Positions 1-64,000 of a stretch of DNA of 64,000 nucleotides are shown here, one piece after another (within the stretch, counting starts at the first letter, position 1; every line of letters begins with the position of its first letter). The notes under the pieces are model-generated. The model was not told the DNA's origin. It saw only the letters and a list, made by a program, of their open reading frames with translations, and did not search any database. The DNA lies in NCBI RefSeq assembly GCF_018310535.1, contig NZ_CP074102.1:7750001-7814000 (forward strand), given 5' to 3'. A program made the translations under genes and the position numbers. The DNA comes from Streptomyces mirabilis. GTDB taxonomy: Bacteria > Actinomycetota > Actinomycetes > Streptomycetales > Streptomycetaceae.

Positions 1-1
1 G

Positions 2-550
2 CGCAGGCTGAGCGAGCTGGGCAGCCCCTTCGCTCATGTCGGCATCACCGGTTACCCCGAGAGCCATCCGCTCATCCACGACGACCTCACCATCCAGGCG
101 ATGTGGGACAAGCGCGCGTACGCCACGTACATCGTGAGCAACCTCTGCTTCGACCCGCGCGTGCTGGGTGACTGGGTCGGCCGGATACGCCGGCGCGATA
201 TCACCCTGCCCGTCCACGTGGGCGTCGCGGGGCCGGTGCAGCGGGCGAAGCTGCTGTCCATGGCGGCGAAGATCGGGGTGGGGGAGTCGACGCGCTTTCT
301 GACCAAGCACGCCTCGTGGTTCCTGCGCTTCGCGACACCCGGCGGTTACTCGCCCGAGCGGCTGCTCGCCCGTTCCGCGGGCGCGCTCTCTTCTCCCTCG
401 GCGGGGGTCGCCGGCCTGCACCTCTTCACCTTCAACCAGATCGCCGAGACCGAGCGGTGGCGCTGCGCTGTGCTTGACCGGTTGGCAGGCCAGGGACTGT
501 CCGGCGGATCAGGTCGGAGGAGAGCTACGGCGCCTCATCAGCGCAGGTGA
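2..550 (+). CDS. Methylenetetrahydrofolate reductase-like protein, 3' part
   Basis: Only the last 182 codons are in the window; the frame is already open at base 2 and ends at TGA 548-550. The residues include GITGYPESHP, IVSNLCFD, LPVHVGVAGP and LHLFTFNQ, the C-terminal strands of the TIM barrel of FAD-dependent methylene-THF reductases. The family reduces 5,10-methylene-THF to 5-methyl-THF. Lying beside purU, folD, glyA and sarcosine oxidase, it would be one exit for methyl groups taken from betaine. After the FNQ motif the tail becomes basic and low in complexity, and it ends next to a repeat-like sequence, so the C-terminus may have been altered. The start and the cofactor-binding half lie outside the window. 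Confidence 0.82.
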   Translation, partial: RRLSELGSPFAHVGITGYPESHPLIHDDLTIQAMWDKRAYATYIVSNLCFDPRVLGDWVGRIRRRDITLPVHVGVAGPVQRAKLLSMAAKIGVGESTRFLTKHASWFLRFATPGGYSPERLLARSAGALSSPSAGVAGLHLFTFNQIAETERWRCAVLDRLAGQGLSGGSGRRRATAPHQRR

Positions 551-557
551 GCGGGGT

Positions 558-645
558 CTGGTGCGTCCAGCTGCAAGGCGGGGAGGGGGTCGACGCGATG
601 GGGGTCCCCCCTGCTCGAAGAGCTTGGGGGAGAGCATGCCAGACC
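558..645. repeat. Streptomyces-type intergenic repeat with nested hairpins
   Basis: The segment contains GGGGGTCCCCC followed by a stem of CCCCC (606-610) with GGGGG (626-630) and an inner GCTC-GAA-GAGC stem-loop. From memory, G/C blocks of this design recur between genes in many Streptomyces genomes. It begins directly behind the stop codon of the reductase-like gene. Confidence 0.5.
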
Positions 646-760
646 CCGCGTCTCCGACATGATCCGCCGGACAGGCACTAGGGGAGCCTCACTGGCGCCC
701 GGGGCGCAGCGGGCCTCGCTGGGGGCTGCGCGCCAAGAGCCGGCGTCAGAGGCCGTATAC

Positions 761-797
761 AGCGATGGGCGGGCCGGATTCCGGCCCGCCCATCGCT
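761..797. terminator. Bidirectional terminator hairpin
   Basis: A perfect 17-bp inverted repeat (761-777 with 781-797) has a 3-nt loop. It lies between the convergent reductase-like gene and purU, whose stop is only 10 bp away, so it can stop transcription from both sides. There is no long T-run, which is normal in Streptomyces. Confidence 0.8.
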
Positions 798-807
798 CGT
801 GCTCGGC

Positions 808-1680
808 TCAGCGGAAGACAACCGTGCGGTTGCCGTCCACCATGACGCGGCTTTCGCTGTGCCACTTCACCGCGTGTGCGAGCACCTGTGCCTCCACATC
901 CCGCCCGACCGTGACCAGCTCGTCCGGATCGAGGGAGTGGTCCACCCGGACCACGTCCTGATCGATGATCTGTCCCTCGTCCAGGTCCGGTGTCACATAG
1001 TGCGCCGTCGCGCCGACAAGCTTCACCCCGCGCGCGTACGCCTGCTGGTAGGGGCGCGCGCCCTTGAAGCTGGGGAGGAAGGAGTGGTGGATGTTGATGG
1101 CGCGGCCCTCCAGCTGTTTGCACAGGTCGTCGGAGAGGACCTGCATGTAGCGGGCCAGCACCACCAGGTCGATGTCCAGCTCGCGCACGAGCTCCAGCAG
1201 GCGCGCCTCGGCGTCGGCCTTGGTGTCCTTGGTCACCGGGATGTGGTGGAAGGGGACGCCGTAGGTCTCCGCCAGTCCCTCGAAGTCCCGGTGATTGGAG
1301 ACGATCGCGGGGATCTCGATGTTGAGAGCGCCGGTGCGCTGCCGGAAGAGCAGATCGTTGAGGCAGTGTCCGAACTTGGACACCATGATGAGCGTCCGGG
1401 TCGGTGTCGAGGCGTCCCAGAGGGTCCAGGAAATCCGGTAGGCCTCGGCGACCGGACCGAATCGGTAACGCAGATTTTTCAAATCGGCGTTTGGATCGGA
1501 AACGTCGAAGTGGACCCTCATGAAGAAACGGCCCTGGAGTCGATCATCGAACTGCTGGCTCTCCAGGATGTTGCCGGAGTTCCTGACGAGAAAGCCGCTC
1601 ACGGCGTGGACCAGTCCGGCGCTGTCCGGACACGAGAGAGTGAGGACGTACTCACGGCCAGGATGCGGTCGAGGGGACAT
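808..1680 (-). CDS. purU: Formyltetrahydrofolate deformylase
   Basis: This 290-aa protein hydrolyses 10-formyl-THF to formate and THF. The first 80 residues form an ACT-like domain (LTLSCPDSAGLVHAVSGFL). The rest is a formyltransferase-type catalytic domain with INIHHSFLPSFKGARPYQQAY and VGATAHYVTPDLDEG, which carry the family's His and Asp. ATG 1680 fits the family's N-terminus; an in-frame ATG at 1713 would add 11 unlikely residues. In this cluster it would empty the folate pool loaded by betaine demethylation: folD makes 10-formyl-THF and PurU releases it as formate, regenerating THF. It is divergent from the aldehyde dehydrogenase, and a direct-repeat motif lies 26-55 bp upstream of its start. 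Confidence 0.93.
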   Translation of the reverse strand: MSPRPHPGREYVLTLSCPDSAGLVHAVSGFLVRNSGNILESQQFDDRLQGRFFMRVHFDVSDPNADLKNLRYRFGPVAEAYRISWTLWDASTPTRTLIMVSKFGHCLNDLLFRQRTGALNIEIPAIVSNHRDFEGLAETYGVPFHHIPVTKDTKADAEARLLELVRELDIDLVVLARYMQVLSDDLCKQLEGRAINIHHSFLPSFKGARPYQQAYARGVKLVGATAHYVTPDLDEGQIIDQDVVRVDHSLDPDELVTVGRDVEAQVLAHAVKWHSESRVMVDGNRTVVFR

Positions 1681-1703
1681 GTGCAGCCTCCGTCGGTGCG
1701 TAA

Positions 1704-1735
1704 TGCACAACATGGTGAGCGATACGCAACATGGT
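1704..1735 (-). promoter_or_regulatory. Putative operator A: GTTGCGTA-N11-GTTGTGCA
   Basis: On the minus strand two copies of an 8-mer start 19 bp apart; on the plus strand they read TGCACAACATGGT and TACGCAACATGGT. The same architecture occurs upstream of the dimethylglycine/sarcosine oxidase gene at 7642-7668. Its position just upstream of purU suggests a regulator of the catabolic cluster. No candidate regulator gene is in the window. Confidence 0.5.
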
Positions 1736-1847
1736 TGGGCTTGGCGCGGCTTGTGGTCAAGAGCGGCCGCGCAACTGCCCGCATGGCGAAATCGTCATCT
1801 GCCAACCCCTTGACGTATGTCCGCACATTCGCCAGGGTGTTCCACCA

Positions 1848-1874
1848 CAAGCAATACGGTGCACGATGCGCAAC
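1848..1874 (-). promoter_or_regulatory. Putative operator B, one strong and one weak half-site
   Basis: TGCGCAAC at 1867-1874 is the complement of GTTGCGCA. Nineteen bp upstream, 1848-1855 keeps only the GCAA core. The element is 26 bp upstream of the GTG start of the aldehyde dehydrogenase. It is weaker than operators A and C. Confidence 0.3.
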
Positions 1875-1899
1875 GGAATTCGCTCGAAGGGCTCCACAC

Positions 1900-6481
<4,582 letters not shown>

Positions 6482-6494
6482 GGAGCACGACACC

Positions 6495-7457
6495 ATGGCA
6501 AGACACTGGCGAACCGGCGCGGCCGGCCTGGCCGTCCTCGGTCTCACTCTCACCGCATGCGGCGGAGCGAAGGTCGGCGACACCGCCTCCTCCGGCTCCA
6601 AGAGCTCGGGCAAGTGCGGCACCTTCAACCTCGCGGTCAATCCGTGGGTGGGCTACGAGGCGGACGCGGCGGTCGTCGCGTACGTCGCGCAGCACGACCT
6701 CGGCTGTACGGTCAACAAGAAGGACCTGAAGGAGCAGATCGCCTGGCAGGGCTTCGGCACGGGCGAGGTCGACGCGGTCCTGGAGAACTGGGGCCACGAC
6801 GACCTGAAGAAGAAATACATCTCCGGGCAGAAGACCGCCGTCGAGGCGGGCCAGACCGGCAACAAAGGCATCATCGGCTGGTACGTGCCGCCGTGGCTGG
6901 CCAAGGCGCACCCGGACATCACCGACTGGAAGAACCTCAACAAGTACGCGTCCAACTTCAAGACCTCGGAGTCGGGCGGCAAGGGCCAGCTCCTGGACGG
7001 CGACCCGTCGTACGTCACCAACGACGCGGCGCTGGTGACGAACCTGAAGCTGGACTACAAGGTGGTGTACGCGGGCAGCGAGACCGCGCTCATCCAGGCC
7101 TTCCGGACCGCCGAGAAGAACAAGCAGTGGGTGATCGGCTACTTCTACGAGCCGCAGTGGTTCCTGTCCGAGGTGCCGCTGGTCAAGGTGAACCTGCCGA
7201 AGTACACGACGGGCTGCGACGCCGTCGCGGCCAAGGTCGCCTGTGACTATCCCGTGTACGACCTGGACAAGATCGTCAGCGCCAAGTTCTCCACGTCGGG
7301 CAGCCCCGCCTACAACCTGGTGAAGAACTTCAACTGGACGAACGACGACCAGAACACCGTGGCCAAGTACATAGCCCAGGACAAGATGTCCGACGACGCC
7401 GCGGCGAAGAAGTGGGTCGACGCCAACCGCGACAAGGTCGACGCCTGGATCAAGTAG
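6495..7457 (+). CDS. Glycine betaine-binding lipoprotein (OpuAC/ProX family)
   Basis: The 320-aa precursor has a short lipoprotein signal with lipobox LTAC (Cys at about 21). The mature domain resembles OpuAC-type periplasmic-binding proteins (FNLAVNPWVGYEADAAVVAYV, AVLENWGHDD, GIIGWYVPPW). The spaced tryptophans and tyrosines are the kind that form the aromatic cage around trimethylammonium ligands. An AGGAG ribosome site overlaps the permease stop, 9 bp before ATG. It is the last gene of the transporter operon and is followed by a strong hairpin. Confidence 0.92.
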   Translation: MARHWRTGAAGLAVLGLTLTACGGAKVGDTASSGSKSSGKCGTFNLAVNPWVGYEADAAVVAYVAQHDLGCTVNKKDLKEQIAWQGFGTGEVDAVLENWGHDDLKKKYISGQKTAVEAGQTGNKGIIGWYVPPWLAKAHPDITDWKNLNKYASNFKTSESGGKGQLLDGDPSYVTNDAALVTNLKLDYKVVYAGSETALIQAFRTAEKNKQWVIGYFYEPQWFLSEVPLVKVNLPKYTTGCDAVAAKVACDYPVYDLDKIVSAKFSTSGSPAYNLVKNFNWTNDDQNTVAKYIAQDKMSDDAAAKKWVDANRDKVDAWIK

Positions 7458-7536
7458 GGCGCGACGTGGCTCCGTCTCCGGCACCCCTCCGGAGCTGGAC
7501 CGTTGACGCACGAGCGACCCGGAAACCCGCCGGACG

Positions 7537-7570
7537 GGCCCGGCAGGCTGCGCTGGCAGCCTGCCGGGCC
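7537..7570 (+). terminator. Terminator of the betaine transporter operon
   Basis: A perfect 15-bp stem (7537-7551 with 7556-7570) with a GCTG loop lies 80 bp after the binding-protein stop. T-rich DNA follows at about 7578-7594. It separates the transporter operon from the demethylation operon. Confidence 0.85.
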
Positions 7571-7641
7571 TCGTCGCGTTTCGGGCTGTTTTCCGACGTC
7601 ACGGACCCCTTGACACCCACTCCTCGTGACAGGCACATTGA

Positions 7642-10145
<2,504 letters not shown>

Positions 10146-10182
10146 CACGACATCGTCGGCTTCGAGGGAAGGAGTACTGCCA

Positions 10183-11043
10183 GTGACCGCACAGCTGCTC
10201 GACGGCAAGGCGACCGCCGCCGCGATCCGTCGCGAACTCGCCGAACGCGTGGCCAAGTTGACGGCCACCGACGGTCGCCCGCCCGGGCTCGGCACGGTCC
10301 TGGTCGGCGACGACCCCGGCAGCCATGCCTACGTCGGCGGCAAGCACCGTGACTGCGCGCAGATCGGTGTCGCCTCCATCCGCCGCGAACTGCCCGCCGA
10401 TGCCACGCAGGGGCAGGTCGAGGACGTGATCGACGAGCTCAACGCCGATCCGGCCTGCACCGGTTACATCGTCCAGCTCCCGCTCCCGCGCCACCTGGAC
10501 GCGAACGCCGTCCTGGAACGCATGGACCCGGCCAAGGACGCCGACGGCCTGCACCCTGTCAGCCTCGGCCGGCTCGCCCTCGGCGTCGAGGCTCCGATGC
10601 CGTGCACCCCGCGCGGCATCGTCGAACTGCTCCGCCGTCACGACGTGCCGCTCGCCGGAGCGCGGGTGTGCGTGATCGGACGGGGCATCACGGTCGGACG
10701 GCCCATCGGGCTGCTGCTCACCCGCAAGTCCGAGAACGCCACCGTGACCCTGTGCCACACCGGCACCAAGGGCCTGGCCTGGCACGTACGCGAGGCGGAC
10801 ATCGTCATCGCGGCCGCCGGCTCGCCCGGGCTGATCACCAAGGACATGCTGCGCCCCGGCGCGGCGGTCCTGGACGTCGGCATCACCCGCACCGACCACG
10901 GGCTGGTCGGCGATGTGCACCCGGACGCCGCCCAGGTCGCCGGATGGCTCGCGCCGATGCCCGGGGGCGTAGGACCCATGACGCGGGCGATGCTGCTCGC
11001 CAATGTCGTCGAGGCCGCCGAGAGGAACGCGAACGCCGTATGA
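10183..11043 (+). CDS. folD: Bifunctional methylene-THF dehydrogenase / methenyl-THF cyclohydrolase
   Basis: The 286-aa protein carries the FolD signatures: [13 protein letters not shown] around the catalytic Lys and Tyr, [27 protein letters not shown] and [14 protein letters not shown] for NADP binding. It oxidises 5,10-methylene-THF, the product of betaine-derived demethylation, to 10-formyl-THF. GTG 10183 has AAGGAG at 8 bp. Its stop overlaps the glyA start by ATGA. This is probably a dedicated paralogue, because a housekeeping folD is expected elsewhere in the genome. Confidence 0.94.
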
Positions 11044-12350
11044 ACGCGCTGAACACCCCCCTGGCGGAACTGGACCCCGAGGTCCACGCCGCACTCCGCG
11101 CCGAGCTGCACCGCCAGCAGTCGACCCTCGAAATGATCGCCTCCGAGAACTTCGCGCCCTCCGCCGTGCTGGAGGCCCAGGGCTCGGTCCTCACCAACAA
11201 GTATGCCGAGGGCTATCCCGGCCGCCGCTACTACGGCGGCTGCGAACACGTCGACGTCACCGAGCGCCTCGCCATCGAGCGGATCAAGTCCCTCTTCGGT
11301 GCCGGGTTCGCCAACGTCCAGCCGCACTCGGGCGCCCAGGCGAACACCGCCGTCTTCTTCGCCCTGCTGCAGCCCGGCGACACCATCCTCGGCCTCGATC
11401 TCGCGCACGGCGGGCACCTCACGCACGGCATGCGCATCAACTACAGCGGCAAGATGCTCAACGTCGTGCCGTACCACGTCGCCGAGGCGGACAACCTCGT
11501 CGACATGGACGAGGTGGAACGCCTCGCCAAGGAACACCGCCCCAAGATGATCATCGCGGGCTGGTCGGCGTACCCGCGGCAGCTGGACTTCGCGGCCTTC
11601 CGGCGGATCGCCGACGAGGTGGGCGCACTCCTCATGGTCGACATGGCGCACTTCGCCGGTCTCGTCGCCGCCGGGCTGCACCCCAACCCCGTACCGCACG
11701 CCCACGTCACCACCACGACGACGCACAAGACGCTCGGCGGTCCCCGCGGCGGCGTCATCCTCACCAATGAGGCCGGCCTCGCGAAGAAGATCAACTCGGC
11801 GGTGTTCCCCGGTATGCAGGGCGGCCCTCTGGAGCACGTCATCGCCGCGAAGGCCGTGTCGTTCAAGGTCGCCGCGTCACCCGAGTTCGCCGAGCGCCAG
11901 GCCCGTACGCTCGCCGGCTCCCGCATCCTCGCCGAACGCCTCACCCGGGCCGACGCGGCGGCCGCCGGGGTGAAGGTCCTCACCGGCGGCACGGACGTCC
12001 ACCTCGTCCTGGTCGACCTGCGGGACTCCCCGCTCGACGGCAGGCAGGCCGAAGACCTGCTCCACGAGATCGGCATCACCGTCAACCGCAACGCCGTGCC
12101 CTTCGACCCGCGCCCGCCCATGGTCACCTCGGGACTGCGTATCGGCACCCCGGCGCTGGCCACCCGAGGCTTCACGGATGACGACTTCGAAGAGGTCTCC
12201 GATGTGATCGCCCTGGCCCTCCAGCCCGAGCCCGACATCGCCGCCCTGCGCGCCCGCAGCGAGGCGCTGGCCGCCAAGCACCCGCTCTACCCGCACCTTT
12301 CAGAAGCAGAAGCAGAAGCAGAAGCACAAGAAGCCGGAGAAGTCCGATGA
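11040..12350 (+). CDS. glyA: Serine hydroxymethyltransferase
   Basis: The 436-aa PLP enzyme interconverts glycine plus methylene-THF with serine plus THF. It contains [29 protein letters not shown] near the N-terminus and the PLP-lysine motif [15 protein letters not shown] at about residue 225. In this operon it consumes both products of sarcosine oxidation. Its last residues are an (EA)n run encoded by tandem GAAGCA units at 12303-12327, directly before the ATGA overlap with soxB. The run is outside the conserved fold and looks like recent slippage. Confidence 0.95.
12303..12327 (+). repeat. GAAGCA hexanucleotide microsatellite in glyA
   Basis: Four tandem GAAGCA copies encode alternating Glu-Ala at the GlyA C-terminus. 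The repeat keeps the frame and is 20 bp from the coupled soxB start. Confidence 0.8.
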
Positions 12351-13579
12351 GCCCCCGCACCCCCGGCGCCGAGCTCCCCGAGCACCCCGACTGGCTGTGG
12401 CGCACGCCGGAGCCCAAGCGGTCGTACGACGTGGTGATCGTCGGCGGCGGCGGCCACGGTCTCGCCACCGCCCACTATCTGGCGAAGAACCACGGCATCA
12501 CCAACGTCGCCGTGCTGGAGAAGGGCTGGCTGGCGGGCGGCAACATGGCCCGCAACACCACGATCATCCGTTCCAACTACCTGTGGGACGAGAGCGCCGG
12601 GATCTACGAGCACGCGCTCAAGCTGTGGGAGGGACTGGAGGAGGAGCTCGACTACCCGATCCTCTTCTCCCAGCGCGGTGTGCTCAACCTCGCCCACAGC
12701 CTCCAGGACGTCCGCGACAGCGTGCGCCGCGTCGAGGCGAACCGGCTCAACGGCGTGGATGCCGAATGGCTCGACGAGCGGCAGGTCAAGGACGTCTGCC
12801 CGATCGTCAACATCTCGCCCGACGTGCGCTATCCGGTCATGGGCGGCACCTACCAGCCGCGCGCCGGCATCGCCAAACACGACCATGTCGCCTGGGGCCT
12901 GGCCCGCTCCGCCGACGCGGCCGGCATCGACATCATCCAGAACTGCGAGGTCACGGGCCTCGACATCGTCGGCGGCCGGGTCGTAGGAGTGCAGACGACG
13001 CTCGGCCCGATCGCGGCGGGGAAGGTGGCGCTCTGCTCGGCCGGCCACACCTCGGTGCTCGCCGCCATGGCCGGCATCGAACTGCCGCTGCAGAGCCACC
13101 CGTTGCAGGCGCTCGTCTCCGAGCTCCTCGAACCGGTGCACCCGACGGTCGTCATGTCCAACGCGGTCCATGTGTACGTCAGCCAGGCCCACAAGGGCGA
13201 GCTGGTGATGGGCGCGGGCATCGACTCGTACAACTCCTACACCCAGCGCGGCGCCTTCCACATCATCGAAGAGCAGATGTCCGCCGCCCTGGAACTCTTC
13301 CCGGTCTTCGCCCGCGCCCATGTGCTGCGCACCTGGGGCGGCATCGTCGACGTCAGCCCCGACGCCTCACCCATCGTCGGACTCACCCCGGTCGACAACC
13401 TCTACCTGAACTGCGGCTGGGGCACCGGCGGATTCAAGGCCACCCCGGGCGTCGGCTGGGTCTACGCCCACACCATCGCCCACGACACCCCTCACCACCT
13501 CAACGCCCCCTTCTCGCTCGACCGTTTCACCACCGGCGCGCTCGTCGACGAGCACGGCGCGGCCGCGGTGGCCCACTAG
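12347..13579 (+). CDS. soxB: Sarcosine oxidase beta subunit
   Basis: The 410-aa FAD-dependent subunit has the dinucleotide motif [18 protein letters not shown] at about residues 27-44, the SoxB feature [16 protein letters not shown], and KHDHVAWG near residue 176, close to where heterotetrameric SoxB binds FMN through a histidine. It oxidises sarcosine to glycine while the alpha subunit hands the carbon to folate. The start overlaps the glyA stop (ATGA). At about 405 residues its length is normal for SoxB. Confidence 0.94.
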
Positions 13580-13591
13580 GGAGCCGAACCC

Positions 13592-16500
13592 ATGCTGCTC
13601 ATCCCATGCCCCTGGTGCGGGCCCCGTGACGAGGCCGAGTTCCACTACGGCGGCCAGGCACACGTGCCCTATCCCGAGGACTCCGCCGCCCTGACCGACG
13701 AGGAGTGGGCGCGCTACCTCTTCTTCCGCGACAACCCCAAGGGGCCGTTCGCCGAACGCTGGAGCCACGCGGCCGGATGCCGCCGCTGGTTCAACGCGGT
13801 GCGCGACACGGCGACGAACGAGATTCTCTCCGTGTACCGCTCGGGCGAGCCGAGGCCGGACAGTTCCACCCGGCCTGGGCTGTGGGCAGGCGTTCTGCAG
13901 GGCGGATCAGGTGGGCACAACCCACCCACGGACCCGCAGTCGTCGACGGACCCCGCGGGGTCTGGGGCGGCAGCCCCAGTTTCGGGAAGGGGCGGGCTTG
14001 GGGAAGAAACCACTCCCGTCGCCACCCAACCGTTCCGGCTGCCCACCGGCGGCCGAGTCCACCGCGGTGAGCGCCTCCGCTTCACCTTCGACGGTACGCA
14101 GTACGAGGGCTTCCGCGGCGACACCCTCGCCTCCGCCCTCCTCGCCAACGGCGTCATCGAGGCCGGCACGAGCATCAAGCTCGGCCGCCCGCGCGGCATC
14201 TTCTCGGCCGGTGTCGAGGAGCCCAACGCCGTCATCCAGATCGAGGCACCCTTCCCCGAGCCGATGCTGCCCGCGACGACCGTCGAACTGTACGACGGTC
14301 TGGTGGCGAGCAGCCTGCCCGGTCAGGGACGCCTCGCCACCGAACCGGACCCCGCCCGCTACGACGCCGTCCACGCGCACTGCGACCTGCTCGTGGTCGG
14401 CGCCGGACCGGCCGGACTCGCCGCCGCGGCAGCCGCCGCGCGCAGCGGAGCGCGCGTCATCCTCGCCGACGACCAGCCGGAGCTGGGCGGCAGTCTGCTG
14501 GGGTCGGGCGAACTCCTCGACTGGGCGGAAGAGATCGGCGCGCTCCTCGAAGCCGCGCCCGAGGTGCGCGTGCTGCGTCGCACCACGGTCTTCGGCCACT
14601 ACGACGACAACCACCTCCTCGCCGTCGAGCGCCGCACCAGTCACCTCGGCGCCGAGGCCCCGGAGCATGTCTCCCGCGAGCGTGTCTGGCGCATCCGCGC
14701 CCGTCGCGTCGTGCTCGCCACCGGCGCCCACGAGCGTTCGCTAGCCTTCGCGGACAACGACCGCCCCGGTGTGATGCTGGCCGCCTCGGCCCGCGCCTAC
14801 GTCAACCGCCACGGCGTCCTTCCCGGCCGCCACGCCGTCGTCTTCACCACCAACGACAGCGCCTACGCCGCCGCGCTGGATCTCGCGGCGGCGGGCGTGG
14901 ACGTCGCGGCGATCGTCGACACCCGGCCCGAGCCGGGGGAATGGGCGCGCCGTGCCCGGGAGTCCGGGATCGAGGTGCTGAGCGGACACGCCGTGGTCGG
15001 CACCGAAGGCGCCCCGCGGCTCACCGCCGTGACGGCCGCTCCGTACGGGGAGTCGGCAGGGACCCGGGAGTTCGCCGCCGACCTGCTGCTGGTCTCCGGC
15101 GGCTGGAACCCCGTAGCGCACCTGTTCAGCCAGGCGGGCGGAAAGCTGCGCTACGACGACACACTCGGCTCCTTCGTCCCCGGCACCTGCCGCCAGGCCG
15201 TCGAGGTCGCGGGCAGCGCGAACGGCGTCCTCGACCTGGCCCGGGCCCTCGCGCAGGGCGCGGCCGCCGGTGCCCGCGCGATCGAGGCCGAGGGCTACGC
15301 CTCCGAGGCGCCCCGCCTCCCCGAGGTGACCGCCGAACCGCACTCGCCCGCCATGCAGGTCTTCCTCGTCCCCGGCCCCGCCGGCGCACCCCGTTTCGTC
15401 GACCTCCAGCGCGATGTCACCGTCGACGACCTGACCCGCGCGACCGGCGCCGGCCTGCGTTCGGTCGAGCACACCAAGCGCTACACCACGGCCGGCACCG
15501 CCAACGACCAGGGCAAGACCTCCGGGGTCCTGGCCAGCGGCGTCGTCGCCGAACTGCTCGGCGTGGACGTCTCGGCCCTCGGTACGACGACGTTCCGCCC
15601 GCCCTACACGCCGGTCTCCTTCGCCACGCTCGCGGGCCGCGACCGCGGCGCACTGCACGACCCGATCCGTACGACCGCTCTGCATGACTGGCACGTCATG
15701 CACGGCGCCCTGTTCGAGAACGTCGGTCAGTGGAAGCGGCCCTGGTACTACCCGCAGGATGGCGAGGACATGGAGACCGCCGTGCTGCGCGAGTGCGCCG
15801 CCGCGCGCGACGGCGTCGCCTTCATGGACGCCTCCACCCTCGGCAAGATCGACGTACAGGGCCCGGACGCCGCCGTCTTCCTGGACCGCCTCTACACCAA
15901 CATGATGAGCACCCTGAAGGTCGGCATGATCCGCTACGGCGTCATGTGCCACCTGGACGGCATGATCTTCGACGACGGCACCGTCATCCGCCTCGCCCAG
16001 GACCGCTTCCTGGTCACCACGACGACGGGCAACGCGGCCGCCGTACTGGACTGGATGGAGGAATGGCTGCAGACCGAATGGCCCGGGCTGCGCGTCCACT
16101 GCACCTCCGTCACGGAACAGTGGGCCACCGTCGCCCTGGTCGGCCCCCGTTCCCGCGAGGTGCTGGGGACGCTCGCGCCGGCGCTGGCGGTGGACAACGA
16201 CAGCTTCCCGTTCATGGCGTGGCGGGACACGACCGTCGCGGGCGTCGAGGCCCGGGTGTGCCGGATCAGCTTCTCCGGCGAACTGGCCTATGAGATCAAT
16301 GTGTCGCCGTGGGAGGCGCTCGCCCTGTGGGAGGCGCTGTACGAGGCCGGTGCCCCGTTCGGCATCACCCCGTACGGCACCGAGACCATGCACGTCCTGC
16401 GCGCGGAGAAGGGCTACCCGATCATCGGCCAGGACACCGACGGCACCGTCACTCCGCACGACCTCGGCATGAGTTGGGCGGTGTCGAAGAAGAAGCCCGA

Positions 16501-16840
16501 CTTCATCGGCAAGCGCTCCTACGCCCGCGCCGACGCCGTCCGCCCCGACCGCAAGCACCTGGTCGGCCTGCTCCCGGAGGATCCGGGCGCCTTCCTCCCC
16601 GAAGGCACGCAGCTGGTTGCTGACAGCGTGCTGCCCGCCCCGCCCGTCCCGATGCTCGGCCACGTCACCTCCAGTTACCGCAGCGCGGCGCTCGGCCGGA
16701 CCTTCGCCCTCGCCCTGGTCAAGGGCGGCCGGGACCGCATCGGCGAGCGGCTCTACGCCGTCGCGCGCGACCGGCTGGTTCCGGTGACCGTCGCAAGCCC
16801 CGTCCTCTACGACCCCGAGGGAGCCCGCCGCGATGGCTGA
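13592..16840 (+). CDS. Sarcosine oxidase delta-alpha fusion (SoxD-SoxA)
   Basis: A 1082-aa frame joins two subunits normally encoded separately. Residues 1-90 are SoxD, a small zinc protein with ligands at about C6, C9, H59 and C63 (CPWCG, HAAGC). Residues 91-143 are a Gly/Pro/Ser-rich linker. Residues 144-1082 are SoxA: an N-terminal ferredoxin-like part (GDTLASALLANGV, IKLGRPRGI), an NAD-binding fold (LLVVGAGPAGLAAAAAAARSG), and a C-terminal GcvT-type folate domain (SFSGELAYEINV). I see no in-frame ATG, GTG or TTG near the SoxA border, so separate translation is unlikely without a frameshift. The linker DNA resembles a Streptomyces intergenic repeat. Confidence 0.85.
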   Translation: MLLIPCPWCGPRDEAEFHYGGQAHVPYPEDSAALTDEEWARYLFFRDNPKGPFAERWSHAAGCRRWFNAVRDTATNEILSVYRSGEPRPDSSTRPGLWAGVLQGGSGGHNPPTDPQSSTDPAGSGAAAPVSGRGGLGEETTPVATQPFRLPTGGRVHRGERLRFTFDGTQYEGFRGDTLASALLANGVIEAGTSIKLGRPRGIFSAGVEEPNAVIQIEAPFPEPMLPATTVELYDGLVASSLPGQGRLATEPDPARYDAVHAHCDLLVVGAGPAGLAAAAAAARSGARVILADDQPELGGSLLGSGELLDWAEEIGALLEAAPEVRVLRRTTVFGHYDDNHLLAVERRTSHLGAEAPEHVSRERVWRIRARRVVLATGAHERSLAFADNDRPGVMLAASARAYVNRHGVLPGRHAVVFTTNDSAYAAALDLAAAGVDVAAIVDTRPEPGEWARRARESGIEVLSGHAVVGTEGAPRLTAVTAAPYGESAGTREFAADLLLVSGGWNPVAHLFSQAGGKLRYDDTLGSFVPGTCRQAVEVAGSANGVLDLARALAQGAAAGARAIEAEGYASEAPRLPEVTAEPHSPAMQVFLVPGPAGAPRFVDLQRDVTVDDLTRATGAGLRSVEHTKRYTTAGTANDQGKTSGVLASGVVAELLGVDVSALGTTTFRPPYTPVSFATLAGRDRGALHDPIRTTALHDWHVMHGALFENVGQWKRPWYYPQDGEDMETAVLRECAAARDGVAFMDASTLGKIDVQGPDAAVFLDRLYTNMMSTLKVGMIRYGVMCHLDGMIFDDGTVIRLAQDRFLVTTTTGNAAAVLDWMEEWLQTEWPGLRVHCTSVTEQWATVALVGPRSREVLGTLAPALAVDNDSFPFMAWRDTTVAGVEARVCRISFSGELAYEINVSPWEALALWEALYEAGAPFGITPYGTETMHVLRAEKGYPIIGQDTDGTVTPHDLGMSWAVSKKKPDFIGKRSYARADAVRPDRKHLVGLLPEDPGAFLPEGTQLVADSVLPAPPVPMLGHVTSSYRSAALGRTFALALVKGGRDRIGERLYAVARDRLVPVTVASPVLYDPEGARRDG
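13862..14020 (+). repeat. Repeat-derived linker inside the soxD-soxA frame
   Basis: This part encodes no conserved SoxD or SoxA residues. It contains the palindrome GACCCCGCGGGGTC (13949-13962) and a stem CTGGGGC (13962-13968) with GCCCCAG (13973-13979), followed by a TTTCGGGAAGGGGCGGG-like run. From memory this is the layout of a common G/C-rich intergenic repeat of Streptomyces. It probably lay between the two genes or entered there, removing the stop. Confidence 0.6.
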
Positions 16841-17435
16841 CACCGCCCTTACCATCCCGCGCCGCAGTCCCCTGGCGCATGCCGCCGACCGCCTGGCCGC
16901 CGCGACGCGCACCTCCGGGGGCGCGGTCCGGCTGGCCGAACTCCCCTTCCTGGCCCAGGTCAACGTCCGGCTCGACGCCAAGGGAGCGGCAGCGGACGCC
17001 GTCGGGCTCGCGCTGGGCCTCCAGCTGCCCCTCGAACCCAACACCGTCGTACGCGCCGGCGAGCTGACCGCTGTGTGGCTAGGCCCCGACGAATGGCTGG
17101 TGGTGGGCCCGACCGGCGGTCAGCGGGACCTGGAGAGCCGGATCAGGGCGGCGAGCGGCGACGAGCCCGTGGCTGTCATCGACGTCTCCGCCCAGCGCAC
17201 CACCCTCCTCGTCACGGGTCCACGCGCCCGTGACCTGCTGGCACATGGCTGCCCCCTGGATCTGCACCCGCGTGTCTTCGGAGCCGGGTGCTGCGCCCAG
17301 ACCACCCTGGCCCGCACACAGATCGTGCTGGTCGCCAGGGACGAACCCAAGGCCGGATTCTGGGTACTGGTCCGTTCGTCCTTTGCCGGCTACCTGACGG
17401 ACTGGCTGCTGGACGCGGCGGCGGAATACGTCTGA
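16833..17435 (+). CDS. soxG: Sarcosine oxidase gamma subunit
   Basis: The 200-aa protein resembles SoxG: RSPLAHAADRL at the start, AELPFLAQVNVR, a core WLGPDEWLVVGP shared with GcvT-like folds, and ARTQIVLVARD near the end. Gamma is the structural fourth subunit of heterotetrameric sarcosine oxidase. The start overlaps the soxDA stop by 8 bp. It ends the operon; I found no clear terminator behind it. Confidence 0.9.
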   Translation: MADTALTIPRRSPLAHAADRLAAATRTSGGAVRLAELPFLAQVNVRLDAKGAAADAVGLALGLQLPLEPNTVVRAGELTAVWLGPDEWLVVGPTGGQRDLESRIRAASGDEPVAVIDVSAQRTTLLVTGPRARDLLAHGCPLDLHPRVFGAGCCAQTTLARTQIVLVARDEPKAGFWVLVRSSFAGYLTDWLLDAAAEYV

Positions 17436-18225
17436 ACGAGCTCAACAGGGTGTGATATCCACAGGAGGTGGGAGGCGTCCGCGACCGACAGGCCGATGCT
17501 GTCAGGATCCGTCGCTGTGCCCGCTGCGGCGCCTCTGTGCACCCGACCTCTGCGGAGACGCTCCGCCCGCGCCCGCGCATCGGTGCCGCACGATCCCGCT
17601 CCCTGGTTCGCCCTCTTGCGTGCAGGAAGCGCGCCTGAAACCGGCAGGGGACTCCGGGCTGTGCCCCGCTAGGGAGACCGAAAGGCGTGCGGTGACCGGG
17701 GGCGGCGAAAGACGCCACTGGAGGGTTGGTTGGTTCAGGCTCATCCCCGGTTTCGGGGCCATGCGAAGGCATGGTGTCACCCCGGGCAGGATGGTTGTTG
17801 CGAGGGGTTCAATAGCGAACCAGTAACTGCTTAGTAGCTGTTGACCTGCAAAATTAAGAGCGATCTAGGGTCCGGCGACGCAGTAGGGGCCAACGAGGGA
17901 CTGATGAGAGTCCGGCCGGGTCGGCAAGGGCGTGCCTCGCGAAGGTGATGTCGAGGCGGCGACGGCGTAATCCATCCAGGCTCGCAGCAACGTCATCAAA
18001 GCCGGGATTCTGCTCGCTGTGTGGATCTTTGCAGTGACCAGCGTGCGCGGCCTCGACCGGCAGCGGGTCGAGCGACGAACCGCCACGGCCGGGCTTGAAG
18101 GAGACGCCGGCTGAGGTATGAGCGTGGTAACTCTGACCACCGAGTGCGGCCAAAGGGCGTTGGACTGTGCCGAACGGCTCGGTGCGGCAGACCAGACCAG
18201 GTCGACCCGACCGTCCGGCGGGGAT
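17436..18225. other. Non-coding, partly structured region
   Basis: No frame in this 790-bp stretch has convincing coding character: all six frames have poor third-position G/C bias and no family motifs. A block of four hairpins occupies 17701-17821. An AT-richer segment (about 17815-17870) and possible remnants of mobile DNA follow. Confidence 0.55.
17701..17821. other. Run of four short hairpins
   Basis: The stems are GGCG (17701-17704) with CGCC (17713-17716), CCCCG (17745-17749) with CGGGG (17754-17758), CCATGC (17759-17764) with GCATGG (17769-17774) over a GAAG loop, and GGTTC (17806-17810) with GAACC (17817-17821). This density of perfect small stems outside a gene suggests a structured RNA or the end of a mobile element. 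I could match no known RNA family. Confidence 0.4.
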
Positions 18226-18324
18226 GCGGATTTGCACTCCCTGAAAGGGCGGGCAGCCAAGGCCACGCGGCCGGTGCCGATCCCTCCTGTGCTCGTCCGC
18301 ATGTTGCGCGAGCGCGTGAGCCTG
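18226..18324 (+). pseudogene. Tyrosine integrase remnant
   Basis: One frame reads ADLHSLKGRAAKATRPVP then IPPVLVRMLRERVSL. It closely resembles the segment before the catalytic HxxR box of actinomycete tyrosine integrases (LKxRAxKxxRxVPIPPVLVxLLR). Neither the N-terminal part nor the R-H-R-Y active-site region follows, so this is a scar of an integrative element. It abuts the decayed glycosidase gene. Confidence 0.6.
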
Positions 18325-18326
18325 TT

Positions 18327-18401
18327 CTTACGCTCGACGAGCACGCCCTTGAGCTGGCGAAGCGCCTTTACGACCTGCGGCAGGCCGGCATCCCGTTCTG
18401 G
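18327..18401 (+). other. Short coding-like fragment of unknown origin
   Basis: Another frame reads LDEHALELAKRLYDLRQAG, which has a protein-like helical pattern, between the integrase scar and the glycosidase scar. It may belong to a recombinase or transposase, but 25 residues are too few to tell. Confidence 0.25.
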
Positions 18402-18404
18402 CCG

Positions 18405-19386
18405 GCCTCCGCCGAAGAGCGCACGGGACTGCTTCTTCTTCGCGTCGAGCGTGGCCACGCCCTGGAGGGTGTACTGCTGGTTGGGGTGCGGGGCGGTCAC
18501 CTGTACGGTGCGGCCGGACATCTGGCCGTAGGCGTCGAACAGCCACCACTGGCCGTTCGACGGCCGAGTCGTTGACGTTGATCGGCAGTGGGCCGATCCC
18601 CACCTCCTGCTCCCACTGCCGGTACTTGGCCACGCTCGTGCGGACCGCGGCGGGGCTGGACAGCTCGTGCCAGGTCATCACGTCCGGGACGACGTCGTTG
18701 GCCTCGGCGTACTGCAGGAAGCCCTTGACCTGGTCGAAGAGGAGAGAGGTGTTCGGGCCCGCGATCCGGGCGTCCGGGTCCTGGTCCTTGATGAGGTGGT
18801 AGACCTCTTTCCAGGCCGCGAAGAAGTACTGCGGGTCGTCGAGCCAGGAGACGTTGTTGTAGCTCCACGTGCCCGAGCCGAACATGTTCCCCTCGGGCTC
18901 GTTGAAGGGGACGTAGACGACGTGGTCCTTATAGCCGCCCATCGTCTTGACCTGGGCGACCTGCTTCTTGATCTTCTCCTTGAAGTCCGCGAGCCGCTCG
19001 GGGCCACTGTCGCCCGGCCACTGGTACGAAAATCCGCGGTAGATGTCGGTCATGTAGATGTAGACGTCCTTGCCACCCGAGTCCACGAACGGCGGCAGGA
19101 CCTCCAGCGCGTCCGCCCCCGGGTGCTGGGGGCCGTCGTGCGCCTTGGTGGACAGGGTGCGCAGGTGCATGCCCTCGATGAGGTTGCGGCTCGGTGCCCC
19201 GTCACCGTAGATCCCGTACAGCGAGCCGGCGGCGCCGCCGTGGAAGGCGCCGGTGTCGGCGGCCAGATCGATGACGAGCCGTTCCGGGTCCGCGGCGTGA
19301 GCGGTGCCTGCGGAAGGGGCGGCGAGCAGGGTGGCGAGGACCGCCGCCACCGTGGCACCGGCTCCCGTCGTTCTCTTTCGTCGCAC
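18405..19386 (-). pseudogene. Secreted glycoside hydrolase, decayed
   Basis: From GTG 19386 (GGAG at 6 bp) the product has a signal peptide with an AHA-A type cleavage site. A clan GH-A-like catalytic domain follows, with VVYVPFNEPEGNMFG carrying the acid/base glutamate. At PLPINVND (about 18565) the frame fails. The second-nucleophile region is missing, and the sequence resumes in another frame as NGQWWLFDAYGQMSG, TAPHPNQQYTLQGVATLDAKKKQ and ALFGGG, ending at 18405. An internal deletion plus frameshift, and a truncated 3' end, leave no working enzyme. It is divergent from the LacI-type regulator, with a perfect operator at its promoter. Confidence 0.8.
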
Positions 19387-19432
19387 TGAGGTCTCCGTGA
19401 TTCCCTGCGGGTTCGGACGTTGGACGAAGAGG

Positions 19433-19448
19433 GTCGAACCGGTTCGAC
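19433..19448. promoter_or_regulatory. LacI-type operator 1
   Basis: GTCGAACCGGTTCGAC is a perfect 16-bp palindrome with the CG centre typical of LacI-family sites. It is 47 bp upstream of the decayed glycosidase start. Confidence 0.8.
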
Positions 19449-19552
19449 GGAACCTAGCAGCGCGGAAATCCACCAGCAATACCTCCGACACAGGGAGTGG
19501 CATCAGCTCCTCCCGGATTCCAGGGCTATTACGAGAAGTGTCATGAGAGGTA

Positions 19553-19581
19553 TTGACAGTGGCTGGGGTTGTTCCTACCTT
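19553..19581 (+). promoter_or_regulatory. Sigma-70-type promoter of the regulator gene
   Basis: TTGACA (19553-19558) and TACCTT (19576-19581) are separated by 17 bp. Operators 2 and 3 lie just downstream, where bound repressor would block initiation or elongation, so autoregulation is likely. Confidence 0.6.
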
Positions 19582-19590
19582 CACTTCACG

Positions 19591-19602
19591 CGAACCGGTT
19601 CG
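19591..19602. promoter_or_regulatory. LacI-type operator 2
   Basis: CGAACCGGTTCG repeats the core of operator 1. A further half-site, CTGGTTC, follows at about 19608. Confidence 0.75.
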
Positions 19603-19628
19603 ACAACTGGTTCAGAGTCTCGGCGTCA

Positions 19629-19642
19629 TCGAACCGGTTCGA
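19629..19642. promoter_or_regulatory. LacI-type operator 3
   Basis: TCGAACCGGTTCGA is a perfect palindrome 17 bp upstream of the regulator start codon and 38 bp from operator 2. Confidence 0.78.
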
Positions 19643-19659
19643 CCTTCCAAGGAGTGCCC

Positions 19660-20691
19660 GTGAACATCGGTGAGATCGCCCGCCGGGCCGGTGTCTCGCG
19701 GAGCACCGTGTCCTACGCGCTGAGCGGCAAGCGCCCCGTGTCGGAGGACACCCGGCGGAAGATCCAGCGCGTCATCGACGAGCTGGGTTACCGCCCCAAC
19801 GCCAGTGCGCGCGCCCTGGCCAACGGCCGGACCAACACGATCGGCCTGGTCTTTCCGCCGGCCGGCAACCACTACACCGGGATGCAACTCGACTTCATCG
19901 GCAGTGTGGTGGAGGCGGCCGCGGCCCAGGACTACGACGTGCTGCTGTCACCCAGCGGCGTCGACAGCGACCGCTCGTTCCAGCGGCTGCTGGGGGAGCG
20001 GCGGGTCGACGGCGCGATCCTGATGGAGATCAGACTGGAGGACGACCGGGTCGATCACCTGGCCGCCCTCGGCTTCCCCTCCGTCGCCATCGGCCGGACC
20101 GCGCATCCCGAAGGCACCTGGTGGGTCGGCCTGGACCACACCGCGCTGGCGGCGGCGTGCGTCCATCACCTCGCGGACCTCGGCCACCGCAGGGTCGCCT
20201 TCGTCAACCGTCCCGAGCAGTTGCTGCGCGCCGGATACGAGTCGGCCCACCGCGGCCTCGACGGTTTCACCAAGGCCGCGGCCGAACGCGGGCTGACCGT
20301 CCGGACGTACTGCTGCGGGGACGACGCGGCATCCGGCCAGGCTTGCCTCGAACAGATCCTGCAGGACGACCCGGCCACCACGGCCCTGGTCACCCTCAAC
20401 GAGGCCGCGCTCGGCGGCCTGTACCGCGGGCTGTCCCAGGCCGGCCGTCATGTACCGCGCGACTTCTCCGTCACCGGAGTCGTCGCAGGCCGGTGGGCGG
20501 AGACGGTGACCCCGCAGCTCACCGCGGCGGACGTACCGGCAGAGGAGATGGGCCGACACGCCGTCGACCTCCTCGTCGAGCGGCTCGACCACCCCGACGC
20601 GCCGCCCCGGCACCACCTGCTCGCGCCCCCCATCTCGCTGCGCGCCAGCACAGGGCCCGCCACCGGCAGGCCGTCCACCGAGGCCCCCTGA
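19660..20691 (+). CDS. LacI-family transcriptional repressor
   Basis: The 343-aa protein has the LacI helix-turn-helix and hinge at its N-terminus (NIGEIARRAGVSRSTVSYALSGKRPVSEDTRRKI, YRPNASARALANGRTNTIGL). A periplasmic-binding-protein-like sensor domain follows (HHLADLGHRRVAFVNRPEQL). GTG 19660 has AAGGAG at 6 bp and is the only start that keeps the HTH at the N-terminus. It probably senses the sugar taken up by the downstream ABC system and represses it, itself and the decayed divergent gene through the CGAACCGGTTCG sites. Confidence 0.93.
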   Translation: MNIGEIARRAGVSRSTVSYALSGKRPVSEDTRRKIQRVIDELGYRPNASARALANGRTNTIGLVFPPAGNHYTGMQLDFIGSVVEAAAAQDYDVLLSPSGVDSDRSFQRLLGERRVDGAILMEIRLEDDRVDHLAALGFPSVAIGRTAHPEGTWWVGLDHTALAAACVHHLADLGHRRVAFVNRPEQLLRAGYESAHRGLDGFTKAAAERGLTVRTYCCGDDAASGQACLEQILQDDPATTALVTLNEAALGGLYRGLSQAGRHVPRDFSVTGVVAGRWAETVTPQLTAADVPAEEMGRHAVDLLVERLDHPDAPPRHHLLAPPISLRASTGPATGRPSTEAP

Positions 20692-20853
20692 CCTCGGGCC
20701 CCGGCACCACCCTCTGACCACGGATCACGGGCATCCCCGTCCCCCCTCACCGCACGGCTCGCCCGCACCACTCGCCGTGGCTGTTCGGCATGCTCCCTTC
20801 CCCCCCTCGTCACCCTCCCTCGGCACACCCGTGCCAAAAACGAAGGACGCGCA

Positions 20854-22101
20854 ATGCACAGCTCCCTCAGACGGCTCCGCCTCACCGCCGCGACCGTGAC
20901 CGCCCTCGCCGTCGCCGGCACCGCCACCGCCTGTTCCTCCGGTGCGGGCAGCACCGGTACCAAGGCCGCGGACAGCGGCACCTACACCATCTGGGACCCG
21001 TACCCGCAGTTCGACAAGAGCTCCGCGTGGGCGAAGCTGCTCGATGCCTGCGGCACCAAGGCCGGGGTGAAGATCAAGCGGACCGCGTTCGACACCAGCG
21101 ACCTGGCGAACAAGGCGCTGCTGGCCGCCCAGCAGGACAACTCCGCAGACGTCCTCATCGTCGACAACCCAGTGGTGTCGACCTTGGCCGAGGCCGGAGT
21201 CCTCACCACGACCGAGGACAACAAGCTGGACACCTCGAAGGCGGACACCAACCTCCTCGCGGCCGGACAGTCGGGCGGCAAGACGTACGGCACGCCGATC
21301 GGTGCCAACACCCTCGCCCTCTACTACAACAAGAAGGTGCTGAAGCAGGCCGGGGTGGACATAGCCTCGGTCAAGGACTGGAAGTCGCTGACGGCGGCGC
21401 TCGCGAAGGTCAAGAAGGCGGGCAAGAAGGGCATCACGTTCTCCGCGATCGGCACGGAGGAGGGCACCTTCCAGTTCCTGCCCTGGTACTGGGGATCGGG
21501 GGCCCAACTGACCGTGCTCGACTCCGGGCAGGCCGTTTCCGCGCTGTCGCTGTGGAAGGACTGGCTGAAGAACGGCTACGCCCCCAACTCGGTCCTCAAC
21601 AACACGCAGACGACCAGCTGGCAGGAGTTCGCGACCGGCGACTACGCGTTCAGCGAGAACGGCACCTGGCAGCTCGCCAACGCCAAGAAGGCCGGCTTCG
21701 ACTACGGGGTCATCCCCGTCCCCGCCGCCGACGGCGGTAACGCGGCCGCCCCGACCGGCGGCGAGTTCGTCACCGTCCCGGTCCAGGGCAAGACCGACCG
21801 CTATGCCACATCCCAGAAGATCGTGACCTGCCTGACCAGCACCGACAACCTCCTCACCACCGACACCACGCTGTCCTACGTGGCACCCACCACCGAGGTC
21901 CAGGACAAGCAGGTCGCGGCGAACGCCGAGCTGAAGCCCTGGGTCGACGCGGTCAAGGCGGCCAAGGGACGCGCCAGCGACGACCTGGGCACCAAGTACC
22001 CGAAGATCTCGGAACAGTTGTGGAAGGCGGTCCAGTCGGCCCTCAGTGGTTCGCAGTCGCCGAAGGACGCGCTGGCCGCAGCGCAGTCCGCCGTCAAGTA
22101 G
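20854..22101 (+). CDS. Sugar ABC transporter substrate-binding lipoprotein
   Basis: The 415-aa precursor has a lipoprotein signal with a TACSS lipobox (Cys at about 27). The mature part is a family-1 extracellular solute-binding protein (TYTIWDPYPQFD; YGTPIGANTLALYYNKKVLKQAG; FSENGTWQLANAKKAGFDYGVIPVP). It captures an oligosaccharide or monosaccharide outside the membrane for the two permeases encoded next. No ATPase gene accompanies them, as is common where a shared MsiK-type ATPase is used. The ligand is unknown. Confidence 0.92.
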   Translation: MHSSLRRLRLTAATVTALAVAGTATACSSGAGSTGTKAADSGTYTIWDPYPQFDKSSAWAKLLDACGTKAGVKIKRTAFDTSDLANKALLAAQQDNSADVLIVDNPVVSTLAEAGVLTTTEDNKLDTSKADTNLLAAGQSGGKTYGTPIGANTLALYYNKKVLKQAGVDIASVKDWKSLTAALAKVKKAGKKGITFSAIGTEEGTFQFLPWYWGSGAQLTVLDSGQAVSALSLWKDWLKNGYAPNSVLNNTQTTSWQEFATGDYAFSENGTWQLANAKKAGFDYGVIPVPAADGGNAAAPTGGEFVTVPVQGKTDRYATSQKIVTCLTSTDNLLTTDTTLSYVAPTTEVQDKQVAANAELKPWVDAVKAAKGRASDDLGTKYPKISEQLWKAVQSALSGSQSPKDALAAAQSAVK

Positions 22102-22121
22102 CCGGGAACCAGAGCCCGTTG

Positions 22122-23093
22122 ATGAGCCACACGACGAAAGTGCCGCACCGGCGGCCCGTGCGTCACGCCAGTGGTGCGGCCCCCACCGCACCACCCCGGG
22201 CACGGCGTCGCCCCACCTCCCAGCAGTGGGCCGCCTGGGGATTCCTCGCCCCGGTGACCCTCTACCTCGTCCTCTTCTACGCCTATCCCCTCTACCGCAA
22301 CATCGACCTGAGCCTGCGCAACTACACGGTCCGGTCCTTCGTCCAGGGCGACGCACCGTTCACGGGCCTGGCGAACTACCGCACCGTCCTCGACGACCCG
22401 ACCTTCGCCCCGGCCCTGCTCCACACCGTGGTCTTCACCTCCGTATGCCTGGTCTTCCAGTACGCCATCGGCCTGGCCCTCGCGGTCTTCTTCAACCAGC
22501 GGTTCCGGCTCTCCGCAACCCTGCGGGCCCTCTTCCTGGTGCCCTGGCTGCTTCCGCTGATCGTCTCGGCGTCCACCTGGTCGTGGATGCTCAACAGCGA
22601 CTCCGGTGTCGTCAACGCAGCCCTGCACGCCGTCGGCATCGGGCCGGTGAACTGGCTGACCGCACCGGGCTGGTCACTGGCCTCGGTGATCATCGCGAAC
22701 ATCTGGATCGGCGTCCCGTTCAACCTGGTGGTCCTCCACAGCGGCCTGCAGTCCATCCCCGCGAGCCTCTACGAGGCCGCAGCCCTCGACGGGGCGAACG
22801 CCTGGCAACGGTTCTGGCGGATCACCTTCCCGCTGCTGCGACCGGTGTCCGCGATCACCCTGCTGCTGGGCCTGGTCTACACGCTCAAGGTCTTCGACAT
22901 CATCTGGATCATGACCAAGGGCGGCCCCGCCGATTCGTCCACCACCTTCGCCACCTGGTCCTACCAGCTCGGCTTCGGCAACCTGCTGCCCGCCTTCGGC
23001 CCCGGAGCGGCCGTCGGCAACCTGCTCGTGGTCGCCGCCCTGGTGTTCGGACTGGTTTACGTCAGGGTCCAGCGGAAGCAGGGGTTGTCATGA
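22122..23093 (+). CDS. Sugar ABC transporter permease (first subunit)
   Basis: The 323-aa MalF-like protein has a basic N-terminus and six predicted transmembrane segments starting at WAAWGFLAPVTLYLVLFYAYPL. The EAA loop is SIPASLYEAAALDGANAWQRFWRITFPLL, for docking the ATPase. ATG 22122 was chosen over the longer open frame because it gives the usual N-terminus. The stop overlaps the next start. Confidence 0.92.
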   Translation: MSHTTKVPHRRPVRHASGAAPTAPPRARRRPTSQQWAAWGFLAPVTLYLVLFYAYPLYRNIDLSLRNYTVRSFVQGDAPFTGLANYRTVLDDPTFAPALLHTVVFTSVCLVFQYAIGLALAVFFNQRFRLSATLRALFLVPWLLPLIVSASTWSWMLNSDSGVVNAALHAVGIGPVNWLTAPGWSLASVIIANIWIGVPFNLVVLHSGLQSIPASLYEAAALDGANAWQRFWRITFPLLRPVSAITLLLGLVYTLKVFDIIWIMTKGGPADSSTTFATWSYQLGFGNLLPAFGPGAAVGNLLVVAALVFGLVYVRVQRKQGLS

Positions 23094-23932
23094 CGAGAAC
23101 AGCAACCGTGTCGGGCCCGCGTCGCCGCACATGGTGGCAGACGGCCATCGGCGTGCTGGTCACCGCGGTGATGCTCTTCCCGGTCTACTGGATGCTCAAC
23201 GTGTCCTTCACCCGCGACCAGGACATGCGCAAGAGCCCGCCGGACCTGATCCCCCTGCACGGGACCCTGGAGGGGTACCGCGCCGTCCTGGACCAGCAGT
23301 TGCCCTACCTCGGCACCAGCCTCGTCATCGGTCTGGGCACCGTGGTCCTCACCGTGGCACTGGCCGCGCCCGCAGGCTACGCACTCGCCAAGCTCCGCCC
23401 GCGTGGCGGCGGCGTGCTCAACTTCCTCTTCCTGGTCGCCCAGATGATCCCCGGCATCATCATGGCGATGGGCTTCTACGCCATCTACCTCAGCCTCGGT
23501 CTGCTCCAGTCGGTGCCCGGCCTGATCGTCGCGGACTCCACGCTGGCCGTGCCGTTCGCCGTGCTGATCTTCACCGCGTTCATGTCCGGCATCCCCGGCG
23601 AACTGCTCCAGGCCGCGAAGACGGACGGAGCCGGGCCCGTGCGCACCTTCCGGTCGATCGTGCTGCCCATGAGCCGCAACGCCGTCGTCACGGTGTCGCT
23701 GTTCGCGTTCCTGTGGTCCTGGTCCGACTTCGTCTTCGCCAGCACCCTCGCGAACGGCGGCGCCCACGAGCCGATCACCCTCGGCATCTACCACTACATC
23801 GGCAACAACAACCAACAGTGGAACGCCATCATGGCCACCGCCGTCGTGGCCTCACTGCCGGCCACGGTCATCCTCGTCCTCGCCCAGCGCTACGTCGCCG
23901 CCGGCGTGACCGCCGGCGCCGTCAAGGACTGA
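23090..23932 (+). CDS. Sugar ABC transporter permease (second subunit)
   Basis: The 280-aa MalG-like protein has six predicted transmembrane segments, the first being AIGVLVTAVMLFPVYWMLNVSF. Its EAA loop is GIPGELLQAAKTDGAGPVRTFRSIVLPM. It is coupled to the first permease by an ATGA overlap and forms the heterodimeric channel with it. Confidence 0.92.
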   Translation: MTRTATVSGPRRRTWWQTAIGVLVTAVMLFPVYWMLNVSFTRDQDMRKSPPDLIPLHGTLEGYRAVLDQQLPYLGTSLVIGLGTVVLTVALAAPAGYALAKLRPRGGGVLNFLFLVAQMIPGIIMAMGFYAIYLSLGLLQSVPGLIVADSTLAVPFAVLIFTAFMSGIPGELLQAAKTDGAGPVRTFRSIVLPMSRNAVVTVSLFAFLWSWSDFVFASTLANGGAHEPITLGIYHYIGNNNQQWNAIMATAVVASLPATVILVLAQRYVAAGVTAGAVKD

Positions 23933-24033
23933 CACCTCCACTGAGTCACGTCTCCCAGCCGTCTGTCGGTCGGCCGGTCGATCACCCCTGCTCACGTGCC
24001 GACCACTCCTGCTCCAGAAACGAGTCACGCTTC

Positions 24034-25791
24034 ATGACCGCCGCCCCGTCCGGCCCGGCCTTCTCCGTCCACGACATCCCGTTCAGCACTCGCGGGTCAT
24101 GGTTCGGTATCTCACCCGTGGTGGCGGAGAAGACGTACGCCGAAGACCTTCACCTCGTATCGCACCAGAACGGCATGCATGCCGTGCTGCGTTTTGTTCC
24201 GCTCGACATGGCCACCGGCGACCGCACCGCCACCAAACCGCACGCGACACCGAGCCTGCTCAGCTGGACCGGTGCCGAAGGCCACATTGCCCTCGCCTAC
24301 GAAACGCCGGACACCGTACGGCTGCGCGGTGACGGGCTGGGCCTGCACATCGGAGCGGCGGCGACCACGCTGACCCCGTTCAGCGGCACCTACTTCTACC
24401 GCGAACCCGGCACGGGGGCGTACGTGTTCACCTCGTACGAGACCGGGCGGCGCTACCGCGTCACCGTGCTGTCGGGGACCGTGACCGAGGCGTTGGGCAC
24501 GCAGACCCTGGGCAGCGCCGCGCGAGGTGTCACGATCGGCGCCGAGGCCGGCGCGGTCTGGGAGGTCGCGGTCGAGGAGTACGAGACCGCGCGCCGCCCC
24601 CACGCGTCTTCGGCACCCTTCGACCAAGTCGTGGACACCGCGCGCCACGCCTTCGACGCCTTCGCTGACTCCGTCGCACCCTGGCGTACGTCCGAGACAC
24701 CCGCCGCGGAACTCGCCGCCTACGTGCTGTGGTCCGCGAGCGTCCGGCCGCTGGGCTTCGTCACCCGTCCCGCGGTGCTGATGTCGAAGCACTGGATGGA
24801 CAAGGTGTGGAGCTGGGACCACTGCTTCAACGCCCTTGCCCTGGCCCCCGGAAGCCCCGCACTCGCCCTGGACCAGTTCTCCCTGCCCTTCGACCATCAG
24901 GACGAGACCGGCGCGCTGCCCGACTCGGTGACCCACTCGGAGATCCTCTTCAACTTCGTCAAGCCTCCCATCCACGGCTGGGCCCTGCGACACCTGCGCC
25001 GACGGCTCCCCGAGCCGCTCTGCGAGGCGGAGTTGACCGAGGTCTACGACCGGCTGGCCCGCTGGACGGACTTCTGGCTCACCCTGCGGCGGGCACCCGG
25101 GAGCGCCCTCGCCCACTACCAGCACGGCAACGACAGCGGCTGGGACAACGCCACCACCTTCGACCCCGAGCGTGTGATCGTCAGCGCCGACCTGTCCGCC
25201 TTCCTTGTCCTCCAACTGCGCGAACTTGCAGAACTGGCACATGAGTTGGGGCTGCCGGACGACACGCGCAAGTGGACACGAACGGCCGACGCGACGCAGG
25301 CGGCGATACTCGACGAGCTGTGGACCGGCGACCGCTTCGTCGCCCGCGCGGCAGACAGCGGGGCCACCTGGACCAGCTCCAGCCTTCTCGACCTGATGCC
25401 CATCGTTCTCGGCGAGCACCTGCCCGAGAGCATCGGCGACGCACTGGCAGGCCGGATCGAGGCCCACCTCACGGCATACGGCCTGGCCACCGAGCTGCCC
25501 ACCTCACCGCACTACCTCGACGACGGCTACTGGCGCGGCCCGATCTGGGCCCCGTCCACCGTCCTGATCGAGGACGGTCTGCGCCGCGCCGGCCACGACC
25601 GCCTCGCGGACGAGATCAGTGCCCGCTTCCGGGCCCTGTGCGAGACCTCGGGCTTCGCCGAGAACTTCGACGCCCTCACCGGCGCGGGCCTGCGCGACCG
25701 CGCCTACACCTGGACCGCCAGCAGCTACCTCCTCCTCGCCGAGGCCCACGAGTTCCGGCGCGCCGAGACCGCCGAGGCAGTCGGCGGCTGA
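24034..25791 (+). CDS. Cytoplasmic (alpha/alpha)6-barrel glycosidase (GH63/trehalase-like)
   Basis: This 585-aa protein has no signal peptide. Residues 1-190 are a beta-rich N-terminal domain. The rest looks like the (alpha/alpha)6 barrel of GH63, GH37 and debranching-type glycosidases: SKHWMDKVWSWDHCFNALAL, DQFSLPFDHQDETGALPDSV, NDSGWDNATTFD and YWRGPIWAPSTVLIEDGL. The acidic residues in DHQDETG and GWDNAT fall where such enzymes keep substrate-binding or catalytic carboxylates. It probably hydrolyses an imported glycoside inside the cell. Mannosylglycerate- or glucosylglycerate-type activity is possible but unproven. Confidence 0.82.
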   Translation: MTAAPSGPAFSVHDIPFSTRGSWFGISPVVAEKTYAEDLHLVSHQNGMHAVLRFVPLDMATGDRTATKPHATPSLLSWTGAEGHIALAYETPDTVRLRGDGLGLHIGAAATTLTPFSGTYFYREPGTGAYVFTSYETGRRYRVTVLSGTVTEALGTQTLGSAARGVTIGAEAGAVWEVAVEEYETARRPHASSAPFDQVVDTARHAFDAFADSVAPWRTSETPAAELAAYVLWSASVRPLGFVTRPAVLMSKHWMDKVWSWDHCFNALALAPGSPALALDQFSLPFDHQDETGALPDSVTHSEILFNFVKPPIHGWALRHLRRRLPEPLCEAELTEVYDRLARWTDFWLTLRRAPGSALAHYQHGNDSGWDNATTFDPERVIVSADLSAFLVLQLRELAELAHELGLPDDTRKWTRTADATQAAILDELWTGDRFVARAADSGATWTSSSLLDLMPIVLGEHLPESIGDALAGRIEAHLTAYGLATELPTSPHYLDDGYWRGPIWAPSTVLIEDGLRRAGHDRLADEISARFRALCETSGFAENFDALTGAGLRDRAYTWTASSYLLLAEAHEFRRAETAEAVGG

Positions 25792-25797
25792 CAGACC

Positions 25798-25818
25798 CCC
25801 GGGCGACTCGCGCCCGGG
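25798..25818 (+). terminator. Weak hairpin between the two glycosidase genes
   Basis: CCCGGGCG (25798-25805) pairs with CGCCCGGG (25811-25818) around ACTCG. With only 8 bp it may reduce readthrough or stabilise mRNA rather than terminate fully. Confidence 0.45.
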
Positions 25819-25844
25819 CAGCACCCCCTTCGGGAGACCCGCAC

Positions 25845-27713
25845 ATGCGCATATCTCGCTTCCTTTCCCCAGCCGTACGCCCCGGCAGACCCGGCATCCC
25901 GAGACGCCGCAGGACCGCCGTGATCGCCGCGCTCCTCGCCTCGTTCGCCGCGGTCACCCTCCCCGCGACCACGGCCCACGCCGCAGACACCTCCGTCACC
26001 GTCGACTTCTCCACCGCCGGAGGCGCCCCCACCTACCACGCCTCCGGCATGATCTACGGGATGACCCCGGACGGCTCGCTGCCCCAGGACCACTTCTTCA
26101 CCGACATCAAGTGGCACTTCATGCGAGCCGGGGGCGCCCAGCTCAACAGCGGCGGCTACGCCACCAGCTTCGCCGACTACCAGACCCGCTGGGCCTCCAC
26201 CCTGGCCCAGTACAAGCGCACCGCCGCCCTCGGCGGCACCTTCGTCCTGTTGCCGCACGACCTGTGGGGCGCCGACGGCACCACCAGCCAGGGCTGGCCC
26301 GGCGACAACGGCGACTGGACGCAGTTCGACGCCTTCGTCACCCAGCTCATCAGCGACGTCAAGGCCAACAACATGACGGTCCAGTGGGACCTGTGGAACG
26401 AACCAGACGGCAGCGGCTTCTGGGGTGCGTCACAGACGCAGTACCTCCAGATGTGGTCGCGCTTCTACGCCAAGGTCCGCGCCGCGTTCCCCGCCCAGCT
26501 CATCGTCGGCCCCAGCATCGCCGGCCAGCCCAACTCCTCCAACAGCTGGTGGACGACATACCTGACCTACGTCAAGGCGAAGAACGTCGCCCCCGACATC
26601 TACAGCTGGCACGACGAACCCGGCGACCCCGCCACCGACGTCGGCCGCGCCAACTCCACCCTCGCTGCAGCCGGGTTGACCAACACCCGCGCGTACCAGA
26701 TCAATGAGTACGCCACGCTGTCCATGCAGTCCCCGGGCGGCGGCGCCTGGTTCATCGGTCGCCTTGAACGGGCCGGCGCCGACGGCCTGCGCGGCAACTG
26801 GGCCTCCGGCACCGCGCTGCACGACAACGAGGCCAACCTGCTCACCAAGAACAGCGCCGGTCAGTACCTGCCGCTCGGCGAGTGGTTCATGTACCGCTAC
26901 TACGGCTCCCAGACCGGCAACATCGTCAAGCTCACCGCCGGCACTGGCACCGATGGCCTGGCCACCAAGGACAACTCGGCCGGCAATGCCAAGGTGTTGC
27001 TGGGCAGCAGCGGCAACACCGGTACCGTCACCGTCAATCTGACCGGGCTCAACACCACGTCCGTCGTGGAGAACAGCCAGGTCCGCGCCGTCGTCCAGCG
27101 CATCCCGTACAACAGCGGGGCTGCCGTGACCGGTCCGGAGACCATCGCCGACACCACCCTCACGGTCAGTGGCAACGCCGCCTCGGTGAGCCTCCCGTGG
27201 TCGAACGCCAAGGACGGCTACACCGTCACCCTGCTGCCCCCGTCCAACGCCACCGTCTCCACGGTCGCCGTCAGCCAGAACAGCGGCCAGTGCCTGGACG
27301 ACACCAACCTCAGCACCGCCAACGGCACCCAGTACCAGCAGTACTACTGCGAGGGCGGCTACCAGCAGATGTTCGACTTCAAGCCGGTCAGCGGCAAGAC
27401 GAACACCTACACGGTCGTCGACGAGACCAGCGGCAAGTGCCTCGACGTCTCCGGCGCCTCCACCGCCGACGGCGCCACCGTCATCCAGTACACCTGCAAC
27501 GGCGCCACCAACCAGCAGTTCACCCTCAATCCCGTCACCGCACTCGGCAACAGCCACGACTACCAGCTCGTGGCCGTCCACAGCCACAAGTGCGTCGACG
27601 TCAGCAACGTCTCGACCACGGCCGGCGCGCAGATCCATCAGTGGACCTGCGATGCGGCGAGCGCACTGAGCACCAAGAAGAACCAGGTCTGGCGTCTGCT
27701 CGGCAAGAGCTGA
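25845..27713 (+). CDS. Secreted glycoside hydrolase with ricin-type lectin domain
   Basis: The 622-aa precursor starts with a long signal peptide (basic region, then TAVIAALLASFAAVTLPATTAHA-type core, cut near residue 47). A clan GH-A-like TIM barrel follows, with QWDLWNEPDGSGFWG (acid/base Glu) and AYQINEYATL (candidate nucleophile Glu). Next come a beta-sandwich and, from about residue 480, a ricin B lectin trefoil with repeated QCLDD, KCLDVSG and KCVDVSN units. It acts outside the cell, releasing sugar for the ABC system. It is a distant relative of the decayed divergent glycosidase. Confidence 0.9.
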   Translation: MRISRFLSPAVRPGRPGIPRRRRTAVIAALLASFAAVTLPATTAHAADTSVTVDFSTAGGAPTYHASGMIYGMTPDGSLPQDHFFTDIKWHFMRAGGAQLNSGGYATSFADYQTRWASTLAQYKRTAALGGTFVLLPHDLWGADGTTSQGWPGDNGDWTQFDAFVTQLISDVKANNMTVQWDLWNEPDGSGFWGASQTQYLQMWSRFYAKVRAAFPAQLIVGPSIAGQPNSSNSWWTTYLTYVKAKNVAPDIYSWHDEPGDPATDVGRANSTLAAAGLTNTRAYQINEYATLSMQSPGGGAWFIGRLERAGADGLRGNWASGTALHDNEANLLTKNSAGQYLPLGEWFMYRYYGSQTGNIVKLTAGTGTDGLATKDNSAGNAKVLLGSSGNTGTVTVNLTGLNTTSVVENSQVRAVVQRIPYNSGAAVTGPETIADTTLTVSGNAASVSLPWSNAKDGYTVTLLPPSNATVSTVAVSQNSGQCLDDTNLSTANGTQYQQYYCEGGYQQMFDFKPVSGKTNTYTVVDETSGKCLDVSGASTADGATVIQYTCNGATNQQFTLNPVTALGNSHDYQLVAVHSHKCVDVSNVSTTAGAQIHQWTCDAASALSTKKNQVWRLLGKS

Positions 27714-27728
27714 CTGCCGTCACCTGTG

Positions 27729-27767
27729 ACGATGTGGAGGGGTGGTCCCCATGCCCCTCCACATCGT
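27729..27767 (+). terminator. Terminator of the sugar locus
   Basis: A 14-bp stem (27729-27742 with 27754-27767) with an 11-nt loop lies 15 bp after the lectin-glycosidase stop. Confidence 0.8.
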
Positions 27768-27966
27768 TCAATCGGGACTGTTCTGCGGCCTCCGGGACGG
27801 AACAGTACGGGCCGCAGCTGCCGTTCAACACTGACAGCGTCATCGCTCGCCGCCTCGACGACCTCGCATACGGGGCCGGTGTCTGGCTCTCCGCGTTCAA
27901 GGGCCGCTCAACAGCAGCCCTGCGCCCTCGCATTGTCCGTACCGACGACGACCGGAAGTCCGCCCG

Positions 27967-29478
27967 ATGAGCCGGACCGACGTGATCGTGGTCGGGGCGG
28001 GGGCCGCCGGTGCGGTGCTGGCCGCGCGTCTGAGCGAGGACAGCGACCGCAGCGTGCTGTTGGAGGCCGGACCGATTCCGTCCGAACCTTCCCGATTTCC
28101 CGCAGACCTGCTTGACGCACGCTTCGTCCCCGGCGCCCAGCCCGGCCACCCGGCGGTCCGCGGCCGGTACCTCGGCGGCTCGACGACCGTCAACGGCGGT
28201 TACTTCATCCGCGCCCGGCGTGAGGACTTCGACCGCTGGGCGGCGGCCGGCAATCCCGCTTGGGCCTACGAACGGATCCTGCCGTTTCCCCGAGCGTTGG
28301 AGACCGACCTCGACTACGGGCCCCACGATGTCCACGGCGCCGACGGCCCGGTGCTCGTCCGGCGCGGCGAAGTCAAGCACCCCGCTGCAGCAGCGTTCGC
28401 TGCCGCGGCACAGGAGCTGGGATTCCCCCGGGAGCCGGACAAGAACGCGCAGAGCACGCCGGGCTTCGGCCCGGTGCCGTCGAACGCTGTCGACGGACTG
28501 CGGCTCAACACCGGCGTCAGCTACCTGCGGGCCGCTCTCAACCGCCCGAACCTGACCGTCGTCGGCAACAGCCGGGTGCTCAGGGTGGTCATCAGCAGTG
28601 GCCGTGGCACCGGAGTGCTCGTCGACCACGGCGGACGGCACACCATTCTCGACGCGGGCGAAGTCGTGCCCTGCGCCGGGTCCTTCGTCACCCCGCACCT
28701 GTTGCACCTGTTGCACCTGTTGCACCTGTCGGGCATCGGACCGCGCACAGACCTTGAGCGCCTGGGTCTGCCCGTGCTCAAGGACGCCCCCGCCGTCGGC
28801 GCCCGCTTCAGCGATTACCCCCAGGTGCTACTGGAATGGGCCCCGCGGAAGGACCTGGGCGAACCCACCGACTCCTGGCTGGGCGGCTGCCTGCACCTGT
28901 CCTCCTGCGACGGCGCCTACGAGGGTGACCTGGAAGTCCTCCAGTCCCTGACCCCCATGGCAGCGCCGGTCGGCGGAACGGTGACGGTCCCGGGCGCCCC
29001 ACTGGCTTTCCTGGTGTCGGCCCAGACACCCCGGCGGACCGGCATGCTACGCCTCCGGTCCGCCGACCCCGCGAGGCCTCCACGCATCGACTACGGCTAC
29101 CTGCGGGCACCCGAGGACCGGCGCCGCCTGCGTGAAGGCGTCCGTACCGCAGTGGCGTTGACCGACACCCGCACCTTCGGCGAGGTCTCCCGTGCTCTCC
29201 TCGGTCCCGACCCCGGAACACTCGCCAACGACCGTGACCTGGACGCGTGGATCGCGGGCCACCTGGGAACCGCTCACCACACCTGCGGCACCGCACCGAT
29301 GGGACCGGCCGACGACCCCGCCACGATCGTCGACCGGTACGGCAGGGTCCATGGCATAGCCGGACTCCGTGTGGCCGACACGTGAATTCTTCCGGATGCC
29401 CCCTTGCGCGGCCCGGCGGCCACGGCCGTACTCATCGGCGAACTCATCTCCCATGCCATGCGCCACGAGCTGCGCTGA
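27967..29478 (+). pseudogene. GMC-family oxidoreductase interrupted by an in-frame TGA
   Basis: The first 472 codons encode a glucose-methanol-choline oxidoreductase: the FAD motif VIVVGAGAAGAVLAARLSE, YLGGSTTVNGGYFIRA, and the C-terminal HHTCGTAPMG with its active-site histidine. TGA at 29383-29385 follows LRVADT. The same frame then continues ILPDAPLRGPAATAVLIGELI to a second TGA at 29476-29478, which is the normal GMC C-terminus with its active-site partner region. One base change at a Ser codon would explain it. A CACCTGTTG tandem repeat also expands a conserved turn. The product is probably inactive. Confidence 0.8.
28696..28731 (+). repeat. 9-bp tandem repeat (CACCTGTTG) in the GMC gene
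   Basis: Three perfect copies and one variant copy encode HLLHLLHLLHLS. Family members normally have one such unit before SGIGP, so the repeat adds about six residues near the cofactor domain. Confidence 0.85.
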
Positions 29479-29509
29479 GCTGATCAGTGGTGTGTGACAT
29501 GGGCAGCAC

Positions 29510-30192
29510 TCAAGGGACATGCGGGAACAGGGCACGGGTGCGGCCGGGGTCGGGTGAGACGAAGACGCCGTCTGCGGTGACCGCGACGGCCGACGGATCC
29601 TCCTCGGTGTGATCGAGCCGTCCACGAAGATCTTGCGGCCCTCGGTGCCCGTGACCCGGGCGTAGACCCGCAGCGGTGTCTCCAGGGGGACGGGTCGGCG
29701 GTAGCGCACCTGCAGGGAGACCGTCATGCCGGGCAAGCCGGCGGCGGCGCAGGCCCAACCCATGAGTTCGTCCAGCAGCATGGCGCTCATGCCGCCGTGC
29801 CCGTAGCCGGGCGGTCCTTCGTGGGCGATACCGAGGGTGCAGCGGCCCACGACGCCACCACTGTCAGCAGTCACCTGCATGGGTGGAGCGAGAGGACTGC
29901 CGGTTCCTGTGACGGGGCTGTACATCCGTACCCCTCCGGGGAACTCGTCCACGGCCGGGATCTCCGCTCGGGTACGTCGTCGGCCGGTCAACTGCCCCGT
30001 GATGCGGCGGACTTCGTCCGTCATCTGGTGCAGGACTTCGGTCGGGGCCGCGGTGCGTACGGTGGCGTCCACCAGGGCCCGCAGTTCGTGGCCGAGAGCG
30101 GCGATCGCGGCCCGTTGGTGGTCCAGTTCCTCTCCTGTCGTTCCTACGGTGTCGGGGTTCGTCGCCGGGGATTCTGTCGGTACTACGTTCAT
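29510..30192 (-). pseudogene. PaaI-type hotdog thioesterase, frameshifted
   Basis: From ATG 30192 the frame encodes a helical N-terminus and a hotdog thioesterase core (GPPGYGHGGMSAMLLDELMGWA; VSLQVRYRRPVPLETPLRVYARV; GRKIFVDGSIT). At about 29610 the reading moves to another frame, which supplies EEDPSAVAVTADGVFVSPDP and RTRALFPHVP to a stop at 29510. A single missing base explains the shift. The intact version would hydrolyse an acyl-CoA. It lies 43 bp behind the alcohol dehydrogenase in the same operon. Confidence 0.75.
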
Positions 30193-30235
30193 CGGGTTTC
30201 TCGGTCGGGGTGTTGTAGCCGTGGTCGCGTCGGGG

Positions 30236-31246
30236 TCAGCCGTCGGCGCGCACGAAGACGGGCTTGAGGTGCTTCTCGGGCAGTGCGTCGGGGATTTGCT
30301 CCCAGTCGAGGACGTGGGAGACCACCCGTGCCGGGTCGACCTTGCCGGAGCGGGCGAGGTCGAGGGCGTCGCGGATGTGGTTGCGGACGTTGTCGCGGGC
30401 GATGCGCAGGGTGACGCCGGTGAGGTACATGTCCAGGAGGGGTAGTTCGCCGGGGCGGAAGTGGTTGCCGGCTGACTCGCAGATTCCTTCCGGGGCAAGG
30501 GACTTGACGGCCAGAGCGAGTTGGTCGACGCGGCCGGTGGCCTCTACGGCGATGTCGAAACCGTGGCGGATGGGTTCGAGCGCCTCGGCGGTCGCGGCGC
30601 CGTAGCCGCGGGCGATCTCGCGGTGTTCGGGGTCCGGGTCGACGTAGAGGACGTTGGAGGCACCGAGTGCGCGGGCGATGTCGCACACGTACAGGCCGAT
30701 GCTGCCGCGGGCGACGACCAGGACCCGGGCGCCGGGCCTGTTCTTGAGGTGGGGTGCGACCAGCCGCCAGGACAAGGACCAGTTGTCACTGGCCGAGGCC
30801 ATCGCGACCGGGTCCAGACCTTCCGGCAGGGGCACCAGCATGCCGTCCGCCCACGGCACCCGGACCAGGTCGGAGAAGAGCCCGCCCCAGCTCCCGCCGA
30901 TCGGCGCGCCGTACATCGCCATGTGCGGTACGGCCGTGCAGTGGGCGGTGAGTCCGGTGCGGCAGTGGTCGCAGGTGCCACAGTTGATGGACCAGGGGAC
31001 CACCACCAGATCGCCGGGGGCCACGGCCGTCACCGCGTCCCCGATGTCGACCACCCGGGCCACGCACTCGTGACCGAGGGCGAACGGCGGGTCGATGAAA
31101 CCGTGCCCGGCCAGGATCGCGGAGTCCACGTCGCAGGAGGTGGCCGCGACTGGGGCGACGATCGCCTCCTGGTCCGACTGGAGCTTCGGGTCGGGCGCCT
31201 CGCGCCACTCGACGGTGCGCTTCGCGACGTAGGTCAGTTCACGCAT
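30236..31246 (-). CDS. Zinc-dependent alcohol dehydrogenase (MDR superfamily)
   Basis: The 336-aa protein has the catalytic-zinc Cys (ATSCDVD), GHECVARV, and the structural-zinc set CGTCDHCRTGLTAHC. A Rossmann part follows at VLVVARGSIGLYVCDIARALG. The usual GxGxxG is ARGSIG here, so the first glycine is replaced. It probably oxidises an alcohol or sugar-like substrate with NAD(P). The start overlaps the end of the tautomerase gene, and both would be read from the TetR-operator region at 31.7 kb. Confidence 0.88.
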   Translation of the reverse strand: MRELTYVAKRTVEWREAPDPKLQSDQEAIVAPVAATSCDVDSAILAGHGFIDPPFALGHECVARVVDIGDAVTAVAPGDLVVVPWSINCGTCDHCRTGLTAHCTAVPHMAMYGAPIGGSWGGLFSDLVRVPWADGMLVPLPEGLDPVAMASASDNWSLSWRLVAPHLKNRPGARVLVVARGSIGLYVCDIARALGASNVLYVDPDPEHREIARGYGAATAEALEPIRHGFDIAVEATGRVDQLALAVKSLAPEGICESAGNHFRPGELPLLDMYLTGVTLRIARDNVRNHIRDALDLARSGKVDPARVVSHVLDWEQIPDALPEKHLKPVFVRADG

Positions 31247-31670
31247 CGGTGCGCTGCCCCTTCGCCAGTGCCACCAGGTCGGCGTAGCGGATGACGGACC
31301 CTCCAGCTCCCCAGGTGCCCTCGGGCTGCTCGTGCACCAGCACCCAGACCCGCAGCGCGTCGTCCTGGGGCAGCCCGGCGGCGCCGAGGACAGTCTTCGT
31401 CGCATCCTCGACCAGGCCCGCCTTCCGGCGCTCGGACAGCGCGCCCTGCGGGACGGTGACGTCCACGAGGAAGCGAGGCGCGTCGTCCTCGGCGGTGGTC
31501 TGCGCGCCTTCTGGCAGTTCGACGAGGTAACTCCATGCCTGGGCGCGGAAGAACGCGGTGTCGGGCGCTCCCTCCCAGCGGAGCAGGACGGTGGCAAGGT
31601 CGCGCTGGACGGTCTTACGGCCCTGCTCGGTCAGCGAACCGGGCGGGACGGTGAGCCGGATCATCGGCAT
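31239..31670 (-). CDS. Tautomerase-family protein with N-terminal proline
   Basis: This 143-aa protein begins MPMIRLTVPPG, giving the Pro-1 after Met removal that acts as the catalytic base in 4-oxalocrotonate tautomerases. Two similar halves (MIRLTVPPGSLTEQGRKTV and FLVDVTVPQGALSERRKAG) show a duplicated beta-alpha-beta unit, the size class of malonate-semialdehyde decarboxylase or cis-CaaD. Its WGAGG motif is shared with the protein at 32384-32860. A TetR operator lies 33 bp upstream. Substrate unknown. Confidence 0.75.
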   Translation of the reverse strand: MPMIRLTVPPGSLTEQGRKTVQRDLATVLLRWEGAPDTAFFRAQAWSYLVELPEGAQTTAEDDAPRFLVDVTVPQGALSERRKAGLVEDATKTVLGAAGLPQDDALRVWVLVHEQPEGTWGAGGSVIRYADLVALAKGQRTDA

Positions 31671-31702
31671 GGCGAAATCTCTCTCTGTGCCGCACTCGCG
31701 GT

Positions 31703-31719
31703 CTATGACAGTCGTTATA
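31703..31719. promoter_or_regulatory. TetR operator 1
   Basis: CTATGACAGTCGTTATA is an imperfect palindrome (CTATRAC-N4-GTYATAG type) in the promoter of the tautomerase/alcohol dehydrogenase operon. Confidence 0.7.
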
Positions 31720-31737
31720 TCCGGAGTTCACGCTAGA

Positions 31738-31755
31738 CTATGACGAGCGTTATAG
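31738..31755. promoter_or_regulatory. TetR operator 2
   Basis: CTATGACGAGCGTTATAG is a near-perfect palindrome 19 bp upstream of the regulator start, 35 bp from operator 1. It suggests autoregulation. Confidence 0.75.
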
Positions 31756-31773
31756 CCAGAGAGGGGTACGGCC

Positions 31774-32364
31774 TTGGCCAAGTCCAGCGCGCCGTCGCGC
31801 GAGCGCATCGTGGCCGGTGCGGCCGACATGATCAGCAGGCGCGGTCTGAACGCCACGAGCATCCGGGACCTGGCCAAACACGCCAAGGCGCCGCTCGGCT
31901 CGACCTACCACTACTTCCCGGAGGGGAAGCGGCAGTTGGCCACCGAGGCGGTGCAGTACGCGGGTACGGCCGTCGCCCGTCTCCTGCGCAGGGAGCTGGA
32001 CGCCGGCCCCGTCGCCGGGCTGCGCGCCTTCCTGGCCCTGTGGCGCGGCATCGTCGTCGAGAGCGACTTCCGCGCCGGTTGTCCCGTGCTGGCGGTCTCC
32101 GTCGAGGAGCCCCCGGCCGACGAGATCCCGCTGGCTCTCGTTGCCGCGGCCGACGCGTTCGAGGGCTGGGAGCGGTTGCTCACCGAGGCGCTACGGGAAC
32201 ACGGTGCTGACCACGACCGGGCCTCGGGGCTGGCGGCCCTGATCGTGGCGTCCGTCGAGGGCGCCATCGCCATGTGCCGCGCCAAGCGCAGCATGAAACC
32301 CCTGGATCAGGTGGCGCAGCAGCTCGAAGCCCTGATCGATGACGCGCTCGCCCGCCGAGCCTGA
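31774..32364 (+). CDS. TetR-family transcriptional regulator
   Basis: The 196-aa protein has the TetR helix-turn-helix at residues 8-55 (RERIVAGAADMISRRGLNATSIRDLAKHAKAPLGSTYHYFPEGKRQL) and a helical ligand domain with FRAGCPVLAVSVE. A TTG start at 31774 is inferred: AGAGAGGGG lies 8 bp upstream and no ATG or GTG fits. It probably represses both flanking tautomerase units and itself through the CTATRAC palindromes; the ligand is unknown. Confidence 0.88.
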   Translation: MAKSSAPSRERIVAGAADMISRRGLNATSIRDLAKHAKAPLGSTYHYFPEGKRQLATEAVQYAGTAVARLLRRELDAGPVAGLRAFLALWRGIVVESDFRAGCPVLAVSVEEPPADEIPLALVAAADAFEGWERLLTEALREHGADHDRASGLAALIVASVEGAIAMCRAKRSMKPLDQVAQQLEALIDDALARRA

Positions 32365-32383
32365 CGGCGTGCGGCTTTCGGGC

Positions 32384-32860
32384 TCAGGCGTCGATCGCCG
32401 TGCGGATCGCCTTGATCTTCTCCTCGGTGAACACGCCGCTGTCGAGAAGGGAAAGGACGGAGAGGACACCGCCGCTGGAGCCCCAGCTGCCCTCGTCGAT
32501 GACCCGGAAGTTGACCCACCAGGCAGGCGACGGCTCCGGCAGCCCGCAGGCTTCGGCCATCGCGGCCAGGATGCGCTCGATGACCTCGGCCCGGACCTCC
32601 CGGCGCCAGTCCCCGTCCATGACCGCCACGTCGATCGCCATGACGTCGAGCCCCTGACCGGTATCCACCAGTAGACGGCCACCAATCGCCATCATGTCCG
32701 GCTCACGCTCCACGAAGTGCACCTGGAACCCGACCCGCGCGGCCGGCGCGAACTGGCCGACCTCGGGCACGAGCACCGCGTCCGTCAGCGTCTCGGCCAG
32801 CGCGCGACGCTCCTCAACGCTCTGGCGCCCCTTCGGGGTATTCACGGTGATGACGGTCAC
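32384..32860 (-). CDS. Tautomerase-like protein lacking Pro-1
   Basis: The 158-aa product starts VTVITVNTPKG at GTG 32860, with AGGAGG at 6 bp. It has the same duplicated beta-alpha-beta layout (LLVDTGQGLDVMAIDVAVMDG in the middle; WWVNFRVIDEGSWGSSGG near the end) as the protein at 31239-31670, but no proline at position 1 or 2. It may be a non-catalytic partner, as in hetero-oligomeric tautomerases, or may use other residues. A near-perfect TetR operator starts 10 bp upstream of its start codon. It is convergent with tetR. Confidence 0.7.
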   Translation of the reverse strand: MTVITVNTPKGRQSVEERRALAETLTDAVLVPEVGQFAPAARVGFQVHFVEREPDMMAIGGRLLVDTGQGLDVMAIDVAVMDGDWRREVRAEVIERILAAMAEACGLPEPSPAWWVNFRVIDEGSWGSSGGVLSVLSLLDSGVFTEEKIKAIRTAIDA

Positions 32861-32869
32861 GACTGCCTC

Positions 32870-32887
32870 CTATGACGATCGTTATAG
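32870..32887. promoter_or_regulatory. TetR operator 3
   Basis: CTATGACGATCGTTATAG is a near-perfect palindrome overlapping the leader of the Pro-1-less tautomerase gene. Confidence 0.75.
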
Positions 32888-32905
32888 TGTGACTCTACAT
32901 CAGGT

Positions 32906-32923
32906 CTATAACGGGTGTCATAT
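32906..32923. promoter_or_regulatory. TetR operator 4
   Basis: CTATAACGGGTGTCATAT is the same palindrome in the opposite sense, 36 bp from operator 3, giving a paired site like operators 1 and 2. Confidence 0.65.
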
Positions 32924-33484
32924 ATGGGATCTGGGCGCGTGCTTGATCTCCGTGCCTGGGGGTCCGCAGGAAGGCAAGGTCACGAACGGCTCTGCCGGTG
33001 GCGGGCGCGCGGTGCCCCGTCCGGCGACGCGGTGGAGATTGCCAGGGAGAGACACGGTCGCAGCCTGGCCGCCGCGCACGAGCAGGTTCTCGCCGAGCAC
33101 GCCCAGAGAGGCACCGCGATGCGTTGGAACGTCCCGCCCCGTCGCCGGAAGCCGAACCAGCCGCCGGTGGAACCCCGACCGCGCCGAGTGCGCCCACCGT
33201 GGACGCTCGGGATCCCGAGCCTGTCCTCGCCGCACGCCGCCTGGCCACACTTGCAAGCTCGCGTCACTACGCCAGGTTTCTCGATGGCGTTCGAGAACAG
33301 GCGAACCGCCTCATCGAGCAGTCCATGCAGGAGTGGGTACGCATCAGTCAAAGCGAAGCGTCTGAGGGCTGATCCGTGCGTTTGGTCCGTGACTGGTCCG
33401 TAAGCGCTGGTCAGGAACGGGACAGCTGCGGGAGAAATTGTGAGTTAGTGCGCAAACCGGTCCTGGCCGTGAATCGGCTGAGCG
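32924..33484. other. Intergenic region with one doubtful small frame
   Basis: The one coding-like stretch is on the plus strand from about 33123 to 33372: a Pro/Ala-rich part, then LAARRLATLASSRHYARFLDG and REQANRLIEQSMQEWVRI before TGA. Its third-position bias is weak and no good start is visible, so it may be a degraded gene. At 33371-33401 a TCCGT word recurs three times at 11-12 bp spacing (GATCCGT, TGGTCCGT, TGGTCCGT). Nothing else is recognisable. Confidence 0.35.
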
Positions 33485-33526
33485 AAAGGCGCCTGACGCG
33501 TAAAAGTCCAGGTCAGGCGCCTTTTT
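33485..33526. terminator. Strong terminator
   Basis: AAAGGCGCCTGAC (33485-33497) pairs perfectly with GTCAGGCGCCTTT (33512-33524), followed by T residues on the plus strand. It is 9 bp beyond the stop of the minus-strand aldehyde dehydrogenase. Confidence 0.88.
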
Positions 33527-33534
33527 TCGTACCT

Positions 33535-35058
33535 TTAGAAGAAGCCCAGCTTCTTCGGCGAGTACGACACCAGCAGGTTCTTCGTCTGCTGGTAGTGCTC
33601 CAGCATCATCTTGTGCGTCTCGCGGCCGATACCGGACTGCTTGTAGCCGCCGAACGCCGCGTGCGCGGGGTAGGCGTGGTAGCAGTTCGTCCACACCCGG
33701 CCCGCCTGGATCGCACGGCCCGCGCGGTACGCGGTGTTGATGTCGCGCGTCCATACGCCGGCACCGAGGCCGTACAGCGTGTCGTTGGCGGTCTTGATGG
33801 CGTCGTCGAAGTCGTCGAACGACGTGACCGAGACGACCGGGCCGAAGATCTCCTCCTGGAAGATCCGCATCCGGTTGTCACCCTCGAAGATCGTCGGCTG
33901 GACGTAGTAGCCGCCCTTCAACTCCCCGTCGTGCTCGATACGTTCGCCACCGGTGAGGATCCTGGCGCCCTCCTGCCGACCGATGTCCAGGTAGGAGAGG
34001 ATCTTCTCCAACTGGTCGTTGGAGGCCTGCGCGCCGATCATCGTGTCGGTGTCGAGCGGGTGGCCCGGCTTGATCAGCTCGGTGCGGGCGACCGCGGCCT
34101 CCATGAACTCGCCGTAGTGACCGCGCTGGACGAGCGCCCGTGACGGGCAGGTGCAGACCTCGCCCTGGTTGAGGGCGAACATCGTGAAGCCCTCGAGTGC
34201 CTTGTCCCGGAAGTCGTCGTTCTGCGCCCAGACGTCGTCGAAGAAGATGTTCGGGGACTTGCCGCCGAGCTCCAGTGTGACCGGCTTGATGTTCTCCGAG
34301 GCGTACTGCATGATCAGCCGCCCGGTCGTGGTCTCACCCGTGAACGCCACCTTCGCCACCCGCGGGCTGGACGCGAGCGGCTTGCCCGCCTCCACGCCGA
34401 AGCCGTTGACGATGTTGACGACGCCCGGCGGCAACAGGTCCGCGATCAGGCTCATCCAGTAGTGAATGGACGCCGGGGTCTGCTCGGCGGGCTTGATGAC
34501 GACCGCGTTGCCCGCCGCCAGCGCCGGGGCAAGCTTCCAGACCGCCATCAGGATCGGGAAGTTCCAGGGAATGATCTGCGCGACGACCCCGAGCGGCTCG
34601 TGGAAGTGGTAAGCGACGGTGTCGTCGTCGACCTCGCCGAGCGAACCCTCCTGGGCGCGGATCGCCCCCGCGAAGTAGCGGAAGTGGTCGATGGCCAGCG
34701 GGATGTCGGCGGCCAGGGTCTCGCGCACCGGCTTGCCGTTCTCCCAGCTCTCGGCGACCGCCAGCTTCTCCAGGTTCGCCTCCATCCGGTCGGCGATCTT
34801 CAACAGGATGTCGCCGCGCGCGGTGACGGAGGTGCGGCCCCAGCCGGGCGCGGCCGCGTGCGCCGCGTCCAGCGCGCGCTCCACGTCCTCGGCGGTGCCC
34901 CGCGCGATCTCCGTGAACGGCTGCCCGTTCACCGGGCTCGGGTTCTCGAAGTACTGCCCACGAGCCGGCGGCACGTACTCGCCGCCGATGAAGTGGTCGT
35001 AACGTGCCTGGTAGGAGACGATCGCGCCCTCGGTGCCGGGCGCCGCGTATCGGGTCAT
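33535..35058 (-). CDS. Aldehyde dehydrogenase (ExaC/acetaldehyde dehydrogenase type)
   Basis: The 507-aa NAD-dependent enzyme shows [33 protein letters not shown] with the catalytic Glu, and [14 protein letters not shown] with the catalytic Cys. The CTC motif and [18 protein letters not shown] ending are those of the short-chain aldehyde dehydrogenases linked to ethanol and acetoin metabolism. ATG 35058 is preceded by GGGAGG. The GAF regulator gene lies 98 bp upstream on the same strand, a frequent pairing. Confidence 0.93.
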
Positions 35059-35156
35059 GCTGGTCTGCCTCCCGGAGAAGCGCTGCCCGCCGTTGGACAG
35101 CTCTCGCCGCGAGGCTAGGAGCGCGGACGTTGCAACGACGTTGCGGACGCGGCAGG

Positions 35157-36533
35157 TCAGCCTTGCCCGACGGCCGGCCGACGCCGCGCCGCGAACGCCG
35201 CTGGGTGCAGTCGGCCCGGTGGCGCGGCCTGTTCGCGCTCCAGCCCCTCCAGCCGGGCCCGCACCGCCGCCGTCGGGCGTACGGCGGCCAGCGCCCGCCA
35301 TACGTCGAGGTCGTCCTCGCCCCACGGCGCGCGCGCCCAGTCCGCCAACAGGTCGGGGTCGCGACGGGCGATGAGCGCCGTACGCAGCCCGTCGGCGAGG
35401 CGGCGCCGCAACCGCACCACGGCCGGGGCCCCCGAACCCGGCAGCAGCGGACCGGCGTACGCCGCCGCGGCCGCGGTGACCGCGCCCGTACCGAGCCGCC
35501 GTTCGACGACCGCAACGTCGGACTCGACCGGCGCCATGAGCCGGTAGGGCCGCGAGCCCAGCAGGCCGGGGCCGAGCACCCGGCGCAGTCGGGTGAGCTC
35601 GGCGCGCAGGGTCACCGGCGTCACCGACTCGTCCTCGTACAGCGCGCACAGCAACTCGTCGCCCGACAGCCCCTCCGGGTGTCTTGCCAGCAGCACCAGG
35701 ATCTCGCTGTGTCTGCGGCTGAGCCTGACCTTCCGGCCGCCCGCGACCAGTTGGGCCTCGTCGCGGCCGAGCGCGGTCAGCTCGAGCGTGTCCGCCGCCG
35801 ATTCCGCCGGTGCGAGCAGTGCCAACTGGGACTCGGCGGCCCGCGCCACCGCCTGCACGAAACCGAGACTGTGCGGATGCGCGAGCCCGTCCCCACCCGT
35901 GATGTCCACCGCGCCGAGCACCCGCCCCGTGCGCGGATCGTGCACCGGCGCCGCGGCGCACGTCCAGGGCTGGACCCGGCGGATGAAGTGCTCGGCCGCG
36001 AACACCTGCACGGGCCGGTCCACGGCAACCGCCGTTCCCGGCGCGTTGGTGCCGACCGAGGTCTCCGACCACCGCGCGCCCGGTACGAAGTTCATCCGCC
36101 CCGCCTGCCGCCGCGTCGCCGGATGTCCCTCGACCCACAACAGCCGACCCTGCGCGTCGCACACCGCGAGAAGGTGCTCGCCGTCCGCCGCGAACGTCCC
36201 CATGAGCTCCCGGAAGAGCGGCATCACCCGGGCCAGCGGATGCTCCGCCCGGTAGGAGCCCAGGTCGCCGTCCGTGAGCTCCACCCGTGCCGTGCCGTCC
36301 GGTGCGACACCGGCCCGCGCCGACCGCCGCCATGAATCGGCCACCACGGAGCGCACCGGCCGCGGCACCGTGCCCGCCTCGGTGAACGCCTCGTGCGCGC
36401 GGCGCAGTATCCGCACCCGCTCGACGGGGTCGGCCCCTGGTTCGAGGGCCACCCACGGTTCGGTCAACTCGGCCTCCCGGTAGGCGATGCGACTGGGACC
36501 ATCGTCACTCCCGGTGCGGGCGCGGACAAGCAC
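35157..36533 (-). CDS. GAF-domain transcriptional regulator
   Basis: The 458-aa protein has an N-terminal segment with [17 protein letters not shown], then a GAF-like sensor ([67 protein letters not shown]) as in AcoR-type regulators. It has no AAA+ sigma-54 module. Its C-terminal third has a winged-helix-like part ([53 protein letters not shown]). It probably controls the adjacent aldehyde dehydrogenase gene. GTG 36533 follows GAGGAG; starts further upstream are possible. Confidence 0.8.
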
Positions 36534-36601
36534 CGTGACGGAGCTCCTCACGTGGCGCTCACATCGGCGTGGGTCGTCGGGGAGCCGCGGCGGGCACTCC
36601 G

Positions 36602-37204
36602 TCAGGCGAAGTTGACGAGCCTTATGTACCGCGTCCAGTCCCAGTTCGGCCCCGGATCCGTGTGGTCGGTGCCCGGCACCTCGTAGTGGCCGATGATGTG
36701 AGCCCGGTCCTTGGGGATGCCGTGCTTCGCGCAGATCGCGGCGGTCAGCTTGGCCGACTCCTCGTAGAGCGCGTTGGTGAAATAGGCGGGCCGGTCCACC
36801 CAGCCCTCGTGTTCGATGCCGATGCTGCGGGTGTTGTAGTCCCAGTTCCCCGCGTGCCAGGCGATGTCGCGCTCCCTGACACACTGGGCGACGTGCCCGT
36901 CCGCCGATCGCACGAGGTAGTGCGCGGACACCGTCTTCTCGGGGTTCTGGAAGATGGCCACGGTCTTGGAATAGGTCTCCTGCGTGACGTGAATGACCAC
37001 GTAGTCGAGCGGATAGGCCGTCGGCCGACTGGACGCCGTGTAGTTGGAGGTGCTCGCCGGTGCCCATTCGGCGAGCGGATAGTCGACGGCCGCCGTCTCC
37101 GCCGTCGCCTCTGTACCGGGCAATAACGCGTAAGGGAGGGCGGCGAGGGCGGCGCCGCCCTTGAGCAGGCGTCGTCGGCTCGGGAACGAACTTGCTCGTT
37201 CCAT
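36602..37204 (-). CDS. Tat-exported N-acetylmuramoyl-L-alanine amidase (amidase_2 / PGRP-like)
   Basis: The 200-aa precursor has a twin-arginine signal (SRRRLLKGGAALAALPYALL). A type-2 amidase domain follows with zinc ligands in YVVIHVT and HTDPGPNWDW, and the conserved NTRSIGIEHEG and HIIGHYEVPG segments. It would cleave the bond between muramic acid and L-alanine in cell-wall peptidoglycan, outside the membrane. It lies 44 bp behind the formamidase gene on the same strand, without an obvious functional link. Confidence 0.9.
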   Translation of the reverse strand: MERASSFPSRRRLLKGGAALAALPYALLPGTEATAETAAVDYPLAEWAPASTSNYTASSRPTAYPLDYVVIHVTQETYSKTVAIFQNPEKTVSAHYLVRSADGHVAQCVRERDIAWHAGNWDYNTRSIGIEHEGWVDRPAYFTNALYEESAKLTAAICAKHGIPKDRAHIIGHYEVPGTDHTDPGPNWDWTRYIRLVNFA

Positions 37205-37248
37205 GGGGGAGTTGCCTTTCGGTGTTGGGGGGCGAGGGTCAGCCGCGC

Positions 37249-38262
37249 TCAGCGGCGCAGCACCGCGGCGGTGTCACGCAATTGCGCGTGCAGGCCGCGG
37301 TGTGTCTCGCGCGCGGGCAGCCACTCCTTGCGGATCTTCGCGACGCACGTGTAGTTGGTGTCGCAGACGTTGGCGAGCGGCGATTCGACCGCCTGGGTCG
37401 CGAACTGGTAGGCGTCCAGCTCGCTGAACCCGTAGTCGCGCACCAACCACTGCACCAGGTCGAGCTGCGATATGCGGAACGCGTCCTCCAGCGGGCGTGC
37501 CGAGCCGGTCGAGATGATGTGCGTGTCGGACTCGATACGCGGCCAAGGGGTGGCGACTCCCTTGAGCAACTCGACGATCACCACCGTGTTCATCGCGCAC
37601 TCGACGGCCACACCACACGTCTCGCCCTCGCCCTGCCGCGCATGCCCGTCACCGAGGCTCAACAGGGCGCCCTCGACGTTCACCCCGAGGAAACAGGTGA
37701 CGCCGGCCCGCATCTCCGGAGTGTCCATGTTCCCGCCGTGCGCGTCGGGCACCAGCGCGGAGCGCACCTCGAGGTTCGCGGGCGCCACTCCGACGGTGCC
37801 GTGCATCGGGTCCATGGGCAACTCGATCCGGATGTCGCTGTCCCGGGCGCTGAACAGGGCGGTGCGCCGCTCCCGGTCGAGCTGCCAGATCCACACGGTC
37901 TCCGGCAGCGGCGGCTGCAGCGTGGCCGTGGTGTGTGTGGAGGTGAGCGCGCCGAACAGCGGGACCGTCGTCGAGGCCGCCCAGTCGCGAGCAGGCTCGA
38001 TCGACACGAAGTGCACCGCCACGGTGTCGCCCGGCTCCGCGCCCTCCACATGGAAGGGACCGGTCTGCGGATTGAGGAACGGGAACTCGCACACCTCGGA
38101 CACCAGGTCCTTCTCCGAGCGCACCCGCCCGGCGAAGCAGTCCTCCGTGTACAGATCGAGGACGGTGCCCGGCGCGATGCGTGCCACGGGCGGCGCGCCG
38201 CCGAACGTCCAGGCGTACTCGCCCGGTTCGGGGCGCACGGTCAGGATGCGGGGGTCACTCAT
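37249..38262 (-). CDS. Acetamidase/formamidase family protein
   Basis: The 337-aa enzyme of the FmdA/AmdA family shows NPQTGPFHVEGAEPGDTVAVHF, GNMDTPEMRAGVTCFLGVNVEGALLSLGDGHARQGEGE and VCDTNYTCVAKIRKEWLP. The family hydrolyses formamide or short amides to ammonia and the acid. The start overlaps the stop of the amino-acid permease (ATGA), so uptake and hydrolysis of a nitrogenous substrate look coupled. Confidence 0.9.
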   Translation of the reverse strand: MSDPRILTVRPEPGEYAWTFGGAPPVARIAPGTVLDLYTEDCFAGRVRSEKDLVSEVCEFPFLNPQTGPFHVEGAEPGDTVAVHFVSIEPARDWAASTTVPLFGALTSTHTTATLQPPLPETVWIWQLDRERRTALFSARDSDIRIELPMDPMHGTVGVAPANLEVRSALVPDAHGGNMDTPEMRAGVTCFLGVNVEGALLSLGDGHARQGEGETCGVAVECAMNTVVIVELLKGVATPWPRIESDTHIISTGSARPLEDAFRISQLDLVQWLVRDYGFSELDAYQFATQAVESPLANVCDTNYTCVAKIRKEWLPARETHRGLHAQLRDTAAVLRR

Positions 38263-39752
38263 GGCTGCACGGCTCCGCTCTGCCGAAGGTCGGGGGGCTC
38301 GGGGGACGAGGTCTCGTCGAGGTGGACACGGGCGGTCTCGGCTATGCGCCCGGGGTGGCGCCGCGACAGGACGATCAGTACCACGACCCCGGCCGCCATC
38401 CAGACTCCGACAACCGGTCCCGCGTACGAAACGGGCGCGGTGAGTTCGGAAACGAAGTCGAAAACGGGCAGGCCCGCGGCCGTCAGCAGCGCGGGGACGA
38501 AGGCGACGATGCCCAACAGAGGGAAAAGCAGATGCCGCACCGGTTTGAGCAACTCGCGTCTGCGGCGCAGAAAATAGCACGCACAGGCGAGGTTCACCAC
38601 GATGTACACGCCGATGACGACCGTGACGATCACCGTCGCGAGCAGCAGGAACGCCGTGACGGGGTCGTAGTACAGACCGAGGCCCAGGACAACCGCGACC
38701 GCCACGGCGCACTGCGCGGCGACGCCGGCGACGGGGGAGCGGTGCCTCGGATGCAGGTGCGCGAAGAGCCGCGGGAACACCTTGATCCGGGCCAGGGCGA
38801 AGGCCGTGCGGGTGGAGACCGTCGCGCAGGCGTTGGCGTTGGCGATCGTGGAGTTGACCACCGCGAGGAACACCAACACCCAGAACAGTCCGAAGGAAGC
38901 GCGGGCCACGCCTTCCCAGGACGCCGCGCCCGAGGCTCCGAAGCCCCCGAAGCGGTCGGGGCCGAAGTACACCGACATGGCGTACGTGGTGAGGACGTAG
39001 AAGAGACCGATCCCCAGTGCCGCGCCGAGGACCGCGCGGTGCATGGTCCGGCGGGGATCCTTCGTCTCCTCGGCGAGCGGTGCCGCCGCCTCGAATCCGG
39101 CGAAGGCCAGCACCGTGTAGACCGATCCCGCGAACACGCCGCTGACGCCTTCGTATCCCTTGGCCGTGTGAGAGGTCCCGAACACCGACAGCGTGTTGTC
39201 CCCTCCGGCCTTGGCGATCAGCCATACCGCGAAGACAAGGAAGACCAGCACCTCGAAGACGCCGAGGACGGTGCCGAAGCGAGCCGAGGCGCGCACTCCG
39301 AAGTATCCGGCGACCGCGATGATCGCCGCGCCCGCGAGCGACCACGGCCACCACAGGTCGTCCGGGTAGGAGGACCACTCCTGGTGCAGTGTGCCCGCCG
39401 TGGTGAACCCGAGTTGCAGGAGCAGCAGCGGTGGCACCAGCGCCTCGACGAACACATAGCCCCAGCCGACGAGAAACCCCACAGCCGGGTGAAGTCCCTG
39501 GGCCGCGTACGTGGCCACCGAGCCCGCGGTGGGCAACAGTCGTGCCAGCTCGGCCACGCAGGACGCGGTGAAGAGGCAGGCGACGAGGGCTATCAGTACG
39601 GAAAGGGGCAGACTGCCGCCCGCGAAGGCCGCGCCCGACGGAATGGACGCGGCGACCGCCGCGGCCGGCGCCATGGCCGTGATGCTCTGGAACAGGACCT
39701 CCCGCAGCCCGACAGCCTCGCGCCGCAGTTCTGGAACCGTCTCCCCCGACAT
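38259..39752 (-). CDS. APC-superfamily amino acid permease
   Basis: The 497-aa membrane protein has about 12 to 14 hydrophobic segments and the APC signatures SITAMAPAAAVAASIPSGAAFAGG and FAGFEAAAPLAEETKDPRRTMHRAVLGAA. ATG 39752 gives the usual start and lies behind a G-rich ribosome site. It would import an amino acid or amide for the coupled formamidase. Confidence 0.9.
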   Translation of the reverse strand: MSGETVPELRREAVGLREVLFQSITAMAPAAAVAASIPSGAAFAGGSLPLSVLIALVACLFTASCVAELARLLPTAGSVATYAAQGLHPAVGFLVGWGYVFVEALVPPLLLLQLGFTTAGTLHQEWSSYPDDLWWPWSLAGAAIIAVAGYFGVRASARFGTVLGVFEVLVFLVFAVWLIAKAGGDNTLSVFGTSHTAKGYEGVSGVFAGSVYTVLAFAGFEAAAPLAEETKDPRRTMHRAVLGAALGIGLFYVLTTYAMSVYFGPDRFGGFGASGAASWEGVARASFGLFWVLVFLAVVNSTIANANACATVSTRTAFALARIKVFPRLFAHLHPRHRSPVAGVAAQCAVAVAVVLGLGLYYDPVTAFLLLATVIVTVVIGVYIVVNLACACYFLRRRRELLKPVRHLLFPLLGIVAFVPALLTAAGLPVFDFVSELTAPVSYAGPVVGVWMAAGVVVLIVLSRRHPGRIAETARVHLDETSSPEPPDLRQSGAVQP

Positions 39753-39869
39753 CTGAACCCCCCGATCCCCCGATTCGCCCGGACAGCCGGCCATCGGCCC
39801 GACGGCTGCGCCTCGCGTGAATTACGGTACGGCGCTTGCCGGTTGGGCGGGAGGGCACGGCGTTCGTCG

Positions 39870-39898
39870 GTGGACAACTCCGGGACTGTGGACAACTC
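39870..39898. promoter_or_regulatory. Pair of DnaA-box-like sites
   Basis: GTGGACAACTC occurs twice, at 39870-39880 and 39888-39898, 18 bp apart. On the minus strand the second copy contains TTGTCCACA, the Streptomyces DnaA-box consensus, and the first has TTGTCCACC. They lie between the ROK regulator and the permease gene. A role in DnaA titration or regulation is speculative. Confidence 0.35.
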
Positions 39899-39962
39899 GG
39901 TCACCCGTGAGGGGGAGGGGAAAGGGACCCTGAGCATCGCGCCGCCGACCGCGATGATCGTG

Positions 39963-41171
39963 CTACGCCCGCTCCGCGAACCCCGCCGGATCGTCGAGCA
40001 CCGCCCGCACCACCGAGTGGGCGGCCCCCAGCAGCGGCCCCTCGGGTCCCAGAGGTGACACGGACACGGCACAGGCGGGGCCCGCCGTGCGCCGCGACAA
40101 CTCGTCCTCCAGCGAAGGCAGCAGCCACGGTGCGAGACCGGACAGCGCTCCACCCAGCACGACCGTCTCCGGATCGAGGAGGTTGACCGCGCCCGTGAGC
40201 GCGATACCGAGCGCGGTCCCGGCGTCACGCAGGGCACGCCGTACCTCCGCATCGCCCTGGGCGGCACGCTCGGCCAGCAGCCCGACACGGTCCTCACGCG
40301 GCTCCAGACCGGCCGCGCGCAGCACAGCCTCCTCACCCGCGTACTGCTCGAGGCAGCCCCGTCCGCCGCACGGGCAAGGAGGCCCGTCCGGCCACACCGG
40401 TACATGCCCCAGCTCGCCCGCGAACCCGCGGGTTCCGCGCAGCAATCGTCCGTCCACGACCACGGCCGCACCGATGCCGATCTCCGCGGACACATGCAGG
40501 AAGTCGCGTGGGGTGGCATCGCCGAGCCAGAGTTCCGCCAGGCCGCCGAAGTTGGCCTCGTTGTCCACGGTCAGCGTGAGGTCTCCGGGCAGCAGCGCGC
40601 CCAGATCCGTGTCGTGCCAGTCGAGGTTGGGGGCACGAACCACGGTCCGGGCGTCGCGGGCCACCAGACCGGGCACCGCGACCGCGAGGCCCGCGGGCCA
40701 CAGCCCCTCCCGTTCGGCCTCGGCGACCACCTGCCGCACCAGCGCGGTCAGCTCCTGGAGCACCGGCTCGGGCGGTCGGCCGCGGTTCGTGCCGTGCCGC
40801 ACGGCCCGCGCCCGTATGTCACCGCGCAGATCGACGGCGCACACCGCCAGATGGTCGACGCCGACCTCCGCGCCTATCCCGGCGGGGCCGTGCCCGCTGA
40901 CGGCGAGTGCCGAGCCCGGTCGCCCCACCCGTCCGGGCCGCTCGGGGCCCAGCTCTTCGAGGAGCCCCGAGCGGATCAGTTCGTCCACCAGCGTCGAGAC
41001 CGCCGCCCGCGTCAGACCGATGTGCGAGGCGACGGCGGCACGCGACAGCGGTCCCTCCGCGCTCACGGTGTGCATGACACGGGAGAGGTTGCGGCGGCGC
41101 ATGCCCTGTTGGGTGTCGGGCAGTCGACGGCCGGAACCGGTCGGGTGGGCCTCGTGCAGTGGTGCGGTCAT
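39963..41171 (-). CDS. ROK-family transcriptional regulator (XylR-like)
   Basis: The 402-aa protein has an N-terminal winged helix (RRNLSRVMHTVSAEGPLSRAAVASHIGLTRAAVSTLVDELI) and a ROK sugar-kinase-like domain with VDNEANFGGLAELWLG, GFAGELGHVPVWPDGPPCPCGGRGCLEQYAG (zinc-binding CxCGxxGCxE) and VLGGALSG. Such proteins repress xylose genes until xylose or xylulose binds. It lies 68 bp behind xylB, and its likely target is the xylA-xylB intergenic region. Confidence 0.92.
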   Translation of the reverse strand: MTAPLHEAHPTGSGRRLPDTQQGMRRRNLSRVMHTVSAEGPLSRAAVASHIGLTRAAVSTLVDELIRSGLLEELGPERPGRVGRPGSALAVSGHGPAGIGAEVGVDHLAVCAVDLRGDIRARAVRHGTNRGRPPEPVLQELTALVRQVVAEAEREGLWPAGLAVAVPGLVARDARTVVRAPNLDWHDTDLGALLPGDLTLTVDNEANFGGLAELWLGDATPRDFLHVSAEIGIGAAVVVDGRLLRGTRGFAGELGHVPVWPDGPPCPCGGRGCLEQYAGEEAVLRAAGLEPREDRVGLLAERAAQGDAEVRRALRDAGTALGIALTGAVNLLDPETVVLGGALSGLAPWLLPSLEDELSRRTAGPACAVSVSPLGPEGPLLGAAHSVVRAVLDDPAGFAERA

Positions 41172-41239
41172 GCCTCCGTCAGTCCTCGTCCGGCCGGTCC
41201 CCTAGGGGCTGTCCTCGTCTGTGCTCGCTCAGTGCTTGC

Positions 41240-42685
41240 TCAGTCCTTGTTCGGTTCCCGTTCCAGGAGCGGGGCCGCGTCGGAGAGTACCCCGGCGATC
41301 CTGGCGAGCGTCTCCTCGTCCCGGTCCACGGCGTCGAGCACCGGCCCGTGGGCCGTTCCCCAGCGGCGGGCCACCGCGGCCGGGTCCTCGCCGGTCAGCA
41401 GGCCCGCGGCCTGCGCGGCGGCACCCAGCGCGACCAGTTCCTTGGCCTCGGGCACCTGAACCGGACGTCCCGACAGCCGTCGTACGGTCTGTTGCCAGGC
41501 CGTTCCCCGGGCGCCTCCGCCGATGAGCAGCAGCGGCGCGGAGCGGTCCGCGTCCGGGTCGAGCACCAGGTCGAGGGCGCCGAGGAGCGAGTGGACCGCG
41601 CCGTCGTACGCCGCCTGCAGCAACTGCCCGCCCGTCGTGTCGTGCCTGAGGCCGTGCAGCAGCCCCGAGGCATGGGGCAGGTTCGGGGTGCGCTCACCGT
41701 CCAGGTAGGGGAGCAGCGTCACGCCGACGCCCGGTTCGACGGCCTCGCGGTCGAGGCCCAGCAGCGCGGCGACACGATCGACGGCGAGCGTGCAGTTCAA
41801 GGTGCAGGCCAGCGGAAGCCAGTCGCCGCGTGCGTCGGCGAAGCCCGCGACGGTGCCGGTCGGGTCGGCGGGGCGCCGTGTCGAGACGGCGTACACCGTG
41901 CCGGAGGTGCCGAGGCTCAGTACGGCGGTGCCGGGGCGCAGTCCGAGGCCGAGCGCGGCGGCGGCGTTGTCGCCGGTGCCGGCGGCGACCAGCGTGCCCT
42001 TGGAGAAGGGCAGCTCATCGCGGGCGTGCACCGTTCCGGCCACCTCGCCGGGTCGGGCGATGCGGGGGAGCAGCGCCGGGTCGAGTCCGACGTGCGCGAG
42101 GACTTCCTCGTCGTACCTCTCCGTGCCGGACGCCCACCAGCCGGTACCGGAGGCATCGCCGCGGTCGGTCGTGCCCTCTCCCGTGAGGCGTTCCGTGAGG
42201 TAGTCGTGAGGCAGTCGTACGGCCGTGGTCGCGCGGACGGCGTCGGGCTCGTTCTCGGCCAGCCAGGCCCACTTCGTGACCGTGAAGGAGGGGCCGGGCA
42301 CGCTGCCGGTGCGCTCGGCCCAGGCCTTCGGGCCGCCCAGCTCCTCGACCAGCCGACGGGCCTGCGGCGCCGAGCGCACATCGTTCCACAGCAGGGCCGG
42401 GCGTACGGGATCGCCCTGGGCGTCGAGGGTGACGAGCCCGTGCTGCTGGCCGCCGATCGACACCGCGGCGGCCTCGTGGGCCGCCTCGCCGCACTGGTGC
42501 AGCGCCTCGCGGAGCGCGTCCCACCACTGCCGCGGGTCGCTCTCGCGGCCCGCCCCGGTGGAGACGGTGTGCGGCGCCTGCCCACTCGCCACCACCTGGC
42601 CGGTCGACGCGTCGACGACCAGGGCCTTGGTGGACTGGGTGGATGTGTCCACCCCGACGACGAGCGGACCCTCGGCTGCTGACAT
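41240..42685 (-). CDS. xylB: Xylulokinase
   Basis: The 481-aa FGGY-family kinase starts with VVGVDTSTQSTKALVVD (ATP phosphate loop). It has SIGGQQHGLVTLD, DASGTGWWASGTERY with the catalytic Asp, and the C-terminal ATP motif LLLIGGGARGTAWQQ. It phosphorylates D-xylulose made by XylA. ATG 42685 is chosen for the family N-terminus; an in-frame ATG further upstream would run through the promoter. Confidence 0.94.
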   Translation of the reverse strand: MSAAEGPLVVGVDTSTQSTKALVVDASTGQVVASGQAPHTVSTGAGRESDPRQWWDALREALHQCGEAAHEAAAVSIGGQQHGLVTLDAQGDPVRPALLWNDVRSAPQARRLVEELGGPKAWAERTGSVPGPSFTVTKWAWLAENEPDAVRATTAVRLPHDYLTERLTGEGTTDRGDASGTGWWASGTERYDEEVLAHVGLDPALLPRIARPGEVAGTVHARDELPFSKGTLVAAGTGDNAAAALGLGLRPGTAVLSLGTSGTVYAVSTRRPADPTGTVAGFADARGDWLPLACTLNCTLAVDRVAALLGLDREAVEPGVGVTLLPYLDGERTPNLPHASGLLHGLRHDTTGGQLLQAAYDGAVHSLLGALDLVLDPDADRSAPLLLIGGGARGTAWQQTVRRLSGRPVQVPEAKELVALGAAAQAAGLLTGEDPAAVARRWGTAHGPVLDAVDRDEETLARIAGVLSDAAPLLEREPNKD

Positions 42686-42794
42686 CGGGCTCTCCCTCTT
42701 CCGCGGCTCCGCGGGATCTGTCCTGGTGGTGGGGCTTGCGGACCGGTGTGGCCCAGGTATCGCACTTCGTCTCTTCCCAGAGATGCCTCCGCAT

Positions 42795-42808
42795 ACTAAT
42801 TTGTTAAT
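42795..42808. promoter_or_regulatory. Probable XylR operator between xylB and xylA
   Basis: ACTAATTTGTTAAT is a strikingly AT-rich, roughly palindromic element in otherwise G/C-rich DNA, 40 bp upstream of xylA. AT-rich TTAGT-type sites are usual for ROK repressors of actinobacterial xylose genes. Confidence 0.6.
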
Positions 42809-42824
42809 CGCCATGACGAAATAG

Positions 42825-44015
<1,191 letters not shown>

Positions 44016-44027
44016 TCGTGCCCCGGT

Positions 44028-44061
44028 GAGGCCTGGCCCGTCGCCTGGCGGGCCAGGCCTC
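44028..44061 (+). terminator. xylA terminator
   Basis: GAGGCCTGGCCCG (44028-44040) pairs with CGGGCCAGGCCTC (44049-44061), a perfect 13-bp stem 12 bp after the xylA stop. Confidence 0.85.
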
Positions 44062-44181
44062 GCATCTCGCTGCGTGGACCCGGCGGGGAATGCTCCGGAA
44101 TCATGCGATCCACGGCATGAGTCCGTATCAACTTCGGCACAGGGGTCGCCCCTTGACCGGTTCGAGGCGAGTCTTGACGGT

Positions 44182-44706
44182 ATGGCCACCCCGCCCTTAC
44201 CGCCCCAGCCTCCCCGGCCGCCGGGAGACACGCCCCCTTCGGGAAACGGTGGCTTCGGCCCGCCGCCCGGAGGCTACGGGCCTCCTTCGGGAGGCCAAGG
44301 TCCCCCTTTCGAGGGCTACGGTCCCCCTCCGGGAGGTGATGGTCCCGAGCCTCCCGCTGGATTTCCCGACGGCCCGGAAGGCCCTGGTGGCGGGCGGCGC
44401 CGTACTCCGCTGTTCCTCGCGCTCGCCGCACTCGTGGCCGTCGTGGCTGTCGTCGCCGTGGTGCTGGTGGTCCGCGGCGGCAGCAACACGCCCGACAAGA
44501 AGGGGCCCACCGAGAGCGGCGGCACTCAGGGATCGTCTTCCCCGTCGCTGAGCATTCCGTCCGAGCTGCCCAGCGAGCTGCCTTCGTCGCTGCCCTCGGT
44601 CCTGCCTTCGTCCTTGCCCTCGGAGCTGCCGAGCGATCTGCGCAGCATCCTGCCGAGCGACCTGCGGTCGCTCCTCCCGACCTTGGGGAACGGCGCGCTG
44701 CCGTAA
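44182..44706 (+). CDS. Proline-rich single-pass membrane protein, unknown function
   Basis: This 174-aa protein has three parts. Residues 1-72 are rich in Pro/Gly with recurring GYGPPxGG units and would be cytoplasmic. Residues 75-97 form one transmembrane helix (LFLALAALVAVVAVVAVVLVV) after RRR. The outer tail ends in a repeated SELPS, SVLPS and SDLRS pattern with a period near 4 to 5 residues. The N-in topology follows from the RRR flank. No family recognised; such architectures are common among actinobacterial envelope proteins. Confidence 0.75.
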   Translation: MATPPLPPQPPRPPGDTPPSGNGGFGPPPGGYGPPSGGQGPPFEGYGPPPGGDGPEPPAGFPDGPEGPGGGRRRTPLFLALAALVAVVAVVAVVLVVRGGSNTPDKKGPTESGGTQGSSSPSLSIPSELPSELPSSLPSVLPSSLPSELPSDLRSILPSDLRSLLPTLGNGALP

Positions 44707-44720
44707 ACCACTGAGGTGAT

Positions 44721-44767
44721 GGGCACGCGCGCGTGGACGCCGTTTCGCGACTCACGCACGCGTGCCC
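44721..44767. terminator. Bidirectional terminator
   Basis: GGGCACGCGCGCGTG (44721-44735) pairs with CACGCACGCGTGCCC (44753-44767) with one mismatch. It lies between two convergent genes. Confidence 0.75.
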
Positions 44768-44786
44768 GACGAAAAGGGTGGCGAGG

Positions 44787-46130
44787 TCAGATCCCGTGCG
44801 GCAGCCGTACGTACGTGACCGTCGTCTCGATACCGCTGTCCACCAGCCGGCCCTGCACGTCGAACGCGCCCGCCCCGTCGGTCATCCCGAAGTCGTTGTC
44901 GTTGATCAGCGCGAGTGTGTCGTGGTCCACGCGCGCGACGCCCTCGATCTTCCCGGGTACCCCCGCGACCGTTCCCAGGTCCACGACCAGACGCTTGGCG
45001 AGCACCGGGACGCCGGAGGCGGCCGGATCGTCGAGCTGTTCCAGCGAGGGGGACGTCCTGTCGCTGTCCCAGGGACCACCGAGGATGTTCGCGCCACGCG
45101 TGAGCTCCACCACCTGCAACCGCGCCGCCTTGTCCGTGCGTTCCTCCACCAGCAGCCGACCGCGACCGACAGCCACCACGGAGGAGATTTTCAGCTCCGA
45201 CGTGTCGTCCTCGCTGGGGTCGACCACGTTCACCGGGTCGAAGCGGTAGGCGTACTCGGCGGTGACGGCCCGCTTCTTCGGGGCGAAGCGCAGCAGCCGC
45301 GTCGTGCGCGAGACGTCCCCCGCGTCGCCGTCCGGCAGGGAGAGCGGGCTCTGCACGGCCATCACCAGATCTCCGCCGGGGAGCTGCGCGAGCCCTTCGA
45401 AGCCGCGATTGATCTTGCGGTGCAGCAGGACGGCGGGCAGCGCCTCGACCACCGGATAGTCGGTGCCGGTCAGGTTCAGCCCCTTGGGCACATACCGTGT
45501 GAGGACCTTCCCGCGCGCGGAGACATGGATCAACGAGGGACCGTACTCGTCGACGAGCCAGAAACTGCCGTCCGCGGAACGGACGATGCCTTCGGCGTCC
45601 ACGCCGTTCGGGTTGTACGTGAGGGGGGTCTGCGCGTCATAGGAGTACGGTGCCTCGTCGCGCCCCGCCTGGTTGGACAGCCCGGTGACGGGCTTCCCGG
45701 AGGACGTGGTGATCGGGAGCGCGTCCAGCACCTTCACGGTGTCACCGGACACCCTGATCTTCACGATCGCCGGGTCGAAGCCGGGCACCGGGAACGTGCG
45801 GCGCTTCTTGCCGTCCACCTTGATCTGCCCATTGGGACCGCGGTCGGTGACCGTCCAGAACTCGCCCCGGCGCCCGGCCGGGTAGATATCGCTGCCGATC
45901 CCACCGAGGTCCACGCCTCGGTCGTCGCCCACCGTGCCGGGCAACAGCGCGTTGCTGAACGTGCCCAGGGGGATGTCGCCGAGGGTCGCGGTGCGTGTGA
46001 CCCTCGGCTGCGACGGGTAGCCCTGAGCGCTCGCGGTGCCGACCGCCACGAGGGCAGCCAGCATCGCGAGCGGTACACCCGCGGCGACGGTTCGGTGGAC
46101 GTGGCGCCGGCCGACGGCGTGCGGGGACAT
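44787..46130 (-). CDS. Secreted esterase-like-activity-of-phytase domain protein
   Basis: The 447-aa precursor has a signal peptide (AAGVPLAMLAALVAVGTASA). A beta-propeller-like domain follows, with GGIGSDIYPAGRRGEFWTVTDRGPNGQ, GVDAEGIVRSADGSFWLVDEYGPSLIHV, NRGFEGLAQLPGGDLVMAV and IEGVARVDHDTLALINDNDFGM. These match the 'esterase-like activity of phytase' family. Members are extracellular hydrolases of poorly defined substrate, possibly phosphate esters. Confidence 0.85.
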   Translation of the reverse strand: MSPHAVGRRHVHRTVAAGVPLAMLAALVAVGTASAQGYPSQPRVTRTATLGDIPLGTFSNALLPGTVGDDRGVDLGGIGSDIYPAGRRGEFWTVTDRGPNGQIKVDGKKRRTFPVPGFDPAIVKIRVSGDTVKVLDALPITTSSGKPVTGLSNQAGRDEAPYSYDAQTPLTYNPNGVDAEGIVRSADGSFWLVDEYGPSLIHVSARGKVLTRYVPKGLNLTGTDYPVVEALPAVLLHRKINRGFEGLAQLPGGDLVMAVQSPLSLPDGDAGDVSRTTRLLRFAPKKRAVTAEYAYRFDPVNVVDPSEDDTSELKISSVVAVGRGRLLVEERTDKAARLQVVELTRGANILGGPWDSDRTSPSLEQLDDPAASGVPVLAKRLVVDLGTVAGVPGKIEGVARVDHDTLALINDNDFGMTDGAGAFDVQGRLVDSGIETTVTYVRLPHGI

Positions 46131-46218
46131 CGGGCCTCCTGAGGCACAAGTTCGTTGTCAGCGGCCAGAGTTGGCCGCTGCGCCGAACGTCGTACGACTT
46201 CGAGGTGAACATGGGGCG

Positions 46219-47502
46219 TCAACCACTCATCGGGTCGCCGCCCGGGTCTCCCTGTGCCATCGCGAAGGCGGTGGCCGGATCCCCTGTCGCCGGCCCCGCG
46301 GGCGTCCAACGACCCCGCTCCTTGCGGTACGGCCACCATCGACCGTCACGCCCCAGGCGCAGCTGGGCAGGTGTGCCGACGGCGGTCCAACGGTTGCGGG
46401 TGGCACGCAGTCGCGGCCGCTCTCCCTCGTCCCAGGCCGCCTCCAGGGAGGCACGCGCGCGTGCGAGTGCCTCCGCCTCCACGGCCCACTCGTCCTCCAG
46501 CACGGCCAGCGCCACCACACCCCCGTGGTGCCAGGCGCGTACAGCGAGCGCCAGTTCCTGCCGGTCGCGCCCCGATCCGCCGGCCAGCCGCTCGACGATC
46601 GCACCCTCAGTGGCGGACACAGCAAGCCGAACCGCGTCCTGCTCGACAGTCAACTCCGCCGCCGGTGGTTCCTGCCCGTGAGCCGGCCTGAGCGCTTCGG
46701 CGAGCAGTCGGTGCGCCTCGGCCGCGGTCGCGGCAGCGAGGAACTCCAGGGCGGGCGGGTCGACGCCGGGTGCGGGCGCGGCCTCGGTGTCCAGGGAGGG
46801 CGGCCGACCGGGCACCTCGGGCAGATCCGGAGGAGCGGGCAGGGACGGCAGGATGTCCCCGGCCGCGTACGCCTCGCCGGCGTCCACGCCCTGCTGAGCG
46901 GGTTCGGGGGCGTCCGCCCGATCCTTCGCGGTCGCGCTGCCGCGCGACTGAAGCTCGTCCAGCAACCTGCGTTCGGCGCGGCCTCGCATCAGCAGCAGGG
47001 CGAACGGATCCTGGTCGAGCAGCCGCGCCATCTGATAGCAGAGCGCCGCGGTGTGCCCACAGTGGTCCCAGGCCCCGCAGTCGCACTCGGCCTCCAAGTC
47101 GCCCAACCCCGGAAGCAGTTCGACTCCCGAGGCCGCCGCGTCCTCCACCAGATGTGGGGGCATCTCGCGGTCGAGCAGCGCCGCGACATGCCCGGCCCGT
47201 TCGACGGCCATGTCCAGGAAACGGTCCCACTGCTCCTCGGACAGTTCCTGAAGCAGCACGTCAGAGCGGTGTGCGGTGCCGTCCCTGTCCCGAACGACGG
47301 CGGTGATGCGCCCCGGCCGCACCGACACGGCTCCCACCGCCTCCGTGCGCGCGAGTCTGCGGCCCGTCTTCACCTGCTCCGAGTCCAGCGCCGCGTCCTC
47401 CAGAGCCTTCAACCAGGCCAGGCCCCACCACGTCTGAGCGAAGCCCCGCCCCTGTGCGGGCGGCAGCGCCGCGAACGTACGCTCCTCGTTCCGATCCGTC
47501 AT
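46219..47502 (-). CDS. SWIM zinc-finger protein
   Basis: The 427-aa protein contains one SWIM motif ([19 protein letters not shown], CxCx(n)CxH) at about residues 139-157. Before it stands a [12 protein letters not shown] segment typical of the bacterial SWIM/SNF2 partner. The C-terminal half has Trp-rich repeats ([29 protein letters not shown]). SWIM domains bind DNA or proteins. The start overlaps the stop of the SNF2 helicase gene, so the two probably work as one unit. Confidence 0.85.
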
Positions 47503-50351
47503 CGTGCGTCCCCTCGCAGCTCCACCAGGTCGGCCAGTTCGGCGTCCGTCAGCTCCGTGAGCGCCGCCTCTCCGGCGCCGAGGACCGCGTCGGCCAACTG
47601 CTGCTTGCGCCGCAGCATCTCGGCGATGCGGTCCTCGATGGTCCCCTCGGCGATCAGCCGGTGCACCTGCACGGGCCGGGTCTGGCCGATGCGGTACGCG
47701 CGGTCCGTGGCCTGCGCCTCCACGGCCGGGTTCCACCAGCGGTCGTAGTGCACGACGTGCTCGGCCCGCGTCAGGTTCAGACCCGTGCCCGCGGCCTTCA
47801 ACGACAACAAGAAGACAGGGATTTCGCCCTTCTGGAAGCGCTCCACCATCGCCTCGCGCTCTTGGACGGGCGTCCCGCCGTGCAGGAACTGCGTCGCGAC
47901 GCCGCGCACCGCGAGATGGCGCTCGATGAGGCGCGCCATCCGCACGTACTGCGTGAAGACCAGAACGCTCGCTCCCTCGGAGAGGATGGTGTCGAGCAAT
48001 TCGTCCAGCAGCTCCAGCTTCCCGGACCTGCCTGGGATCTTCGGCCGGTCCTCCTTGAGGAACTGCGCCGGGTGATTGCAGATCTGCTTCAGGCCGGTGA
48101 GCAGCTTCACGATCAGACCGCGCCGCGCCATGCTGTCCGCGCCCGAGATCTCCGCGAGGGTCTCACGCACCACCGCCTCGTACAGACCCGCCTGCTCCTT
48201 GGTGAGCGAGACGGCACGGTCGGTCTCGGTCTTCGGCGGCAGCTCGGGCGCGATACCGGGGTCCGACTTGCGCCGCCGCAGCAGGAACGGCCGGACCAAC
48301 TGGGTGAGCCGCTCGGCCGCCGCGGGATCCTGAGCGCCTTCGACGGCCTGCGCATAACGCGTCCGGAAGGAGCCGAGACTCCCGAGCAGGCCCGGCGTCG
48401 TCCAGTCGAGGATCGCCCAGAGCTCCGAGAGGTTGTTCTCCACCGGCGTGCCGGTGAGCGCCACACGCGCGCGTGCGCCGATGGTGCGCAGCGCCCGCGC
48501 CGTCGCCGAGTAGGGGTTCTTCACGTGCTGTGCCTCGTCCGCGACGACCATGCCCCACGGCACCTCGGCCAGTCGCGGCGCGTCGAGCCGCATCGTGCCG
48601 TACGTGGTGAGCACGAACTCCCCGTCCGCCAGGCTCTCCAGACTGCGCCGTGAGCCGTGGAATCGGCGAACCGGCATGCTGGGCGCGAACTTCTCGATCT
48701 CGCGCTGCCAGTTGCCCATCAAGGAGGCCGGACAGACCACGAGGGTGGGGCCTGCCGCCGAGGTGTCGGTCTGCCGGTGCAGATGCAGGGCGATCAGCGT
48801 GATCGTCTTGCCCAGGCCCATGTCGTCGGCGAGACAGCCGCCCAGTCCCAAGGAGGTCATCCGGGCGAGCCAGTTGAGGCCCCGCACCTGGTAGTCCCGC
48901 AGCGTCGCGGTGAGCGCGGCGGGCTGCCCGACCGGCTCCTGCCCCTCCGGGTCCGAGAGCCGTTCCCGCAGCGTCGCCAGCCACCCCGTGGGCCGTACGT
49001 CGACCCTGCGGCCGTCGACCTCCGTGGAGCCCGTCAGAGCGGCGCTCAGCGCTTCGACGGGCGTGACCTTGCGGTCCTGTTGCGCCCGGGCACGGCGCAC
49101 CTCCTGCGGGTCGACGAGGACCCACTGGTCGCGCAGCCGCACCATGGGGCGGTTCGCCTCGGTGAGGTGGTCCAGCTCCTGCCGCGTGAGTTGCTGATCG
49201 CCCAGCGCGAACCACCAGTTGAAGGCCAGCAGCGCGTCCGCGGACAGGAAGGAGGGCGCGGCCGACGCGACCTTGTCCGGACTCCGCTCGTCGTCCGGCG
49301 GCCCGATGACGGCGCGCGCGGTCAGCTTGCGCGCCAGCTCCTTGGGCCAGTGCACGTCGACGCCGGCGGACGCCAGCATGCGGGCGCCCTCACCAAGGAG
49401 TTCGGTGACCTCCTCGTCGGCGAGTTCGACGGCATCCGGCACCGTCGCCGAGAGCAACGGCGCGAGCGGGGGCCAGGCGCGGGCCGCACGGCGCAGGGCG
49501 AGCAGGACGTCCATCCGCGCGCGCGGGCCGAAGGCCGCCGATCCGGCCCAGACGGCGGAGGCGTCCGCGACAAGACCCGGGTCGTTCACGCTGTGCACCT
49601 GCAGCACCCCGCGGAACGGGAGCCGCGTCTCGTCCGCCCCCACCGACGCCAACCCAGGGACCTCGACGCGCAGCGAGACGCGTACGCCCGCGTCGTGCCC
49701 CGCGGCCACGTCGGCGGCCCAGGCGCGCTGCTCCGGCACATGCCGCGGCTCCGGCGCCGCGAAGGCCGCGCCTCCCGCGGCCGGCGACGCGGCGGGGGAG
49801 CGGGGCAGCGCGTCGATGACCGCGTCGAGGAAGGCTCGCAGCAGCCGCTCCGGTTCGGGCAACCGCACGGGCTCACGGCCGTCCACCGGTACGGCGTGCG
49901 CCTCGGGGGGCATCGCCGCGGCGAGTTCGCGTACGCGCTCCAGGTCGTCGGCCCGTAGCGGACCGGCACGCCACGCGTCGTGGTCGCTCGCCGTCAGCCC
50001 CGGCAGCAGCAGCCCCCGCGCGGCGAGTTGGAGGGCGAGCACGGCGGCCGCGCCCCAGAACGTGGTCGCGCGGTGTGCGTGCGGGGCGGTACGCGCGCGC
50101 GTGAGGACCGGCAGCGCGGCGCGCACCGGGAGCAGGACGGCGGGCACGGTCACGAGCCCGACACCGTCGTCTCCGGGCAGTGCGACGGTCAGGTCGTCGA
50201 AGACGCCGGAGGCCACCACTGGTGGGACGTCACTGTCGGGCCGCCAGAAAGCGACGCTTCCGGTACGGGACGGATCGGCGGGCATGAACACGGCACAGCA
50301 TTGGGCCAGTTCGGAGATCTCGGCGGGCGTTGCCGCAGGAATTCTCTGCAC
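47499..50351 (-). CDS. SNF2-family ATP-dependent helicase
   Basis: The 950-aa protein has a variable N-terminal half and a C-terminal SNF2 motor. Motor motifs include [31 protein letters not shown] (Walker A), [12 protein letters not shown] (DEAQ box), [34 protein letters not shown] and [21 protein letters not shown]. Such motors translocate on double-stranded DNA and remodel protein-DNA complexes. Start GTG 50351 gives [17 protein letters not shown]; starts upstream remain possible. It is divergent from the desaturase and coupled to the SWIM gene. Confidence 0.9.
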
Positions 50352-50596
50352 AGCGATGACGCATTCCTCAAGTTTGACTACTGGCTCGGAGCCGCCGAGG
50401 GTACAGCACTGCGTGCACCGGGCGTGGATGCCCGGACCGTGAGGTGGCTCTCCCCTGGGCGGGGGTGTACGTAACCCCCCTCGATGGGCGGGGCAAGCCT
50501 CAGTACGGACACGGGTGGTGGCGCCATGGTCGCCGAGGGTCACTGATTCGTACGTTTCATCAGGTCAGCCCTTCCCTGAGAAACCGGAGACCCGTC

Positions 50597-51679
50597 ATGC
50601 CCCAGACCGCCACAGCCGTAGTGGAAGGCCCTCCAGGGGGCGGCGTCGGGCAGAGTCCTGGGAGTGACTTCGCGCCCCTGCTGCGCACCGTCAGGGCTCG
50701 GGGTCTCCTGGACCGGCGCCATGGCTGGTACGCATGCGCGATCACCGTGAACGCGCTGGCGCTGGCCGCGGTCGTGACGGGTGTCGCCCTGATCGGCAAC
50801 TCCTGGTGGGTGCTCGTCCTCGCACCGCTGCTCGCCGTGTTCTCGGCCCGCACGGCCTTCATAGGCCACGACGCGGGCCACACACAGATCACCGGCAACA
50901 AGGGGATCGGCCGTGCGATCGGCCTGGTCCATGGCAACCTGCTCCTCGGACTGAGCTATTCCTGGTGGAACCACAAGCACAACCGCCACCACGCCAACCC
51001 GAACCACATCGACAAGGATCCCGACGTCGTCGCCGACGTCCTGGTTTTCACGGGTGAGCAGGCCGAGGTCAGGGTCGGCTTCCGGCGCTGGCTCACCCGC
51101 AACCAGGCCTGGCTCTTCTTCCCGCTCACCCTCCTGGAAGGCGTCGCCCTGAAGGTCCACGGATTCCAGGACCTGCGCAGGCAGCCGCCGCGCGAGCGGG
51201 TGGTGGAGGCACTGCTGCTGGTGACCCACGCCGTGGCGTACGCGACCTTGCTGCTCACCTCCATGTCCCTCGGCAAGGCCCTGGCCTTCGCCGCGCTGCA
51301 CCAGGCGCTGTTCGGCCTGCACCTGGGCATGGCCTTCGCGCCCAACCACAAGGGCATGGAGATGCCCGACCCGGACGGCGAGCGCTGGGGCCATCTGCGC
51401 CGCCAGGTGCTCACCTCCCGCAATGTCCGCGGCGCCGCCCTGACCGACTGGTTCCTCGGTGGCCTCAACTACCAGATCGAGCACCACTTGTTTCCCAGCA
51501 TGCCTCGCCCCCACCTGCGGGTCGCCCAGCCGCTGGTGCGCGCACACTGTCGGGAATTGGGTATTCCTTACGCGGAAACCGGGCTCGTCGACTCCTACCG
51601 GCAGGCCCTGCGTCACATGCACGAGGTCGGCGAACCCCTCAGGACCGAGCAGCCGCGGAAGGTCTCAGGGGGTGAGTGA
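50597..51679 (+). CDS. Membrane fatty acid desaturase
   Basis: The 360-aa integral membrane di-iron enzyme has the three histidine boxes HDAGH, HKHNRHH and QIEHH, separated by four hydrophobic segments. The family introduces double bonds into acyl-lipid or acyl-CoA chains and helps keep membranes fluid. ATG 50597 has GGAG 8 bp upstream. It is monocistronic by layout, with repeated TCTCAGGG words in the DNA behind it. Confidence 0.93.
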   Translation: MPQTATAVVEGPPGGGVGQSPGSDFAPLLRTVRARGLLDRRHGWYACAITVNALALAAVVTGVALIGNSWWVLVLAPLLAVFSARTAFIGHDAGHTQITGNKGIGRAIGLVHGNLLLGLSYSWWNHKHNRHHANPNHIDKDPDVVADVLVFTGEQAEVRVGFRRWLTRNQAWLFFPLTLLEGVALKVHGFQDLRRQPPRERVVEALLLVTHAVAYATLLLTSMSLGKALAFAALHQALFGLHLGMAFAPNHKGMEMPDPDGERWGHLRRQVLTSRNVRGAALTDWFLGGLNYQIEHHLFPSMPRPHLRVAQPLVRAHCRELGIPYAETGLVDSYRQALRHMHEVGEPLRTEQPRKVSGGE

Positions 51680-51732
51680 GCGCGGAGGGTCTCAGGGGTA
51701 GGTCAGGGGAGCGCCTCAGGGATGTCTCAGGG
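51662..51732 (+). repeat. Repeated TCTCAGGG words
   Basis: GTCTCAGGG occurs at about 51662, 51689 and 51724, with shorter CTCAGGG and GTCAGGG variants between. The cluster spans the desaturase stop and the promoter region of the next small gene. It may be a regulator site or simple-sequence drift. Confidence 0.35.
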
Positions 51733-51808
51733 TCGCGCACTGGAACCGTGAGAGGCGTGGACCCGTTTTCAGGACAGAGAGCGGCAGCAGCCGCGAAGGA
51801 GGCGACAC

Positions 51809-51991
51809 ATGTCGAAGAACGCGAAGATCGCCGCAGGAGGTGTGGCGGTCGGCCTCATCCTGCTGATCTGGTTGCCCTGGTGGGCCGCCTTCCTGATCGT
51901 GGTGGGAGTTCCGGCGGCCGCGTACCTGACGCTGGATCCCTCGCAGCGGCGCAGGCTGCGCCGCGTCACCCGCAAGGAACTCGGCCGCTGA
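51809..51991 (+). CDS. Small two-helix membrane protein, unknown function
   Basis: This 60-aa protein has two adjacent hydrophobic helices (AAGGVAVGLILLIWLPWW and AAFLIVVGVPAAAYLTL) and a strongly basic tail (RRRLRRVTRKELGR). AAGGAGG at 6 bp before ATG is an excellent ribosome site, so it is very likely expressed. No family recognised. Confidence 0.75.
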   Translation: MSKNAKIAAGGVAVGLILLIWLPWWAAFLIVVGVPAAAYLTLDPSQRRRLRRVTRKELGR

Positions 51992-52015
51992 GGCGCTGCC
52001 GATCGGCAGCGCCTC
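51990..52015. terminator. Terminator overlapping the small membrane gene stop
   Basis: GAGGCGCTGCCG (51990-52001) pairs perfectly with CGGCAGCGCCTC (52004-52015). Confidence 0.75.
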
Positions 52016-52041
52016 CCGGCACGCGGCAGGCGGCTCCGTCG

Positions 52042-52080
52042 CCGCTCGCGGACCGTGCCGTCGGCACGGTCCGCGAGCGG
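52042..52080. terminator. Long terminator hairpin
   Basis: A perfect 19-bp inverted repeat (52042-52060 with 52062-52080) stands between convergent genes. It is the second strong hairpin in 90 bp. Confidence 0.8.
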
Positions 52081-52130
52081 ACGCGTGCCACGCTTCGTCC
52101 GGGGCGAGGAGCGACCCACTGCGCGACCGC

Positions 52131-52991
52131 TCAGCTGGGGCGTACGGCCATCTTGTCGAGGGCCTCCAGGAGACCGGGCAGTTCCGGGCCCCGGCCGACG
52201 GGCAGGACCTCTCCGGGCTCCTCGTCAAGGAGGACGAAGGCGATGTCGTCGGTCCGGGCGACCATGGACCAGCCGGGGCCGTCCGCGCGCAGGGTCCGGG
52301 CGTCACCGCTGGCGAAGGACGAGCGGACACGGCCCAGGGGCGGAGGGGTGTCCACGTAGGAGCGCGCCTCCGCGAGCACCCGGCGGACACCGCTGCGGGT
52401 CTCGCCGCTGTCGCTGTCGCCGTCGGTGCTCTCGGTCTCGTCCCGGGGGGCGTCGTCGGGTTGGGCGGTGTCCTCCGACGTGACGAAGTCGCCGTCGTCG
52501 ATCTGTTCGCGCCAGATCGCCCACTGGAGGGCGATCTCGTCGGCTCCGAGGCGCCTTTGGGCCGGTCCCCAGACGGTGGTGTCCGGTGGAGCGAGCGCGG
52601 GCCGCTCCGTGAGCTCGGGCGCGGGGTCGTGCGGTGCCGGCACCCCGGGGGCCGCGACGGCGACGTCCAGGGGCCAGCCGGGCAGCGCGGAGACGACCGT
52701 GCGCTCGTCGGGCGACAACTCGTGCTCCATTCCGCAGTCCCAGGACGCGATGGCGACGGCGACCAGCGAGACGTCGTCGATGACGACCGTCCACCGTGCA
52801 CCCTCGCCATCCTGGCCCAGCACGAGACCGTACCCGTCGGCCAGGGGCGCCAGGTCGAGCCCCGCGCAGGCCTCCGGGTAGTCGTCCCCCAGCACGCTGG
52901 GGAACTTCGCGGGCGTCAACAGCACCGCCGTCAGTACATACAGCGCGTCGTCGTCCCCGGTGGCGACGGCGCCATCGTCCGTCCCGGCCAT
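52131..52991 (-). CDS. Conserved hypothetical protein
   Basis: The 286-aa soluble, acidic protein starts MAGTDDGAVATGDDDALYVLTAVLL. Notable segments are PKGFP-free but conserved-looking LTPAKFPSVLGDDYPEACAGLDLAPL, WDCGMEHELSPDERTVVSALPGWPLDVAVAAP, a Ser/Asp-rich linker near residues 175-205, and FVLLDEEPGEVLPVGRGPELPGLLEALDKMAV at the end. No catalytic motif or membrane segment seen. Codon bias is that of a real Streptomyces gene. Confidence 0.75.
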   Translation of the reverse strand: MAGTDDGAVATGDDDALYVLTAVLLTPAKFPSVLGDDYPEACAGLDLAPLADGYGLVLGQDGEGARWTVVIDDVSLVAVAIASWDCGMEHELSPDERTVVSALPGWPLDVAVAAPGVPAPHDPAPELTERPALAPPDTTVWGPAQRRLGADEIALQWAIWREQIDDGDFVTSEDTAQPDDAPRDETESTDGDSDSGETRSGVRRVLAEARSYVDTPPPLGRVRSSFASGDARTLRADGPGWSMVARTDDIAFVLLDEEPGEVLPVGRGPELPGLLEALDKMAVRPS

Positions 52992-53127
52992 CCCAGCCTC
53001 CCGATCGCTACGTTCGTCGGCGCACCATAATGCGACCCGAAGGCGCTTGTCACGAGCCCGAAACAGACGCGGAGCTGCAGTTATCCGGCTGGACGGGGGC
53101 GAAACGCCCGGCCCGCGTCTACCGCGG

Positions 53128-53442
53128 TCAGACGGCGGGCAGACCGAGCAGCGTCCGCGCCACCGTCCGGGGTGACTCGTCGCGCTCCCGCGCCAGAGCG
53201 ATGACGGCACGGCAGGCCAGCTCGTTCACCCCGAACGAGAGCGCCTCGGGCGACACCCAGGCCGCGGCCTCGTCGATCTGCTCCTGGTCGTCCTCCGCGC
53301 AGGCCGACACGTAGGCCGCGGCCGCCTCGAAAAGATTGTGTGTACGTTTCTCCGGTCGCCGCTTGGCGGGCCGTTTCCCTTCGGCCCCGTCGGTCGCTTT
53401 CCGGCGCCATATCTCGCGGAGTCTGCCGAACATTCCGGTCAT
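53128..53442 (-). CDS. Small conserved hypothetical protein
   Basis: The product is 104 aa from ATG 53442, which has AAGGTGG upstream; ATG 53472 would add ten residues. A basic N-terminus (FGRLREIWRRK, KRPAKRRPEKR) precedes a helical domain (HNLFEAAAAYVSACAEDDQEQIDEAAAWVSPEALSFGVNELACRAVIALARERD). Function unknown. Confidence 0.65.
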   Translation of the reverse strand: MTGMFGRLREIWRRKATDGAEGKRPAKRRPEKRTHNLFEAAAAYVSACAEDDQEQIDEAAAWVSPEALSFGVNELACRAVIALARERDESPRTVARTLLGLPAV

Positions 53443-53496
53443 CGGGCCACCTTCCCCCTGCGCGGTTGCCATCGCTGATCGTTCACCTGCTGCTAC

Positions 53497-54090
53497 TCAA
53501 CGTAGAGTTGAAGGCGCGGCGGCAGAAGAGGGACGGTCCGGTGAAGCGTCGCGAACGTTCCCTTCGAGTGAGTCGATCGTGCTCCGCAGCCAGGTGAGTT
53601 CGGCCCGGCTCGTGGCCCGGGCGATGGTGAGAATGCCCTGCCGGAAGGGATCGTCGAGCTCTTCGGCGCGCAACGGCCGGTCGCCTTCGTAGAAGAAGCT
53701 CGCGGGCTCCTCCAGGAAGGCGAGCCTGCGGCGCAGTACCGCGGCCTGTGTCGGGGGGTCGGCCAGGTGTCTGAGGAAGGCGAGCACCGTGAACCAGCGG
53801 TTCTCGTCGGTGATGTCGCGCTGTACGGGCTCCGCGAGTCGGCTGCGCAACTCGCTTCTCCCCTCCTCGGTGAGCGTCAGGACATGACGAGGGGCGGCCA
53901 CGGAGCCGGGCTGCGTCGCCCGCGCCAGCCACCCCGCCTTCTCCAGTCGCTTGATCGCGGGATACAGCGTGCTCTCCGCGACGGGCTTCACATGGCCGGT
54001 CAGGGCGGTGATGCGCTTGCGCAGCTCGTAGCCGTGCAGTGGGGCGTCGTACAGAAAACCGAGGATGGCCAGCTCAAGCATGCCCCGCAT
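53497..54090 (-). CDS. PadR-family transcriptional regulator
   Basis: The 197-aa protein begins MRGMLELAILGFLYDAPLHGYELRKRI, the PadR winged helix, with VAESTLYPAIKRLEKAGWL as the recognition part and a C-terminal helical dimerisation domain (LRRRLAFLEEPASFFYEGDRPL). A start at 54081 is also possible. It is divergent from the alpha/beta hydrolase. The palindrome at 54140-54159 and nearby ATACATC words are likely its operators, so it probably represses itself and the hydrolase. Confidence 0.9.
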   Translation of the reverse strand: MRGMLELAILGFLYDAPLHGYELRKRITALTGHVKPVAESTLYPAIKRLEKAGWLARATQPGSVAAPRHVLTLTEEGRSELRSRLAEPVQRDITDENRWFTVLAFLRHLADPPTQAAVLRRRLAFLEEPASFFYEGDRPLRAEELDDPFRQGILTIARATSRAELTWLRSTIDSLEGNVRDASPDRPSSAAAPSTLR

Positions 54091-54105
54091 TCTGCCGCAC
54101 CAGCG

Positions 54106-54159
54106 GTGTACATCACCTCCTCTATACATCGCTTCCTCTATACATCGGTTCCGATGTAT
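54106..54159. promoter_or_regulatory. PadR operator region
   Basis: ATACATCGG-TT-CCGATGTAT (54140-54159) is a near-perfect palindrome. Two additional half-sites, GTACATCAC (54108-54116) and ATACATCGC (54124-54132), are spaced about 16 bp apart from each other and from the palindrome. ATAC/ATGTAT sites are typical for PadR proteins. Confidence 0.7.
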
Positions 54160-54204
54160 TCTCTTGAAGCGCGAGAAACGATGAGACGGACCCGAGGGAG
54201 AGCA

Positions 54205-54963
54205 ATGAGGCAGACCGAGTTCGACGGCAAGGGAAGCTGCATCCGCTGGACGGAGGCGACAGGCGCTGAACCGGCCCGGGTGTACGTACACGGACTGGGG
54301 TCGGCCTCGACGGTCTACAACGCCCACATCGCGGCCCGGCCCGAACTGGCGGGGCGCCGGACCCTGTTCGTCGACCTGCCCGGTCACGGCATCAGCGATC
54401 GGCCCGCGGACTTCGGCTACACCCTGGAGGACCACGCGGACGCGCTCGCGGCCGCCCTGGACGAGGCCGGTGTCACGGAGGCGGAACTGGTCGCGCACAG
54501 CATGGGCGGCGCGGTGGCCATCGTGCTGGCCCGTCGGCGCCCCGAGCTCGTGTCCAGGCTGGTCCTCGTGGAGGCGAACCTCGACCCGTATCCACCGGTC
54601 AAGGCGGGCAGCAGCGGCATCGCCTCGTACTCGGAGGAGGAGTACGTCGAAAGCGGTGGCCACGCGCGCGTGCTCGACAAAGTCGGCCCCTCCTGGGCGG
54701 CAACCATGCGGCTCGCCGACCCGCGCGCGCTGCATCGCACCGCGATCGGCCTTGCGCGCGGCACGGTCCCCACGATGCGCCACCTGCTCGAAGGGCTGAC
54801 GGCGGACCGTGTCTACCTGCAGGGGGCGCTGAGCGGTGAACTGGAGGACAGGGAGGGGCTGGAGGCCGCCGGAGTCCGGGTGGTGACCGTTCCCGGTGCG
54901 GGGCACAACGTCATGTTCGACAACCCCGACGCCTTCGTGGCCGAGGTAGCCGGAAAGGTCTGA
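54205..54963 (+). CDS. Alpha/beta hydrolase
   Basis: The 252-aa protein has an oxyanion strand YVHGLGSASTVY, DLPGHGISDRP, the nucleophile elbow VAHSMGGAVAIVLA (Ser at about residue 96) and the terminal His in PGAGHNVMFDNPD. It is a cytosolic serine hydrolase of unknown substrate. GAGGGAGAG precedes ATG. It is controlled with the divergent PadR gene. Confidence 0.9.
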   Translation: MRQTEFDGKGSCIRWTEATGAEPARVYVHGLGSASTVYNAHIAARPELAGRRTLFVDLPGHGISDRPADFGYTLEDHADALAAALDEAGVTEAELVAHSMGGAVAIVLARRRPELVSRLVLVEANLDPYPPVKAGSSGIASYSEEEYVESGGHARVLDKVGPSWAATMRLADPRALHRTAIGLARGTVPTMRHLLEGLTADRVYLQGALSGELEDREGLEAAGVRVVTVPGAGHNVMFDNPDAFVAEVAGKV

Positions 54964-54967
54964 GGCC

Positions 54968-55576
54968 TCAGCCCCGCCGTGTGGCAAGCGCCAGGAAGCG
55001 GGCGTCCTCGTCGACGTACGAGGTCATGTCCCAGCCGGAAGCGGCCAGCAGGGGGCGGAGATTGGCCTCCGCCCTCAGGTCGCCCGGTGTGATCCGGCGC
55101 CCCTGGCGCGCCGCGAGCGCAGCTCGGCCGATCGGATGGAACAGCGCCAGCGTGCCGCCGGGCCGCACCACCCGCGCCAACTCCCTCAGATTTTCGGCGG
55201 GGTTGGGCAGATGTGCGATCAGCCCCGCCCCGAAGGCGGCGTCCAGTGACTCGGTGCGCAGCGGCAGCGCAGTGACGTCGGCGAGCAGCAACTGCCCGTC
55301 GCGGTGCCGTCCGGCCTGTACCGCGGCCGCCAGCATGGCCGGGGTCAGATCGGCCGCGACGACCACTCCGGAGGGCCCCACGGCCGCGCGCAGCGGCGGC
55401 AGCGCCCGCCCGGTTCCGCAGCCCGCGTCGAGCACGCGGTCCCCCTCGCGCAGGCCGAGTTCGCCGACCGCCGCCGCATAGGCCGGCCCGTCGTCGGGGA
55501 ACCGCGCGTCCCAGCCAGCCGCGCGCGCCGTGAAGAACTCCTGGACATGTGTGTGGTCCTCGCTCATGTTCCGCAT
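54968..55576 (-). CDS. Class I SAM-dependent methyltransferase
   Basis: The 202-aa protein has the SAM-binding motif I VLDAGCGTGRALPPL, followed by VVVAADLTPAMLAAA, LLLADVTALPLRTESLDAAF and LARVVRPGGTLALF, the order of the UbiE-like Methyltransf_11 fold. Substrate unknown. It is convergent with the hydrolase; the stops are 4 bp apart. Confidence 0.88.
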   Translation of the reverse strand: MRNMSEDHTHVQEFFTARAAGWDARFPDDGPAYAAAVGELGLREGDRVLDAGCGTGRALPPLRAAVGPSGVVVAADLTPAMLAAAVQAGRHRDGQLLLADVTALPLRTESLDAAFGAGLIAHLPNPAENLRELARVVRPGGTLALFHPIGRAALAARQGRRITPGDLRAEANLRPLLAASGWDMTSYVDEDARFLALATRRG

Positions 55577-55719
55577 GATCTCTCACCGACACGAAGTACG
55601 ACGCTGTGCACACGTTCGAGCGTCACGCGATCGGTCACGTACCTGTCTGTGTCATATTTCAACACCTTTCGAAATGCGCCCCCTTTGTGCGCCCCTGCGC
55701 GGACTAGCGTCCCTGAGCC

Positions 55720-56493
55720 ATGGGACACCTGGACCACGCCGCCTTCGGCTGGCTGACCCCCGTGCTGTCGTACGCGATGGCCTCTATCGGCTCCGCCCTG
55801 GGGCTGCGCTGCACGGTCCGCGCGCTCGGCGCCACTGGGCGCTCGCGCCGCAACTGGCTCCTCACCGCGGCCTCCGCGATCGGCACCGGCATCTGGACGA
55901 TGCACTTCGTGGCGATGCTCGGCTTCAGTGTGAGCGGTACGGAAATGCGCTACAACGTGCCGCTGACCATCCTCAGTCTGCTCGTCGCGATGGTCGTCGT
56001 CGGCGCGGGCGTCTTCGCCGTCGGCTACGGCCGCGACCGGGGCCGTGCGCTCGTCCTCGGCGGACTCACCACCGGACTCGGCGTCGCGAGCATGCACTAC
56101 CTGGGCATGGCGGCGCTGCGGCTGCACGGCGCCGTGCGCTACGACCCGGTGCTCGTCGGGCTCTCGGTCGTGATCGCCGTGGTCGCGGCCACCGCGGCCC
56201 TGTGGGCGGCACTCAACATCAGGTCGCCCGTCGCGGTCGCCGTCGCCTCCCTCGTCATGGGTGGGGCGGTGAGCAGCATGCACTACACCGGAATGATGGC
56301 GGTGAGCGTGCGTGTCAGCCCCTCCGGGGAGGCCCTTCCCGGGGCCACGGCGATGCAGTTCATCTTCCCCCTCGCCGTCGGCCTCGGGTCCTATCTCTTC
56401 CTGACCTCGGCATTCGTCGCGCTGTCTCCGACAGCCGGCGAGCGCGAGGCATCCGCATCGGCCCAGCGGCCGGTCGACAGCGTCGCCCGTTAG
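55720..56493 (+). CDS. MHYT-domain integral membrane sensor
   Basis: The 257-aa protein has about seven transmembrane helices with three MHYT-type motifs at helix ends (WTMHFVAM, SMHYLGMAAL, SMHYTGMMAV). MHYT domains are proposed to bind copper and sense oxygen, CO or NO. There is no output domain, so it would need a partner. It lies 62 bp upstream of the conservon histidine kinase on the same strand. Confidence 0.88.
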   Translation: MGHLDHAAFGWLTPVLSYAMASIGSALGLRCTVRALGATGRSRRNWLLTAASAIGTGIWTMHFVAMLGFSVSGTEMRYNVPLTILSLLVAMVVVGAGVFAVGYGRDRGRALVLGGLTTGLGVASMHYLGMAALRLHGAVRYDPVLVGLSVVIAVVAATAALWAALNIRSPVAVAVASLVMGGAVSSMHYTGMMAVSVRVSPSGEALPGATAMQFIFPLAVGLGSYLFLTSAFVALSPTAGEREASASAQRPVDSVAR

Positions 56494-56501
56494 TGGCGGG
56501 C

Positions 56502-56520
56502 CCGAGCCACGACGGCTCGG
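56502..56520 (+). terminator. Short hairpin between the MHYT gene and the conservon
   Basis: CCGAGCC (56502-56508) pairs with GGCTCGG (56514-56520). With 7 bp it may only partly stop transcription from the MHYT gene. Confidence 0.4.
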
Positions 56521-56555
56521 ACGACACGCCCCGAACCACTCCGAGGGAGGAGGCC

Positions 56556-59138
56556 ATGCGTACACCCCGTAGGACCCCTGCAGCCGGCGCCGAGCCGCCG
56601 GCCCCACCCCCGCAGCGCGGTCGCCGCGCCCACGCGGGACCGCCCGCCGACGAGTACAACGACCCCGACGAGGACGCCACAGGGACGCCGCCAGAGGCAT
56701 CCCCGCGCGCGGGACGATGGCGCGTACGTCCCCGTACGGTGCGGGCCAAGATCGTCTGTCTGCTCATGGTGCCGGTCGTCTCGCTGCTCGCCCTGTGGGC
56801 GTACGCCACGGTGAGTACCGCCCAGGACGTCGCGCGACTGCGGCAGTTGCAGCGTGTGGACTCCACCGTCCGAGCCCCGGTCGACGACGCCGTCGCCGCG
56901 CTCCAGGCCGAGCGCGCGGCCGTCGTCCGCCATGCGACCGACCCGTCCTCCGAGCCACAGAGCGATCTCAAGACGCTGGCGGAACGCACCGACCGCGCGG
57001 TGGCGAAGCTGCGACTGGGCGCCCACAACACCGTCGCCGACGGCGCCGACCTGCCCGCCGGAGTGGCCGGACGGCTCGACGCCTTCGTCAAAGGGGCCGA
57101 GAGCCTGGGGCCCCTGCGCGCCGCCGTACTGGAGCGCCGTACCGGATGGGACGAGGCGTACGGGCAGTACACCAGGACCATTTCGGCGGCCTTCGCGGTC
57201 GGGGGAGCCCTCACCGGCATCCAGGACGCCGACCTGGGCTCCGACGCGCGCGTACTCCTCGAATTCTCCCGGGCCGGCGAGGCGCTGGCCCAGGAGGACA
57301 CCGTGCTGTCCGGTGCCCGGCTCGCCCACACCATGGACGGTGAGCGACTGCGGCTGTTCACCGGGGCGGTCGCCACCCGCCGCACCCTGACCGACGCCGC
57401 CGTCGCGGATCTGCGCGGACCCGAACAGGCCTCTTGGCGCGACCTCGTGACGGGGAGTGCGTACGCCGACGTACGCGCCGTCGAGGACAAGGTGCTCGCG
57501 TCAAGGCCCGGCGGAAACGCCGTCGACGCCGCGTCGAAAGCCGGCTGGAACACCGCCCACGCGCGTGTGCAGGACGCCATGCGCGCCATCGAGGCGAAGG
57601 CGGGCCGGGGTGTCGCGGACCGGGCCGACCCTCTGACCCGCGGTCTGCTGACACCCGCCGGCGCCGCTGTCGTATTCGGTCTCGCTGCCGTCGCCGCGTC
57701 GCTCGTGATCTCCGTACGCATCGGACGCGGCCTCGTCGTCGAACTGGTGCTCCTGCGCAACAGCGCCCTCGAGATCGCTCGACGCAAGCTGCCCGAGGCG
57801 ATGCGCAAGCTGCGCGCGGGGGAGGAGATCGATGTCCGCGCGGAGGCTCCGCCAGGACCACCCTCGGAGGACGAGACCGGACAGGTCGCGGAGGCCCTGG
57901 GCACCGTGCACCGGGCGGCCCTGCGCGCCGCCGTCGAACGCGCGGAACTGGCCAGCGGGATCTCGGGGGTCTTCGTCAATCTCGCCCGGCGCAGCCAGGT
58001 CCTCGTACACCGCCAACTGAGCCTGCTGGACAGCATGGAGCGCAGGTCCGAGGATCCGAACGAACTGAGTGACCTCTTCAGGCTCGACCACCTCACCACC
58101 CGGATGCGGCGCCACGCGGAGAGCCTGATCATCCTTTCCGGCGCCGCACCCGGCCGGGCCTGGCGGATGCCGGTCTCGCTGACGAACGTGGTCCGCGCGG
58201 CCGTGTCCGAAGTCGAGGACTACGCGCGCGTGGAGGTACGACAGCTGCCCGAGGCAGCGGTCGGCGGCGCCGCCGTGGCCGACCTCACCCACCTCCTGGC
58301 GGAAATCGTCGAGAACGCGGCGCAGTTCTCCCCGCCGCACACCCGCGTCCGCGTCACCGGCGAACCGGTCGGCAACGGCTACGCAGTGGAGGTCGAGGAC
58401 CGAGGGCTCGGCATGGGCAAGGAGACACTCGACGAGGCCAATCGGCGCATCGAACAGTCCGAGGCGCTGGACCTGTTCGACAGCGACCGGCTCGGTCTCT
58501 TCGTGGTCAGCAGGCTCGCGGCCCGGCACGGCATCAAGGTGCACCTGCGCACCTCGCCCTACGGGGGCACCACCGCCGTCGTCCTGCTGCCGACCACGCT
58601 GCTGCACGGAGGCGCGGCGGAACGTTCCCCCCGCAAGGCGGACAACGGAAGGTCCGACGAACGCGAGTACGCGCGTGTGTCGGCCGCCCCGGAGCACGAC
58701 TCCGTCCAGGCGCCCATCGAACGACCCGCACTCGTGCCCCTCGTGCAGACCGCTGTCGAACCCCCAGGGCACGGCTCGCCGGAACCCCCCGTGAACGTCT
58801 CGTCCGAAACCCCTGTGAACGGCTCGCCGGAAACCCCACCACCTGGAGTCACCACTTTGCGGCTGCACCGCCCTCCGGACGACTCCGAAGGGTCCGACGA
58901 CCTCCCACGGCGCGTACGGCAGGCGAGTCTCGCGCCCCAACTGCGCGCACAGCGAACCGAGGAGCCGACACATGTGGCGGCCCACCAGCACGACGACACA
59001 CGCACGCCCGAACTCGTACGGGACCGTATGGCGGCCTACCGCGACGGCTGGGCGCGCGGCGGCGGCAGAACATCCGGTCGCGGCGCCACTCCAGACCCCG
59101 ATGCGGGCAGCGACAGCAGTGAAGGAGACTCCGCATGA
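56556..59138 (+). CDS. cvnA: Conservon histidine-kinase-like sensor (CvnA)
   Basis: The 860-aa protein begins with a Pro-rich cytoplasmic part. A transmembrane helix (IVCLLMVPVVSLLALWAYATV) and a nitrate/nitrite-sensor-like helical ectodomain (about residues 90-365) follow, then a second transmembrane helix (AAVVFGLAAVAASLVISV). The cytoplasmic part has a dimerisation region and a HATPase domain (LLAEIVENAAQFSPP, VEDRGLGMGKETLDEAN, GLFVVSRLAARHGIKVHL). The C-terminal 200 residues are low-complexity. CvnA proteins act with the LC7, DUF742 and GTPase partners encoded behind them. GAGGGAGGAGG precedes ATG. Confidence 0.93.
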   Translation: MRTPRRTPAAGAEPPAPPPQRGRRAHAGPPADEYNDPDEDATGTPPEASPRAGRWRVRPRTVRAKIVCLLMVPVVSLLALWAYATVSTAQDVARLRQLQRVDSTVRAPVDDAVAALQAERAAVVRHATDPSSEPQSDLKTLAERTDRAVAKLRLGAHNTVADGADLPAGVAGRLDAFVKGAESLGPLRAAVLERRTGWDEAYGQYTRTISAAFAVGGALTGIQDADLGSDARVLLEFSRAGEALAQEDTVLSGARLAHTMDGERLRLFTGAVATRRTLTDAAVADLRGPEQASWRDLVTGSAYADVRAVEDKVLASRPGGNAVDAASKAGWNTAHARVQDAMRAIEAKAGRGVADRADPLTRGLLTPAGAAVVFGLAAVAASLVISVRIGRGLVVELVLLRNSALEIARRKLPEAMRKLRAGEEIDVRAEAPPGPPSEDETGQVAEALGTVHRAALRAAVERAELASGISGVFVNLARRSQVLVHRQLSLLDSMERRSEDPNELSDLFRLDHLTTRMRRHAESLIILSGAAPGRAWRMPVSLTNVVRAAVSEVEDYARVEVRQLPEAAVGGAAVADLTHLLAEIVENAAQFSPPHTRVRVTGEPVGNGYAVEVEDRGLGMGKETLDEANRRIEQSEALDLFDSDRLGLFVVSRLAARHGIKVHLRTSPYGGTTAVVLLPTTLLHGGAAERSPRKADNGRSDEREYARVSAAPEHDSVQAPIERPALVPLVQTAVEPPGHGSPEPPVNVSSETPVNGSPETPPPGVTTLRLHRPPDDSEGSDDLPRRVRQASLAPQLRAQRTEEPTHVAAHQHDDTRTPELVRDRMAAYRDGWARGGGRTSGRGATPDPDAGSDSSEGDSA

Positions 59139-59572
59139 TCCAGGACCCGAGCATGAGGGCCGCCCAGCGATCCGGCGAACTCGACTGGCTGCTGGACGAC
59201 TTGGTGCTGCGTGTCGCCGAAGTGCGGCATGCGGTGGTGCTGTCGAACGACGGACTGGCGGTGGGTTCCTCCACCGGCCTCAGGCGCGAGGACGCCGAAC
59301 ACCTGGCCGCCGTCGCCTCGGGCTTTCACAGTCTGGCCAAGGGCGCGGGACGCCACTTCGGCGCCGGGGGCGTACGTCAGACGATGGTGGAGATGGACGA
59401 CGGCTTCCTGTTCGTCGCAGCAGCGGGCGACGGCTCGTGCCTCGCCGTCCTCACCGCGGTCACGGCCGACATCGGCCTGGTGGCCTATGAGATGGCGCGG
59501 CTGGTCAAGCGCGTAGGCGAGCACCTCTACACGCCGCCGCGGGTCGCCGCGCAGCCGCCCGCCGCCGGATGA
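59135..59572 (+). CDS. cvnB: Roadblock/LC7 protein (CvnB)
   Basis: The 145-aa roadblock/LC7 protein (LDWLLDDLVLRVAEVRHAVVLSNDGLAVGSSTGL; REDAEHLAAVASGFHSLAKGAGRHFG) is the second conservon member, thought to regulate the CvnD GTPase. The start overlaps the cvnA stop (ATGA). Confidence 0.95.
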   Translation: MIQDPSMRAAQRSGELDWLLDDLVLRVAEVRHAVVLSNDGLAVGSSTGLRREDAEHLAAVASGFHSLAKGAGRHFGAGGVRQTMVEMDDGFLFVAAAGDGSCLAVLTAVTADIGLVAYEMARLVKRVGEHLYTPPRVAAQPPAAG

Positions 59573-59591
59573 CCGAGGGCGGGCGGCGCAG

Positions 59592-59987
59592 ATGACCGAG
59601 GACCTTGCGGGCAGCCAGTGGTACGACGGCGAAGCGGGACCACTCGTCCGTCCCTACGCGATGACGGGCGGCCGCACCAAACCGGGCCCCACCGGAGTGC
59701 GCTTCGATCTGATCGCCCTGGTCACCCTCGACAAGGGCGCACCCGGAGTCGACGAGGACTCCCTGCTCGGGCCGGAACACCGGGTCCTCATCGACCTGTG
59801 CCGCACGGAGACGCAATCCGTGGCCGAACTCGCCGCGGGCGCGGACCTGCCGGTGGGCGTGGTCAGAGTGCTGCTCGGCGATCTGCTGGAACTGGGCTGC
59901 GTCACCATCAGCCGCCCGGTGCCGCCCGCACAACTGCCCGACGAGCGGATCCTCCGCGAGGTGATCGAGGGACTGAGGGCGCTCTAG
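59592..59987 (+). CDS. cvnC: DUF742 protein (CvnC)
   Basis: The 131-aa DUF742 member (PLVRPYAMTGGRTKPG; HRVLIDLCRTETQSVAELAAGADLPVGVVRVLLGDL; ISRPVP) has a winged-helix-like core. The start lies 19 bp after cvnB. The word ATGACCGAGG occurs both at the cvnB stop and at this start, 24 bp apart, a small duplication. Confidence 0.95.
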   Translation: MTEDLAGSQWYDGEAGPLVRPYAMTGGRTKPGPTGVRFDLIALVTLDKGAPGVDEDSLLGPEHRVLIDLCRTETQSVAELAAGADLPVGVVRVLLGDLLELGCVTISRPVPPAQLPDERILREVIEGLRAL

Positions 59988-60113
59988 ATGAACGACGCGG
60001 CTCTACATATCCAGGTGAACGACGCGACTCCACGCACGCGCACACACGCACCGACGCATACCCGGCATCGTTCGGCCGGCGCCGACCGCTGCCGCCACTC
60101 CCGAGAGAAGTGA
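59988..60113 (+). other. cvnC-cvnD spacer with a 41-codon frame
   Basis: The spacer carries an ATG directly behind the cvnC stop that opens a 41-codon frame (MNDAALHIQVNDATPRTR...) ending 3 bp before cvnD. GAACGACGCG occurs twice, 27 bp apart. Low-complexity and without a ribosome site, it is more likely a spacer than a gene, but translation through it could couple cvnC to cvnD. Confidence 0.25.
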
Positions 60114-60116
60114 TCG

Positions 60117-60722
60117 ATGGTCTCCGAGAACTCCGACGCCTCGGCCGACGAAACGACCGCCCTGGCGTTGAAGATACTGGTCGCCGGCGGGTTCGGCGTG
60201 GGCAAGACCACCCTGGTGGGCGCGGTCAGCGAGATCAGGCCGCTACGCACCGAGGAACTGCTCAGCGAGGCGGGTCAGTCGGTGGACGACACCGACGGCG
60301 TGGATCGGAAGGTCACGACGACCGTCGCCATGGACTTCGGACGCATCACCATCCGGTCCGGCCTCTCCCTCTACCTCTTCGGCACACCGGGCCAGGACCG
60401 GTTCTGGTTCCTGTGGGACGAGCTGTCGCAGGGCGCGCTGGGGGCCGTCGTCCTCGCGGACACCCGCAGGCTCGAGGACTGCTTTCCCGCGGTGGACTAC
60501 TTCGAGCACCGGCACATCCCGTTCGTGGTGGCCGTCAACTGCTTCACGGGCGCCCGCGCCTACGGCGCCCAGGACGTGTCCCGCGCCCTCGACCTCGACC
60601 GGGGTACGCCCGTGGTGCTTTGCGACGCCAGGGACCGCGACTCCGGGAAGGAGGTGCTCATCCGGCTCGTGGAGTACGCCGGACGGGTGCACACCGCCCG
60701 GCTGCTCGACTCCGTCGGTTGA
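60117..60722 (+). CDS. cvnD: Conservon small GTPase (CvnD)
   Basis: The 201-aa Ras-like GTPase shows the P-loop GGFGVGKTTLVGAVSEI, a switch region VDRKVTTTVAMDFG, and LFGTPGQDRFWFLWDEL (DxxG replaced by TPGQ, as in the family). The usual NKxD is VNCFTG. It is the terminal conservon member and cycles under CvnB/CvnC control. ATG follows AGAGAAG at 6 bp. Confidence 0.95.
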   Translation: MVSENSDASADETTALALKILVAGGFGVGKTTLVGAVSEIRPLRTEELLSEAGQSVDDTDGVDRKVTTTVAMDFGRITIRSGLSLYLFGTPGQDRFWFLWDELSQGALGAVVLADTRRLEDCFPAVDYFEHRHIPFVVAVNCFTGARAYGAQDVSRALDLDRGTPVVLCDARDRDSGKEVLIRLVEYAGRVHTARLLDSVG

Positions 60723-60762
60723 GGCCAGGGAAAAATCGGGCCGAGACCTTCGAAGGAGAGAC

Positions 60763-61191
60763 CTAGGCCGCCATCGAGGCCCAAGCCACGACCTTCTCGA
60801 TCCTTACGCGGACGAGGAGTTCCCCCGGCACGCCGTTGCGCTTCCCGAGCTCCTCGGCCCGGTCCTCACCCATGTAGCGTGCGCCGATCCGAGCTGCCCA
60901 GTGACGCAGCTCGGCCAGATCCTCCGACAACTCGGCACGACCCTCCACCACCACGAAGTCGAACGGCGGCTGGTCGTCGTCCACGCAGAGGGCGACCCGC
61001 CCGTCGCGGGCCAGATTCCGTCCCTTCACACTCTCTTTCGCGGTGTTGAAGACTACGTGGTCGCCGTCCAGCAGAAACCAGATCGGCGCCACGTGCGGAC
61101 TTCCGTCGGCGCGGACGGTCGACAGCTTTCCGGTGCGGGTGCCCTGGGAGACGAAGGCCCGCCATTGCTCATCGGTCATCTTCTGTGCCAT
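60763..61191 (-). CDS. Pyridoxamine-phosphate-oxidase-fold, F420-dependent-type oxidoreductase
   Basis: The 142-aa split-barrel protein has MTDEQWRAFVSQGTRTGKLSTVRADGSPHVAPIWFLLDGDHVVFNT and KGRNLARDGRVALCVDDDQPPFDFVVVEGRAEL. Many actinobacterial relatives bind F420 rather than FMN. The substrate is unknown. It is convergent with the conservon, 40 bp from the cvnD stop. Confidence 0.88.
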   Translation of the reverse strand: MAQKMTDEQWRAFVSQGTRTGKLSTVRADGSPHVAPIWFLLDGDHVVFNTAKESVKGRNLARDGRVALCVDDDQPPFDFVVVEGRAELSEDLAELRHWAARIGARYMGEDRAEELGKRNGVPGELLVRVRIEKVVAWASMAA

Positions 61192-61284
61192 GCGCCCATC
61201 CTGCTTGCCCGGAGGGCGGCCGTGGGGAAGGCTGGCTGGTCGGATCCTCCAGCCAGGGGGAAAAGCATCACGGGGAGATGGAGC

Positions 61285-61698
61285 ATGGCGCAGAACACGG
61301 GGCTCGGCTGGCTGCTCGACGACCTGACCGAGCGCGTCGAACACGTACGGCACGCTTTGGTGCTGTCCAACGACGGGCTGGTGACCGGCGCGAGCACAGG
61401 ACTTCGACGTGAGGACGCCGAGCACCTCGCGGCGGTCTCGTCGGGTCTGCACAGCCTGGCGAAGGGTTCAGGTCGGTACTTCGGCGCCGGTCAGGTGCGC
61501 CAGACGATGATCGAGTTCGACGACGCGGTACTTTTCGTCACCGCGGCGGGCGCGGGCAGCTGCCTGTGTGTTCTCAGCGCCGCGGAAGCCGACATCGGCC
61601 AGGTCGCCTACGAGATGACACTGCTCGTCAACCGTGTCGGCGAACACCTCGGCGTGGACGTCCGCCAACCGGAACGTCCGTCTTCTGTAGACCTCTGA
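61285..61698 (+). CDS. Second roadblock/LC7 protein (CvnB paralogue)
   Basis: The 137-aa protein is closely similar to CvnB (LGWLLDDLTERVEHVRHALVLSNDGLVTGASTGL; REDAEHLAAVSSGLHSLAKGSGRYFGAGQVRQTMIEFDDAVLFV) but stands alone, without its own cvnA, C or D. GGGGAGA precedes ATG. It may compete with or replace CvnB as partner of the nearby GTPase; this is inference. Confidence 0.9.
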   Translation: MAQNTGLGWLLDDLTERVEHVRHALVLSNDGLVTGASTGLRREDAEHLAAVSSGLHSLAKGSGRYFGAGQVRQTMIEFDDAVLFVTAAGAGSCLCVLSAAEADIGQVAYEMTLLVNRVGEHLGVDVRQPERPSSVDL

Positions 61699-61725
61699 CC
61701 TGCGGATACGTCATCGCGGTCAGAG

Positions 61726-61734
61726 TTATCCACA
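61726..61734 (+). promoter_or_regulatory. Single DnaA-box-like site
   Basis: TTATCCACA, the classic DnaA-box sequence, lies 92 bp upstream of the DUF6397-like gene. Single boxes are frequent by chance and in promoters. Confidence 0.25.
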
Positions 61735-61826
61735 GGCTCGCCGCGAGATCCGCCGAACCGGCTACGGTTTTTCTCGAAGCAAGCGCCCGACGGCGCGAGC
61801 ACCTCACTCCACGGGGGAGAACCGTC

Positions 61827-62801
61827 ATGTCCGGCAACACCATCACGCAGTCCACCGCCTCGCAGTCCACCACCTTGCAGGCCACGGCATCGAGGGCCGC
61901 CACATCGTCGCTCGGGCGCGCCGCGCGAGAACTGGAGCTCAAGCGCGGCGAGTTCGACCTCGCCCTGCATCTCGGATGCATCCGCACCGTTCCCGACGAG
62001 GGGGGAGGCGGACGCCGCGTCACCCGTGCGGAGATCGAGCGGGTGCGCTCCAAGGACGGCTTCCCCGAGGCATTGCGGGAACGCATCAAGGCCGTCGGCA
62101 CCACGGAGGGCGCAGCGCTCATGGGCGTGACGGCCGCCAGGTTCACGCGCTTCGCGCGCTTGGGTCTGGTGGTGCCCGTGAAGTTCTATCTGAACCGGTA
62201 CAGGGCTGTGGTCTGGCTGTATCTGGGCGAAGAACTTCGCCAGTTCGGGGCGGACGAGCAGAACGTCCCGCTGCTGAAGGGCCGTACACCCGAGGGACTC
62301 CGCGATCAGCTGGAAGCCGGCTTGGACCTCCGCCCTCGCAACTGGCGCGGCCGGCACATGGGATTCCTGCTGCGGCAGACCGAGGACCCCTGGGCGCGGG
62401 CCGCGATCGTGGCCTCCCTGCTCGACCCCGTTCAGGTGGCCGAGATTGTCAGGGACCCGTACGAGCGCGCGTATCTGAACCGCTTCCGGCCCGAGCGGGC
62501 CTCCCACGGCGCCGCGCCGGACACTCCTGCCGCGCACCTCGTCTCGCGCATCATGACGGCCGAGGATCCCGACGAGATCAGCTGGCTCCGTGCCGATCTG
62601 GGCCAGGCGCTCGTCGAGGCCCGAGAGCTCCGCCCCGCACCCCGCCCGACCCCCAAGGCCCCGCTGACGCCGGTCTCCCCTTCGGCCGCGGCTCCGGCGG
62701 CCTCGCGACCGCGGGAAGCCGTCCTCGACGACCGGGCCCCGAGCGTGGAGCCCGAGCGGCCACGGAGGCTCCTCGGGTGGCTGCGCCGCAGAAACCCCTG
62801 A
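61827..62801 (+). CDS. DUF6397-like protein
   Basis: The 324-aa protein has a Ser/Thr/Gln-rich start, then a MerR-like or excisionase-like pair of helices (AARELELKRGEFDLALHLGCIRTV; RRVTRAEIERVRSKDGFPEALRERI; GAALMGVTAARFTRFARLG), suggesting DNA binding. A long helical middle and a Pro-rich tail ending in RRLLGWLRRRNP follow. The start has GGGGGAGA 7 bp upstream. The family name is from memory; function unknown. Confidence 0.75.
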   Translation: MSGNTITQSTASQSTTLQATASRAATSSLGRAARELELKRGEFDLALHLGCIRTVPDEGGGGRRVTRAEIERVRSKDGFPEALRERIKAVGTTEGAALMGVTAARFTRFARLGLVVPVKFYLNRYRAVVWLYLGEELRQFGADEQNVPLLKGRTPEGLRDQLEAGLDLRPRNWRGRHMGFLLRQTEDPWARAAIVASLLDPVQVAEIVRDPYERAYLNRFRPERASHGAAPDTPAAHLVSRIMTAEDPDEISWLRADLGQALVEARELRPAPRPTPKAPLTPVSPSAAAPAASRPREAVLDDRAPSVEPERPRRLLGWLRRRNP

Positions 62802-62832
62802 CGGGGCGCTCCTACCCGCGACGCCCTGACGA

Positions 62833-62864
62833 GTCCTCCCCGGACGGCTTCTTCCCGGGGGGAC
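62833..62864. terminator. Terminator between convergent genes
   Basis: GTCCTCCCCGG (62833-62843) pairs with CCGGGGGGAC (62855-62864) with one bulged T. Confidence 0.6.
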
Positions 62865-62882
62865 GGGCCCATTCCTGTATCC

Positions 62883-63749
62883 CTACAGCGCCCGGAAAAG
62901 TCCCTCCTGGACGACCGAGACGAGCAGGCGTCCCTCCAGGTCGTAGATGCGCCCGCGGGCCAGCCCGCGCCCGCCCGTCGCGATCGGCGACTCCTGGTCG
63001 TACAGGAACCACTCGTCCGCGCGGAACGGCCGGTGGAACCACATCGCATGGTCGAGCGAGGCCATGTCGAAGCCGCGCGGACCCCACAGCGGCTCCACCG
63101 GGATGCGGACGGCGTCCAGGAGGGTCATGTCGCTCGCGTAGGTGAGGGCGCAGGTGTGCACAAGCGGTTCGTCGCCCAGTGGCCCGACGGCACGCATCCA
63201 CACCGCGCTGCGCGGCTCCGCGTCCTTGATCTCCTCCGGGGTCCAGCGCAGTCCGTCCACATACCGGATGTCGAACGGCTGACGGCGCGCCATGCGCTCC
63301 AGCGACTCGGGAAGCGCGCCCAGATGCTCGGTTATCTCCTGCGAGACCGTCGGCAGCGACTCCGGGTGCGGGATCTCACGGGCCGGCGGCAGCTGGTGCT
63401 CGAAGCTTCCGTCCTCAGGCTTGTGAAAGGAGGCGGTCAGATTGAAGATCGTGCGGCCCTGCTGCACGGCGGTGACGCGACGAGTGGTGAACGACCGCCC
63501 GTCCCTGACCCGTTCGACCTGGTACACGATCGGCACGCCCGGCCGGCCCGGGCGCAGGAAGTACGCGTGCAGCGAGTGCACCGGCCGGTCGCCCTCGGTG
63601 GTGCGCCCGGCCGCCACCAGGGCCTGGCCCGCCACCTGGCCGCCGAAGACCCGCTGCAGTTTTTCGTCCGGGCTGCGGCCACGGAAGATGTTGACCTCGA
63701 TCTGCTCCAGGTCGAGCAGGTCGACGAGCCTCTCGGCTGGGTTCGTCAT
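62883..63749 (-). CDS. tesB: Acyl-CoA thioesterase II
   Basis: The 288-aa double-hotdog thioesterase shows VFGGQVAGQALVAAGRTTEGDRPVHSLHAYFLRPG, the conserved LTASFHKPEDGSFEHQ, and the second hotdog ASLDHAMWFHRPFRADEWFLYDQESPIATGGRGLARGRIYD. It hydrolyses medium- and long-chain acyl-CoA to free acid and CoA. It lies 19 bp behind the gene cut by the right window edge. Confidence 0.94.
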   Translation of the reverse strand: MTNPAERLVDLLDLEQIEVNIFRGRSPDEKLQRVFGGQVAGQALVAAGRTTEGDRPVHSLHAYFLRPGRPGVPIVYQVERVRDGRSFTTRRVTAVQQGRTIFNLTASFHKPEDGSFEHQLPPAREIPHPESLPTVSQEITEHLGALPESLERMARRQPFDIRYVDGLRWTPEEIKDAEPRSAVWMRAVGPLGDEPLVHTCALTYASDMTLLDAVRIPVEPLWGPRGFDMASLDHAMWFHRPFRADEWFLYDQESPIATGGRGLARGRIYDLEGRLLVSVVQEGLFRAL

Positions 63750-63768
63750 GTGTGGGATTCTCCTGTGC

Positions 63769-64000
63769 TCACAACTGGCCGACGTCGGTGACCTTGACGA
63801 CCGCGCGACCCTCCGCGTCGGAGGCCACGAGGTCGACCTCCGCGCTGATGCCCCAGTCGTGGTCACCGTTCGGGTCGGCGAAGGTCTGACGGACGCGCCA
63901 CAGACCGTTCTGCGGCTCCTCCACGATCGACAGCAGCTTGGGGCCACGGGCGTCGGGGCCTGTGCCGAGGTCCTCGTACTCGTCCCAGTACTTGTCCATC
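63769..64000 (-). CDS. 3' end of a probable DEAD/DEAH helicase (DUF3516-type C-terminus)
   Basis: Only the last 76 codons are present: DKYWDEYEDLGTGPDARGP then KLLSIVEEPQNGLWRVRQTFADPNGDHDWGISAEVDL and VKVTDVGQL. This ending resembles what I recall of Streptomyces superfamily II helicases with DUF3516, often next to tesB. A Met codon at 63997-63999 lies at the window edge, but a longer gene is likelier than a 76-aa protein. Confidence 0.55.
   Translation of the reverse strand, partial: MDKYWDEYEDLGTGPDARGPKLLSIVEEPQNGLWRVRQTFADPNGDHDWGISAEVDLVASDAEGRAVVKVTDVGQL

Follow-up and report, generated by a model that had tools for sequence, protein, structure and literature searches.

The stretch analysed here, called the window throughout, comprises 64 kb (64,000 nucleotides) of Streptomyces mirabilis DNA, positions 7,750,001-7,814,000 of a larger contig (9.1 Mb) in a genome of 9.6 Mb. 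On one strand it carries, in this order, genes for a GcvT-type oxidase, folD, glyA, soxB, soxDA and soxG (Table 1). The product of the first gene is putatively a dimethylglycine-oxidase-like FAD oxidase. Both soxB and soxG adjoin soxDA; soxB scores above its cut-off, and soxG exceeds the Pfam cut-off while falling below that of NCBIfam (TIGR01375, 127.6 bits against 143.95). The roughly 0.9 kb 3' of soxG (17440-18330) contains no called gene and no Rfam match up to E 0.5, and the minus-strand ORF that follows (18328-19584) matches nothing in Pfam, nor anything in NCBIfam up to 1e-15. An Rfam scan of window positions 6000-21000 returned a single match, inside soxA and below the gathering score, which we took as chance.

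Table 1. Genes and features of the sox locus, in window coordinates.
Feature	Position	Strand	Support or remark
FAD oxidase with GcvT-like domain	7659..10145	+	NCBIfam matches all below cut-off
folD, methylenetetrahydrofolate dehydrogenase/cyclohydrolase	10183..11043	+	NF010789 472 bits, cut-off 401
glyA, serine hydroxymethyltransferase; overlaps soxB	11040..12350	+	NF000586 593 bits
soxB, beta subunit	12347..13579	+	TIGR01373 641 bits, cut-off 529
soxDA fused frame, 1082 codons	13592..16840	+	ORF call
SoxD (delta) part, residues 1-86	13592..13849	+	PF04267 3-83, TIGR01374 3-86 (above cut-off), PDB 1vrq_D/2gag_D
Linker, residues 87-146; matches no family	13850..14029	+	no in-frame stop or ATG/GTG/TTG
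Left repeat module, TGTGGGCAG-type palindrome	13870..13942	+	dispersed copies in same-genus genomes G004, G006, G008
Right repeat module, GGGGTCTGGGGCGGCAGCCCCAG hairpin and TTTCGGGAAGGGGCGGG tail	13953..14012	+	copies in 8/12 other same-genus genomes
SoxA (alpha) part, residues 147-1082: Fer2_4, FAD/NAD, A3 and GcvT domains	14030..16840	+	Pfam, NCBIfam, PDB
soxG, gamma subunit; overlaps soxDA stop	16833..17435	+	Pfam SoxG 89 bits, cut-off 21

A preliminary description of this DNA had reported that soxD and soxA form one uninterrupted 1082-codon frame, and such a frame is indeed present, encoding a protein with a calculated mass of 115.4 kDa. The SoxD part contains Cys6, Cys9, His59 and Cys63, which we take to be zinc ligands; all four are invariant in 50 fused proteins chosen from 120. 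The SoxA part has the complete domain set of the heterotetrameric sarcosine oxidase (Fer2, FAD/NAD, A3 and GcvT), with the Fer2_4 match beginning at residue 160 and a TIGR01372 score of 1270 bits (cut-off 1164; best stretch residues 244-1081). In alignments to solved structures, the delta subunit covers residues 1-93 and the alpha subunit residues 152-1082. The linker between the two parts had been placed at 13862-14020 with 53 residues; it exists, and proved slightly wider, at about 60 residues. In-frame start codons of soxDA occur at residues 1, 25, 70 and 81 and then not until residue 225, which falls within the Fer2 (2Fe-2S-type) domain, so the earlier statement that no SoxA start lies in the linker also holds.

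In order to follow the fusion across genomes, we scanned species-representative genomes and took the best 80 of 578 confirmed matches as loci. Four without a SoxD hit were left out: L033, L045 and L047, which begin at contig ends, and L037, a rearranged or misassembled locus. In the 76 loci that remain from these best 80 of 578 matches, SoxD and SoxA lie in one stop-free frame in 46 and in different frames in 30; with the window's own locus, the fused set numbers 47. In the L037 record (Streptomyces mexicanus, L037:2600-3060), the linker breaks by a poly-C run and another reading frame lies upstream, consistent with misassembly or rearrangement at the repeat. Because L037 breaks there, the soxDA linker region can evidently be misassembled or rearranged.

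A SoxA tree of 77 rows places the window within a clade of 45 rows that holds no unfused row and consists of 44 rows plus Actinacidiphila glaucinigra L051. Two further fused rows, L032 (Actinacidiphila) and L036 (Streptantibioticus), lie outside it, and the distribution of fused and unfused states on the tree needs three changes. With all 47 fused rows constrained together, p-AU was 0.119, so a single origin is not rejected.

Within the genus, 13 of 61 genomes, the window's own included, gave a match at E up to 1e-100. An orthologue (83-100% identity) occurs in 9 of the 61 and is fused in all nine. Additionally, six of the 61 contain a second SoxA type (63-66% identity) for which the match starts at residue 140 or 141. 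In four of these (G001, G007, G022 and G024), SoxD is listed as a stretch of its own that contains one or two TGA, and the other two (G049 and G071) are known from the start of the match alone. The second type resembles the fused one in that its SoxA and, where listed, its SoxD match the same query, and differs from it in that no fusion was seen. Genomes G001 and G049 hold both types together. Similarly, S. spiralis is represented by both, fused SoxDA and the unfused SoxD/SoxA pair (loci L019 and L076); where the two types occur together, SoxA identity is about 63-67%.

We also searched 5.8 billion proteins with the SoxD-linker part and obtained 578 matching proteins. Among the best 120 of these, 119 also carry SoxA-type domains and one, P0027, is SoxD only; since the length limits of the search (0.55-1.75x the fusion length) admit no separate SoxD, 119 of 120 is no census. 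Database names listed for the matches are delta or alpha family protein, or ferredoxin. The open frame is thus conserved across a large clade, as expected of the natural fusion first proposed from the window, and on comparative sequence grounds the soxD-soxA fusion is confirmed as a genuine single frame.

The junction itself was compared between the two states. The stop of soxD overlaps the start of soxA in all 30 unfused loci, with the sequence ATGA or GTGA in 28 and TGATG in two, and this overlap is presumably the ancestral junction. In fused genes the end of SoxD (often ...GEPRP or GEERP) and the beginning of SoxA (...QPFR) are retained and the stop/start overlap has been lost. We propose that this overlap was replaced by DNA of dispersed, palindrome-rich intergenic repeats, whose direction and phase at the junction leave the reading frame open.

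The 47 linkers have 27 different lengths, ranging from 27 to 135 residues; the ends of three (L023, L028 and L029) were extrapolated because their SoxA hits begin at query residues 5, 12 and 16. None of the 47 contains an in-frame stop. Stops occur in 9 and 38 of the 47 in the other two forward frames and in 35, 28 and 15 in the reverse frames, and shuffled linkers gave a mean of 28 of 47 with a stop, the lowest being 20. By parsimony, linker length changed at least 38 times, every change being a multiple of three; the corresponding chance of (1/3)^38 assumes independent changes and is a guide only. Thirty-five of these at least 38 changes fall within the main clade without L051, and because that clade is defined by the SoxA tree and not by frame, the test within it is not circular. 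Openness alone is weaker evidence than the whole-codon changes, since another forward frame is also mostly open (the one with a stop in 9 of 47).

Amino acid sequence, in contrast to frame, drifts almost freely. Across 13 hand-chosen close pairs, dN/dS was ~0.3-2.4 in the linker, 0.13-0.26 in the first 200 codons of SoxA and 0-0.43 in SoxD, and no column between P89 and R149 is invariant in the 50 fused proteins. Codon-position G+C also differs, at 0.82/0.69/0.75 for the linker against 0.73/0.52/0.94 for soxA. With whole-codon length changes, no in-frame stops and nearly free amino acid drift, it follows that the frame is selected and the linker serves as a spacer. These comparisons show a linker evidently under frame selection with relaxed amino acid constraint, and no other observation argues as strongly as this selection that the fusion would be translated.

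The DNA from which the linker is built recurs elsewhere. Parts of the window linker are found at eight further places in its own genome. Copies are also present in 8 of the 12 other genomes searched from the same genus, and none of eight genomes from other genera has one. For the right module, the window's own genome holds weaker matches to the module's parts, and its TTTCGGGAAGGGGCGGG tail is single-copy there at up to 1 mismatch. With up to 3 mismatches allowed, each of two linker motifs that we tried has a single occurrence in the 64 kb window, in the linker itself, where 0.00 would be expected by chance. Among the copies resembling the window linker, 35 of the 36 fetched (34 of 35 distinct places, L136 and L082 being the same place) are intergenic, as judged by a simple codon-score caller trained on the window's genes rather than by a standard gene finder; it finds the sox operon genes correctly and was used because raw ORFs are uninformative in G+C-rich DNA. 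The sole copy inside a called gene lies on the strand opposite to that gene.

Many fused linkers contain a head module (CAGCCCGTCCGGCGTTTGAGGACGAG) together with a hairpin (GGGTCTGGGGGCGGAGCCCCCAG) and a G-rich tail of one of two kinds, and every module hit in a linker is on the coding strand. At up to 2 mismatches the head module has 56 copies in the window's own genome, all 56 intergenic, and the reversed pattern has none. A profile built from 30 own-genome copies matched 36 of the 47 linkers at E up to 0.01, on one strand only; it had no match on the linkers' other strand or in reversed linkers. The controls with reversed sequence, the other strand and chance expectation led us to reject a chance low-complexity match. 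When any module is counted, 39 of the 47 linkers show repeat evidence, and no recognised repeat was found in the remaining eight (L012, L018, L020, L027, L032, L036, L051 and L077). A further nested palindrome is present in nine of the 47, including L077; allowing up to 2 mismatches, it has no copy in the window's own genome. The head motif is unsupported as the source of the window's own linker, where the profile has no hit and other modules match.

We then surveyed the head motif in 22 genomes, allowing up to 2 mismatches. The L032 genome has 59 copies (mostly variants, 2 exact) and the L036 genome 6, and those of the unfused loci L039, L040, L042 and L043 have 3, 4, 12 and 0, so the repeat family is not confined to fused genomes. 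No copy was found in the genomes of the fused loci L012, L018, L020 and L051. Because L012, L018 and L020 lack a copy, fusion persists without the head motif in three Streptomyces.

The palindromic G/C blocks of the linker had been likened to Streptomyces intergenic repeats and a search for further copies suggested; both ideas fared well, with dispersed copies in the window's own and 8 of 12 other same-genus genomes, nearly all examined ones intergenic. These matches support the reading that the linker DNA is repeat-derived and that intergenic repeats probably became coding.

Whether the repeat also created the fusion, as first proposed, is a separate matter. A repeat could have brought the two genes into one frame, or it could have moved into a linker that was already there, and both orders of events stand because three fusions outside Streptomyces show no repeat. 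For the main clade we infer that repeat insertion, rather than later invasion, caused the fusion. The alternative is that fusion came first, by deletion or indel at the overlap, and that repeats then invaded a neutral linker repeatedly and in frame. This order has somewhat under even odds in our estimate. L032, L036 and L051 are fused without a detectable repeat, and the L032 linker has no hit even though its genome holds 59 head-motif-like places. Additionally, modules differ between lineages, and nine of the 47 linkers contain the further nested palindrome. Against this, the same three loci may be separate fusions, given the three changes on the tree and their different junction sequences, and the other fused rows number 44 with the window, of which 39 show repeat evidence. 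Thus, the first half of the original proposal, that a repeat became coding, stands, and the second half, that it created the fusion, is a candidate explanation: L032, L036 and L051 are fused without a detectable repeat, the tree needs three changes and a single origin is not rejected.

If the frame is translated throughout, delta and alpha would be made as one delta-linker-alpha polypeptide in Streptomyces of the fused clade. The enzyme should then assemble from three chains (beta, delta-alpha and gamma) because delta and alpha are one polypeptide, with the linker acting as a passive, flexible, sequence-indifferent spacer that would tie delta to alpha one to one. Our main reading, to which we give a probability of about 0.83, is that delta and alpha form a single polypeptide in a three-chain sarcosine oxidase, the junction overlap having been replaced by a spacer from an intergenic repeat. 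Full-length SoxDA is probably made and left uncut, the three-chain enzyme is probably active and the spacer is predicted from its sequence to be disordered. A structure model of SoxDA (50-row alignment) had a mean pLDDT of 42 and a pTM of 0.32, and no residue from 1 to 159 reached 50. Since pLDDT is also low in SoxD and in most of SoxA, and confidence is poor throughout, the model is uninformative on the linker.

The main alternative for the protein products is internal initiation at the GTG of codon 81. More broadly, two proteins would still be made if SoxA started internally, for example at this codon within SoxD, or if the linker were cut post-translationally; we consider this improbable. 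Codon 81 (window 13832) is GTG in 39 of 47 fused loci compared with 5 of 30 unfused loci (mostly GTC), and from SoxD residue 61 onwards each of the 47 fused loci offers one or more candidate starts in frame. However, the conservation of codon 81 is unexceptional, ranking 32 of 60 Val columns, so that despite its unusual codon frequency we rejected the idea of a conserved start at this codon. No start lies in the linker of the window, and 18 of the 47 loci have none from residue 87 on. A ribosome-binding-like sequence is found at only 9 of 122 candidate starts, although this test is weak because only 6 of 30 unfused loci have one before the SoxA start region.

Lastly, a sequencing or assembly artefact, in which a missed stop or frameshift joins two normal genes, is practically negligible: one of the 80 loci, L037, breaks in the linker beside poly-C with no soxD hit upstream, but the same open frame is found in 46 loci of other genomes, in a protein 99% identical from genome G032 and in 11 proteins of 1082 residues (P0001, the window's own, to P0011) with 95-100% identity over residues 1-145. 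Because the frame is intact in these 11 near-identical proteins and in G032, a missed frameshift or stop is excluded, and the check proposed at the outset revealed no frameshift; sequencing error was thus rejected as the source of the fusion.

The repeat is also read in frame in genes unrelated to sox. We searched the translated repeat (ARPAFEDEA...GVEGAEPLQDGTGRGGGGE) among proteins of 0.55-1.75x query length and obtained 120 hits, 108 SoxDA (some partial) and 12 others. These 12 are predicted proteins, six LuxR/AAA regulators and six trypsin-like NTPase proteins (Pfam scan of 6 of the 12). The repeat is therefore dispersed, with both intergenic and in-frame copies. The same repeat peptide occurs in P0128, P0150, P0178, P0181, P0183 and P0216 and in P0129, P0146, P0168, P0223, P0227 and P0228, from two Streptomyces families.

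For the LuxR/AAA family we compared 120 proteins, 20 of which could not be parsed. Among the 100 parsed homologues, 31 have a 9-10-residue loop (such as ADGERVRPYD) where others carry long inserts. A repeat signature, a loose text pattern for which false positives are likely, was found in 16 of the 100, 15 of them with 51-265 residues, and inserts of at least 60 residues that lack the signature occur in 24 parsed proteins. We lean slightly towards the view that Streptomyces has repeatedly drawn protein linkers from its palindrome-rich intergenic repeats. On this view the repeats, read in a direction and frame without stops, would have spread into junctions between genes and into surface loops, having fused soxD to soxA and enlarged both the LuxR/AAA loop and a stretch of the trypsin-like NTPase proteins, so that a single dispersed non-coding family would provide unrelated proteins with the same flexible peptide.

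Copies on plasmids were observed as well. Of 19 matched Streptomyces plasmid records, 18 have an annotated helix-turn-helix gene over the right-hand module, and the L151 record lists no gene at the match; the proteins concerned are database predictions. In one record that we opened, the module starts, as judged by eye, in the frame of the soxDA linker and leaves it after a one-base difference. In L150 (L150:998-3053; NZ_CP033582.1), the right-hand repeat lies beside parB, inside a stretch rich in Pro and Ala that carries VNAVNA peptide repeats. The main repeat was found on two plasmid records, in one of which (NZ_CP023408.1:88641-88731) it lies under an annotated creatininase-family gene.

Gene fusions are usually viewed as finished products. 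Here the joint is traceable, because the place at which relatives have two overlapping operon genes is occupied by dispersed intergenic DNA, which illustrates how apparent junk repeats can end up inside working proteins. The result is a selected but nearly sequence-free spacer, represented by 47 measured natural variants of 27 to 135 residues. With these it can be tested directly what becomes of non-coding repeats in proteins and how much linker variation a multi-cofactor enzyme tolerates.

In the openly licensed literature, we found no paper on a SoxD-SoxA fusion and none on Streptomyces coding repeats. Passages on repeats in PMC4681348 and PMC12306157 name no such Streptomyces element, and the main text of a survey of REP sequences is without the word Streptomyces (PMC3733652). 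The linker repeats are similar to REP sequences in being short and palindrome-rich with many intergenic copies, and differ in that the Streptomyces modules are combined to ~100 bases. A parallel in way of working is offered by the Rickettsia palindromic elements (RPE), which are described as palindromic repeats lying in frame within ORFs (parts of PMC10969869 and PMC3733652). In both cases palindromic repeats are dispersed between genes and also lie in frame within proteins, those of unrelated genes included. Unlike RPE, the repeats reported here belong to a GC-rich actinomycete, comprise several module families and sit at the junction of two formerly separate genes; a phenomenon known from Rickettsia is thus extended to a soil actinomycete.

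The enzyme itself is best compared with the heterotetrameric sarcosine oxidase (TSOX, SoxBDAG; 1vrq/2gag), with which the S. mirabilis locus shares all subunit domains and the usual gene order after glyA. The published arrangement, as given in the relevant part of PMC3691474, is one of separate soxBDAG genes in the order glyA-soxBDAG-purU. In S. mirabilis, folD lies upstream, and delta and alpha are one polypeptide with a 60-residue linker, three genes standing for four. In place of the four separate chains of the heterotetramer, delta and alpha share one frame, which makes this a three-gene variant.
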